From assembly GCA_029261275.1 (NCBI GenBank), contig JAJDBR010000144.1, positions 1 to 54,386 on the forward strand: a stretch of 54,386 nucleotides of DNA, read 5' to 3'. Positions within the stretch are counted from its first letter, which is position 1. Every line of letters starts with the position of its first letter. The notes under the pieces were generated by a model, which searched no databases, had not been told where the DNA came from, and saw nothing but the letters and a program-made list of their open reading frames with translations. Source of the stretch: Nitrospirales bacterium. GTDB lineage: Bacteria; Nitrospirota; Nitrospiria; Nitrospirales; UBA8639. The position numbers and the translations under genes were made by a program. Below, piece after piece: positions 1 through 54,386 of the stretch.

Positions 1-816
1 TTCTCCGATATTGATTGTTGAGCTACGGTTGATGATCGACTTCCCAATCGCGAAAACCGTATTTTGGTTTTTCAATCCCCACATCACATGCATAGAAATA
101 TTGCAGCTTGGATACAGGGCATAGATCATAAAACGGTTGACGGCGTATATGGTTTCCTCGTCACGAAGATCCAATACCACTAAATTGTCATGGACCGTCG
201 CGCATCGCTGAATCTGTTTTTTCGCCATATCGGCATGTTCCTGGAAGAGCCGCACTCGCTCTTGAACATCGGGCAAAGCAATGATTTCCTCGATACTGAG
301 GGATTGACATTTTTCTATCAAGTCCATCATCAACTCGTAATTGGAAATTCGAAATTCACGAAAGCGCCCCAGTCCGGTACGTGCATCCATGATGAAATTC
401 AATAATGACCAGCCGCTAGGTTTAAGGATTTCCCCAATATTGTATTGGGCCGAATCGCCTTTATCGACGGCATCCATCATCTCGTTCCATGCGGAAGGAA
501 ATGTGTTCTCCCCGCCGTAATACCGATAGACCACTCGTGCTGCAGAAGGAGCTTCGGGGTCGATGATATGATCGCTTCGTTCACCTTTATTACGAATGGT
601 CTCACTTTCGTGATGATCAAATGCGAGGTGGACGCCTTCAACAAACGGCAGATTCGTGGTGATATCGTGAGCAGAGATCGCAATCTTGCCATCTTGCATA
701 TCTTTTGGGTGGACAAACTTTATTTCCTCAATAATCCCGACTTCTTTAAGCAGAACGGCACAGACCAGTCCGTCAAAATCACTGCGGGTCACGAGTCGAA
801 ATTTTTCAGTAGTCAT
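1..816 (-). CDS. DHH-family phosphoesterase / exopolyphosphatase-like protein (partial, C-terminus beyond left edge)
   Basis: Reverse-strand reading from ATG at 816 gives an open frame to the window edge: MTTEKFRLVTRSDFDGLVCAVLLKEVGIIEE...LAFDHHESE... with DFDG and DHH motifs. It is absent from the ORF track because it has no stop in the window. Confidence 0.85.
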   Translation of the reverse strand, partial: MTTEKFRLVTRSDFDGLVCAVLLKEVGIIEEIKFVHPKDMQDGKIAISAHDITTNLPFVEGVHLAFDHHESETIRNKGERSDHIIDPEAPSAARVVYRYYGGENTFPSAWNEMMDAVDKGDSAQYNIGEILKPSGWSLLNFIMDARTGLGRFREFRISNYELMMDLIEKCQSLSIEEIIALPDVQERVRLFQEHADMAKKQIQRCATVHDNLVVLDLRDEETIYAVNRFMIYALYPSCNISMHVMWGLKNQNTVFAIGKSIINRSSTINIGE

Positions 817-1296
817 AGTTAAGTCCTCAAATATGGGTGAGATTTCTACGATAATGCCCTGAGCATGCTTATGGTTGTTTCGTGTTGATCCATTGTCTTC
901 TTTGTCCGACAGCCAGGACCTACCATCTATTTATTCGGCAATAACCCTTAGATCTTGAATGTCTGGGATTTGAATATTTTTCCGTGCTTGGCAAGGGTTA
1001 GTTTGTGCGGGATGAGAAATGGAGGCGCGGTTGGTTCTTTTATGGTGTAGCTATACCTGCTGGCGCCCCTAGGTGAATGAATGAGGTCTTGTCTTTTCCT
1101 TTCATGTCCTTTTTTGACAGTCTTTCAAATTCAAGGAGGCTGAAGGGATAAGAAAATAAATTTTGACCAAAGACGGGCTTGAATGAGGACATTGGGAATT
1201 GAGTCCTGAGTGGTTGGGGTCAGAATTCTTGAACTTAGAGAAGAGTCTTTTGGGGCCTGCCCTGCTTAATACCGTTGTCCAATTTTAGGGCTGGGT

Positions 1297-2139
1297 CTAT
1301 TCAATTTTTTTGCAAGATTCTGTGAAGGACAGCAGGGGAGTATGGATAAGTTGTTGAGTCGAGGTCGAATCGAGAGTCAGGTTTTTAGGACGGATGAGTG
1401 CCGATTCTTCGATCGTGCCTGGTTGAATATTCGGCGTCAGTGGGATGCCAAAATGTTGCAGCATTTGTAGTCCCCACTCCCACCGGTTAAAGGGTTGGGG
1501 GCCGCCAAGATTTAGGATCCCTGCATAATTGGTTTCTGCCAATTCCAGTAACGCCTCAGCGAGGTTTTCTACCCAAATGGGGCAACGAAATTCATCGGTG
1601 AAAAGACGGTAGGGTACGCCCGTTGTGGTTGCGTGGATCAATTGTGAGGTTTGACGGTCTGGTGAGCGCAAGTCATAGAGCAGAGAGGTACGAACGATTA
1701 ACGCCTGTGGGTTAAGTGAATGTACGAGGTTTTCGGATTGGGCTTTGGCTGTGCCGTAAGGATTGATCGGACGAGGCGTGCTGGTTTCGAGATAGGGGGC
1801 TGCCGTTCCGTCAAAGACTTGATCAGTCGAGAGATGAATGAATCGAATGTACCGCTCGGCAGATTGCATGGCAAGCAAACCGGCGACCCGGCTAATGGCT
1901 GAAAAATTCCCTCCTTGATCGGAGCCCGCGGTATGAATGATGATCTCTGGTCGTACACGATCTAGGAGAATTTTGACTTCCTGGGTCTGTTCTAGGTCAC
2001 AGACATGAAAGGCAACGTCTGGGATAGAGGTAGCGGCGGTACGATGCAGCGTCCCGGTGGCCGTAAAAGAATGAGCCTGTTGCAATAAATGGGTTCCTAA
2101 GAACCCTGCCCCACCAGTGATTAAGAGGCGTGCATTCAT
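1297..2139 (-). CDS. NAD-dependent epimerase / dTDP-4-dehydrorhamnose reductase (RmlD-like)
   Basis: Rossmann motif [19 protein letters not shown] and RmlD-like STDQVFDG...NPYGTAKAQSE. The start is moved from the track's 2313 to ATG 2139, where the motif begins. Confidence 0.8.
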   Translation of the reverse strand: MNARLLITGGAGFLGTHLLQQAHSFTATGTLHRTAATSIPDVAFHVCDLEQTQEVKILLDRVRPEIIIHTAGSDQGGNFSAISRVAGLLAMQSAERYIRFIHLSTDQVFDGTAAPYLETSTPRPINPYGTAKAQSENLVHSLNPQALIVRTSLLYDLRSPDRQTSQLIHATTTGVPYRLFTDEFRCPIWVENLAEALLELAETNYAGILNLGGPQPFNRWEWGLQMLQHFGIPLTPNIQPGTIEESALIRPKNLTLDSTSTQQLIHTPLLSFTESCKKIE

Positions 2140-2242
2140 TGCGGAGAATTGTAGCCGATTGCCCATAGGAAATCTTGTGTGATGATGCCTCGTAGCATAG
2201 AATAGGAGCTGTTTGAAAGGAGCATTTTTTAGGAGATCAGCC

Positions 2243-3280
2243 ATGCCCATGATTGATTTACGTAGTGATACGGTCACGAAACCCACTGCTGGGATGCGGC
2301 ACGCTATGGCCAATGCCGAAGTGGGCGATGATGTCTATGGTGAAGATCCTACGGTGAACCGTTTGGAAATGCTGGCTGCCGAATTGTTAGGAAAAGAAGC
2401 CGGATTGTTTGTGCCGACGGGTGTGATGGGTAATCAATTGTGCATTCGGTTGCATACTCAACCAGGAGATGAGGTGATTGTTGAACATTCCGCACATATC
2501 CTTCGTTACGAGGGTGGGTCAGCCTCGTCCATATCTGGGGTACAATTGTGTCCTGTGCCCGGGGCTCGAGGATTATTATCTCATGATGCGGTAGAAGCCG
2601 CGATTCGAAGCCCTGATTTGCATACGCCTCAAACCACCTTATTATGCCTAGAACAGACGCACAATGTGGGCGGTGGTTCAGTTTATCCACTAGAGACCTT
2701 TCAGGCCTTGACAGATCTTGCGCGTCGCTATGGCTTGGCGCTGCATTTGGATGGAGCTCGGGTATTTAATGCTTCGGCGAAAACTGGGGTGTCGGTGGCT
2801 GAGTATGCGTACCTTTTTGATACGGTGTCGTTTTGTTTATCGAAAGGATTGGGAGCGCCGGTTGGCTCGGTGATCGTGTCGGATGCTGTGCGTATTGCAA
2901 AGCTTCGCCGGCTGCGAAAAATGTTGGGTGGTGGGATGCGACAAGTAGGCATTTTGGCGGCTGCCGGAATTTATGCGTTGGGTCATCATGTGTCGCGTTT
3001 GGCGGAAGATCATCTCAACGCGCAACATTTGGCCCAACGGTTACATAATATTCCTGGTGTAGTGGTGAATGTGGACTCGGTCGAAACGAATATGGTGATG
3101 TTTCAAGTGCCTCAGTCTTCCAAGTCGACGGAGCAATTACTCGTGGAGTGCCGTGAAGCAGGCGTGTTGCTGAATGCGATTGGTGACCGCTCCTTTCGTG
3201 CGGTCACGCATTTGGATGTGACTCGCGACGATATGGACGCTGCTGGGAAGGTTTTCGCGCATGTGTTCGTGAGTCCGTAA
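2243..3280 (+). CDS. ltaE: Low-specificity L-threonine aldolase (beta-eliminating lyase family)
   Basis: [42 protein letters not shown] and PLP site region [17 protein letters not shown] are typical of threonine aldolase. Confidence 0.92.
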
Positions 3281-3362
3281 ATGTGTGCCGGAGTTTGGGT
3301 TTATTGACAGGAGGGGATGACCTTCCTACAATTTTTGGTCTATTGAAGAAAGAAGGTATTTC

Positions 3363-3608
3363 GTGAGTGCTTTCCCAGCTGTGTCGTTTCAACAGATTTC
3401 ACAAATATTAGAGTTAACTGATCAATTAGACATTTCGCGTGAGGTTATAGAGATTCCCCTCTCACCAGATCGTCCAGGTGCGGTACGTCGTTTGGCTAAT
3501 GGAAAAATCGAAATTGTGGTGGATGCGGATGTCCCATTCACCCAATGGTTGCCAACGGTGTCTCAGAAGGTTCTGGCATTGGTGACAGAGGAATCATCGT
3601 CAGACTGA
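3363..3608 (+). CDS. Hypothetical protein (81 aa, GTG start)
   Basis: Open frame with a short intergenic gap, same strand as neighbours. Confidence 0.5.
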   Translation: MSAFPAVSFQQISQILELTDQLDISREVIEIPLSPDRPGAVRRLANGKIEIVVDADVPFTQWLPTVSQKVLALVTEESSSD

Positions 3609-3649
3609 GGAGAGAGGTGAAGAGTCCGAGGCCCAAGAAAAGGTGAAGG

Positions 3650-3856
3650 ATGGCGGTACGTGATCGAGAATGGCCGGGCTATACGATTTGGTATTGTTGT
3701 CCGGACTGTGGACGTTTGTGGACGTACCAAGGGCTTGATGTCGTAGCGTTGGATTTGGGGTCCTCCTTAGGCCCAGCGAGCGTGGGTGAAGGGGTGGCTC
3801 CTCGAATGTGTGCCATTTGCGAAGGGCATTGTGATGCTCCGGCAGCGGAGATTTGA
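3650..3856 (+). CDS. Small putative zinc-binding protein (two CxxC knuckles)
   Basis: 68 aa with WYCCPDCGRLW and PRMCAICEGHC. Confidence 0.5.
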   Translation: MAVRDREWPGYTIWYCCPDCGRLWTYQGLDVVALDLGSSLGPASVGEGVAPRMCAICEGHCDAPAAEI

Positions 3857-3926
3857 TCTATTGTTCAGGTTATAAAAAATTCGATTGAAATCGTGTTCAA
3901 AAAGAAACGTGCTCTTTCTGAATCGA

Positions 3927-4382
3927 CTAGCAGCCAACGGCCACCGCTTCGCCTTTCATATCGGTTTCTCCTGCCCCTCCTGTGGTTTTTTCCACTGACC
4001 ATTCCTGAGGGGTAATTTTTAAGATGTGGCCCTTCAGGGTGTAAAATTCTCCTTCCGGAATCTCCACCTGGTTATTGTCTCCGACATTAATGGCGAGTAC
4101 ACGTTTGCGGTTACTCGTTGTGGTGAGCATCAACCCCTTTTCAGAGCGTTCTAAGTGGTATGCGCCTTGTTCATTAATAACGAGAGAATTGGCTTCAACT
4201 TTGGCATGAAGCTTTCCCCCTGAATCAAAAATGGCGAAGTTCATACGAACGGGGACGCCGCCGGTTTTCCGAAGCTGCAATTCAAGTTGAGGAAGGCCCT
4301 CAATTTCTACTGTCCCGTTGGAATTACGATACAAATGTGGTCCAACTTTCACATCCATGCCCACGATGCCTCCTTCTGACAA
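3927..4382 (-). CDS. Hypothetical protein
   Basis: 151 aa ORF; the start may be internal (MDVKVGPHLY...). Confidence 0.6.
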   Translation of the reverse strand: MSEGGIVGMDVKVGPHLYRNSNGTVEIEGLPQLELQLRKTGGVPVRMNFAIFDSGGKLHAKVEANSLVINEQGAYHLERSEKGLMLTTTSNRKRVLAINVGDNNQVEIPEGEFYTLKGHILKITPQEWSVEKTTGGAGETDMKGEAVAVGC

Positions 4383-4480
4383 ACACGATAAAGAAATTTA
4401 AAAAAATAGAGGGGTATTGTACTGAGTGGATATGGGCGCTGGCTAGAGGGAATTTGTTCAGAAGGACGAGGTTTTGACCA

Positions 4481-4705
4481 TCATGCCGTTGGAGATGTCT
4501 TCTTGATCCGATTCAGAATTAAGGCAATACAGCCGCCCAATAGGCCGCCACCGACAATCGGGGGGAGTAATTCCACCAGCTTAATTTCCCATATGGGTTC
4601 TTGAGCCAGCATAAGGTCCTGGACTCCCCCTTGAATCATGATGACGGCAAGGGCCATCAGGGCGCCGATCATGAACCACCAGCGAAAAATTTTGAAGGAT
4701 TCCAT
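4481..4705 (-). CDS. Small membrane protein
   Basis: 74 aa with two predicted hydrophobic segments, immediately downstream of the comM-like gene. Confidence 0.55.
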   Translation of the reverse strand: MESFKIFRWWFMIGALMALAVIMIQGGVQDLMLAQEPIWEIKLVELLPPIVGGGLLGGCIALILNRIKKTSPTA

Positions 4706-4713
4706 GCAAGTCC

Positions 4714-6246
4714 TTATGACGATAGGGGGCGATCTAGCGTTCGATAGTGAATCGCTTCCGCCACATGAGGTGGCTGAATGGTGTCGGACTCTGCCAAATC
4801 CGCAATAGTTCGGGAAACTCGAAGTATTCGACCATAGGCTCGAGCTGATAGTCCCAACTTGGCCACGGCTTGTTCTAATAAAGTTTTTCCGGGGTTATTT
4901 AATTGGCAATACTTTTTGACTAACCGTGGCTTGAGTTGGGCGTTATTTAATGTTTTTTCCTTATAATAGCGCGTTACTTGTCGTTGTCGAGCTTGTATGA
5001 CACGCTGGCGAATGTGATCGGAGCTTTCGCTGGGTGTCGTTCCGGATAACTCTTTGACGGGAACAGCTGGCACTTCAATATGGATATCCAATCGATCCAA
5101 AAGGGGTCCTGAGAGACGGCTTCGATAGCGCCGAATTTGATGGGGGGTACAGACACATTCATGCGTCGGATCACCGGAATACCCACAGGGACAGGGGTTC
5201 ATGGCCACCACCAACATCAGCTTGGCTGGATAGGTCAAGCTGGCTTGTACTCGGGTGAGGGTCACCGTGCCATTTTCCAAGGGTTGCCGCAAGCTATCGA
5301 GTAAGACCCGCTTAAATTCAAGGGCTTCATCTAGAAATAAAACACCATGATGTGCGAGGGACACTTCCCCCGGTCGGGGAATAGAGCCTCCGCCGACTAA
5401 CCCGGCTTCGGATATCGTATGGTGCGGGGCTCGAAAGGGCCGGGCGGTGAGAAGGGGGGACATGGTTGGCAAGCATCCGGCGACACTATGGACTTGGCTG
5501 GATTCCAAACATTCCTGGAAACTCATCGGTGGCAGAATACCGGTGAGTCGTTGGGCTAACATCGTTTTTCCTGACCCTGGTGGGCCGACCATTAAAAGAT
5601 TATGGCCGCCAGCTGCGGCAACTTCGAGTGCGCGTTTGGCTTGGAATTGCCCCACGACATCTCCAAAATCTTCGTCGATGTTAGGGGAGTGGGGCTGAAA
5701 GGTCTCCGGGTCAGCTGTCACAGGCGATAACGAGAGAGCGCCCTGAAGAAATTCCACAACCTGTGGAAGGGTATGGACCCCATAAATCGTGGCATGGTCG
5801 ACTACACATGCCTGTAGCGCATTATCGTGCGGAAGAATGAGCGCCTGTGGGGCATGTGTTGCCATGGCCATAGATAGCGCGCCTGGGACCTCCTTAATCC
5901 GTCCGTCCAGGGCCAATTCACCGACGAATAAATAGGGCGCCACACATTCTTGGGTGAGGACCACTTCGGCAATCAGGATGCCGATGGCAATACCCAACTC
6001 GAGGCCAGCGCCTTCCTTTTTGATTCCAGCCGGTGCCAAATTCACCGTGATTTTTTTCGGGGGAAATCGGAACCCAGTATTTTTCAGGGCTGACCGGACA
6101 CGATCTCGGCTTTCGCGCACAGTAGCATCCGGCAGGCCGACAATCGAAAACTGTGGTAGGCCACTGCCAATGTCGACCTCTATTTCGATAGGGTTCGCCT
6201 CTAACCCAACCAATCCCAAACTATGAACTTTAGCGAGCATCCTCAA
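4714..6246 (-). CDS. comM: YifB/ComM family Mg-chelatase-like AAA ATPase
   Basis: MLAKVHSLGLVGLEANPIEIEVDIGSGLPQFSIVGLPDATVRESRDRVRSALKN N-terminus; Walker A VGPPGSGKTML; FLDEALEF; MNPCPCG. Confidence 0.95.
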   Translation of the reverse strand: MRMLAKVHSLGLVGLEANPIEIEVDIGSGLPQFSIVGLPDATVRESRDRVRSALKNTGFRFPPKKITVNLAPAGIKKEGAGLELGIAIGILIAEVVLTQECVAPYLFVGELALDGRIKEVPGALSMAMATHAPQALILPHDNALQACVVDHATIYGVHTLPQVVEFLQGALSLSPVTADPETFQPHSPNIDEDFGDVVGQFQAKRALEVAAAGGHNLLMVGPPGSGKTMLAQRLTGILPPMSFQECLESSQVHSVAGCLPTMSPLLTARPFRAPHHTISEAGLVGGGSIPRPGEVSLAHHGVLFLDEALEFKRVLLDSLRQPLENGTVTLTRVQASLTYPAKLMLVVAMNPCPCGYSGDPTHECVCTPHQIRRYRSRLSGPLLDRLDIHIEVPAVPVKELSGTTPSESSDHIRQRVIQARQRQVTRYYKEKTLNNAQLKPRLVKKYCQLNNPGKTLLEQAVAKLGLSARAYGRILRVSRTIADLAESDTIQPPHVAEAIHYRTLDRPLSS

Positions 6247-6359
6247 CCCAATCTATAGGTTTTATTCTTCTCGTTGTCTGTGTGGGCCAATTATAGGCTG
6301 GTTTCATGAGGGGCCACAATGTGGAAGGTGCCGTGGTGGGAAGGGGAGCTATCGGGAAA

Positions 6360-6941
6360 TTACTGATCTGAAGACGGTGGCGGGTGTTTCTGAATACGTA
6401 TGATCCATGCGGCCAGACGGGGAGCTAATAACAGACCCATGAGCCCAAAACTGCCTTGCAAGAGGAATCGGCCAACATTTTTAATGAAAAATTTCCAGTA
6501 CCAAGCCTGCATAAAGGCCATGTCTGGTTTTTCCTTGGCCAATTCTGGATAGAAATTCATCACGAGTGGATGAAAAATAATATTCAATAGAGAGGGGATG
6601 GTTAGCCAGCCTAGGAGAAATATTCCTACCAGGGTGATTGCCCAACGTAACCATTCTTCTGGTTGAAGGTACACGACTAGTGGTGAATTGTTGGCTTCTG
6701 GGAAGAACCAGTTGGCTAAATCACTGGCCTTATACAAGACCAAACTGGCGAACCCTAGGGTTGTGAGGGAAGGAAGCAAAGGGGGAAAAATGTATGAGGC
6801 TGAAGGTAATGGCCATCCCCCCTTCTTAGAGAAGTCATAAAGACTCTCCGCAAATGACGGAGCTAATAGGGGGGACAACGTCGATGAATAATCTGAACCC
6901 GTCAATATAAATAAAAATAGAAAATAGAATGAGCACGGCAT
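6360..6941 (-). CDS. Polytopic membrane protein; 5' part apparently frameshifted (likely start 6963)
   Basis: Several hydrophobic segments. The coupled ATG at 6963-6961 opens a different frame that stops after 42 aa (see finding). Confidence 0.55.
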   Translation of the reverse strand: MPCSFYFLFLFILTGSDYSSTLSPLLAPSFAESLYDFSKKGGWPLPSASYIFPPLLPSLTTLGFASLVLYKASDLANWFFPEANNSPLVVYLQPEEWLRWAITLVGIFLLGWLTIPSLLNIIFHPLVMNFYPELAKEKPDMAFMQAWYWKFFIKNVGRFLLQGSFGLMGLLLAPRLAAWIIRIQKHPPPSSDQ

Positions 6942-6959
6942 GGAAGAGTTGCCGTTGAG

Positions 6960-7532
6960 TCATGATACGGGTGTTTCTGTGTGCAGAGAACCCCAGCGTT
7001 CTTGTAGGGAAATCGTCCATCTGGCTAGCCGTTGAGGCAAGAAAGTGAAGGAAAGAGCCATGAGTAATGGAGGTAAATGGTTGAGCGCGAAGATGGCCAT
7101 GAAAAATGGAATAGGTTCTATGGTCAGTCCAAGAGCTTCTTGTCTGGGATTAAACCAAAGCGAAAGTTGGCTTCCTAATAAGGAAAGCATTAGTGAAATG
7201 GTGTGAGCCAGGAAAAGAAGTCCACATGTAAAAATTCCTATGGTGAGCCATCCTGAGAGTTCGGAATCTCTCCTTAGTGTTTCTGAGTTTGAGGAAGATG
7301 TCTTCAGGATCCAAAGAGAAAGGGCTCGATATTTCAAAAGAAGTCCCAGACTTATAGCAAGCATGAGCAATGCCCCAAGGCCATTCGACAGAATTTCTGG
7401 CATTGAAGGGCTCCACTGTAAGCTTTGGTATAAGACAGGACCAGTCTGTATTGGGATACCAATTCCTAGCCAGATGAGGATGGCTTCCATCCATTGGCCA
7501 TGTCGGTTTTGAATGGCGGATGGATCACTCAT
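6960..7532 (-). CDS. Polytopic membrane protein
   Basis: 190 aa with several hydrophobic segments; its stop overlaps the next ATG (ATGA). Confidence 0.65.
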   Translation of the reverse strand: MSDPSAIQNRHGQWMEAILIWLGIGIPIQTGPVLYQSLQWSPSMPEILSNGLGALLMLAISLGLLLKYRALSLWILKTSSSNSETLRRDSELSGWLTIGIFTCGLLFLAHTISLMLSLLGSQLSLWFNPRQEALGLTIEPIPFFMAIFALNHLPPLLMALSFTFLPQRLARWTISLQERWGSLHTETPVS

Positions 7533-7571
7533 GAAAGAAAAAAATGGAGAATGGGCTAGGACTGAATTCTG

Positions 7572-9443
7572 CTAGGGAACAGCAATCGAGGAAAGGTCTT
7601 CTTTGGCAGTATCGAGTGATTGAAGGATATCTTCAATCTCTTCATCAATAGGTTGCCGTGGAATATCTCCTGATGACGGAGTTGATATAGCGGACTCGTT
7701 TTTTTGATTTATGTTTTCCTTGGCTGGCTTTAAGGTAGCGGGACTCTTAAGAGGTCCTATCTTCGTCGCGTTCGTGGTTGGTGACGGAGTTATCCTGTGT
7801 CCCGCCGATGTCCTTTTGGCCGGGAGTTTTTCAAGTGGGGTAATGGACTGGTTTGAAACTGGTGGTTGCTGAGCCATTGCTGGCTGGACAGGGGCTTTCT
7901 TGACGGCTTTCGTTGTTGGAGGTGAGGCAATCTCTGGAATGGCTGGAGCCATTTTTGACGGTGTTGGGTTCCCAGAGGTTTTCGGTTGCTTGGAAATAGG
8001 CTGTTTTTGAAGTGGGACGAGCGATGATTCTTGTTTCGTTTTTCTGGTCTTGGGTAGTGGTGTGACGGTAGATTGCTTGGGTTGTGCTTCGGGTTTTTGA
8101 GAACGAGACGTAGGGTTAGATAACGCATCGTGTTTTGGTTCTATTGGGAGAGCTAACGGTGGTATTTCCTGTTGGCGGAGTTCCTCTGACCCCGAGGGGA
8201 GTTCCTGGAGATTCACGGCATCTTGAGCCGGAGCGACGGGCTTTCCATCTTCGATTGACCTTGTCGCTGGTAGATTCGTTAGCGGTGATGAACCCTCAGG
8301 TTGTTCTTGCAGGATCGAAAGATGTGGTTCTAATATATCCCGATACCAATACCCCAATCCTCCAGCTAGCGCGACCAACACTATGAGTCCAAGTGTGATG
8401 CCGACTTTGCGGAGCATGGTGGTCTGTCTGGCTTGGCTATATTTCATGGACGCCTGAGGACGTTGGATTGGTGCTGTTTTGGGTGCGGGGTTCGGTGTCG
8501 TCAACGGGGTGGTGGTTGCGGTTGATAGCATTGCAGGTTCATCTTGATCTTTGGGCGGAGGAGCTTGCGGTTGAGGAGCGACCGGTGCCAAAAAAATACT
8601 TTTCTTGCTGATAGGGAGTTTTTGTAATTGTTGATTGATGATAGTCAGGACGTGGGTCGCATCTTGTAGGCGGTGTTGAGTGTTATTGTGAGTCATATGG
8701 CGGATGAGGTCACATATGGCTTCGGGAACTGTGTCAGGAAAGTCAAATATGGGATCAGCTTGGTCGAACGCTAATTTCCCCATGATGGACGTTTTTGGGA
8801 GGCCCGCGTAGGGAACGGTGCCGGTGAGCATTTCGTACATCATGAATCCTAGAGAATACAAATCGCTACTGACGTTGAGCAGCTCTTCCTTGGCGATTTC
8901 CGGCGGGAAATATGGCAAGGGTCTGAGGATCTCTGGGTCACAATTGGACAAAATATCCATCAGGATCCAGGATAACCCCAAGTCCAAAACTTTGATCTGA
9001 CCTTGTAATCCGACTAAGACATGGCCTGGATGAAGCGTTCCATGGATGATGCCCTGGAAATGCGTATGGACGAGGACTTCCGTTATCTCCCGAGCAAGCA
9101 TGAGCATGTCTTGAATGGGTAGCGGGCCTTTGTCATGAATCAACTGTTGAAGGCTGGGTGCATCGAAGAATTCCATAAAGATGACAGGGGTGTCCTCTTC
9201 TTCTTCGACTTTGAAAATTTTTATGAGATTCGGGTGATCTAAAAGGAGAAGGGGGCTAGATTTTTCAACGAAGGCTTTGCCACGAATCACACGGTTATTA
9301 ATATGGGAATGATAGATTTTGATTGCCACCTCTTGTCGTAATCCAAGATCATATCCATAAAGAATTGTTCCGGTTTGACCCTTGGCAATTTCCCCTTGAA
9401 TCTCAAATTTCCCGTCGAACAGTTCTTTCTTGAGTGTTTTCAC
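7572..9443 (-). CDS. Ser/Thr protein kinase-like membrane receptor (predicted pseudokinase)
   Basis: Kinase fold: EVAIKIYH (VAIK), VLDLGLS (DFG-like), PYFPPEIAKEE, SSDLYSLGFMMYEMLTG. TM segment VGITLGLIVLVALAGGLGYWY is followed by a Pro/Lys/Thr-rich tail. Confidence 0.85.
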   Translation of the reverse strand: MKTLKKELFDGKFEIQGEIAKGQTGTILYGYDLGLRQEVAIKIYHSHINNRVIRGKAFVEKSSPLLLLDHPNLIKIFKVEEEEDTPVIFMEFFDAPSLQQLIHDKGPLPIQDMLMLAREITEVLVHTHFQGIIHGTLHPGHVLVGLQGQIKVLDLGLSWILMDILSNCDPEILRPLPYFPPEIAKEELLNVSSDLYSLGFMMYEMLTGTVPYAGLPKTSIMGKLAFDQADPIFDFPDTVPEAICDLIRHMTHNNTQHRLQDATHVLTIINQQLQKLPISKKSIFLAPVAPQPQAPPPKDQDEPAMLSTATTTPLTTPNPAPKTAPIQRPQASMKYSQARQTTMLRKVGITLGLIVLVALAGGLGYWYRDILEPHLSILQEQPEGSSPLTNLPATRSIEDGKPVAPAQDAVNLQELPSGSEELRQQEIPPLALPIEPKHDALSNPTSRSQKPEAQPKQSTVTPLPKTRKTKQESSLVPLQKQPISKQPKTSGNPTPSKMAPAIPEIASPPTTKAVKKAPVQPAMAQQPPVSNQSITPLEKLPAKRTSAGHRITPSPTTNATKIGPLKSPATLKPAKENINQKNESAISTPSSGDIPRQPIDEEIEDILQSLDTAKEDLSSIAVP

Positions 9444-9674
9444 AATAGTTCTCTGACTTGTGTATGGTAGACGGGTGTAGTGCTCACCTCAGTGAGACGA
9501 AATTTTTTCCAAAAAAGACCGTAGCCTTATGGCATTCCTGTATATCTTTTCGGAATGCCCCTGGATTTACTTGAATGGCAGGAATTCCTTGGCGTTGATC
9601 TCCGAAGCCAAGAAGTGGGGGAGTAGAGAGTACAAATCTGGAAAAGGAATGTTAAGGCAGGATTGAGATCGAGT

Positions 9675-10856
9675 CTAACGAAGGATTTTGAGTGATTGTC
9701 CTACCTGTTGAATGGCTGTTAGGGCCTCATCGATTTGATCAGGGGAATGCTCAGCTGTGACCGTCACTCGGAGGCGGCTGCTACCTTTGGGGACGGTTGG
9801 AGGTCGGATGGCTGGGATATAGATCCCCTTTTTTTGTAGGCTCACGCTCATCTCGGTAGCGAGCCGTGGGTCGTGCACGATGATGGGGAGGATGGGACTT
9901 TGAGTTTTCGTCATGTGGCACCCCATGGCGGTTAACCCTTGATACATGTGTTCTCGATTTTCCCACAGTCGAGCATGCCGCTCTGGTTCTTGCAGAATGA
10001 GGCTTACGGCGGCTTGGGCCGCCGCCGCCATAGCTGGTGGTGGGGCTGTGCTATAGAGGAACGATCGGGAGGTATTGATAAGATAGTTAATTAATGACAA
10101 TGGCCCCGTCATGAACCCTCCACTAGTGCCTATGGCTTTGCTCAGCGTTCCCATATGAAGAACATTATGACCTTCCACCCCCCAATGCTCGATGGTTCCG
10201 CGTCCCGTGGGACCCATTACCCCCGTTCCATGGGCATCATCTAACAGCAACGTCGCTTCAAATTCCTTAGCCAGATGTGTCAGTTCAGGTAATGGAGCCA
10301 GGTCCCCATCCATACTAAAAACCCCTTCGGTGATAAGTAGAGTTGGGCGATTGGCCTGGCGGTTGGCTAAAAGCGAGCGTAAATGTTTCATATCATTATG
10401 GGGAAAGACCCGAAAGTCGGCTCGACTGAGACGGCAACCATCAATCAAACTGGCATGGCACAGGCGGTCGGCAAAAATGAGTCCGCCGGTTTTGGCCAGA
10501 AGGGGAATGACTCCCAGATTTGTCGCATAGCCGGAAGAAAAGGTCAGTGCGGCGTCGGTGTTGGTAAATTGAGCTAAGGCCAATTCTAGGTTGTGATGGG
10601 GTCTTAGGGTACCGGAAATTAACCGAGAAGCACCTGCACCTACGCCAAATTGCTCAATGGCTTTCTGAGCCACGTGTTTCAGCTGGGGGTGGTTAGCCAG
10701 TCCTAAATAATCATTTGTGGCAAACTGGAGGATCTTTTGCCCTTTCAAAGACATGATGGGGCCTGAGGGAGAGTCCAGAACTGATATTTCTCGTAAGAGG
10801 TGCTCTTGGGCTAATTTATGAATATCTGCTTCCCACATCGAAGGTCCTAGTTTCAT
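9675..10856 (-). CDS. bioF: 8-amino-7-oxononanoate synthase (or related alpha-oxoamine synthase)
   Basis: FATNDYLGLANHPQL, GAGASRLISGT, LLLDDAHGTGVMG, HMGTLSKAIGTSGGF. Confidence 0.88.
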   Translation of the reverse strand: MKLGPSMWEADIHKLAQEHLLREISVLDSPSGPIMSLKGQKILQFATNDYLGLANHPQLKHVAQKAIEQFGVGAGASRLISGTLRPHHNLELALAQFTNTDAALTFSSGYATNLGVIPLLAKTGGLIFADRLCHASLIDGCRLSRADFRVFPHNDMKHLRSLLANRQANRPTLLITEGVFSMDGDLAPLPELTHLAKEFEATLLLDDAHGTGVMGPTGRGTIEHWGVEGHNVLHMGTLSKAIGTSGGFMTGPLSLINYLINTSRSFLYSTAPPPAMAAAAQAAVSLILQEPERHARLWENREHMYQGLTAMGCHMTKTQSPILPIIVHDPRLATEMSVSLQKKGIYIPAIRPPTVPKGSSRLRVTVTAEHSPDQIDEALTAIQQVGQSLKILR

Positions 10857-11113
10857 TTTAGGCTGGGTTCCAAGGTCTCCCTCTCTATATTTCGTAATTG
10901 CACAAATCCTGCTACAATATTGGTTGACTTAAAAAAACGGCAAGGATTACCATTACGTATTTATTTTTGAGGGGTTCACTGTATTCAATCTAAGGGGAGG
11001 AGGAATCTTTCCTTTTTTGAATGTACATATTAATTTTAATTGGAAGTACGAAACGGGAACCTCACGCCAGTATCTAATCGTGGAGTTTATTTCAACAGTC
11101 TTTTAATCAAAAG

Positions 11114-12898
11114 GTGAGTATCATGCAACTAACCGGTGCAGAAATTTTTCTGGAATCATTAAAACGCGAAGGCGTCGATACGCTTTTTGCCTTACCCGGT
11201 GGCGTGGTCCTGAAGATTTTTGATGTGTTGCATCAGCAAAAGGATATTCGTGTCATTCTGACTCGTCATGAACAGGGGGCAGGGCATATGGCAGAAGGCT
11301 ATGCCAAAGCCACGGGTAAACCCGGGGTGGCCTTGATCACATCTGGACCTGGGATGACCAACGTGATTACCGCGTTAGCTGATGCCTATATGGATTCTGT
11401 GCCGATGGTGTGTTTTTCTGGACAAGTCCCTTCGGGGATGATTGGGAACGATGCCTTTCAAGAAGCTGACAACACGGGTTTGAGCCGTCCCTGTACCAAA
11501 TACAATTTCTTAGTCAAGGATGTGAACGATTTAGCTCAGACGATTAAAGAGGCATTTTATATCGCGTCGACTGGAAGGCCCGGTCCGGTATTAGTGGATA
11601 TTCCTAAAGATATTTCAATGGATAAGGGAGAGTTTCATTACCCCAAATCCGTTTCGATCCGTGGCTATAATCCGACATATGATGGAAGCAAATGGAAAAT
11701 TAAGCAGGCGGCCGATGCGATCATGAAATCAAAACGTCCGATCCTCTACATTGGCGGAGGGGTGCAACATTCTGGGGCATCTGCCGAAGTGAAAGAATTG
11801 GCGGAAATGACCCATATTCCCGTGGATATGACGTTGATGGCTTTAGGGTGTTTTCCGGGAAATCATCCCTTATCCCTGGGGATGTTAGGGATGCATGGGA
11901 CCTATGCGGCGAATATGGCCATGCATTACTCGGATTTAGTTATTGCCGTGGGGGCGCGATTTGATGACCGAGTGACGGGGAAAGTGGCGGAGTTTTGTCC
12001 GACTGCAAAAATTATTCATATTGATATAGATCCCACGTCGATTCGAAAAAACATTCATGTGGATATTCCTATTGTTGGTGATTGCAAACGTGTGTTGATT
12101 GAATTGAATAATATTCTGCGAGCCACGGTGAATGGCAATCAAAAGGAACGGCGAAAGCCTTGGTGGGATCAACTTTCTGCCTGGCAACAGGAACATCCCC
12201 TGGCGTATATCCAGGAGCCTGAGGCACAAATTAAACCGCAATATCTGATTGACCGTTTGTATGAATTGACTGCTGACCGTGATCCGATTGTGTCAACGGA
12301 TGTCGGTCAGCATCAAATGTGGGCAGCCCAATATTTCAAACTTCAAAATCCACAGACGTGGTTGACTTCTGGTGGATTGGGAACGATGGGATTTGGTTTC
12401 CCCGCCGCCATGGGCGCTCAAGCAGCCTTCCCAAATCGGTTGGTCTTGTGTATTGCTGGAGATGGCAGTATTCAAATGAATACGCAAGAATTAGCGACAG
12501 CCGTGATTGAAAAATTGCCAGTGAAGGTGTTTGTGATCAATAACCGCTTTCATGGGATGGTCCGACAGTGGCAAGACCTATTTTATGAAGGACGATATTC
12601 CTGCAGTTATCTAGATAATGTTCCAGATTTTGTGAAATTAGCGGAAGCCTATGGGGCCGCTGGGGTTCGCATTGAAACGGTTGGCGATGTGGATGCCGGC
12701 ATTCAAGAAGCCTTATCTATTGATCGACCTGTGTTTATTGATGTGCCTGTCTATCAATATGAAAATTGTTATCCCATGATTCCGGCTGGAGGAAGCAATC
12801 ATGAGATGCTGCTAGAGGATCCTCCAGACTTACATAAACCAAAATCTACGCATAAAACGGCTGTACAATCGGATTCCGATACGGTGCTCACAGCCTAG
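11114..12898 (+). CDS. ilvB: Acetolactate synthase large subunit
   Basis: TPP enzyme: TGAEIFLESLKREGVDTLFALPGG, RHEQGAGHMAEGYA, GDGSIQMNTQELATA. GTG 11114 or ATG 11123 start. Confidence 0.95.
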   Translation: MSIMQLTGAEIFLESLKREGVDTLFALPGGVVLKIFDVLHQQKDIRVILTRHEQGAGHMAEGYAKATGKPGVALITSGPGMTNVITALADAYMDSVPMVCFSGQVPSGMIGNDAFQEADNTGLSRPCTKYNFLVKDVNDLAQTIKEAFYIASTGRPGPVLVDIPKDISMDKGEFHYPKSVSIRGYNPTYDGSKWKIKQAADAIMKSKRPILYIGGGVQHSGASAEVKELAEMTHIPVDMTLMALGCFPGNHPLSLGMLGMHGTYAANMAMHYSDLVIAVGARFDDRVTGKVAEFCPTAKIIHIDIDPTSIRKNIHVDIPIVGDCKRVLIELNNILRATVNGNQKERRKPWWDQLSAWQQEHPLAYIQEPEAQIKPQYLIDRLYELTADRDPIVSTDVGQHQMWAAQYFKLQNPQTWLTSGGLGTMGFGFPAAMGAQAAFPNRLVLCIAGDGSIQMNTQELATAVIEKLPVKVFVINNRFHGMVRQWQDLFYEGRYSCSYLDNVPDFVKLAEAYGAAGVRIETVGDVDAGIQEALSIDRPVFIDVPVYQYENCYPMIPAGGSNHEMLLEDPPDLHKPKSTHKTAVQSDSDTVLTA

Positions 12899-12911
12899 AT
12901 AGACAGGGAAT

Positions 12912-13433
12912 ATGGAACACATTATTTCGTTAACGTTAGAAAACAAATTTGGCTCCTTATCTCGTGTGGCTGGGCTATTCAGTGGCCGAGGATTTAATAT
13001 TGAAAGTCTTTCCGTGGCTCCCACGTTGGATCCTTCGGTTTCCATGATGACTCTGGTCACGAGCGGAGATGACCGTATTATTGAACAGATTATGAAGCAG
13101 TTGAATAAGGTTATTGATGTTATTAAGGTCGTTGATATCAGCGAAAGTGAATTTGTGGAACGCGAAACCGCGTTAATTAAAGTACATACTCGGCCAGAAG
13201 ATCGTGCCGAAGCATTACGCATTGCGGACATTTTTCGAGCGAGTGTTCTTGATTCCTCTCCGACCAGTTATACCATCGAAGTGACAGGGGATGTGAGGAA
13301 AGTACAAGCCATCATTCATTTACTCCAACCGCTTGGTATTAAAGAATTGGTGCGGACTGGCCGGATTGCCATCGGTCGAGAGCCCACACGTCCCGCGCAA
13401 GCCCAGCCCAGACCGCTTGCGAAAGCGAACTAA
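12912..13433 (+). CDS. ilvH: Acetolactate synthase small subunit
   Basis: ACT domain: MEHIISLTLENKFGSLSRVAGLFSGRGFNIESLSVAPT. Confidence 0.95.
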   Translation: MEHIISLTLENKFGSLSRVAGLFSGRGFNIESLSVAPTLDPSVSMMTLVTSGDDRIIEQIMKQLNKVIDVIKVVDISESEFVERETALIKVHTRPEDRAEALRIADIFRASVLDSSPTSYTIEVTGDVRKVQAIIHLLQPLGIKELVRTGRIAIGREPTRPAQAQPRPLAKAN

Positions 13434-13511
13434 TCAGGTCGACCCACTCTGTCTTAATAAAAAAGGCGATCCGTCGATTCTGAGTGGCGGAGCCTACACG
13501 GTATTTTCTAA

Positions 13512-14546
<1,035 letters not shown>

Positions 14547-14561
14547 TGAGACACCTCACGC

Positions 14562-15227
14562 ATGGCTGATCGGGCCAAAGGAATTCCGGTCGCCAAAGAA
14601 GGTATTCCCTTTATTGTCATAGGGGGAATTCTCACCTTGGGTGGTTGGGCAATGGGAGGGGTTGGGGTGACCTATTTGTTAGGAGCTCTCACTCTTTTTA
14701 TAACCTGGTTTTTTCGGAACCCTGCCCGGGAAATTCCTCAGGGTGAGCAGGTGATCGTTTCTCCCGGTGATGGGACGGTTGTCGCGGTGGAATCAGAATT
14801 TGAGCATCGGTATCTGAAAGAACAAAGTATTAGAATCAGCATTTTCCTTAATGTGTTTGATGTTCATATCAATAGGATGCCCATCGGGGGAAGTGTGGAA
14901 GATATGGTCTACCAACCCGGGAAATTTATGATGGCTAATCAACCAGGGGCTTCTAGTGGGAACGAACAAAATGTTCTGATGCTACGTCGATCTGATGGTG
15001 TCAAAGTGTTGTGTGTGCAAATTGCCGGATTGATTGCCAGACGTATTGTGTCGTGGGTTGTGCCTGGAGAGCAGATTACCAAAGGCGAACGCTTTGGCCT
15101 TATTCGATTTGGGTCACGAATGGATGTGTACCTTCCTCAATCCAGCACGATTCGGGTGCAGGTTGGCTCAAAAGTTAAAGGCGGATCATCAATATTAGCG
15201 GAGATAGCATGCGCGGATCCTTCATGA
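14562..15227 (+). CDS. psd: Phosphatidylserine decarboxylase
   Basis: WFFRNPAREIP, VSPGDGTVVAVE, FLNVFDVHINRMP, and the C-terminal RFGSRMDVYLP self-cleavage GS region. Confidence 0.93.
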   Translation: MADRAKGIPVAKEGIPFIVIGGILTLGGWAMGGVGVTYLLGALTLFITWFFRNPAREIPQGEQVIVSPGDGTVVAVESEFEHRYLKEQSIRISIFLNVFDVHINRMPIGGSVEDMVYQPGKFMMANQPGASSGNEQNVLMLRRSDGVKVLCVQIAGLIARRIVSWVVPGEQITKGERFGLIRFGSRMDVYLPQSSTIRVQVGSKVKGGSSILAEIACADPS

Positions 15228-15994
15228 AGCAACCACGAAGACGACGAGTCGTCTCTCTTATTCCCAACATCCTCACTACAGGGAATTTATTTAGCGGACT
15301 GGCCTCAATTCTTTTTGTTTTTGGAGCAAACTTTGAGGCAGCAGCTATTGCGATTCTCGTGGCAATAGTCTTTGATGTGTTGGATGGAACGACAGCCCGC
15401 CTCATGAAAAGTACGAGTGACTTTGGGTTGCAATATGATTCATTGGCTGATGTCGTCTCCTTTGGGGTGGCCCCAGGTTTGTTGGTGTATGTCTGGGCGC
15501 TGAGTACACCAAAAATGTTGGGTGCAGCAGTTATGTTTGCATTTGTGGCCTGCGGGGCCCTTCGCTTAGCGCGGCATAACGTGCTTGCCACTACGGCTAA
15601 TAATGAGAAGCCGTTCACCGGCCTTCCGATTCCTGGTGCCGCAGGCGTCATTGCCACGTTGGTGATCTTTGATCATCATGTGGTGGCCTTGGGTGAAGGT
15701 GTGAAGCCTATTCTGGGCATTGTCCTTACGCTGTCCTTAGCATTTTTGATGGTGAGCACGTTTCGATATCGAAGTCTGAAAGAATTAAAAGCGCAGGAGC
15801 ATCATCATTTTAATTACTTAGTCTATGCCGTGCTCATTTTTATGGCCGTGTTGGCGTATCCCCAAGCCATGTTGTTTGTCGTGTTTGCGGTCTACGCTCT
15901 TTCTGGAGTGGTCGAACAGGGTTGGAAATTGATGGCTGGAATAACCAAAGAAAAACCTGAGGCCAATATGCCATCGGACGAATTTCCAAAATGA
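15209..15994 (+). CDS. pssA: CDP-diacylglycerol--serine O-phosphatidyltransferase
   Basis: CDP-alcohol phosphatidyltransferase motif region DVLDGTTARLMKSTSDFGLQYDSLADVVSFG; overlaps psd by 19 nt. Confidence 0.93.
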   Translation: MRGSFMKQPRRRRVVSLIPNILTTGNLFSGLASILFVFGANFEAAAIAILVAIVFDVLDGTTARLMKSTSDFGLQYDSLADVVSFGVAPGLLVYVWALSTPKMLGAAVMFAFVACGALRLARHNVLATTANNEKPFTGLPIPGAAGVIATLVIFDHHVVALGEGVKPILGIVLTLSLAFLMVSTFRYRSLKELKAQEHHHFNYLVYAVLIFMAVLAYPQAMLFVVFAVYALSGVVEQGWKLMAGITKEKPEANMPSDEFPK

Positions 15995-16055
15995 ATGGAA
16001 TAAGAAATAGTCGAATGGAACACAGAAGAAGACGCCAGAGTAGAGGAACCCGATC

Positions 16056-17600
16056 ATGACACGAATGATTCGGATCTTTGATACGACGTTACGGGACGGA
16101 GAGCAATCTCCTGGTGCCAGCATGAATATCGAAGAAAAACTCTTGGTAGCAAAACAATTAGCCCGATTAAACGTGGATATCATTGAAGCGGGGTTTGCGT
16201 TCAGCTCGCCGGGTGATTTTGACGCGATTCATCGTATTGCCCAAGAAGTCGAAGGCCCGGTGATCTGTAGCTTAGCTCGAGCCAAACCTGAAGACATTGA
16301 TCGGGCCTGGGAAGCCCTGAAGAGTGCGCCAAAACGCCGGATCCATACTTTTTTGTCGTCATCAGACATTCATCTGAAACATCAGTTTCGGATGACAAGG
16401 GAAGAAGCACTCAAGCGAGCCGTGGAGATGGTTCAGCATGCCCGTAGTTTTGTGGAGGATGTTGAATATTCTCCCATGGATGCGACACGCTCTGATCTTT
16501 CCTATCTCTGTGATGTGGTCGAAGCGGTGGTTGAAGCAGGAGCAGGTACGGTCAATATCCCGGATACCGTGGGATACACGACTCCGCAAGAGTTTGGAGA
16601 AATCATTCGGAATTTGTGCGAACGGATTCGAGACAAGGGTGCGATCATCTCAGTGCATTGTCACAACGATTTGGGCTTGGCGGTGGCGAATTCCATGGCG
16701 GCCATTCATGCAGGTGCGGGGCAAGTGGAATGTACGGTCAACGGGATTGGTGAGCGTGCGGGCAATGCCTCCTTGGAAGAAATTGCCATGGGGTTGCGTA
16801 CCAGGAAAGATTTTTATCACGCCGATACCCAGATTCAGACTGAAGAAATATCTAAATCCAGTCGCTTAGTCAGTCAAATCACGGGAATGGTCGTGCAGCC
16901 TAATAAGGCCATCGTGGGGGCAAATGCCTTTGCCCATACCTCAGGGATTCATCAAGATGGCCTCCTCAAGGATAAGAATACCTATGAAATTATTCGCCCA
17001 GAAACGATCGGCTTAACGCAAAGCCGTTCAGTGATGGGGAAATTGTCCGGTCGCCATGCATTTCGTGAAGAATTGGCGAAGTTGGGATATACGTTGTCCG
17101 ATCAGGAGCTGCAGGAGGCGTTTGAGCGATTTAAACGATTAGCCGATCAGAAAAAAGAATTATTTGAAGAAGATTTGGAATCCATTGTGAATAAAGCTGT
17201 GACCAAGGTTCCTGAACGCTTTTCATTAAAAGGATTACAAGTGCAGAGTGGGCTCAATGTGCCACCATCTGCTACGGTAGAACTCTTCATTCAGGATCAA
17301 TTAAAGAGTCAAACTGGAACAGGTGATGGACCTGTGGATGCCGTCTACCGTACGATTGCTTCCTTAACGGAAACCAAAAGCCTCTTACGAGCCTATATTG
17401 TGAAAGCCATTACGGGAGGCACCGATGCGCAGGGAGAAGTCTCTGTTCGGGTTGAAGAAAATGGAGAAGTCGTGACGGGTCATGGTTCTGATACGGATAT
17501 CATTATTGCGTCTACACAAGCCTACCTCAATGCGCTCAATAAATTGGCAGATTTAGTGGAACGTCATGCCAGAGCCGAACAAAAAATTGGGTTGTGTTAA
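16056..17600 (+). CDS. leuA: 2-isopropylmalate synthase
   Basis: IRIFDTTLRDGEQSPGASMNIEEKL, VNIPDTVGYTTPQEFG, HCHNDLGLAVANS, C-terminal LeuA regulatory domain. Confidence 0.96.
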   Translation: MTRMIRIFDTTLRDGEQSPGASMNIEEKLLVAKQLARLNVDIIEAGFAFSSPGDFDAIHRIAQEVEGPVICSLARAKPEDIDRAWEALKSAPKRRIHTFLSSSDIHLKHQFRMTREEALKRAVEMVQHARSFVEDVEYSPMDATRSDLSYLCDVVEAVVEAGAGTVNIPDTVGYTTPQEFGEIIRNLCERIRDKGAIISVHCHNDLGLAVANSMAAIHAGAGQVECTVNGIGERAGNASLEEIAMGLRTRKDFYHADTQIQTEEISKSSRLVSQITGMVVQPNKAIVGANAFAHTSGIHQDGLLKDKNTYEIIRPETIGLTQSRSVMGKLSGRHAFREELAKLGYTLSDQELQEAFERFKRLADQKKELFEEDLESIVNKAVTKVPERFSLKGLQVQSGLNVPPSATVELFIQDQLKSQTGTGDGPVDAVYRTIASLTETKSLLRAYIVKAITGGTDAQGEVSVRVEENGEVVTGHGSDTDIIIASTQAYLNALNKLADLVERHARAEQKIGLC

Positions 17601-17758
17601 CTAAGAAAACTAGTTTCACCCAATTACCGGTCACGCATTGGTCCTGCCGTTATCTTCATCTCTAAACTCGGAGTGTTCGTCATTGTGTTAATACCATACG
17701 TAGGGATCGTCCATTGCGGTCTTAATATTTTTATGAATTCTTGTTTGGTGGAGGAGTG

Positions 17759-18841
17759 ATGAGTACACGAATTGCGGTGTTACCCGGGGATGGCATCGGC
17801 CCTGAAATCATGCCACAAGCGGTTCGGGTTTTAGAGACCATTGGGCAGGCTTGTGGTCGAACGTTTGAGCTGACCACGGCACAAGTTGGTGGTGCAGCCA
17901 TTGATGCAACGGGAATCCCCTTGCCTGTAAAAACATTGGATTTGGCGAAGTCGAGTGATGCGGTACTCTTAGGGGCTGTGGGCGGTCAGAAATGGGAGGG
18001 GTTGGAGTATGAGCGACGACCAGAACGAGCCCTTTTAGGTTTGCGTGAACAGCTTGGTCTTTTTGCCAATCTTCGGCCAGCTAAAATGTATGCTCCTTTG
18101 ATCGAAGCGTCCAGTTTGAAGCCGGAGATTATTGATGGCATCGACGTCCTCGTCGTTCGAGAATTGACGGGCGGTATTTATTTTGGAAAGCCAAAGGGCA
18201 TAGAAGAAACCGCGACTGGGCATCGCGGGTTTAACACCGAGGTCTACACGACTGAAGAAATTCGTCGAATTGCCGAAGTTGCGTTTGAGGCGGCGAAAAA
18301 ACGTCGAGGATTGGTGCATTCCATCGACAAAGCTAATGTCTTGGAGTCTTCAGAGCTGTGGCGGCGAGAAGTAATGAAGGTGCATGAGAATTTTTCAGAC
18401 GTGGAATTACGGCATATGTACGTGGATAATTGCGCCATGCAATTGGTTCGGTATCCGAAACAGTTCGATGTGATTGTCACGACTAATTTGTTCGGTGATA
18501 TTTTAAGCGATGAAGCGGCCATGCTGACCGGCTCGATTGGGATGCTTCCATCAGCCAGCGTGGGTGCGACAGTTGGGATGTTTGAGCCCATTCACGGCAG
18601 TGCCCCGGATATCGCAGGGAAGAATCTTGCCAATCCAATAGGAATGATGGCTTCGGTGGCGATGATGCTGACCTATGCCTGTGATTTAACCCAAGAAGCC
18701 CAATTAATCGAAACAGCGATTCAGCAAACGCTGGAACAAGGTTATCGCACCAAAGATATTGAAGGGCCAGGGACGACACTCCTGGGGACCAAAGAAATGG
18801 GCGATCAGATTGTGAAGCAATTGAAAGAATTGGTTGCATGA
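17759..18841 (+). CDS. leuB: 3-isopropylmalate dehydrogenase
   Basis: [67 protein letters not shown]. Start refined to ATG 17759. Confidence 0.96.
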
Positions 18842-20046
18842 TGGATCAATGCCCAAAGGGAATTTTGTCGACGGTGGCGGGAAGCGGAGAGCCAGGCTAT
18901 CTCGGGGATGGCACTCTGGCCACCACCGCCTGTTTGAATGAACCCAAAAATCTGTGCTTTGACGGTGAGGGAAATCTATTTATTGCCGATTCAGAAAATC
19001 ATGCTATTCGTCGAGTCAACCGGTCGACGGGGCAGATCGAAACCGTTGCAGGATTTCCTCAACAATCAATAAGTGCTGAAAGTCCTCCGCCTCCCGTTGT
19101 GAGTGAGGAGCCTGCTGAAGAAATCGATCCTCTGGCTGATGTCGACGATAGCCCAGAACGGGCGTATACCCAAACCCCTGACCTCAGTGGAACGGTTCGG
19201 TATATTGTGGGCCAAGGAATGGGAAGGGATCGGTTCGCGGGTGATAGTGGATTGGCCACTCAGGCTTTATTGAATTTTCCATCGGCTGTTGCGGTCGATC
19301 ATACCGGGGCATTATTTATTGCTGATACATTGAATCATCGTGTTCGTCGAGTTGATGCTCAGACCAGCATAATCGAGACTGTCGTGGGAACAGGACAAAC
19401 GAAATGGAGTGGTGATGGTGGACTAGGGATAGACACAACATTGAATGAGCCAGTGGCGTTGGCTATACATGGGACGTATTTATACATTGCTGATCAAAGC
19501 AATAATCGTATTCGCATGCTCGATCTAAAAACGCAGGTTATCACCACGGTTGCTGGAACCGGTGATTCAGGCTACAACGGCGATGGCATGCCGGCGATTG
19601 ACTCAGGTTTGGCTGGCCCAAGCGGGTTGGCCATCGATGCCGAAGGTAATCTGTACGTGGCCGATACCTTTAACGGACGTATTCGAATGATTGCGAAAGA
19701 CACAGGAATTATTTCAACATTCGCAGGGGATGGAGCAGAATTTCGCTATGAACGTGGAGCGAATGAACGAGCCACCGCGTTATCTCGGCCGTATGGGATT
19801 GCGATCACCTCAGATGGCCAGGTGCTTATTACCGATTCAGATAACCATCTGCTCAGGCAATGGGATTCGCAGAAAAAAGAAATGAGTCTGGTCGCGGGTA
19901 CAGGGGAAGCAAACTTTTCGAGTGAGGGACTGCTCCCTTCGGAGAGCGCACTCAATTTTCCTTTTGGCGTGGCCGTCGATACGTCGGGGAATGTCGCGAT
20001 TGCAGATACCTTTAATCATCGTATTCGATATATTGCGACCTCATAG
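18838..20046 (+). CDS. NHL-repeat (beta-propeller) protein
   Basis: Repeated xTVAGTGxxGYxGDGxxAxxxxLxxPxGxAxDxxGNLYIADxxNxRIR units; start overlaps the leuB stop (ATGA). Confidence 0.88.
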
Positions 20047-20052
20047 GCACAC

Positions 20053-21066
20053 ATGAATACGGAAAAAACAGCATACACTGTTGCGGTTGTTGGGGCGACT
20101 GGAGCCGTTGGCACAGAAATGATTCAAGTACTAGAGGAGCGAGGATTCCCTGTTGGAGCATTGATTCCGTTGGCTTCTGCTCGATCAGAAGGGAACGAAG
20201 TCACCTTCCGCGGTCAAGAGCTTGCCGTGAAAGTCCTTCAGGCAGACTCCTTTAAAGGCGTCGACTTGGCGTTGTTTTCTGCTGGAGCCAGTATCAGCAA
20301 AGAATTTGGTCCGATCGCGGTGCAAGCTGGAACGGTAGTCGTAGATAATAGTTCTGCCTGGCGGATGGACCCCAAGGTGCCGCTGGTGGTCCCTGAAGTG
20401 AATGCGTTAGCTCTGGCCCAGCACAAAGGGCTGATTGCGAATCCAAACTGTTCCACGATTCAAATGGTGGTGGCACTGAAACCCTTACATGATGCGGTCA
20501 AGATCAAGCGGATTATTGTGACGACCTTTCAGTCAGTCTCGGGAACGGGTAAAGAGGCCATGGAAGAATTGGGAGAACAAACCCGGAAGTTATTGGGGAT
20601 GGGTGAAGCGCATGCTGAAGTGTATCCTCATCAAATTGCCTTTAATTGTTTGCCACATATCGATGATTTTTTGCCAAATGGCTACACCAAAGAAGAAATG
20701 AAAATGGTCAATGAAACGCAAAAAATATTTGGCGATTCTTCTATCCAGGTGACGGCCACAACCGTTCGAGTCCCAGTCTTTGTGTGTCATGCCGAATCGA
20801 TTAATATCGAAACAGAGCGAAAGGTCAGTGCCAATGAGGCGAGAGCGCTCTTGTCGGCAGCACCGGGCATTCAAGTGTATGATGATCCCAGTCGCAATCT
20901 CTATCCCCTTCCGATCGATGTCGTTGGAACCGATGACGTCTACGTGGGACGTGTGCGGGAGGATGAGTCAATCCCGAACGGGTTGAACCTATGGGTGGTG
21001 GCCGATAATTTGCGAAAAGGTGCTGCCTTAAATGCTGTGCAAATCGCCGAAGTCCTCTTCCGGTGA
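20053..21066 (+). CDS. asd: Aspartate-semialdehyde dehydrogenase
   Basis: YTVAVVGATGAVGTEMIQVLEERGFPV, LIANPNCSTIQMVVALKPLHD, TTFQSVSGTGKEAMEEL. Confidence 0.96.
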   Translation: MNTEKTAYTVAVVGATGAVGTEMIQVLEERGFPVGALIPLASARSEGNEVTFRGQELAVKVLQADSFKGVDLALFSAGASISKEFGPIAVQAGTVVVDNSSAWRMDPKVPLVVPEVNALALAQHKGLIANPNCSTIQMVVALKPLHDAVKIKRIIVTTFQSVSGTGKEAMEELGEQTRKLLGMGEAHAEVYPHQIAFNCLPHIDDFLPNGYTKEEMKMVNETQKIFGDSSIQVTATTVRVPVFVCHAESINIETERKVSANEARALLSAAPGIQVYDDPSRNLYPLPIDVVGTDDVYVGRVREDESIPNGLNLWVVADNLRKGAALNAVQIAEVLFR

Positions 21067-21140
21067 TAGCATATGACGAATTGGGAAAGAATGAGAAACC
21101 TTCTTGGTGTATGCCCATTACGCCTAATCGGTAAACGTCT

Positions 21141-22346
21141 GTGAGGGTTCGGTTCAACATCGTTCTCAGCTCGGTTTTCCTCATTTTTTCTTCTGTTCTG
21201 TTTCCTGCCATAAGTTTAGCTGCCTCTGAACATGCCATTCGTCTTGGATTGACAGATTCAGCCAGTATTCTCTCGATTCATTCCTCAAGGCCATTTTTCC
21301 TGAAGCTCACGTCTGGAAAACAGTTTAAGGTTTCAGAAAGTGTCACGGTCAAACGTCAAGGAGAAACGCTGCTACTGAATAGTCGAACCATCACGGCCTC
21401 GATCGTGTCTGTGCAGGGAGGTGGTGGAGTCTACGGGGTCAAAGTGCTCGCCAGTACCGATCATTCTTCAGCCCAGAAATCCAACAAAGAATGGATGGTT
21501 CGCGGACCTCTAGAAATCCACCCCGTTCCGTCCGGGCTAGCGGTCATTAACAGAATTCCTCTTGAAACCTATGTGGCGGGTGTGGTTTCTGGAGAAGTGA
21601 GTCCAAAGTGGCCGCTGGAAGCGCTGAAAGCGCAAGCCGTGGCCGCCCGTACGTACGTGCTCTATAAACAAGCCGAGAACCGAGAGCAACCGTTTGATGT
21701 CTTCGCCAGCGTTCAAGACCAAGTCTATCATGGCCACGCGGTGCGGAAGGATTCCGTGCTTCAAGCCATCACCGAAACCCAAGGGCAGGTGGTGACCTAT
21801 GATGGTCGTCCTATCTATGCCGCCTATTCTTCAACCGCTGCCGGTCCGACAGAAGATGCGCTCTATGTGTGGGCCTTAGATCTCCCGTATTTAAAGGGGG
21901 TGGATTGTCCTTTTGATAATCAGGCTCCACGCTATGATTGGCGGACAACATTTACGTTTGATTATCTTGAAAATCAGCTACGAAAAGAAGGCTACCTGGT
22001 TGGGACCGTCGCCACGCTCACCCCATATACCTTTACGCCTTCTGGGCGAGTCGATCGAGTGCGTCTCCTCCATTCTCGTGGAGAAATAATTTTGCGTGGG
22101 CAAGATTTGCGACGCATCGTGGGGTACTCCAAAATTTTTAGTACAAATTTTTCCATTAAATCGGTGGGAGCGGAGGTGGAGGTGGTTGGACATGGCGCCG
22201 GTCATGCGGTCGGCATGTGCCAGTGGGGTATGCGGGAGATGGCCGAGTTGGGCTATGACTATCAATCTATCTTACGGCATTACTATCCTGACACGACGCT
22301 TCTTCCATTAAGCCGAGTCAATCTCATTCTTGCCAATCAACCGTGA
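21141..22346 (+). CDS. SpoIID/LytB domain protein, secreted
   Basis: Signal peptide, then IPLETYVAGVVSGEVSPKWPLEALKAQAVAARTYVLYK and GAGHAVGMCQWGMREMAELGYDYQSILRHYYPDT. GTG start. Confidence 0.92.
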   Translation: MRVRFNIVLSSVFLIFSSVLFPAISLAASEHAIRLGLTDSASILSIHSSRPFFLKLTSGKQFKVSESVTVKRQGETLLLNSRTITASIVSVQGGGGVYGVKVLASTDHSSAQKSNKEWMVRGPLEIHPVPSGLAVINRIPLETYVAGVVSGEVSPKWPLEALKAQAVAARTYVLYKQAENREQPFDVFASVQDQVYHGHAVRKDSVLQAITETQGQVVTYDGRPIYAAYSSTAAGPTEDALYVWALDLPYLKGVDCPFDNQAPRYDWRTTFTFDYLENQLRKEGYLVGTVATLTPYTFTPSGRVDRVRLLHSRGEIILRGQDLRRIVGYSKIFSTNFSIKSVGAEVEVVGHGAGHAVGMCQWGMREMAELGYDYQSILRHYYPDTTLLPLSRVNLILANQP

Positions 22347-22368
22347 GTGGTTCTCTCATGAGTGGGCC

Positions 22369-23388
22369 ATGAATCTTTCAGATTTCAATTTTCCGTTTGA
22401 TCCATCCCTGGTTGCGAAATATCCCGTTCATCCCAGAGACCATGCGAGGCTGTTAGTCCTCAAACGGCAGCAAGGACAAATTGTTGATCGTCAGGTGAAG
22501 GACCTGCCAGACATTCTTCGACCTGGGGATTTATTGGTGGTCAATGATACGAAGGTTATTCCCGCACGTCTTTGTGGAAAAAAGGTCACCAGTGGCGGGC
22601 GAATTGACATGCTCTTTGTGAAAGCAATCAATGACACTCATGCTGAAGTTCTGATGAAGGGGCGGGTAGGAGTAGGGCAACTCGTGGAATTTCAAGATGC
22701 CGTGCAGGCCGAGGTTGTCGAAAAACGACATGGGCGAACGGTGATAAAGTGGCTCGGCCCAGGAACAATCCACACCTATGTGCAACAGTATGGAGAGATG
22801 CCCTTGCCGCCCTACCTTAAACGAGACCCTGCTTTGCAAGACCGAGAAGATTATCAAACCATGTTTGCGAAGGTTGAAGGTGCCGTCGCTGCGCCGACAG
22901 CAAGTTTGCATTTTACGCCTCAACTCCTTCAAGCCCTATCAGAAGAAGGGATTCGTTGTGTCACGATTACCTTGCATGTCGGGCTGGGCACCTTTCAGCC
23001 TGTTAAAACAGAGGTGGTGGAGCAGCATACGATGCATTCTGAATGGTTTGACGTATCAGAGGAGGTGGTGAAGCAAATTCAGGAGGTTCGGAAAACTGGC
23101 GGCAGAGTGGTAGCCGTGGGAACGACAGTGGCCCGTAGTTTGGAGTCAGCGGTGAATGAAGAGGGACAAGTTAGGTCAGGTTCGGGAGAAACCCAACTGT
23201 TTATCCTGCCAGGATATCAATTCAAGGTGGTGGATGTACTGATGACAAATTTCCATTTTCCTGAGACGACGCTTCTCATGTTGGTGTCTGCTTTTGCAGG
23301 GTTGCAGACTGTCCGAGATACCTATGCCCATGCCGTGGAGAAAGGTTATCGTCTGTATAGCTATGGGGATGCGATGTTGATTGAGTGA
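22369..23388 (+). CDS. queA: S-adenosylmethionine:tRNA ribosyltransferase-isomerase
   Basis: MNLSDFNFPFDPSLVAKYPVHPRDHARLLVL, LLVVNDTKVIPARL, TLHVGLGTFQPV, MTNFHFPETTLLMLVSAFAG. Confidence 0.96.
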   Translation: MNLSDFNFPFDPSLVAKYPVHPRDHARLLVLKRQQGQIVDRQVKDLPDILRPGDLLVVNDTKVIPARLCGKKVTSGGRIDMLFVKAINDTHAEVLMKGRVGVGQLVEFQDAVQAEVVEKRHGRTVIKWLGPGTIHTYVQQYGEMPLPPYLKRDPALQDREDYQTMFAKVEGAVAAPTASLHFTPQLLQALSEEGIRCVTITLHVGLGTFQPVKTEVVEQHTMHSEWFDVSEEVVKQIQEVRKTGGRVVAVGTTVARSLESAVNEEGQVRSGSGETQLFILPGYQFKVVDVLMTNFHFPETTLLMLVSAFAGLQTVRDTYAHAVEKGYRLYSYGDAMLIE

Positions 23389-23519
23389 GAAGTAAAACGG
23401 GAGAAGTGAGAAAGAAAAAGACAAGCTAAATACGAAGATGGCAGGACGAGCCGAGGTAGAAATCTAGGGATCGAAATGGTTTGATAGCGAGCGGCGCAAC
23501 TCAAAATTTCTAGTTATTG

Positions 23520-24218
23520 CTAGAGCATTTCTTCATGTATGGTGATGTCTTCGCGGGCGCGTAAGGCTGCTTGAAAGGCTTGCATGGCCCGCTGTTTCTT
23601 TTGAAGGACGAATTGCATCTTAATTTGTTCAAACATTTTCATGTCAGGTTCTGCGCCGTCCAAAGTTTGGCGGGCATGCAGGTCTTTAACTTCTTGAAGT
23701 TCAGTCGGGGTGAGGGCTGTCGCCTCAGAGACCATTAACCTGGCTTTTTCAATGAGCAATTCATTGCGGCGTTGTTTCTCATAATCATGGGGCTTCGTCC
23801 GGTTGGCAGTTAATAGCCGTTGATAATATTCCGCATTAAACACGCCATCTTTTTGGAAGTCCTTTTGGCTGACGATCGCATCATGCAATTCCTTGGGAGA
23901 GACGACGAGACCAAACTCATCGGCCAAGACTTGCCATGATTTGTTGGTGACTAAGCTGTCGATGGCTAACTGTTGGATCGTTTCATCCTTCACATCATCC
24001 TGTTTGAGTTGATCGCGATAGAACCGGGCATAGCGTTGTTTCGCTCGACGATACTCTTGTTGCGTGACTTTATAAGGACCGACTTCGGCTACAGTATTAG
24101 GCCCGGACCCTTGGTTGTCCCAGGCTCCTACGATGACAAAAGTGATGGCAATGGCAATAAGAATGACCCAAAGAATCCAGGGATGTTTTTGTGATCCTTC
24201 CCGCATGGTACGAAGCAT
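23520..24218 (-). CDS. SurA N-terminal-like (PpiD/SurA_N) periplasmic chaperone, no PPIase domain visible
   Basis: MLRTMREGSQKHPWILWVILIAIAITFVIVGAW membrane anchor; KVTQQEYRRAKQRYARFYRDQLKQDD...; the 232 aa protein lacks a parvulin domain. Confidence 0.8.
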   Translation of the reverse strand: MLRTMREGSQKHPWILWVILIAIAITFVIVGAWDNQGSGPNTVAEVGPYKVTQQEYRRAKQRYARFYRDQLKQDDVKDETIQQLAIDSLVTNKSWQVLADEFGLVVSPKELHDAIVSQKDFQKDGVFNAEYYQRLLTANRTKPHDYEKQRRNELLIEKARLMVSEATALTPTELQEVKDLHARQTLDGAEPDMKMFEQIKMQFVLQKKQRAMQAFQAALRAREDITIHEEML

Positions 24219-24462
24219 GAACTGTCCTCCGTGATAAACTCAAACATTGACTTGGAACGATTGTAAGTTGGGTATATCATAAACGCAAGTTTAAAGAGGA
24301 AGGTAGAACTTTACATCGACTTTGACAGCGTGGTAATGAGATATCCTATATAACTGATGACCATGACAGAAAGAAAATGACTTACCTCGCTACCTCAATC
24401 CCTCGACCTATATCTGATTTCCTACGCAGTAAGCCTTTGGCTTGATCCTGCACGAGTTATTG

Positions 24463-25881
24463 ATGTCAAAGATCCGGGTACGATTTGCGCCAAGCCCTAC
24501 AGGGTTTCTTCATATTGGAGGCGTGCGCACCGCCTTGTTTAATTGGCTCTTTGCACGACATTCGGGAGGAAGCTTTGTTCTCCGAATTGAGGATACTGAT
24601 CGGGATCGATCAACGGATGAGGCAATCCAGGTGATCTTGGAAGGCATGAAGTGGACCGGTCTGGACTGGGATGAGGGCCCGATTCGGCAAACGGATCGTT
24701 TGGAGCTATACCGGGAAAAGGCGATGGATCTGTTCCATCGAGGACTGGCCTATTGGTGTGTCTGTACGTCTGAAGAATTGGAAACCCGTAGAAAAGACGC
24801 TCAGTCCCGAGGCGAATCGATTAAATATGATGGGCGATGCCGAAATCGTGGAATTTCTGAGCCCACCGAACAGGCGGCATTACGATTCATTGCGCCCCAA
24901 GAAGGCCAGACAGTCGTCCATGACCTTATTAAAGGCGACATTACGTTCGACAATAGTGTCCTAGATGATCTCATCATTCTACGATCCAATGGCTATGCTA
25001 CCTATAATTTTTCTGTGGTCGTAGATGATGGCCTCATGAATATTTCTCACGTCATTCGGGGAGATGATCATGTCAACAATACCCCACGACAAGTCCCACT
25101 CTTTCAGGCATTGGGATTTTCTGTTCCTCAATTTGCGCACCTTCCCATGATTTTAGGGTCAGATAAAGCCCGACTCTCCAAACGACATGGGGCGACGTCT
25201 GTTTTGGCCTACCAGGAAATGGGGTATTTGCCGGAAGCGTTGGTCAATTATCTGGTTCGTTTAGGTTGGTCGCATGGAGACCAGGAAATCTTTTCCATCA
25301 AAGAAATGGTGGAACACTTTGATTTCAAGCATGTGCAATCGTCAGCGGCAGTTTTTAATCCGGAAAAACTCAAATGGGTGAATGCGCAATATATTCGGAA
25401 CAATGAACCCCAACAGGTTGCGGAGGCTCTCATGCCATTTTTGAAAAAGGCAGGGTATGATGAGACTGCGATAGCCAAAATTCCTGGTGGGGTTCAGGCC
25501 TTGATTCCTCCCTTGCGAGAACGATCCGAAACACTCTTAGATGTTGTGGATGGCGCGGCTCCGTATCTGGTGGAATCTATGCCGATGGATGAAGCCGCAG
25601 CAACCAAACATCTGACTGAAGCCATTGTTCCCAGGTTAAAAGAATTTGCCGATGCGGTTGAAGCAGAACCGGATTTTTCTAAAGAAACGCTGGAGCGACT
25701 TCTCCATGGTCTCATCGAACGCCAAGGATTAAAAATGGGAAAAGTGGCGCAACCACTGCGTGTTGCCCTCACGGGGCGAACCGTCAGCCCTGGCATATAC
25801 GAAGTCATGGCCTTGCTAGGAAAAGAGCGCACTCTTCAACGAATTCGTGCTGCGGTCGAACGCGCTTGGGCAAGGACCTAA
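24463..25881 (+). CDS. gltX: Glutamyl-tRNA synthetase
   Basis: MSKIRVRFAPSPTGFLHIGGVRTALFNWLFARHSGGSFVLRIEDTDRDRS, KRHGATSV signature. Confidence 0.97.
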   Translation: MSKIRVRFAPSPTGFLHIGGVRTALFNWLFARHSGGSFVLRIEDTDRDRSTDEAIQVILEGMKWTGLDWDEGPIRQTDRLELYREKAMDLFHRGLAYWCVCTSEELETRRKDAQSRGESIKYDGRCRNRGISEPTEQAALRFIAPQEGQTVVHDLIKGDITFDNSVLDDLIILRSNGYATYNFSVVVDDGLMNISHVIRGDDHVNNTPRQVPLFQALGFSVPQFAHLPMILGSDKARLSKRHGATSVLAYQEMGYLPEALVNYLVRLGWSHGDQEIFSIKEMVEHFDFKHVQSSAAVFNPEKLKWVNAQYIRNNEPQQVAEALMPFLKKAGYDETAIAKIPGGVQALIPPLRERSETLLDVVDGAAPYLVESMPMDEAAATKHLTEAIVPRLKEFADAVEAEPDFSKETLERLLHGLIERQGLKMGKVAQPLRVALTGRTVSPGIYEVMALLGKERTLQRIRAAVERAWART

Positions 25882-25939
25882 ACGTAAATTATTCTTCATC
25901 TTGACTGCATTGCCATCCTGAATTAAGCTCAAATGAAGT

Positions 25940-26013
25940 TGGGGGATCGTCTAATGGTAGGACGTCAGATTCTGGTTCTGATTGTGGGGGTTCAACTCCT
26001 CCTCCCCCAGCCA
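25940..26013 (+). tRNA. tRNA-Gln (anticodon CUG), CCA encoded
   Basis: Cloverleaf by eye: acceptor TGGGGGA/TCCCCCA, D-arm GTCTAATGGTAGGAC, anticodon stem TCAGA-TTCTGGT-TCTGA (loop contains CTG), T-arm GGGGG-TTCAACT-CCTCC, then GCCA. Confidence 0.95.
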
Positions 26014-26113
26014 ACAAAATCAACAGGTTATGAATCCTTTGATCCTTTCACATTCATTCCAGTAAGCACCTGGTAAGCACCGCAAGATTTTTCCGCCTCT
26101 ACCTTATTTTCCC

Positions 26114-26386
26114 CTACTCCTCCTGTCCCCGTGGATGATTCGTCCAGCCCTGTCGCCAGGCTTCGGCCAGCAAGCCATCGGCATGATCGAGAAAGACCGC
26201 GAGGTAGCCATGCATAGGCGTGTCGTCCTTGAGGTCTAAACAGAACAGTCGTTCCCGAAAATACCGTAGGGGCAGTAACGCCTTTTCCATTTCCTCAAAC
26301 CACACCGCTTGATCGGTCACGTCTTCGGCATCTCGTGGTTTCACCAGATCCACCGCTTGCCTCAATTCCGATTTGATATAAGCCAT
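26114..26386 (-). CDS. Hypothetical protein
   Basis: 90 aa ORF ending tightly downstream of 26389..26757. Confidence 0.6.
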   Translation of the reverse strand: MAYIKSELRQAVDLVKPRDAEDVTDQAVWFEEMEKALLPLRYFRERLFCLDLKDDTPMHGYLAVFLDHADGLLAEAWRQGWTNHPRGQEE

Positions 26387-26388
26387 AC

Positions 26389-26757
26389 TTACGCCGCCTT
26401 TCGTTTAGAGGGTTTGGACTTGGGGGCCGTTTTCTTCGTGGATTTGGCTTGAGGAACGGCCTTCAGTTTGGGGTTGGCAGATTTCGGGGGGGTCCGGAGT
26501 TGATCATAGATTTGGTCACAGGTCTCTAAGTCCTCTTCAAGGTGCCGAACGATTTCCCGCAGCACAATAAAGGTCCAAGAAAGACTTTGGTCATCTGAAT
26601 CATTACAGAAGCCTTGGCTCAATGTTTCCACTAATCCACTGAGCATGGCTAAGTGATCGCCCATCACATTACTGGGCGGCCCACCTCCCGTGCTGCCTGG
26701 TAATTGCAAGGTCACGGGCCCCATGATGCTCCCTTTAAGATCTTGTCGTTTCATCAC
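26389..26757 (-). CDS. Hypothetical protein with Lys/Pro/Ser-rich basic C-terminal tail
   Basis: 122 aa; tail KSANPKLKAVPQAKSTKKTAPKSKPSKRKAA. Confidence 0.6.
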   Translation of the reverse strand: MMKRQDLKGSIMGPVTLQLPGSTGGGPPSNVMGDHLAMLSGLVETLSQGFCNDSDDQSLSWTFIVLREIVRHLEEDLETCDQIYDQLRTPPKSANPKLKAVPQAKSTKKTAPKSKPSKRKAA

Positions 26758-26907
26758 TCACACTCCTTTCTTTTTGGGTGGATTGAGTTCCCGTTCCAAC
26801 AATGCCCGAATATAGCCGCTAGCCGTGTAGCCTTGGGCTTTCAGGGCGTCGAGCTTCCGTTTCATCGTGACAGGTAAATGAATGAGTAAAGTCGTCATTG
26901 TGGCCAT
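26758..26907 (-). CDS. Ribbon-helix-helix (CopG/Arc-like) protein, 49 aa
   Basis: Own translation: MATMTTLLIHLPVTMKRKLDALKAQGYTASGYIRALLERELNPPKKKGV. It is below the length cut-off of the ORF track. Confidence 0.65.
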   Translation of the reverse strand: MATMTTLLIHLPVTMKRKLDALKAQGYTASGYIRALLERELNPPKKKGV

Positions 26908-27021
26908 GTGGTTGCCTCCTTTCCGTTAATGCGATTCGTGGCGATATTTAAATATTAAAATATATAGATAGCTGTCAACCTAAATTGACGGATATACTCT
27001 TCCTTGGTAGGCTTCCCGCCC

Positions 27022-27207
27022 ATGATTGACGAAACAAAGGGGTCAGACCGAAAGGCTTATGGATTGCGTCTTGAACAGGCCTTAATGAAAGAATTGAAGT
27101 ATTTGGGAGTAGACCAGGAGCGGAATATGAATGATTTAGTAGAGGAGGCTGTTAGGGACCTCCTGAAGAAATATAAGAAGAGGGGGCTGCTGCCGAAGGG
27201 GAAATAA
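27022..27207 (+). CDS. Ribbon-helix-helix-like small protein
   Basis: KAYGLRLEQALMKELKYLGVDQERNMNDLVEEAVRDLLKKYKK: RHH-type strand-helix-helix pattern. The track start is 27004. Confidence 0.55.
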   Translation: MIDETKGSDRKAYGLRLEQALMKELKYLGVDQERNMNDLVEEAVRDLLKKYKKRGLLPKGK

Positions 27208-27461
27208 TCTTTGCCCTGAACCCCTGAAGGGGGGAAGATGAGAAGCTGGCCAACCCCTCGCCCCCTGCGGCCTCCCTACGGGTCGCCAGAGAGAGGCTGT
27301 GAAACGCTGGACATGGTCCTTAGAGTGTATGAGAGACAATCTTGTACAGGATTGCTCGCTTGCCCTCTGTTTCCGAGCGTGTGTAGAGTGAGACAACGCT
27401 AACGTATGAATTTATACCTTCATAGAGGAAATCCTAACTTAATTTACCAAGGAGGTGCATC

Positions 27462-28478
27462 GTGAAGCGAAGACACTGTAAGAGCGTCATGGGAGTGGCA
27501 GCGGGATTCGTAGTTTTTGCCTTAATGGGCGGGGCCGTCCCGGCGATGGCCCAGGTGGTCTGTGGGGACATTATTACGCAGAATACCAACCTGACCGAGG
27601 ATTTGGCCTGCAGTACCAGTCCCGCACTGACGGTGGTGGGTCCCGCGAACCTCAATATGCAAGGCTTTATCGTCTCCTGTGACGTGACGGCCAACAATGG
27701 CATTGTGCTGAATGGTGCGCAAGGCAAGCTGCAGAATGGGACGGTGACGGGTTGCAGAAATGGCGTGGTAGCCGCTGGAACTGGCTCACATCATGTTTCA
27801 GGGGTCACCTCAACCGCGAATGACCGCCATGGTTTTCTCGTATCGAGTGATGGGAATACCTTTATCAAGAACATCGGTACGAACAACGACTCGGATGGCT
27901 TCAATATCGACACGAATGACAATCAGTTTGTCAATAACATCGGATCAAGTAACGAGGACGGCTTCGATGTTGATGGGGGGGATCGGAACCGGTTTGTGAA
28001 TAATATCGGAGAACACAACTCCAGCGATGCCTTCGACCTAGATAGTGGCGGGCAGGAAAACCAGTACATCAATAATACGGCGAACGGCAACGAAAACTGT
28101 GGATTCGATATTGATGGGCCTCTGAACCAATTTTCCAACAATACTGCCAATGGGAATGGTACAGACGGCTCCGGCCCAGGCTTTCACATCGACGGCGCCA
28201 ACAATGAACTTCACAACAACACGGCGAATAACAATACTGGCGATGGAATACGGCTCACGGACGACAGCGACGGTGTTGATGTCTTCAAAAATGTAACACT
28301 GAATAATGGTGAATCAGGCATTCAACTTGGTGACGGGGCCGAAAACAATACGGTGATGAAGAACACGGCGACAGGAAACACGAATTTCGACCTCCAGGAC
28401 GATAACGGGGGCTGTGACAACAACGACTGGCGTAAGAACAAGTTCGGCACATCAAACAATCCGGGGTGCATCGAGTAG
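27462..28478 (+). CDS. Secreted right-handed parallel beta-helix repeat protein (NosD/PbH1-like)
   Basis: Signal peptide MKRRHCKSVMGVAAGFVVFALMGGAVPAMAQ; repeated N.IG.N..DGF.ID....N.F.NN-type beta-helix coils. Confidence 0.82.
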   Translation: MKRRHCKSVMGVAAGFVVFALMGGAVPAMAQVVCGDIITQNTNLTEDLACSTSPALTVVGPANLNMQGFIVSCDVTANNGIVLNGAQGKLQNGTVTGCRNGVVAAGTGSHHVSGVTSTANDRHGFLVSSDGNTFIKNIGTNNDSDGFNIDTNDNQFVNNIGSSNEDGFDVDGGDRNRFVNNIGEHNSSDAFDLDSGGQENQYINNTANGNENCGFDIDGPLNQFSNNTANGNGTDGSGPGFHIDGANNELHNNTANNNTGDGIRLTDDSDGVDVFKNVTLNNGESGIQLGDGAENNTVMKNTATGNTNFDLQDDNGGCDNNDWRKNKFGTSNNPGCIE

Positions 28479-28527
28479 GCCGTGGGACAAGGAAAGCCTG
28501 TTTACACATACTGTCACCTACGCTATC

Positions 28528-28569
28528 AGGAAGAGTCCCGCACGTCCTTGTGTGGGGCTCTTCCTTTCT
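28528..28569 (+). terminator. Strong intrinsic terminator-like hairpin downstream of the beta-helix gene
   Basis: AGGAAGAGTCCCGCAC-gtcctt-GTGTGGGGCTCTTCCT followed by a T-rich tail; ~15 bp stem. Confidence 0.8.
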
Positions 28570-28600
28570 CAACGTAATCCAAAAACACTGGGCTCGCTCG

Positions 28601-28650
28601 TTCAACCTGAAAAGCTCTAAAATCGTCCACTACCTCCAACCAACTCTCTT
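28601..28650 (+). repeat. Dispersed island repeat, copy A
   Basis: ttcaacctgaaaagctctaaaatcgtccactacctcc... Confidence 0.6.
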
Positions 28651-28697
28651 CCCTTTTCTATATACGTTCATGGTAGTTTCTTCGCTGGTCCACTTAC

Positions 28698-29450
28698 GAC
28701 GGTGAGTTCAATTGATCAACGCAACACTTTATCCTACCCTAGGGAGATGGAGTGTGACGATGGAACACCGAACCCGCATTAGTATTTTTTAGCTGGCGAA
28801 GGCGGGTCGCAGTCATGGTGGGCAAAACGCACTCCAACCGGGGCGGTTCCAGGAATGGGCATCGAGCCCCTCTCCAAAGATGAAGCCTTGGCTTATGCGA
28901 AAGACGGGGGATTGTCGCTGCAACCACCCGGCGATTTGCTGCGGGGACCACTGTCGGTTGAGCTTGGCCACGACGATTTTGGCTAAGGAACGATGCTTCG
29001 CCAGCTTGCACCGTTTGGGCCGGTGCGCTCGATCCCAAGTAGCTTGGTCTGCTACCGCAGCTCGATAACCATCATACCCTCCATTGCGATGGATTTCACG
29101 ACTGATGGTTGAGGGCGAGCGCTTCAATCGACGAGCGATGGAGCGGAGAAACTGCTTGTTGGCTAACCCACGAGAAATCTCTTCGCGTTCTGCCAGACTC
29201 AGGGCTAACCGTGATCGTGTTCTCGTGGGCGGGCAAATCCCCCCGCTCGGCTGAAGAAGAGCATAAATCGAGGAGGACTCTCGCTCAAAGAGACGGCCAA
29301 TTGACCTCATGGATTCGCCACGCTGCCAGCGATCCCAAAGGTCTGCTCGTTGTGTAGCACTAAAATTGATGCGGGTTCGGTGTGTCATCGTCACACTCCA
29401 TCTCAAAAGGGTAGGATAAAGTGTTGCGTTGATCAATTGAACTCACCGTC
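28698..29450 (-). mobile_element. IS30-family relic bounded by ~80-bp inverted repeats
   Basis: gacggtgagttcaattgatcaacgcaacactttatcctaccct (28698 on) recurs inverted at 29450. The match continues, with a few mismatches, through the transposase start region (…HRTRI). Confidence 0.8.
28813..29388 (-). pseudogene. IS30-family transposase, truncated (DDE catalytic C-terminus missing)
   Basis: MTHRTRINFSATQRADLWDRWQRGESMRSIGRLFER...LALSLAEREEISRGLANKQFLRSIARRLKRSPSTISREIHRNGG...; the reading then diverges and ends before the catalytic core. Confidence 0.85.
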
Positions 29451-29591
29451 CAGGCTGTGTGGAAACTCGAAATTTTCTGGATTCAGGGGGTGCTTGACCC
29501 CTTCCTTAGACAGAGATCGTGGTATACAGGCGATCCTCGGAGGATAAATTTTTTAGATCAAAAATTTATAAGGAGTTTTTACACAGCCTGG
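29450..29591. mobile_element. MITE-like 142-bp element with 19-bp imperfect terminal inverted repeats
   Basis: ccaggctgtgtggaaactc (29450-29468) versus gagtttttacacagcctgg (29573-29591): 17/19 complementary. Confidence 0.6.
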
Positions 29592-29970
29592 GCCGATGAC
29601 AAACATTCAGTTGTTAGTGGCCGGAATTCCCGACATACCTTTTTGTCTAATGCCGTAGAGCTTTCATGCAGGTTTAGATTCTTGGGAAAGTAAATTCTCC
29701 TCAGTTTAGGGATAAAACAAGGAACAGAAATCTAGTGTTACATAGGTGTTAGGAAAGAGAGGTAAGAAGGCCGCTTCCAGACCAAGAGCGGCAAAGAGAG
29801 GCTAATAGGTTAGGAAGCTAAAACACAAGACTAGAGAGGAGATTGCCAAGATTCCAACGACTTAGGCAATCCCCTTTGAATCGATTCGAAGTCCATTACT
29901 CTACTTCTTCCGTTTGCAACAACTATGTGAGGTTTCCCTAGAAGTTTTGAACCACACTTACTTGGACCGC

Positions 29971-30060
29971 CATGAACTCAAAGAACTCTTGACCTGGTCG
30001 TTCAATCCGAAAAGACCTAAAATCGTCCAGTAGCCCCTTGCCTCATCACTTTTCTTGGTT
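29971..30060 (+). repeat. Dispersed island repeat, copy B
   Basis: catgaactcaaagaactcttgacctggtcgttcaatccgaaaagacctaaaatcgtccagtagcccc... Confidence 0.7.
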
Positions 30061-30191
30061 AGAAAGAAAAGAACTCAATTGTGAAGCTGGGTTCCGAGTA
30101 CGGGGGCAACTACAAAATACTCAAATTAATATCCCATTTAATATCATAGAGTTACTCAGGCTATTAGGTAGTCCTCACCGCCAAGCTCTAT

Positions 30192-30301
30192 TATTAGAGA
30201 ATTAACTCGAACCCGACCTAAGCAGCCAGGAATTCAAAGAATTCTTGACCAGGCCTCTCAATCCGAAAAGTTCTAAAATCGTCCTGGAGCCCCAGCCAAC
30301 C
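30192..30301 (+). repeat. Dispersed island repeat, copy C
   Basis: attagagaattaactcgaacccgacctaagcagccaggaattcaaagaattcttgaccaggcctctcaatccgaaaagttctaaaatcgtcctggagcccc. Confidence 0.7.
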
Positions 30302-30492
30302 CGGCCTCTCTCTTATTCTCTACCTTCAAGTCCGCTCTCATAATTCATCTTCTGACATGGTATAGTTTTGGCTCCCATTGTTTGGCGTTTTTTCTAGCGC
30401 TTCTATGACAGACCTACCTATGGGGAAAATATTTTCTGTAATTCAATCGGTTGACGTTCAAAAAATCCACTCACCAGAACTCTGAATTACCA

Positions 30493-31950
30493 ATGGCCCC
30501 TCTTGTTCTCATCCCCATCATCTTCACCCTCGCCTTGACGGTCTTGATTGGGAGCCATACCCTGAGCCAAGCCCAAACCATAGACGAACTAAAATCGGGA
30601 GTCGTGAAGCTTACGGCAACGGTGGACAATCAGGTTCGCATTGGGACGGGCTTTATCGTGAAGATTGAAGACGACACGGCCTATATTTTGACAGCATCGC
30701 ATGTGGTTGAAGGCGCCACTCTCCGTATCAATTTTTATCCAAAACCTGATGCGAACTATTCAGGTACAGTAAAGGAAATGGATGGAGGCGATCCAAAAGG
30801 ATTGGCAGTCGTCTTGGTCCAGGAACGGTTGCCACCGGGAATTCGCCCTTTGCCGTTAGGTTCCCACCTCATTGTTAAAGGTGGGGAAGCGATTACCCTC
30901 ATTGGGTTTCCCCGTGCGATTGGCCTTCAATGGGCGATAAGTTCAGGAATCATTTCAGGACAAAAGGGGTTAGATCTGATTATCACTGGTTCTGTTGCGC
31001 AAGAGGGAAATTCAGGAGGGCCGATCTTGGTGAATGGGAACGTGGTCGGGGTTTTGGCAGAATCCCAGAAAGATTTTGGTTTTGCCGTGCCGGCGTCGAT
31101 TGCCCAAATAGCGTTGCAGGGCTGGGGAATTCATGTTGAACAGGGCAACAGCCAGGTGGAAGAGATTGTCTCACGAGATAGTAGAAAATCTGACAGAACG
31201 AAAGAACAAAACGTGCAGCGAAGTGAGGAATTAGCGGCCCACAAGGAGATCCAGCTGGCACCCAAGGTAAGAATTGGCAGTGATGGAGCTCCAATGGTGG
31301 TGGTGCCAGCCGGAGTCTTTACCATGGGCTCGCCGGACGGAGAGGGATTAGCGAATGAACAGGCTCCCCATGCCGTTGCCCTCGATGCTTTTTATATTGA
31401 TCAATATGAAGTGACGGTGGATCGATATCGGCAGTTTTTGAAGAAGACGAGACGAGGCAATCCGAAATATTGGGAGCACGTGGAGTTGAGGCGGGATGTG
31501 GAAAAACCAGTTATGGGAGTGACTTGGGACGATGCACTAACCTATTGCGAATGGGCTGGAAAGCGGTTGCCATCTGAGGCTGAATGGGAGAAAGCGGCCA
31601 GAGGTATGGATAAACGGCTCTATCCTTGGGGCGCCTCCAAGCCAAATTGGACCACCGCAAATTTTGGAAAAGCCGACAAACCCCAACACGCCTATAAAGA
31701 AACACTCAAAACGGTCGGGTCCTATAACCGGGGGAAAAGCCCGTATGGGGTATATGACATGGCTGGAAATGTTTCCGAATGGGTTGCAGACTGGTATGAC
31801 GAGGGGCCTTCCAGTAGGGAGTGGAAAGTCTCGCGAGGCGGCAGTTGGAAGGATAGACCCATTGCGCTACGTGCTACCTACCGACTCCGTTTCCCTAGGA
31901 CAACTCGAGATGGGTATGTGGGATTCCGTTGTGCCCAAGACGTCTCCTAA
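30493..31950 (+). CDS. Secreted trypsin-like serine protease domain fused to an FGE-sulfatase/SUMF1-fold domain
   Basis: YILTASHVVEGA and EGNSGGPILVNGNVVGV (protease half); VVPAGVFTMGSPDGEGLANEQAPHAVALDAFYIDQYEVTVDRYRQF...RLPSEAEWEKAARG...GNVSEWVADWY...SRGGSWKDRP...VGFRCA (FGE half). ORF track start 30451. Confidence 0.85.
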   Translation: MAPLVLIPIIFTLALTVLIGSHTLSQAQTIDELKSGVVKLTATVDNQVRIGTGFIVKIEDDTAYILTASHVVEGATLRINFYPKPDANYSGTVKEMDGGDPKGLAVVLVQERLPPGIRPLPLGSHLIVKGGEAITLIGFPRAIGLQWAISSGIISGQKGLDLIITGSVAQEGNSGGPILVNGNVVGVLAESQKDFGFAVPASIAQIALQGWGIHVEQGNSQVEEIVSRDSRKSDRTKEQNVQRSEELAAHKEIQLAPKVRIGSDGAPMVVVPAGVFTMGSPDGEGLANEQAPHAVALDAFYIDQYEVTVDRYRQFLKKTRRGNPKYWEHVELRRDVEKPVMGVTWDDALTYCEWAGKRLPSEAEWEKAARGMDKRLYPWGASKPNWTTANFGKADKPQHAYKETLKTVGSYNRGKSPYGVYDMAGNVSEWVADWYDEGPSSREWKVSRGGSWKDRPIALRATYRLRFPRTTRDGYVGFRCAQDVS

Positions 31951-32176
31951 CTCTGTGTTCTATAGTGTTCCATTCCTTACGATTTGTCCCCTCTCTCACC
32001 TCCGTCTTCCTTGCAACCGTCAATGGGTTCTTCCTGAAATTGTCATATATAGGTCAGGGGACTGCCGTAGAGTCATGTCGTTTCTTATGGCATGCTGTCA
32101 CTTAAGCCATGGGCCATACTTGGTAGTTATGCAACCATAAGCAGTGGCAATGTAGGAGAAGCCATATTCTGCTCTA

Positions 32177-32222
32177 GATTCTGGTTCTGATTGTGAGGGT
32201 TGGAATCCTTCTCCCCCAGCCA
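32177..32222 (+). repeat. Degenerate 46-nt copy of the tRNA-Gln 3' end (candidate att relic 1)
   Basis: gattctggttctgattgtgagggttggaatccttctcccccagcca: 41/46 identical to 25968-26013. Confidence 0.85.
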
Positions 32223-32350
32223 CCTTTCTTTTTCTGCCACATCAAGCAGTTGCACGGATTTATGCAACGCGCCTTGTTTGCCTTCTGGTGAGTGCTTTGG
32301 TACGTTGCGGCTCGTCGTCACAAGCCTGTTGAAAATTCCAACGCATCGTC

Positions 32351-35110
32351 ATGAGCATGCCTAGCCCCGATCTACCCAAGCAGAACCGTCGCATCGGCCT
32401 TCGAGGCATGAGCACCGGTGTGGTGGTTTTGGCCATGCTCACGGCCTGTGCCGATTCGTCTGGACCCGCGGCATCGGGTGCTATCGTTGAGGGTCAACCG
32501 CTACGCCTTGAAGTCCCCTCAGCGACATTACAGGTTCCAGCTGGAGCCTTGTCGAATGGCGTCGATGTGGGACTGTCGACACAGCTCTGGGACCAGCTCA
32601 AGGAGCCGCCCGATACTGGTGAAGTGCCCGTGACCGAGGTCGTCACGATCGAGTTTTCAAAGGCGGAACTTACCGACGACCTATTGGTGGTCGAGATCAA
32701 CGTTCCAGAAGCGGCTGACGGTGGCCTTTACGGGTTAGCCAAGTCGTCCGGGGGTCTCTTCCTTCATGGCATCACTGAGACGGGATGGGGTTTGGTCTTG
32801 GGCGTTCTGGATCAGGAACGCTCAGTGCTCCGATTCGAACTGGGCTCTTCCGCCACATCTATCTCTCTCGTGGTCGTGCATGCCCCCGATACGCCCTCAA
32901 GCATGGCTGCGCTGCCTGTGACTTCGATGAGAGCCGTCCCCAATTGGCTTGGCAGATTCGTCACGAACGTGATTGGGGGTGAGCAGGCACATGCGGTCAT
33001 CAACCCTATTGGGATAAAAAACTTTCCTTTGAAGGAAATGGAGCAAATGGGGTGGGTCGCAACATGTCGTCCCGACAACTTTACGGGCAAGCAGAAGAGC
33101 CAATGTGCACGAGACTCGGAAATGCTCAAGCGAATAGCAAAATTGGCCATGCAATCGACTCTGTCCCTGAAGCAGCTTGGGTTCTCTCACGTCCAACTCA
33201 AAGTGATTCCCCCAACGACACTTGGGACACTACCAATTCCATTTGCGACGGAGCCCGACGAAGCCTCTCCTTTGGTGAAAGGGTATTTCTGGGTTGAAGC
33301 AGATCCAGATCCAGACGTAAAATCTCGAGAATCCAATGAAAAAGTAGAGGGGTATTACCATCCTATTTTTAACTATATTGTCGTTAATTCTGAGTCTGAA
33401 GGGGACACCCTGATTCATGAGATCATGCACGCCGTACAGTACGCGGAGATTCCCAAGGCAGTGGGCCGCGATTGGATCATCGAAGGAACCGCCGCCGCGA
33501 CAGAGGCCCTCCCGCTTGATCTAAAGACGATTGTCCCGGTTGCAGACATCCGTGATGCACGCGAGTTTCGTTACTACGAAAGCTGGCGGAATTGGCGTTT
33601 CCCCTTGAATTCGGAACGTAAGGATATGCTTGATCAATATGAGGTGGCTGAGTTCTGGCTCTCGAGCACTGGCGGACTGCAGTATCTACCTCAGGTTTAC
33701 ACGATTATCCAGTCAGGCCAGGGCACACGTATTCATTCGGGCTCCATTAATAACACTGAATATAACATCGTGGATCGAGGGCTCCAGGAGGCCCTAGGCA
33801 AGGGTATCGAAAACGTCTATTGGGATCTGCTGAAAACCCGCAACAGTCAAGAGGGCTACAAGGGGGAGAAGGAGGAGTACTGCCATGCCATCGAGTTAGT
33901 GGAAACAGATTCGTGGCGATTTTCTGAGCATCTGAAGGACGAAATGGTGCTTCCCACCGCCGCGATGAGCGCCCAATGCTACAAGATCTCCCTGAAATCT
34001 AAACTCCAATGCGCGAACCCCTCCCTACACATCGATCTCAAGGGCGACGAACGGGTGCATCGCTTCCTCATTAAAGGCCTTGACTACAAAGTTGGTGAAA
34101 CGGCGATACTTGGTCCCCAAGACTACAAACCTGACTTCAAACTGTGGGGCGCCAATGTCGATTTTCATGCCCTATCCAATCTTTCGGCTCCTGACGTCAT
34201 CGTGCGCGCCCGCTGTGATCATGCGAAGTTGCTGGGAATCAACCAATCGATTGCGACGTACGCAATGTTTAAGGGCGCCAAGAGGGACGACCTCGAGACC
34301 GAACAGTATCTTCGGCAGTACAATTGGGATCCGCTGAGCGGAAACAGCGAATCGACGACCTTGACGCGGAATGGTGTAGACGTCAATGTTCAAGAGGCGC
34401 CTCTGAATTCGCCGAATCAAATCGAACTCAGTCATCGGGTCACCGTCTCGAAAGGCATCAGTGCTCAGGCGCAATTCACGACCACCACGACCAATGACGA
34501 CGGTGAGTTTGTGATGGACGGTCGGGTGCGTATCGAAGCGAATGGAACGGGCGACGCCCCGTACGGCTTTTCCGCAACCGCAGATGCTTCGTTGGTCTTC
34601 TCGGTGTCGGTGCCGTCCCCTTCGATCGTCGAGATCACCAATTGTGACCTGTTTGACCAGGATTCCCTCGCGGATTACGGTAGTGTCAAGGCCGGCGCCA
34701 ACTGTTCGTTTCGTACGGCGGGTTCTCAAACCATGCATCTACCGAATGTCGCTGGATTGCCTGAGATACCCGAAGACTTCCTCAGATCCGCCCTGGAAAA
34801 AATGGACGACGTCGGTGAAGAAAACTATGTCGGGGTACCCGATGAAGTACTCAAGGAGGCGAAGAAACTAAAAACGGCACTGAGCGGCGAAATCTTCTTT
34901 TTCTCGATTAACGCGAATCGTCTTGAAAGTTTCTTTGGCGATAAGGGGCGCGAGGTCAACGAGTCGTTCAATCTTCGCATTTCCCCGGACGTGGAAGAGG
35001 AACGGCCCCCGCGGGGCATCGATAATGAGCCGCGCGTCAAGAAGGAGAAGGACACCCCGTTGAAGGCTCTTGCCACACACCTCCCAACCCACAGGAATAC
35101 CCCAACATAA
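32351..35110 (+). CDS. Large putative lipoprotein with HEXXH metallopeptidase-like motif
   Basis: Lipobox-type N-terminus GVVVLAMLTACADSSG; TLIHEIMHAVQYAEIPKAVGRDWIIEGTAAA (HEXXH plus downstream E). Confidence 0.8.
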   Translation: MSMPSPDLPKQNRRIGLRGMSTGVVVLAMLTACADSSGPAASGAIVEGQPLRLEVPSATLQVPAGALSNGVDVGLSTQLWDQLKEPPDTGEVPVTEVVTIEFSKAELTDDLLVVEINVPEAADGGLYGLAKSSGGLFLHGITETGWGLVLGVLDQERSVLRFELGSSATSISLVVVHAPDTPSSMAALPVTSMRAVPNWLGRFVTNVIGGEQAHAVINPIGIKNFPLKEMEQMGWVATCRPDNFTGKQKSQCARDSEMLKRIAKLAMQSTLSLKQLGFSHVQLKVIPPTTLGTLPIPFATEPDEASPLVKGYFWVEADPDPDVKSRESNEKVEGYYHPIFNYIVVNSESEGDTLIHEIMHAVQYAEIPKAVGRDWIIEGTAAATEALPLDLKTIVPVADIRDAREFRYYESWRNWRFPLNSERKDMLDQYEVAEFWLSSTGGLQYLPQVYTIIQSGQGTRIHSGSINNTEYNIVDRGLQEALGKGIENVYWDLLKTRNSQEGYKGEKEEYCHAIELVETDSWRFSEHLKDEMVLPTAAMSAQCYKISLKSKLQCANPSLHIDLKGDERVHRFLIKGLDYKVGETAILGPQDYKPDFKLWGANVDFHALSNLSAPDVIVRARCDHAKLLGINQSIATYAMFKGAKRDDLETEQYLRQYNWDPLSGNSESTTLTRNGVDVNVQEAPLNSPNQIELSHRVTVSKGISAQAQFTTTTTNDDGEFVMDGRVRIEANGTGDAPYGFSATADASLVFSVSVPSPSIVEITNCDLFDQDSLADYGSVKAGANCSFRTAGSQTMHLPNVAGLPEIPEDFLRSALEKMDDVGEENYVGVPDEVLKEAKKLKTALSGEIFFFSINANRLESFFGDKGREVNESFNLRISPDVEEERPPRGIDNEPRVKKEKDTPLKALATHLPTHRNTPT

Positions 35111-35573
35111 GGGGTCAGACTCGACTTAATGCACCATACCCACTCGGCTTTAATCCCACCTACCGTTTTTCGACGGCGAGGGGATGCCCCATGCACATGG
35201 GCATTCGACAGGTGTAATTCCTCTGAGGAAGGCTCGTATCTGCTAGGAAAGGGAGGGGAGTGGGCTGGAGGAGATTTGTCATGCTAGTCGTCAGCATGTC
35301 CCCTCACCTAAGGCGCACATGAAGACGGTAAACACCATGATTCGGTAGGCCATTTTCTTAATGATGGTGTTTGTGGTGGCGTCCGGGCAGTTGGGAGCTT
35401 ACATTCACCCTCTCATCATGATCATTCCTTGCTACGAGAAAACGTGTATCGCTTCGTGAGAGAAAGCCTATGGTATTTCTCCACCCTGTCCATATCGAAT
35501 AATAAAGAAAACGTCGTGGGGTTATCTCCCTGCGTTTGGCTTGACCGGCCGATTGGGCCCGTAGAACCCTCTC

Positions 35574-35690
35574 ATTAGAGAATTTCTCGAAACAGATCTA
35601 AGGAGCAAGGACATCCAAGAATTCTGAGTCAGGCTGTTCGGTCTGATAGGTTCTAACCTCGTCTCTTATCACCAGCCCCCCTTTTCTCTT
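35574..35690 (+). repeat. Dispersed island repeat, copy D (most diverged)
   Basis: attagagaatttctcgaaacagatctaaggagcaaggacatccaagaattctgagtcaggctgttcggtctgataggttctaacctcgtctc; aligns with copy C along most of its length. Confidence 0.6.
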
Positions 35691-36102
35691 TTTACCACCT
35701 CCAGTGTCGTGTACCGTTACACCTTTGTTGGGTATCTACGTCCTTGGTTGCCCTCAATTTCATTCCGCCTTTTGCCTCCTTTGCCAATTGTGCATGTTTT
35801 CTCATAGCCATAGTATTGTCTCAATACTGAAGGCATTTCTGTACTCATTTGAAAAAAGGGGAGATCCCAAATTTTGCAAAGGATGCTATGCCGATTATAA
35901 CGGCATTTCCCCGATTGCCGCCCCAGCATATCAAGCCCTCACCTCCAGTCTTATTCCCGTTTCAGGCCTAGCTTTGATCTCAATTCCAGTCAGCCTCCAT
36001 CTTACTAGATCACCACTAAAAGTGTTAAATCGATTGTATGGATGTAAGGTTTATGGTATTTCTTCTCACTTAAACCATCTAGGTCCACTTTTGATTTTGG
36101 TG

Positions 36103-36148
36103 GATACTGGTTCTGATTATGGGGGTTCGAATCCTTCTCTCCCAGCCA
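36103..36148 (+). repeat. Degenerate 46-nt copy of the tRNA-Gln 3' end (candidate att relic 2)
   Basis: gatactggttctgattatgggggttcgaatccttctctcccagcca: 40/46 identical to 25968-26013. Confidence 0.82.
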
Positions 36149-36227
36149 CAAAATATCTTCTTGTAGACGTGAAATAGCTGTTGATCAAGACAGAAACCAA
36201 TCGTGAATTGGTTATGTTCGCTTCAAA

Positions 36228-36578
36228 TTGTCAGATAGACCTGACAAAATTTGTGTGCGTAGGTCAGTATCGCGTTGGGTGGTGGTCTCCTCATTTCTTT
36301 TCCGCAACCTCGGGTTAGAGCATAAAATGGATATCAGTATTCGTTGGTTATGGGTCGCAATGCTTGGGGGGAGTATTATGCTGGCGGTGCCAGGCAACAC
36401 GGATGTGGCCAGAATCGTTGGTGATGTGGTGGGTCATTTTTTTTTGGCATTGGTGGTAGCCATTGTGCCTATTCTAGGATATCTTGTGTTGTATAGGCAG
36501 ATTGGTGAAAAGGAAATCACCTTAATCGTTGGGGCTTCTTGGGTCTATTTGGTGCTCTCCCAATTATGGGAGCCTTGA
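36228..36578 (+). CDS. Small membrane protein (start possibly 36327)
   Basis: Three hydrophobic segments from MDISIRWLWVAMLGGSIMLAVPG onward. Confidence 0.55.
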   Translation: MSDRPDKICVRRSVSRWVVVSSFLFRNLGLEHKMDISIRWLWVAMLGGSIMLAVPGNTDVARIVGDVVGHFFLALVVAIVPILGYLVLYRQIGEKEITLIVGASWVYLVLSQLWEP

Positions 36579-36591
36579 GAAAGAGACCATT

Positions 36592-37068
36592 ATGAGACGA
36601 CGGATGTTTCTGTGGCTACTCGCGTTGTTGCTGGTGAGTTGTGCCCAGACTTATGAGCGTCAAGCAGCGTTTCTCCAGGAGGAATATGCCCGTTATGAAG
36701 GTACCGGCACCTCTCGGATTTGTGGGCAAGCCTATTTGACCTTAGATGGGGGTGCCCAGCATGTCGCATCGGGCGATCGGGTGCTGTTGGCTCCTGTGAC
36801 TTCTTATACCGAGGAAGCGATGAAGATCAAAGTCGTGCAGGGTCATAGCCTGGTTGCTCCTGACCCCAAGGCGATGAAGTTTGAAAAACATACCACGACA
36901 GATGATGTCGGGCATTTCTGTTTTACCGATTTGCCTGGTGGAGAATATTTTGTGGTCGCGGAGATCGTGCTCCCTACTTCCACAAGGGAACATCGTAAAA
37001 GTCAATTGGCTCATGCCAAAGCTTTAGTTAAAGCCGATGAAAATGTGTACACCCTTGTGACTCGATAG
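36592..37068 (+). CDS. Putative lipoprotein
   Basis: MRRRMFLWLLALLLVSCAQTYERQA lipobox. Start moved to ATG 36592. Confidence 0.7.
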   Translation: MRRRMFLWLLALLLVSCAQTYERQAAFLQEEYARYEGTGTSRICGQAYLTLDGGAQHVASGDRVLLAPVTSYTEEAMKIKVVQGHSLVAPDPKAMKFEKHTTTDDVGHFCFTDLPGGEYFVVAEIVLPTSTREHRKSQLAHAKALVKADENVYTLVTR

Positions 37069-38270
37069 TTTTATGAATAATGACTTTAAGAATGTTAGGG
37101 ACGAGAGGATTCTTTTTCTTTAGGTTTTTTTGTTTATCAATCCCCTCTCTGTGCGGAGGGTTCACTTGCCAGGCCAGTTTTCGCCCTTGCCCCAAACTCC
37201 TACGGCTATCGTTCCTTCCCCATCCTCACCCGCAGTACAGTATAACCTCTCCCAATTAATCGTCTGCGTAGGCCCAATCCCTCCTTCGCGAGAATTCAAC
37301 GGTATCCCGTTTACTTGAGGGCGTGGGTTGGCCGTTAGCCAAGATCCAGGCGTGGGACAGATGATGAATTTCGAGCCGAAACGATGGTCGCCCCCCCCAT
37401 TTTCGAAGGCTTTTAAAAGGCACGGCAATTTGATCTTTGGCGACGAAAATTATGAAGCGAAAGGCAAAGAAAATGGTTTATCATTCAGCTCTAATCCTTG
37501 TGCTGACAACCTTCGTGGTGTCGTTGAATCGTGGTTTTGAAGGGTAGTGAATTCTCAGGATAACTCTAGACATGACAACCTCGAGTTTTCGAATTGGGAA
37601 AGAGGTAGGTGGGGCAGACCGTGGTAGGTAATCGAAACCTAGGGCATTTCATTGTATTCCCCAGTGGGTTTGGCTAAAAACCCCTAATGTGGGGTGTCCG
37701 TCTTGTCCATCTCTGGCCCTTCAATTTCTATTATTTAGGTAAAGAAATGACTCGCAATATTGAAAAGCAATGAGGTAGAATCGAGGAATATCTTTCTAAT
37801 GATTGTATTTCCGCTTTATTTTTCCTCTTCGATGGTTTTATCTTCAACGTTTCTACGAGAGTTCCCCCAACAGGACCTGGATCATCACCGTACTTTTTGG
37901 TATTTACGTTTTTTGTGAGGCAGAGGCACTTCGGTTTTATGAGGGCGGTGAGAAGCCTAACCTCTTGAAAAGATGAGGGAATAGGTTTTAGCGTTTTCCT
38001 CCGATTCGGGGGAGGTGTTTTCCCCCTCGTTCATGGTTGACCTTGTTTCCTTGAAGGGCCGTTCAATTGTTGATGGATAAGTCAATGGAAATGGTAGATG
38101 CGGCCGCTTGAAGCGAATAGAGAAGAAGTGCAAAATACCCCTGCTATCTGGGCTTGGCCTGATTCCAGTGGTTTCAATGAGGCCTTTCAACATGACCCTC
38201 TGGATAGCGGGCCTATAGTCGTTTCATTATCAGCTTTTGAACCTTCCGTAGGAAAGTCAGTGGATCTGTC

Positions 38271-40421
38271 ATGATGTATCTAAAATTTTTTGGATTAGAG
38301 ACCAAGCCGTTTCATACGACGCCTGACCCCCATTTTTTGTACTTAAGCTCAAGTCATAAACAGGCGTTGGGCTCGATCATCTATGGAATAAATGAAAAAA
38401 AGGGATTCATTGCTGTTACCGGGCAAGTTGGCCTTGGGAAAACCACGGTTCTTCGATCGTTTCTGGCTCAAATGGACCAGGCCAATCAGCAGACGATTTA
38501 CCTTCTCAACCCCAATCTGTCATTTACACATGTCCTTACGGCCCTGTTGGATGATTTGGGACACGGCTCCATTGGGGGGCACGATGCCGAGCTGGTCGAA
38601 CAACTGCATATGGTCCTCATAGAAGAATATCAAAAAGATCGGACGGTTGTGCTTTTGATTGACGAAGCTCAAAACATGCCTGTGGCGACATTGGAACAGC
38701 TTCGGATGTTGTCTAATTTGGAAACCCCAAAAGACAAACTCCTTCAAATTGTGTTGTTGGGGCAACCAGAACTCGATTCAATTCTGGATCGTTACGAATT
38801 GCGACAGATACGACAACGCATAGCCGTGCGAGCGATCATTCTCCCCCTCTCGCAGGAAGAAAGTGTTCACTACATTCAGCATCGTTTGGACAAAGCCGGG
38901 GGGAAGGGGAAAGCGGTTTTTACGAAATCCGCCTTGAGTCTTATTGTTCGAGAAGCCAAGGGGATTCCTCGGCGCCTGAACATTCTTTGTGATAATGCCC
39001 TCGTGACAGCTTTTGGGTACAAAAAACTATCGGTCACGGCCAGTATTGCCAAAGAAGTGATTGGTGACCTGAATGGTCAGCAACCATCTCAATCACTGTG
39101 GAAGTTGGTGCCCTTAGCGGCTGGCGCGCTCATTCTTCTCCTTGCTCTTGTGGCTCTCCTGCCCCTGACCAATTCTCACTTTCCTGAAACAGCTTCCCTC
39201 CCCGAGGTGAGACAACTGACTGACGGCGACGGCACGCCGAACCAAGACGTTTTGACGGTAGAGAAGGACCATCTTTCATCTAAGCAGGAAGGTTTTACCT
39301 TAGTCGAGAGGGCACAGGCTTGGTTGACGGAATTGGTGCCTACGGTTGTCGCGAACTTGCAAGAACTGCCTATTTCTGATCCCACTTTGAACGCGCCCGA
39401 CCCTCAGGCAGAAGTCGACGCCGCTCTTGAAAGTCCAGGCGTTGTCGTCCTCGCCACGAAGTCGAAGGGTGCCTTGAAGGATTCCTTGCTTGGCGTGTCA
39501 ACGAAGCCGAAAGACCTTGCCGTTCCGGAAACGGCTACACCCAGTATCCCGGTTCACCAACCACAAGTCTTTGATCTTTCAGAGCAGGAAGAAGTCCTGG
39601 TAGCAGATGAAGCTCAACTGTTTCCGGTAGAGACGAGGCGGTTGGATCAGGTTGAGTCGGAGCCATCCGTTAACAATAGCGTTGCCATGAATCCTGTTTA
39701 TCCCAATCCGGAAAACCTCAAAAATCGTTCTGTGCCAATGGCCGAGAATGTGGCTGAAGGACCGAAGGGTTCACTCAACAAAGAGATCCTTCCTCCGGCT
39801 CCTGCCACCACAGCCAAAAAACCTGTGCCAAAAAAAGAATTTCCAAGTAAGAAGCCAAAAGTAGTCGAGGCCACTTTACTCGTGACCAAGGTCATGAAAA
39901 GAGGTGATACGCTTGCAAGATTAATGAAAGGGGTGTATGGATCGGCAAGTCCCTCGACCCTTCGATTCGTACTTGACCATAATCCCCATATTCGGAATGT
40001 GCGAAAAATTTACCCCGGACAAAAAATTGTGTTTCCTCCGTTAAAAAAGAAAGGGGTACAAAAGACGCTTGTTGATGCTACCCCTACTTTGGTCTCCCAT
40101 GAAGAAAAGAAATTGAGTTCCTCAAAAAAAATATTTACTGGATCTTCCGCGCAACCCAAACAGAATCAGGAAAGAAATGAAGCGAATCGTGAATCGACCT
40201 ACGCCGTGGCCATCGTACGTGAGGGCGATACGCTGGAAAAATTGGCCAAAATGGTGTATGGATCATCTGATCCGCTGTATATTCAACGTGTGCTGGCCTA
40301 CAACCCTCAAATTCGGAATTCCAAGAAAATTTTCCCTGGACAGGACATTGCCTTTCCTAGAATCGTTGGAGTTATAAATGTTTTGGACACCCAATCCTCT
40401 CAAGGCGATTCACCTGAATAA
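38271..40421 (+). CDS. ExeA/GspA-like AAA ATPase with TM segment and two C-terminal LysM-like repeats
   Basis: MMYLKFFGLETKPFHTTPDPHFLYLSSSHKQAL, GQVGLGKTTVL, VVLLIDEAQNM; two repeats of RxGDTLxxLxKxVYGSxxPxxxxxVLxxNPxIRNxxKIxPGQxIxFP. Confidence 0.9.
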   Translation: MMYLKFFGLETKPFHTTPDPHFLYLSSSHKQALGSIIYGINEKKGFIAVTGQVGLGKTTVLRSFLAQMDQANQQTIYLLNPNLSFTHVLTALLDDLGHGSIGGHDAELVEQLHMVLIEEYQKDRTVVLLIDEAQNMPVATLEQLRMLSNLETPKDKLLQIVLLGQPELDSILDRYELRQIRQRIAVRAIILPLSQEESVHYIQHRLDKAGGKGKAVFTKSALSLIVREAKGIPRRLNILCDNALVTAFGYKKLSVTASIAKEVIGDLNGQQPSQSLWKLVPLAAGALILLLALVALLPLTNSHFPETASLPEVRQLTDGDGTPNQDVLTVEKDHLSSKQEGFTLVERAQAWLTELVPTVVANLQELPISDPTLNAPDPQAEVDAALESPGVVVLATKSKGALKDSLLGVSTKPKDLAVPETATPSIPVHQPQVFDLSEQEEVLVADEAQLFPVETRRLDQVESEPSVNNSVAMNPVYPNPENLKNRSVPMAENVAEGPKGSLNKEILPPAPATTAKKPVPKKEFPSKKPKVVEATLLVTKVMKRGDTLARLMKGVYGSASPSTLRFVLDHNPHIRNVRKIYPGQKIVFPPLKKKGVQKTLVDATPTLVSHEEKKLSSSKKIFTGSSAQPKQNQERNEANRESTYAVAIVREGDTLEKLAKMVYGSSDPLYIQRVLAYNPQIRNSKKIFPGQDIAFPRIVGVINVLDTQSSQGDSPE

Positions 40422-40484
40422 TTTGGATATGGCTTGTCATAGGGTCACGTTATCCGATCTAGATCTCTTTCTGAGGATCACTTC

Positions 40485-41228
40485 ATGAGCAAAGTGTATG
40501 AGGCCTTACAACATGCCTATACGGACCAGCAAGAAGTTGTAAAGATTTTTCGAGTAGAACGCCCACGTGCGCAGCCTGTCGTCCTATCCCATTTGCCTCC
40601 GCTAAAGATGGAGCGAGAGATGGTTCAGCTCCATCAACGGCTTGCGGGCCTTCTTCCCGATCCCCACCACAACATTCTTCAATTTATAAGTTGCCAAAGC
40701 CAGGAAGGAGTTTCGACCATTGCGCAAGAGTTTGCGAGGGTGTTCGTTGAAAAACAAGGTAAGTCAGTGTTGTTAGTCGATGGGGATTCAGAAAAGATGA
40801 CGCAACATCATGCTCTTGGCATCAGTCCAAAAATGTCTTTGCAACAGATTATGACGAATGGGGGAAATTTGGACCAGGCCATCACTCCAGTCGTACATTC
40901 CCGCCTGTTCCTTGCGCAATTGTCCGGAGACTGCTCAGAAATCGTGCAGCATAAGGTTGCCGCCAGCAAGCGAGATTTGTGGGTCCACATTCGAAAGCAA
41001 TATGACCTAATTGTCATTGATTCTGCATCGGTGGCCACCTCTGATGAGGGCTTGGAGTTATGTGCGGTCGTTGATGGGGTAGTGATGGTGGTCGAAGCAG
41101 AGAAAACCCGTTCTCATGTGATATCCAATATAAAAGAAAGGATTATTCACAATGGCGGGAAGTTGCTCGGTGTGGTGTTCAATAGACAACATCATTATAT
41201 TCCAGAATGGCTCTATTCAAGACTCTAG
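40485..41228 (+). CDS. CpsD/CapB-type BY-kinase-like ATPase with degenerate Walker A
   Basis: SCQSQEGVSTIAQEFARVFVEKQGKSVLLVDGDSE, YDLIVIDSASVATSDEGLELC, GVVMVVEAEKTRSHV. Confidence 0.85.
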   Translation: MSKVYEALQHAYTDQQEVVKIFRVERPRAQPVVLSHLPPLKMEREMVQLHQRLAGLLPDPHHNILQFISCQSQEGVSTIAQEFARVFVEKQGKSVLLVDGDSEKMTQHHALGISPKMSLQQIMTNGGNLDQAITPVVHSRLFLAQLSGDCSEIVQHKVAASKRDLWVHIRKQYDLIVIDSASVATSDEGLELCAVVDGVVMVVEAEKTRSHVISNIKERIIHNGGKLLGVVFNRQHHYIPEWLYSRL

Positions 41229-41306
41229 CCTTTAATTGAGGGATGTGTTCATAACATACCAACATCACGGCCAGCAGAAGGACGAGGGAAAGATCCCGAT
41301 CGCGCC

Positions 41307-42785
41307 ATGGATTTAATGTCCCCACAACAGCACAAGGGCGTTCCGCCAATGGGCATACTGAGCCTACGGGATATCCTGACCGTTCTCTTTAAATACAAAC
41401 ACATTATCCTACCCGTTTCTTTTTTGATCACACTCGCGTCGATTGTCCTCGCATTTTCCATGAAGCCTGTTTTCGAAGCCGAAACTAGCTTGCTGGTCAA
41501 GATCGGAAGAGAGCACCTGTTTACGCCTGATGCCAATGACAGCACTCCCCGTATGACTATTGACGTACAAACGATTGTTGACCCTGAGCTTACTATCCTG
41601 GCAAGTCAGGATCTTAGACAGCGTGTTCTCGAGACAATCGGGATCAACCGTATGTATCCCGATTTCCTAGAAAACGCATCAGAAGACATGAGTCCGATGC
41701 AAGCGGCTCAATCAAGGTTCAAAGAGAATTTACATGTCAATCAAGAATCAGAGTCCAACGTCATTCGAGTCACCTTTCAGCATGAAAATCCAAGAATGGC
41801 GGCAAAGGTTGTCAACACGTTGGCAAACTTTTGGAAAGAAAAACATCTCAAAATATTTAGTACCCCTCAGGCGCCATTCTTACAAGAACAGGCCGAGAGT
41901 TATCGAGCAAGACTTGAACACACCGAAACTCGGCTACAACAATTCAATCAAGAGCACGGAATATCTTCATTCCCTAAACAAAAGGAACTGTTACTGGTAC
42001 AAAGACAAGAGCTAGACACCACGCTCAAGGCCGTTCAAAATGAAATTCAGGGCCTCACGACAAAAATTTCTTACCTTGCTCAGCAAATGAAAACTATACG
42101 CAAAGAAATCCCTCTTTCGACGGTGAATGAGGAACGGAATTTAATAGACGACACCAAACGGGAGTTGCTTGTCCTCAAGCGGAAAGAACAAGAACTTTCA
42201 GGAAAATACCAAGATAAGGCTCGAATATTGGTTGCCCTCAGAAAAGAGATCAGCCTTGTTCAGAGTTTTCTCGACCAACAAGTAGATAAACTCGGAGATA
42301 CGGTCACCACAGGTAGAAACCCCGTCTATCAACAACTCGAATTGGAACTTCTGAGTGCGAAATCCCAGCATGCCGCACTTCAAACCCGGTACAAAGTGAC
42401 CACAAAGCAGCTCCAAGGTTTGAATGATCAGGTCAGCCATCTCAGCCAGCTCCAACAGAAGTTCGACATGCTTTCCCGTGAAGTCACGAAAGATCAAGAA
42501 AACCTGAGAAGATACGTGGAAAAAGTAGAAGCCGCCAAAATTACCGAAGAAATGGATAGACAGCAGATCGCGAATGTGAGCGTGATTCAGGCCGCCACAG
42601 TTCCAATAAAGCCTGCTAAATCTAATAAAAATATTATTGTCATTCTAGGTCTTATTCTGGGAGTCGGGGTGGGCCTCGCCTTGGCCTTGGTATTAGAGCA
42701 TCTGCAAATGAGCTATACACGACCAGAACAGGTCACTCTTGAGTTAGGGCTCCCTATTCTTGCGAGCATTACAAACAAACGATAA
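41307..42785 (+). CDS. Wzz/GNVR-domain polysaccharide chain-length determinant (co-polymerase)
   Basis: SLRDILTVLFKYKHIILPVSFLITLASIVLAF..., long coiled coil, C-terminal TM IIVILGLILGVGVGLALALVLEHL. Confidence 0.9.
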   Translation: MDLMSPQQHKGVPPMGILSLRDILTVLFKYKHIILPVSFLITLASIVLAFSMKPVFEAETSLLVKIGREHLFTPDANDSTPRMTIDVQTIVDPELTILASQDLRQRVLETIGINRMYPDFLENASEDMSPMQAAQSRFKENLHVNQESESNVIRVTFQHENPRMAAKVVNTLANFWKEKHLKIFSTPQAPFLQEQAESYRARLEHTETRLQQFNQEHGISSFPKQKELLLVQRQELDTTLKAVQNEIQGLTTKISYLAQQMKTIRKEIPLSTVNEERNLIDDTKRELLVLKRKEQELSGKYQDKARILVALRKEISLVQSFLDQQVDKLGDTVTTGRNPVYQQLELELLSAKSQHAALQTRYKVTTKQLQGLNDQVSHLSQLQQKFDMLSREVTKDQENLRRYVEKVEAAKITEEMDRQQIANVSVIQAATVPIKPAKSNKNIIVILGLILGVGVGLALALVLEHLQMSYTRPEQVTLELGLPILASITNKR

Positions 42786-43076
42786 CAGAAGGTTTTATGC
42801 ATTTACGATTCTAGAATTTCTCAGAAAGAAACATTTTCACGAAACTCCCCTCTGTGAACAGAATGGCTCCCTCATTAACTGTCTAAAGGTCAGACGGAAT
42901 CGCGGCGTACTAAAGTAGTGCCACTCAAACTATTCCTTCTACCACAGGCAACATTTATTTGACAGAACCCCCCAGTTGATTCATAGCCATTCGCCCTTTC
43001 TTTGAAAAGACAGATGCAGCTTTTTTACGCTGTTTCAGCATCACCCTTTAACTAGAACAGTTGGTTCGTTTCGCCA

Positions 43077-44711
43077 ATGACTGGAACGTTGTTTTACGCA
43101 TTCCTGACCTCCCTTCTGATTGGGACCATATTAACCCCATGTCTTATGTTAGGGGCCAGACAGATTGGCCTGCTGGATCAACCTGGTCATCGAAAAGTTC
43201 ATAAGGAACCTATTGCTAGAATTGGGGGCATAGCCTTTGCGGTAGGGGCGTTGGCCTCCATTGGTTATTGGGCGCCGAAAATTGACGTCGTCATTGGCGT
43301 GGTTGCCGGATTACTCATAATTATATGTATGGGAAGTTTGGATGATTTTTTCGATCTCCGAGTCCGGTATAAATTTGGAGGACAATTTTTGGCGGCAGGA
43401 GTGTTGGTGCTTTACAGTCACCTCTCCTGGCAGCCCTTCTCCATGTTTTTAGGCCTTGAGATTTCCTTCTGGTTGGCTACTCCCCTATCAATTATCATGC
43501 TTGTGGCGATAACCAATGCCGTGAATTTGTCAGATGGATTAGACGGATTGGCGGGTGGGGTATCGTTTCTGAGTTTTGGACTAGTAGCCTATCTGGCTTA
43601 CCAGATCAATGATACTCTAGTCATGTTCCTGACCCTTCCGGTTATGGGAGGGCTGTTGGGGTTTTTACGCTTTAACACGTATCCTGCTCGTGTATTTATG
43701 GGGGATGGCGGAAGCCAGTTTTTAGGCTTTGCCTTGGGAGCGGCCACACTCCTTTTAACATACGTTGAAAGAAATCCTTTAAGCCCCTTACTGTTCTTGT
43801 TTGTCATTGGTGTGCCTTTGTTAGATCTGGTTGCCGTCATGACCCAACGCCTCCTGACTGGCCACTCGGCTTTCCAAGCGGATCAAGAGCATCTTCATCA
43901 TAAGCTCCTGACTCTCGGATTTTCGCATCATCAGGTTGTTCTCATCATCTACATGTTGCAAATTGGCATGGTGGTGTTGGCCTATATTTTTCGCTGGAGT
44001 TCTGACTTCCTGCTGGGAGGGTTATACCTTTTACTATTAGCCATTGTGGGGATTTTTTATTTTCAGGTGTACTCTGGGCGCTTGTCCACTGGTCTTTTCA
44101 AGAGGTTGAGTGCTGAATCCTTGAATTGGCGCACATGGCTTCATGCGAGGCCATGGTTGTCTCAAGGATCCCTCTATGGTTTAGTCGCGGGAGTGGTGGG
44201 GGTTTTTTCCCTGGGGCTGGTGCTTCCTTCTACGTTCCCCGAGAAAGGATTGTTCCTGATGGTAGGGCTTGGAGTATTTGTCCTTGGGGGGCTCCGGGGA
44301 GATTCTAAAACCAGCCTCTTAACTACACGTATGGGGCTCTACCTTGGATCCACCTTTGTCCTCTATGGTGTTGAGCATGCCCTTGTTGACGCGACCCTGT
44401 GGCTTCATCTGCTGTTTCAGGGATTTTTTGGCTTGATGTTTATCGGGTTGCTCTTAGTGATTCATCTGGATAAAGGCAAACGGTTTACCCCGAATCCCAT
44501 GGATTATCTCTTACTCTTTCTGGCACTGGTGATGCCGTCTCTCTTTAATGTTCAATGGGGGGTCGTGGAAGTTGGAGAGATGATGGCGAAACTCATTGTC
44601 CTCTTCTTTGCCTGTGAAGTGTTGCTTCAGGCCTTTTCAACTAAAGTGCGTCACTTAGGGTATCTGTCAGGAGGGGTCTTACTCAGTCTGGCAACCCGTG
44701 GGTTTTGGTGA
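43077..44711 (+). CDS. MraY/WecA-family undecaprenyl-phosphate glycosyl-1-phosphate transferase with extra C-terminal membrane region
   Basis: GSLDDFFDLRVRYKFGGQF, NAVNLSDGLDGLAGG, VFMGDGGSQFLGF, HLHHKLLTLGFSHHQ; ~200 additional hydrophobic residues follow. Confidence 0.9.
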   Translation: MTGTLFYAFLTSLLIGTILTPCLMLGARQIGLLDQPGHRKVHKEPIARIGGIAFAVGALASIGYWAPKIDVVIGVVAGLLIIICMGSLDDFFDLRVRYKFGGQFLAAGVLVLYSHLSWQPFSMFLGLEISFWLATPLSIIMLVAITNAVNLSDGLDGLAGGVSFLSFGLVAYLAYQINDTLVMFLTLPVMGGLLGFLRFNTYPARVFMGDGGSQFLGFALGAATLLLTYVERNPLSPLLFLFVIGVPLLDLVAVMTQRLLTGHSAFQADQEHLHHKLLTLGFSHHQVVLIIYMLQIGMVVLAYIFRWSSDFLLGGLYLLLLAIVGIFYFQVYSGRLSTGLFKRLSAESLNWRTWLHARPWLSQGSLYGLVAGVVGVFSLGLVLPSTFPEKGLFLMVGLGVFVLGGLRGDSKTSLLTTRMGLYLGSTFVLYGVEHALVDATLWLHLLFQGFFGLMFIGLLLVIHLDKGKRFTPNPMDYLLLFLALVMPSLFNVQWGVVEVGEMMAKLIVLFFACEVLLQAFSTKVRHLGYLSGGVLLSLATRGFW

Positions 44712-44762
44712 AGAGAACATCTGAGCCTGTAATAAATTAGCCCGTTTTCGTCAGGCAGTGGA

Positions 44763-44785
44763 CCACCCATTTGCGGTGGGTTTTG
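44763..44785 (+). terminator. Possible intrinsic terminator after the WecA-like gene
   Basis: CCACC-catttgc-GGTGG followed by gtttt. Confidence 0.45.
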
Positions 44786-45023
44786 GTTTCAGCAAGTTTT
44801 TCGTCCTGAGTGCAGCGAAGGATTTGCGCCCAGGTTGAAGAGCTCAACGACTCCGAGATCATCCTTGTCGACCAAGTACAAGCCAGGTGCTCCGTATGTC
44901 AATTATCTTACGCAGTGTGTATCGCACAGTATTGAGCAGCGGAGGGAAAAGTTTTAGGTTCTTGAAATCATGGGGAAGGTTAAAGGAAATTGAAGAGACG
45001 AAGACTGGGATCGTATCTTTGAA

Positions 45024-45983
45024 TCAGAAGTGGACCTCTCGGAGGGAGTCCTGATGAGCAAGGAACCATTGGATTGTTTTCTGAAGTCCTTCTTGGAGTG
45101 AATGGTTGGCCGCAAAACCAAAGAGCTGCTTGGCTCGATTGACATCAAGACAGCGCCGTGGCTGACCATTGGGTTTCGACGTGTCCCAGGCAATGCTTCC
45201 TGGAAATCCCACCTCCGCTGCAATAAGAGTTGCGAGTTCTCGAATGGTAATTTCCGTTCCTGTTCCTAGGTTGACGGGGAGGCTCTGGTCGTATTCTTGG
45301 GCCGCAAGAAGAATGCCTTCTGCGGCATCCTCTACGTAGAGGAATTCTCTGCTGGGAGATCCATCTCCCCACAAGACAATCTGGGAACGACCGGCCTTTT
45401 TGGCTTCTGCGCATTTTCGGATCAAGGCTGGGATGACATGAGATGTTTGTAAGTCAAAGTTATCCCGAGGGCCAAAAAGGTTTACAGGAAATAATACAAC
45501 GGACGAAAAATTATACTGCTGGCGATAGGCTTGTGATTGGACAAGAAGCATCTTTTTTGCGAGACCATAAGGCGCGTTGGTTTCTTCAGGATACCCATTC
45601 CATAAATCATCTTCTTGAAACGGTATCGGAGTCAGGTTTGGATACGCGCAGATGGTAGCCAGGGCAACGAATTTTTTGATCTTCTGTTGGCGCGCAACTT
45701 CCATCAATTGCGTGCCCATCATCAGGTTGTCATAAAAAAATTTTCCAGCATTGGCTTGGTTGGCTCCGATCCCACCAACGCGTGCAGCAAGATGAAGCAC
45801 CATGTCTGGATGGGTATCCTCATACAAGCGTTTGACGGCCTCCATTTCGACAAGGTTGTAGTCTTTGCTTCGAGGGACAAAGATCTGTTGGCAGCCTCGC
45901 GCCTGGAGTTGTTCTACGACGAAGGATCCTAGAAATCCAGCGCCTCCCGTTACGACAATTCGCCTATCAGACCAATAGGACAA
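45024..45983 (-). CDS. fcl: GDP-L-fucose synthase
   Basis: [84 protein letters not shown]. Confidence 0.95.
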
Positions 45984-45985
45984 GG

Positions 45986-47008
45986 TTACGCCTTTTTCGG
46001 TTGAGCGCCCTCGAGGCGTTCCCGTTCGAGGGATAAATCAGCATCGACCATCATGGCCGCTAACTCTTCAAATTTAACTTTTGGTTCCCATCCCAAGACG
46101 TGGCGTGCTTTTGACGCGTCTCCAATCAATAGATCGACTTCTGTGGGGCGATAATATTTGGGGTCAATTTTTACATGATTGCGCCAGTTGAGCTGTAGGC
46201 GACCAAATGCTACTTCAAGGAATTCTTTTACCGTATGGGTCTCGCCTGTGGCAATGACAAAGTCGTCAGGGACATCGGCCTGAAGCATGAGCCACATGGC
46301 CTGAATATAATCCCCGGCAAATCCCCAGTCACGTTTGGCGTCAAGATTTCCCAAAAAAAGATGCTCTTGAACGCCCAACTTAATACGAGCCGCTGCCTTG
46401 GTGATTTTTCGTGTCACAAACGTTTCGCCTCGCCGTGGAGACTCATGGTTAAATAGAATGCCATTGCATGCGAAGAGATTGTAGCCTTCCCTGTAATTCA
46501 CTGTAATCCAATAGGAATAGACCTTGGCGGCCCCATAGGGGCTTCTTGGATAAAACGGTGTGGTTTCCCGCTGGGGAACATCTTGGACTTTTCCAAACAT
46601 TTCACTTGAGGAAGCCTGATAGAATTTTGGCGTTAACCCAGACTCTCGGATCGCTTCAAGCAAACGGATGGTTCCGACTCCTGTGACTTCTGCTGTGTAT
46701 TCGGGGATATCAAAACTCACTCTGACATGACTTTGGGCACCGAGGTTATAGATCTCATCAGGCTGAACTGTGCGGAGAATACGATTTAGCGAACTGGCAT
46801 CATTCAAATCACCGAATACAAGCCGCAGATGAGGGTTAGGGACGTGGGGATCTTCATAGATCTGATCAATGCGGCCAGTGTTGAATGAGCTCGAACGCCG
46901 GATAATCCCATAGACCTCGTAGCCTTTAGCGAGTAGAAACTCAGCAAGGTACGAGCCATCTTGCCCAGTAATTCCTGTTATAAGCGCTTTTTTCATCGGT
47001 TTTTCCAT
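45986..47008 (-). CDS. gmd: GDP-mannose 4,6-dehydratase
   Basis: [85 protein letters not shown]. Confidence 0.97.
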
Positions 47009-47239
47009 AAGTGGGAAGGCGATTATTGCTTTTTGAAATAATTTTGTCTAGTCTCCGTTTTGACATTTGCTAACTACTAAATGAATGGTACGCATAAGTC
47101 TTTCAATATGATTAGTCCAGGCCCCATCGGTAGAAAAAGGCATTGTTTATCTGGATTAAGACTGTCAGCGTAAACTGGTGGATGTAGCGCGGATTGCTGT
47201 GCCTTAGCATGGAGTAGATGTAGGGGACAAGATTTCAAT

Positions 47240-47500
47240 GAACCGTGGCATCCTTGTCAGTATGATTTGGTGTATGCAACGAAATATCGTTTGAAGATTA
47301 GCAACGCGGGCGCAAATGAATTTTCTACGGAATTGACTACGAAACATTTAGAAAACATTATTTTGAGCTTGAGAATTTATGTATGACGATGACAGGGATC
47401 AGGCCAAAATTCTGGTATCGATCTCACTAAAAATATTTGTGAGTATCTGTGGTACGGCTCATCAAAAGCGAACGCCAATTGCAAGCTTAAGGGTACGTTT
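47240..47500 (+). pseudogene. Decayed IS200/IS605-like transposase remnant
   Basis: Short translations in interrupted frames: CQYDLVYATKYRLKI (from ~47257) and VVRLIKSERQLQA (from ~47450) resemble TnpA_IS200 motifs. Confidence 0.4.
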
Positions 47501-47831
47501 CTGTCTTTGAAGGCAAGCCATTGGAGGATGATCTTTGAGTGATCCGTGAGTTTTTTGTTCGACAATTTGCCCCCCTTCAGTTGTCCTATCTTGGCCCCTT
47601 AAACGCCAAAGTCAGGAAGACGAAGTCCAACCGAAAATTTAGCTGTGATGAACCCGCCAGCGGCAGGTGGCAGAATTTCACTGCATGAAATTGCCCTGAA
47701 ATTCTCTCGAATGCCTACTGGGCATAAACACCGCATTTGCAAGTTTCTTACTCTTCAATGAAGGCTTCTTTTATCTTATGGCTGTCTCAATTCTATGTAG
47801 CCTCATGGAAACCACCAGGAGAAGAAAAGAT

Positions 47832-49577
47832 ATGATCATTCTTGGGTTGAACGCCTATCATGCAGATTCTTCCGCTTGTCTGGTACAGAACGGACAACTT
47901 GTGGCCGCTGCAGAAGAGGAACGTTTTCGGCGTATAAAACATTGGGCTGGATTCCCTCGATTAGCAATCGAGTACTGCCTTCAGGAAGCAAAAATTTCCC
48001 TAGGAGAGGTGAATCATATTGCCATAAATAGCAATCCCAAAACGAACCTTCTCCGAAAGACATGGTACAGCCTTGTCACACGACCAGACTGGCGAATAAT
48101 CATCGATCGGGCGAGGAATGCCCGCCAACGGATGTCTATAGCAGATACCTTGTCCAAAGAATTTCCAGGACAGTCCTGTAGCGCCACCGTACATCATATT
48201 GAACACCATCTTGCTCACGTGGCCTCAAGTTTTTTTGTGTGTCCATTTGAGGAAGCTGTTGTCTTGTCTGTGGATGGGTTTGGAGATTTTGCCAGCGCGG
48301 CCTGGGGTGTTGGAAAAGGCGGTTCCATTAGTCTGGAGAAAAAAGTATTTTTCCCCCATTCCCTTGGCATTTTCTACCAAGCGATGACCCAGTATCTTGG
48401 TTTTCCTCATTACGGGGACGAATACAAGGTAATGGGACTAGCTCCCTATGGACAACCTGAGTTTCGTTGTGAAATGGAAACCATAGTCCGAAAACAGAGT
48501 GACGGCGCGTTTGAGCTAGCCTTGGAATTCTTTCGTCATCACAATCAAAAAATTGAGTACAAGTGGAATAATGGTATTCCAGTAATTGGCCAATTGTTTG
48601 CCAAACCGTTAGAGGAGTTGTTGGGCCCAGCCCGCAAGGAAGGGGAACCGTTAGAGCAGAAGCATAAAGATATGGCTCGTTCTGTACAATGGATGTATGA
48701 GGAGGCACTCTTCCATCTTTTAAATAAGTTACACGCCCGTTATAGGCTTGATTCGCTTGCTTTAGCTGGAGGGTGCGCCATGAACTCTGTCGCCAACGGG
48801 AAAATATATGCCAGGACTCCTTTCAAGCGAGCATACATCCAGTCAGCCGCAGGAGATGCCGGTGGTGCCATCGGCGCAGCTTTTTCGGTCTGGTGTACCC
48901 TGTCCGGTGGCAAACGAAACTTCGTCATGGACCACGCATACTGGGGACCCCACTTCTCCATGGCTAATATTGAAACGTTGCTTGATGCCGAAGCGCTGCG
49001 GTTGGGTCAAGCAGGATGTCGCGTGATAAAGGTCACTGAAGATCTACTGGTGAAACAAACGGCGAAAGCCATAGCCGATGGTTTGGTGGTCGGGTGGTTC
49101 CAAGACCGCATGGAATGGGGGCCACGAGCTTTAGGGAACCGCTCAATCCTCGGCGATCCGCGTCGAGATGACATGAAAGATATTTTGAACTTAAAAATTA
49201 AACGCCGTGAGTCCTTTCGGCCATTTGCTCCATCTATTGTTCGTGAAGCGGTGAGTGAATGGTTCGAGACCGACGACGATGTACCTTTCATGATGAAAGT
49301 CTTTCAGGTCAGAGAAAACAAACGCACACAGATTCCCACAGTTACCCACGTGGATGGCTCAGGTAGACTTCAAACCGTTTGCCAAAAGGTGAATCCCAGA
49401 TATCATCGATTACTCAAAGAGTTCGAATCATTAACCCATGTTCCAATTATTCTCAATACTTCATTCAATGAGAATGAGCCTGTGGTGTGTCAACCGCAAG
49501 AAGCCCTTGATTGTTTTTTGCGGACTCGCATGGACGTATTGGTCCTGGGTGATCATTATATCGAACGGCTATCCTGA
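47832..49577 (+). CDS. Carbamoyltransferase (NodU/CmcH family)
   Basis: MIILGLNAYHADSSACLVQNGQLVAAAEEERFRRIKHWAGFP, HHLAHVASSFFVCPF, GWFQDRMEWGPRALGNRSILGDPR, SFRPFAPSI. Confidence 0.95.
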   Translation: MIILGLNAYHADSSACLVQNGQLVAAAEEERFRRIKHWAGFPRLAIEYCLQEAKISLGEVNHIAINSNPKTNLLRKTWYSLVTRPDWRIIIDRARNARQRMSIADTLSKEFPGQSCSATVHHIEHHLAHVASSFFVCPFEEAVVLSVDGFGDFASAAWGVGKGGSISLEKKVFFPHSLGIFYQAMTQYLGFPHYGDEYKVMGLAPYGQPEFRCEMETIVRKQSDGAFELALEFFRHHNQKIEYKWNNGIPVIGQLFAKPLEELLGPARKEGEPLEQKHKDMARSVQWMYEEALFHLLNKLHARYRLDSLALAGGCAMNSVANGKIYARTPFKRAYIQSAAGDAGGAIGAAFSVWCTLSGGKRNFVMDHAYWGPHFSMANIETLLDAEALRLGQAGCRVIKVTEDLLVKQTAKAIADGLVVGWFQDRMEWGPRALGNRSILGDPRRDDMKDILNLKIKRRESFRPFAPSIVREAVSEWFETDDDVPFMMKVFQVRENKRTQIPTVTHVDGSGRLQTVCQKVNPRYHRLLKEFESLTHVPIILNTSFNENEPVVCQPQEALDCFLRTRMDVLVLGDHYIERLS

Positions 49578-49740
49578 TTCGCATGACCGTAGCAATTAGA
49601 GCATGTTCTATAAACCAGCTCCGGACGTCAATGATTTCCTGTAGTAATCGGATCACTGATATGGGGGAAGCCTACCCTCTTAGAGAAATGGAGATTATTC
49701 TCAGAAAATTCGAGCTGAATAACTGCTCTATACATCCCTC

Positions 49741-50970
49741 ATGAACAAATTAATTTTCGTCAATCGATATTTTTCACCCGACCACTCGGCCACCAGTCAA
49801 CTCCTCACAGATCTTGCGACGCATCTGGCCACCCATCTTTGCTCCAAAAAATTTCAAATCCATGTAGTCACCAGTGGCCAGATTTACGATGATCCCTCCG
49901 CTCGGTTACCGAATGTGGAGATGGTAGGAGGGGTGCATGTCAAGAGAGTGTGGACATCACGATTCGGACGCCGACATTTGGCTTCACGAACAATTGATTA
50001 TGTTACATTCTATGTCAGTGCGGCATGGTTTCTAGCCAAGTTAATCAAGTTTGGGGACATCATCATCGTAAAAACGGATCCCCCTCTTATTTCAGTGGTC
50101 GCCGCGGCGGTGGTACGATTCCGTGGAGGCAGGCTGATCAATTGGATCCAAGATTTGTTTCCGGAAATCGCAAGAGCCCTTGGTGTTCCTGGAAACAAGT
50201 GGACCGATCGATTTCTGTGTCGATTAAGGAATTTTTCACTCCATTCTGCCAGATATAATGTGGTACTTGGTAACCGCATGGCCCAGAGGCTAATCGGAAA
50301 TGGAATTCGGCCGGATACGATTAAAGTGATACATAATTGGGCTGATAGTAATGAGATTTCCCCGATAGATCGGAATGTCAATCCCCTTAGAAAGAGTTGG
50401 GGGCTTGAGAATAAATTCGTTGTTGGGTATTCAGGAAATATGGGACGGGTTCACGAGTTTGAAACAATCTTGAAGGCAGCACAAATATTAGACAAGGTAG
50501 ATGATATTCAATTTATTTTCATAGGAAGCGGGGCGCAGCGAGCATGGCTCGGAGCTGAAGTTCAGAGAAGAAAACTGAAAAATATTTTCTTTAAACCATA
50601 CCAACCACGGGATGGCCTTAACCTAAGCCTCAATGTTCCGGACATTCATCTCATTTCGTTGCTACCCGCAATGGAAGGCCTGATTGTGCCGAGCAAGTTT
50701 TATGGTATCGCGGCAGTAGGCCGGCCAACGATTTATGTGGGTGATCACAATGGAGAGATACCAAGTATTCTAAAAGCAGCAACATGTGGCTACATAGTAT
50801 CGATCGGGGATAGCAGTGGGCTTGCAGACAGGGTATTAGAACTGTCGCAAGACTTGGAGCGAGCAAAAAATATGGGTGAACAGGCACGTGCGATTTTCAA
50901 TCAACAATATGAAAAGCGGCATGCATTCGCCGCTTGGGAACTCCTACTGAGCCAAGCGGGCAACGGCTAG
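49741..50970 (+). CDS. Glycosyltransferase, GT4-like (WbuB-type)
   Basis: MNKLIFVNRYFSPDHSATSQLLTDLATHLA..., INWIQDLFPEIARALGV, VVGYSGNMGRVHEFETILKAA, DIHLISLLPAMEGLIVPSKFYGIAAVGRPTIYVG. Confidence 0.92.
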   Translation: MNKLIFVNRYFSPDHSATSQLLTDLATHLATHLCSKKFQIHVVTSGQIYDDPSARLPNVEMVGGVHVKRVWTSRFGRRHLASRTIDYVTFYVSAAWFLAKLIKFGDIIIVKTDPPLISVVAAAVVRFRGGRLINWIQDLFPEIARALGVPGNKWTDRFLCRLRNFSLHSARYNVVLGNRMAQRLIGNGIRPDTIKVIHNWADSNEISPIDRNVNPLRKSWGLENKFVVGYSGNMGRVHEFETILKAAQILDKVDDIQFIFIGSGAQRAWLGAEVQRRKLKNIFFKPYQPRDGLNLSLNVPDIHLISLLPAMEGLIVPSKFYGIAAVGRPTIYVGDHNGEIPSILKAATCGYIVSIGDSSGLADRVLELSQDLERAKNMGEQARAIFNQQYEKRHAFAAWELLLSQAGNG

Positions 50971-51263
50971 CAATCCCACTAACCTCTCATTCCGGACTGA
51001 ATGCCACGATCTGACAGGAAAGCGTAAATGATGCGCCAGGTTAAATTAGATTTCATGCACACCTCAGCATTCAACCTGCTTCCATAATGAATACTCGCTA
51101 TTGTTGCCTCTCTAGTGATAACGGCACAGAACTCGTGAATCATGGTTTATCCGCATTTCTCATTCTAAAGGCGATCAACGCAGTCTGCACTAAACCAGGA
51201 TAAATTCTCAAGTGCTCTATGGTCAGATATGTTGGAGAGGCAAATAGGAAGCACCCATCAGCA

Positions 51264-52517
51264 ATGAAGAAACTGTCAATAAATTTATTGCTAAGTTATT
51301 CATCTGCCCTCCTCAGTTTTTTCATCATTTTACTATTGGCTCGCCTATTGGGCGCCGAGAATTTTTCTTGGGTCGCGCTCGGGCTCGCAGTAGGAGTGTT
51401 TGTCACTCCCCTTATTAACCTCGGTAGCGATAGAACGTTCGTTCGAGATGCCGTAGGAACAGCAGATACCGTGGACAATATGGCTGCGTCGAATTTCGGT
51501 CAGCGACTGTTTGTTTGTTTGGGAGTCTCAATAGTACTTGTCGTTGCAAGCAATCTTTACACAAGCAATATTGCTGATGCCATTTCTATGGTTAGTCTCT
51601 CACTATGGGCAGGCCTATTAGGTTTATATCCTACGTCGTGGTTTGATTATTCGCATGACACGAGACGACAGAATGTTTTGGGCCTCAGCGAGCGTGTTTG
51701 CAATTTGCTACTGATTGGTATGCTATATCTCTATACTCAAGACGTGTCTGAGACATTTTTGATAGGCCTACTCCTCCTAATCAGTAGAATATTTTTCATA
51801 TGTTTGCAGATGAAATCATGGTGGGCACGTCACGCATGCATCAACTTCCAACTAAAGCTATCTCCACCAAAGCGAAATGGGGATGGCATAAATTTCCACA
51901 TTACCATTGCAGGCGTTGCAAATTCTTGTGTGACGCATGGCAGTCAACTCATTTTAGCGGCAAATAATGATCCAGTGGAGTTGTCCTCGTATAGCTTAGC
52001 ATTTCAGATCATGGCCATAATATTCTTATTTCAGGGACAGGTTATACGTTTGAGTAATAGGACGATTGCAGAAGCATGTAGATCAAAAAGCGGAGCCCTC
52101 CGTTCCCTAATCTATAATGCCAGTTTTCTCTTTGCGGGTTCCGCTTTTCTGGCAATTGGTGCATGGACAGCCATTCAGTTCTTACCACAATTCCTGGCCG
52201 ATCTTCGTTTTGATGTCATGTCTCAATATTCACCGATCCTTTGTATTTGGGTAGTGATAGCGGGCGTGGGAATGTCTATCACACAACATAATATAGCCTT
52301 GAATCAAGAGTCTTTCTATTTGGGTCTGGCGATAATTGGAGGTGTCTTCTCTCTGCTGCTCGGCCTGGTGTTTGTTCCTGATTACGGGGCCTATGCCGGG
52401 GCCTTGATTCTCTTAACTATTAGTAGCCTTATGATTCTCGCTAATTTCCTGCGGTTGCTCTATATAATAAATGCAAGGAAAGAACCAGATTTAGAAAGTT
52501 ACACCGCGGTCAGCTGA
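51264..52517 (+). CDS. Polysaccharide flippase (Wzx/MATE-like), oligosaccharide translocase
   Basis: Multi-TM protein MKKLSINLLLSYSSALLSFFIILLLARLLGAENFSWVALGLAVGVFVTPLINLGSDRTFVRDA.... Start refined to ATG 51264. Confidence 0.85.
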   Translation: MKKLSINLLLSYSSALLSFFIILLLARLLGAENFSWVALGLAVGVFVTPLINLGSDRTFVRDAVGTADTVDNMAASNFGQRLFVCLGVSIVLVVASNLYTSNIADAISMVSLSLWAGLLGLYPTSWFDYSHDTRRQNVLGLSERVCNLLLIGMLYLYTQDVSETFLIGLLLLISRIFFICLQMKSWWARHACINFQLKLSPPKRNGDGINFHITIAGVANSCVTHGSQLILAANNDPVELSSYSLAFQIMAIIFLFQGQVIRLSNRTIAEACRSKSGALRSLIYNASFLFAGSAFLAIGAWTAIQFLPQFLADLRFDVMSQYSPILCIWVVIAGVGMSITQHNIALNQESFYLGLAIIGGVFSLLLGLVFVPDYGAYAGALILLTISSLMILANFLRLLYIINARKEPDLESYTAVS

Positions 52518-52684
52518 AACATACAGGTGTCGCTCGCAAATATTGGACTATGAACTTTAGGTAGCATTGTAGATAAGCTGCCGCTAAACCTAATTATTGA
52601 TAGTTTTAACCAACTTCGGACGTGACTCAGGTTTAGCGTTGTTAAAAACACCAGTGGGAAATCGTGGAGGTATACAAAACGTAA

Positions 52685-53977
52685 ATGTCGTACCATTGGG
52701 ATGATGAAAGTCAGGCATGGCTCCAAGCAGAGGACAAGAAAACAAGCGTGGTTCGTGCACGATGTATTCGCCTTGCGCCAGAGAAATACGCTGCCTCCGT
52801 CATGCCGCATCAATTTTGGCTCGATATTTTCCAGGATTTACTTCATGAACTATTGGAGTCGTACATGAATGGAGGGGGGCTTCGCTGGCAAGATCGTTTG
52901 CTTCAGCGCCCAATGGAAGCTCCTCATGGGTGGGTCGCTGTTGGGGTGCAAAAGGCTTGGGAGTTGGCAGTCAATAAACTCAAGGAGGATTGCAGGCCGT
53001 TCCAAGTGGCAACCCAAGGTATACCTGAAAGACTAGCTAACCTCTATGAACTGCTGGAAAGACAGATCGCATTGCATCCATGTAAGGGACCTAAGATGAG
53101 CGTGCATCTTGCTGGAGAAAACCATCTCGATCCACATCCACAGCTTACTCTGATTCAAAGAATATTCTCCGAGATAGAAACTTCGAATCAATTGCAAACG
53201 ATGCTATTGGTTCAGGGCAGCGTAGGAACACGGCAGCAGATTGGGTACAGCGATCTTGATTTATGGATGATCGTGTCGAATGAGGCCCTTGCGAACCCTC
53301 ATAAGTTGCGGGAGCTTGCCAAAGCCACGTTTCGAATCAACCGTTGCTTGAGTGCATTCGATCCTCTACAACATCATGGTGTTATGCTTTCCTCTCAGAT
53401 CGATATGTATCGCTATAGGGAATCGTATTTACCGGTTGCTGCTATAGCAAAGGCAAGTTCTCTTTCTCCTGGGCAAGGCTCGAAGCTCGTCTTCCATGTA
53501 ACACCTTCTTCGCTCGGTTCGGGAATGTCCTACTTCAACATGTTGTCTTATTTACGAAGCATCGTTGAGAAGGGGACAGAAATTCGAACGCCGTTCGCGA
53601 TTAAGAGTGTATTAAGCTGTATCATGTTGCTACCGGCGCTATTCGAAGGAGCAATGGGACGTCCAACCTTCAAAGGGGATTCCTTCGATCGAGTCGAAAA
53701 GATTGTTCCTTTCGATATTTGGTCGATCATGACCGAGGTAAGCGTCGTTCGAGAACGCTGGAACTATCGTCCGCCGCTTCTAGTTAATGTGGTTCAAACC
53801 TACGTCCGCAACCCGTTTGTGTTTCAATACCTTTTACGGCGAGGGTTGTCTGGAAATTTAAATCATGCCTATGATCGTCAACTGCCAAGCAATTGGCAGC
53901 AGCGATCACTGGCGCTTGCGGAGTACCTTTGGGAGCACCTATGTCAATCACCGACGACGTCATTAAGCGTGACATAG
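52685..53977 (+). CDS. Protein with nucleotidyltransferase-superfamily motif (function unknown)
   Basis: MLLVQGSVGTRQQIGYSDLDLWMIVSNE: GS-x10-DLD pattern of the minimal NTase fold. Confidence 0.7.
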   Translation: MSYHWDDESQAWLQAEDKKTSVVRARCIRLAPEKYAASVMPHQFWLDIFQDLLHELLESYMNGGGLRWQDRLLQRPMEAPHGWVAVGVQKAWELAVNKLKEDCRPFQVATQGIPERLANLYELLERQIALHPCKGPKMSVHLAGENHLDPHPQLTLIQRIFSEIETSNQLQTMLLVQGSVGTRQQIGYSDLDLWMIVSNEALANPHKLRELAKATFRINRCLSAFDPLQHHGVMLSSQIDMYRYRESYLPVAAIAKASSLSPGQGSKLVFHVTPSSLGSGMSYFNMLSYLRSIVEKGTEIRTPFAIKSVLSCIMLLPALFEGAMGRPTFKGDSFDRVEKIVPFDIWSIMTEVSVVRERWNYRPPLLVNVVQTYVRNPFVFQYLLRRGLSGNLNHAYDRQLPSNWQQRSLALAEYLWEHLCQSPTTSLSVT

Positions 53978-54386
53978 ATGATTACGAACGAGCGACACAA
54001 GCCGAAATAGAGCAGCTCAGAAGGTCGCCCGCGGTTGTATCCATCTATTCAACAGGGATGATCAAAGCCCCGGGGATTTCTGACCTAGATTTGATAGTAG
54101 TGCTTGATCTCGACCGAACTCAGGGAAGTTTGCGCCAGGACCTTAAACACTCTTTGGTCACAGCCTACGATCCATACATAAGAATGCATCCGATCTTTGT
54201 TGTCTCTCCCGCACTTTTTCAGAATGTGCGGTGGCTTGCCGACCTCAGTACCCTTGAGTGTGTCTACGGAGAAGACATCGCTGTTGATCCAGTCCCCGAA
54301 CAATATGCGGAAATTCTTCGAGCGATCTCTGTGTTGGAAATCGGCACTCATAAGCTCTTTGCGATGCGACAAATGCTCTTGAGCAA
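53941..54386 (+). CDS. Second nucleotidyltransferase-like protein (partial, runs off right edge)
   Basis: Own translation: MSITDDVIKRDIDDYERATQAEIEQLRRSPAVVSIYSTGMIKAPGISDLDLIVVLDLDRTQGSLRQDLKHSLVTAYDPYIRMHPIFVVSPALFQNVRWLADLSTLECVYGEDI... It overlaps the upstream gene by 37 nt and is absent from the ORF track. Confidence 0.7.
   Translation, partial: MSITDDVIKRDIDDYERATQAEIEQLRRSPAVVSIYSTGMIKAPGISDLDLIVVLDLDRTQGSLRQDLKHSLVTAYDPYIRMHPIFVVSPALFQNVRWLADLSTLECVYGEDIAVDPVPEQYAEILRAISVLEIGTHKLFAMRQMLLS

Follow-up and report, generated by a model that had tools for sequence, protein, structure and literature searches.

Paired nucleotidyltransferase-fold genes recur in surface-glycan loci of bacteria and archaea and may encode a two-subunit glycan-tailoring transferase

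Nucleotidyltransferase (NTase)-fold enzymes encoded in glycan loci are known chiefly as LicD-type phosphotransferases, and the aminoglycoside O-nucleotidyltransferases transfer AMP to the hydroxyls of sugars or aminocyclitols. LicD and CpsC are NTase-fold glycan enzymes that use CDP conjugates (PMC11666461), and phosphonate cytidylyltransferases occur together with LicD-like genes (PMC6697681). Here, we analyzed two genes, A and B, that sit at the end of a bacterial EPS locus in a Nitrospirota contig of 54,386 bp, the whole of which we refer to as the window. Our best explanation, to which we assign a probability of roughly 45% as a whole, is that A and B are the two subunits of a surface-glycan-tailoring transferase with the NTase fold.

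Gene A (52685-53977, plus strand, with its TAG stop codon at 53975-53977) encodes a predicted NTase-fold protein of 430 aa, which carries the motif QGSVGTRQQIGYSDLDLWMIV and has helical regions N-terminal and C-terminal to the NTase core, the latter containing K330 and F334. Gene B, whose predicted NTase-fold product carries the motif IYSTGMIKAPGISDLDLIVVLD, begins with an ATG at 53941 and continues on the plus strand to position 54386, where its 3' end is missing and 148 aa are present. Since the window is one entire contig, B is truncated by the assembly, just as the original prediction had the second gene running off the window; its remaining part was not found elsewhere when the whole genome was searched, and full-length B homologues are about 320-440 aa. 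The ORF coordinates and sequence bear out the predicted gene overlap, which is exactly 37 nt (53941-53977, plus strand), together with the two NTase motifs. As read from the sequence, the ribosome-binding site of B lies inside gene A (53931-53940, plus strand), with GGGAG placed 5 nt before the ATG, and the upstream stretch TGGGAG-CACCT was rated a good ribosome-binding site. Each motif pattern occurs only once in the six frames of the 54 kb, in genes A and B, and is retained in homologues from distant phyla, so the motifs are not chance occurrences. Just upstream of A is a flippase-like gene (51219-52517, plus strand; Polysacc_synt, 5.7e-5, below the curated cut-off), and the plus strand also carries a group 1 family glycosyltransferase (49741-50970) and a NodU-like carbamoyltransferase (47778-49577). 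Genes resembling a GDP-mannose dehydratase and a GDP-fucose synthase, identified by eye on the minus strand (45024-47008), run opposite to the rest of the EPS locus. Elsewhere in the window, a helix-turn-helix ORF (28813-29436, minus strand) looks by eye like the N-terminal portion of an IS30-type transposase and is probably a remnant.

Neither window protein matched a Pfam, NCBIfam, PADLOC, or PHROGs model at cut-off, and the best model matches of window A were weak and of NTase type (Adenyl_cycl_N, 0.0076; DUF294, 0.014). Among the homologues, the Pfam model NTP_transf_2 matched 10 of 17 A proteins (best 1e-5), one of which exceeded the gathering cut-off, and Polbeta matched 3 of 14 B proteins (best 9e-6). 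Both families carry the NTase (Pol beta) motif, hG[GS]-x(8-13)-[DE]x[DE] set in a strand-turn-helix core. The curated ANT family model did not match the window proteins, and the ANT_9 model matched 2 of 19 family members (best 0.016). We modeled window A (mean pLDDT 74, pTM 0.77) and the A-B fusion of locus L020 (mean pLDDT 79, pTM 0.77), and the top Foldseek matches against the PDB were AadA/ANT(3'')(9), AAD(9), and ANT(4''), with probabilities of 0.99-1.0, weak E-values (best 1.6e-3), and, for the leading matches, modest target-normalised TM-scores of ~0.35-0.55. Together, the Pfam matches of the homologues and the likeness of the predicted folds to solved NTases uphold the assignment to the NTase superfamily, and A and B almost certainly carry the NTase fold. 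The structure and profile matches fix the fold class, not the reaction. No family model describes the pair and no paper on it was found in the open-access literature, in line with the original description of a candidate undescribed system, and we regard A and B as a variant within the superfamily with a function that would be new.

A and B were found together in full, as a pair or as a fusion, at 17 loci in about 14 independent lineages, many of them in metagenome-assembled genomes, which belong to Nitrospirota, Patescibacteria, Spirochaetales, Alphaproteobacteria, Thermodesulfobacteriota, and Bacteroidota among the bacteria and to Woesearchaeota and Lokiarchaeota among the archaea. L013-L015 are close relatives of one another, as are L024 and L025, and L052 is a duplicate of L014. 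A was not found in the 59 other relatives searched first, 20 of them of the same genus, and it is rare in the phylum, where 396 genomes gave a single additional full-length match and one more Nitrospirota A was located through B; at both of these loci (L012 and L022), the A-B pair adjoins a flippase. A B-profile scan of about 85,000 species genomes, which relied on short exact patterns and is not exhaustive, yielded 14 loci across many phyla, including these two Nitrospirota loci again, and targeted searches added L048, L049, L050, and L051. Neither gene was found in the viral contigs, plasmid records, or phage records scanned. Candidates at L007 (G246) and L042-L044 (read in L053-L055) were rejected, being either chance matches or ordinary short NTases that lack a partner, and the weak Nitrospirota matches L058-L069, which cover only ~50-105 residues of the NTase core, were left uncounted.

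All loci examined sit among glycan genes, which supports the predicted link to glycans. The 104 neighbours of 16 loci were most commonly glycosyltransferases, methyltransferases, NeuB, short-chain dehydrogenases, heptosyltransferases, cytidylyltransferases, and flippases. Flippases flank the pair in the window, L012, L022, and L013-L015; six loci have NeuB no more than about 20 kb away (L016, L018, L019, L020, L048, and L050); and L017 and L023 have an ABC transporter as a neighbour, as read by eye. A phosphonopyruvate decarboxylase among the neighbours was likewise identified by eye. The glycan genes vary by locus, and no constant neighbour points to the substrate or donor. A 267-aa gene that matches no Pfam model lies directly upstream of B at each of the three Woesearchaeota loci (L014:2011-2814, L013:5043-5924, and L015:5121-5924). 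At L051, the fusion (7018-10443, 1141 aa) has a C-terminal TPR-like segment and adjoins a gene that looks flagellin-like by eye and glycosyltransferases, among them a 1192-aa multi-domain one.

One form that glycan tailoring could take is a LicD-like phosphotransferase, which would use a CDP- or CMP-activated donor (polyol, choline, or phosphonate) and deposit phospho-X on the glycan; our best explanation covers this as a special case in which the donor is specified. It would fit the frequency of CMP-sugar genes among the neighbours and the precedent of LicD, whose proteins form a subgroup of the NTases and use CDP conjugates in capsule loci (PMC11666461), as well as the occurrence of LicD-like genes in phosphonate cytidylyltransferase loci (PMC6697681) and the position of one B in a PEP mutase/NTP-transferase locus. 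That B (L049:8197-9444) is divergent, has no A, and lies beside a gene for a PEP mutase-NTP transferase fusion (L049:6461-8122; phosphonate activation), a hint that B-type proteins may use CMP-phosphonate. However, the LicD profile PF04991 gave no match at E up to 1, the nearest folds are those of nucleotidyltransferases rather than phosphotransferases, and CDP-alcohol genes were not seen at most loci. We consider a LicD-like phosphotransferase rather unlikely.

Every A-bearing locus has B adjacent or fused to A (17/17). The usual gene order is A then B, with the two overlapping in the window, L012, L048, and L050; in L021, B precedes A and overlaps it, in the Woesearchaeota loci L013-L015 the two are tail-to-tail, and in L024 and L025 one methyltransferase-like gene lies between them. 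Five genomes encode A then B in a single ORF, namely L016 (658 aa), L017 (814 aa), L019 (794 aa), L020 (651 aa), and L051 (1141 aa). Since the fused L017 groups in the tree with the unfused L023, and the fused L019 with the unfused L022, fusion or fission has occurred repeatedly, in at least three separate events. Tree distances of A and B correlate (r=0.82, 15 loci, permutation p 2e-4), to which shared species history can contribute. B occurs without a detected A at two loci: L018, where B is split over two overlapping reading frames near the contig end and no A was found, and L049, in whose genome no A was detected. An alignment that combined the fusions with every single A and B row (A8) was discarded since it placed B rows on the A half, and the fusion was therefore modeled from the fusions and B rows only (A9). 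Given the recurrent pairing, the fused genes, and the correlated tree distances, A and B very probably constitute a heteromeric unit. The complex that the original prediction proposed from the overlap thus gains strong, if indirect, support from the recurrent pairing and the five fused genes.

The main rival of another kind is that the two proteins regulate a glycan pathway, nucleotidylating and de-nucleotidylating one of its proteins through a pair of NTase units with opposing activities, as GlnE does. The fusions do hold two homologous NTase units in one chain, and profile searches with A matched the AMPylating domain of DrrA (5e-4). On the other hand, no GlnE or GlnD_UR_UTase profile match was found, and no neighbouring protein recurs consistently enough to serve as a shared target. 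We consider such a regulator quite unlikely.

Eight residues are invariant in the 17 A sequences (G178, S179, S189, D190, D192, H231, P250, and P317), and the core pattern G178-S179...S189-D190-x-D192 recurs as GS-x10-DxD in 17/17. Position 226 is Asp in 14 of 17 sequences, the exceptions being L019, L022, and L051, and position 238 is E in most sequences and Gln in window A. G39, P44, G45, S47, D48, and D50 are invariant in the 19 B sequences; the window motif G39-x3-A-P-G-x-S47-D48-x-D50 corresponds to PG-x-SDxD and G-x8-DxD in 19/19, and the residue following G varies. B has no conserved third acid near the core, and its helical part carries a conserved acidic residue and an R..W motif. The second Asp of DLD, whose variation among homologues had been named beforehand as grounds for abandoning the NTase reading, is invariant in both families. 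Since the profile of A aligns with that of B as homologous (hhalign 95.6%), the pair looks like an old duplication, with A and B appearing to be two diverged copies of one NTase-fold architecture.

Under the glycan-tailoring explanation, A and B would act as one heteromeric transferase, fused in some lineages. With an NTP or a CDP/CMP-activated compound as the donor, this transferase would move a nucleotidyl or phosphoryl-linked group to a hydroxyl of the glycan, or of the lipid-linked precursor of the glycan, before the neighbouring flippase or ABC transporter carries out export. A would probably be the main catalytic subunit, with its fuller acidic set (D190, D192, and D226) and invariant H231, while the invariant SDxD of B may serve to bind metal or nucleotide, with B completing or regulating the site. 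Alternatively, B could be a non-catalytic scaffold and A alone could modify the acceptor, or the reverse could hold in the subgroup of L019 and L022. The missing third acid of B and the loss of D226 from A in L019, L022, and L051 would be consistent with this, but SDxD is invariant in both families across very divergent sequences, which is unusual for dead enzymes, and we find a scaffold decidedly unlikely. In the L019/L022 subgroup (L019:4756-7140 and L022:4805-7035), B reads FGS..APGNSD and A lacks Asp at 226, and it is possible that catalytic roles have shifted between the subunits. A defence, second-messenger, or toxin-antitoxin system (CD-NTase or MNT-HEPN-like) is highly improbable, since superfamily resemblance and weak profile matches (A to CdnD, 1e-3; one B to NTase-conflict, 0.014) are set against a lack of matches to PADLOC defence models, of effector genes among the neighbours of the pair loci, and of phage or plasmid copies among the records scanned for a pair that is always in glycan loci. 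The defence and tRNA-modification options of the original prediction gained no support, and these, like GlnE-like regulation, are less likely than a two-subunit transferase that tailors surface glycans. Counted against this transferase are the lack of a match to LicD or any other glycan-modifying NTase family, the absence of D226 in three loci, the B family without a third acid, the L049 B without an A, the weak Foldseek E-values and modest TM-scores, and the lack of a constant neighbour.

A bolder claim would be that the pair is an unrecognised, phylum-spanning two-subunit NTase that adds nucleotidyl or phospho-groups onto surface glycans, which we regard as tentative and on balance somewhat unlikely. 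If true, it would add a new class of glycan-tailoring chemistry across bacteria and archaea. The presence of a co-inherited and repeatedly fused pair in glycan, nonulosonate, and flagellin-modification loci, with a span from Patescibacteria to Asgard archaea, points to a missing step in surface-glycan decoration, and the pair supplies invariant residues open to direct testing.

Among known systems, GlnE has two NTase units per chain, comparable to the A-B fusions, but A and B match no GlnE model; A and B also differ from GlnE and DrrA in having no constant protein target nearby, and the DrrA match is weak. MNT-HEPN systems share the short NTase motif and the two-gene layout, whereas both A/B partners are NTase-fold proteins of 320-440 aa, match no HEPN model, and lie in a glycan context. 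LicD/Fukutin-type proteins (PF04991) likewise belong to the NTase superfamily and occur in surface-glycan loci, but show no sequence match to A or B, and obligate pairing of two NTase proteins has, to our knowledge, not been described for LicD. AadA/ANT(3'')(9), AAD(9), and ANT(4'') combine an NTase core with a helical domain, as A and B do, at 9-14% identity and with weak E-values. These aminoglycoside O-nucleotidyltransferases are single small enzymes, whereas A and B are two homologous NTases that are paired or fused in glycan loci.
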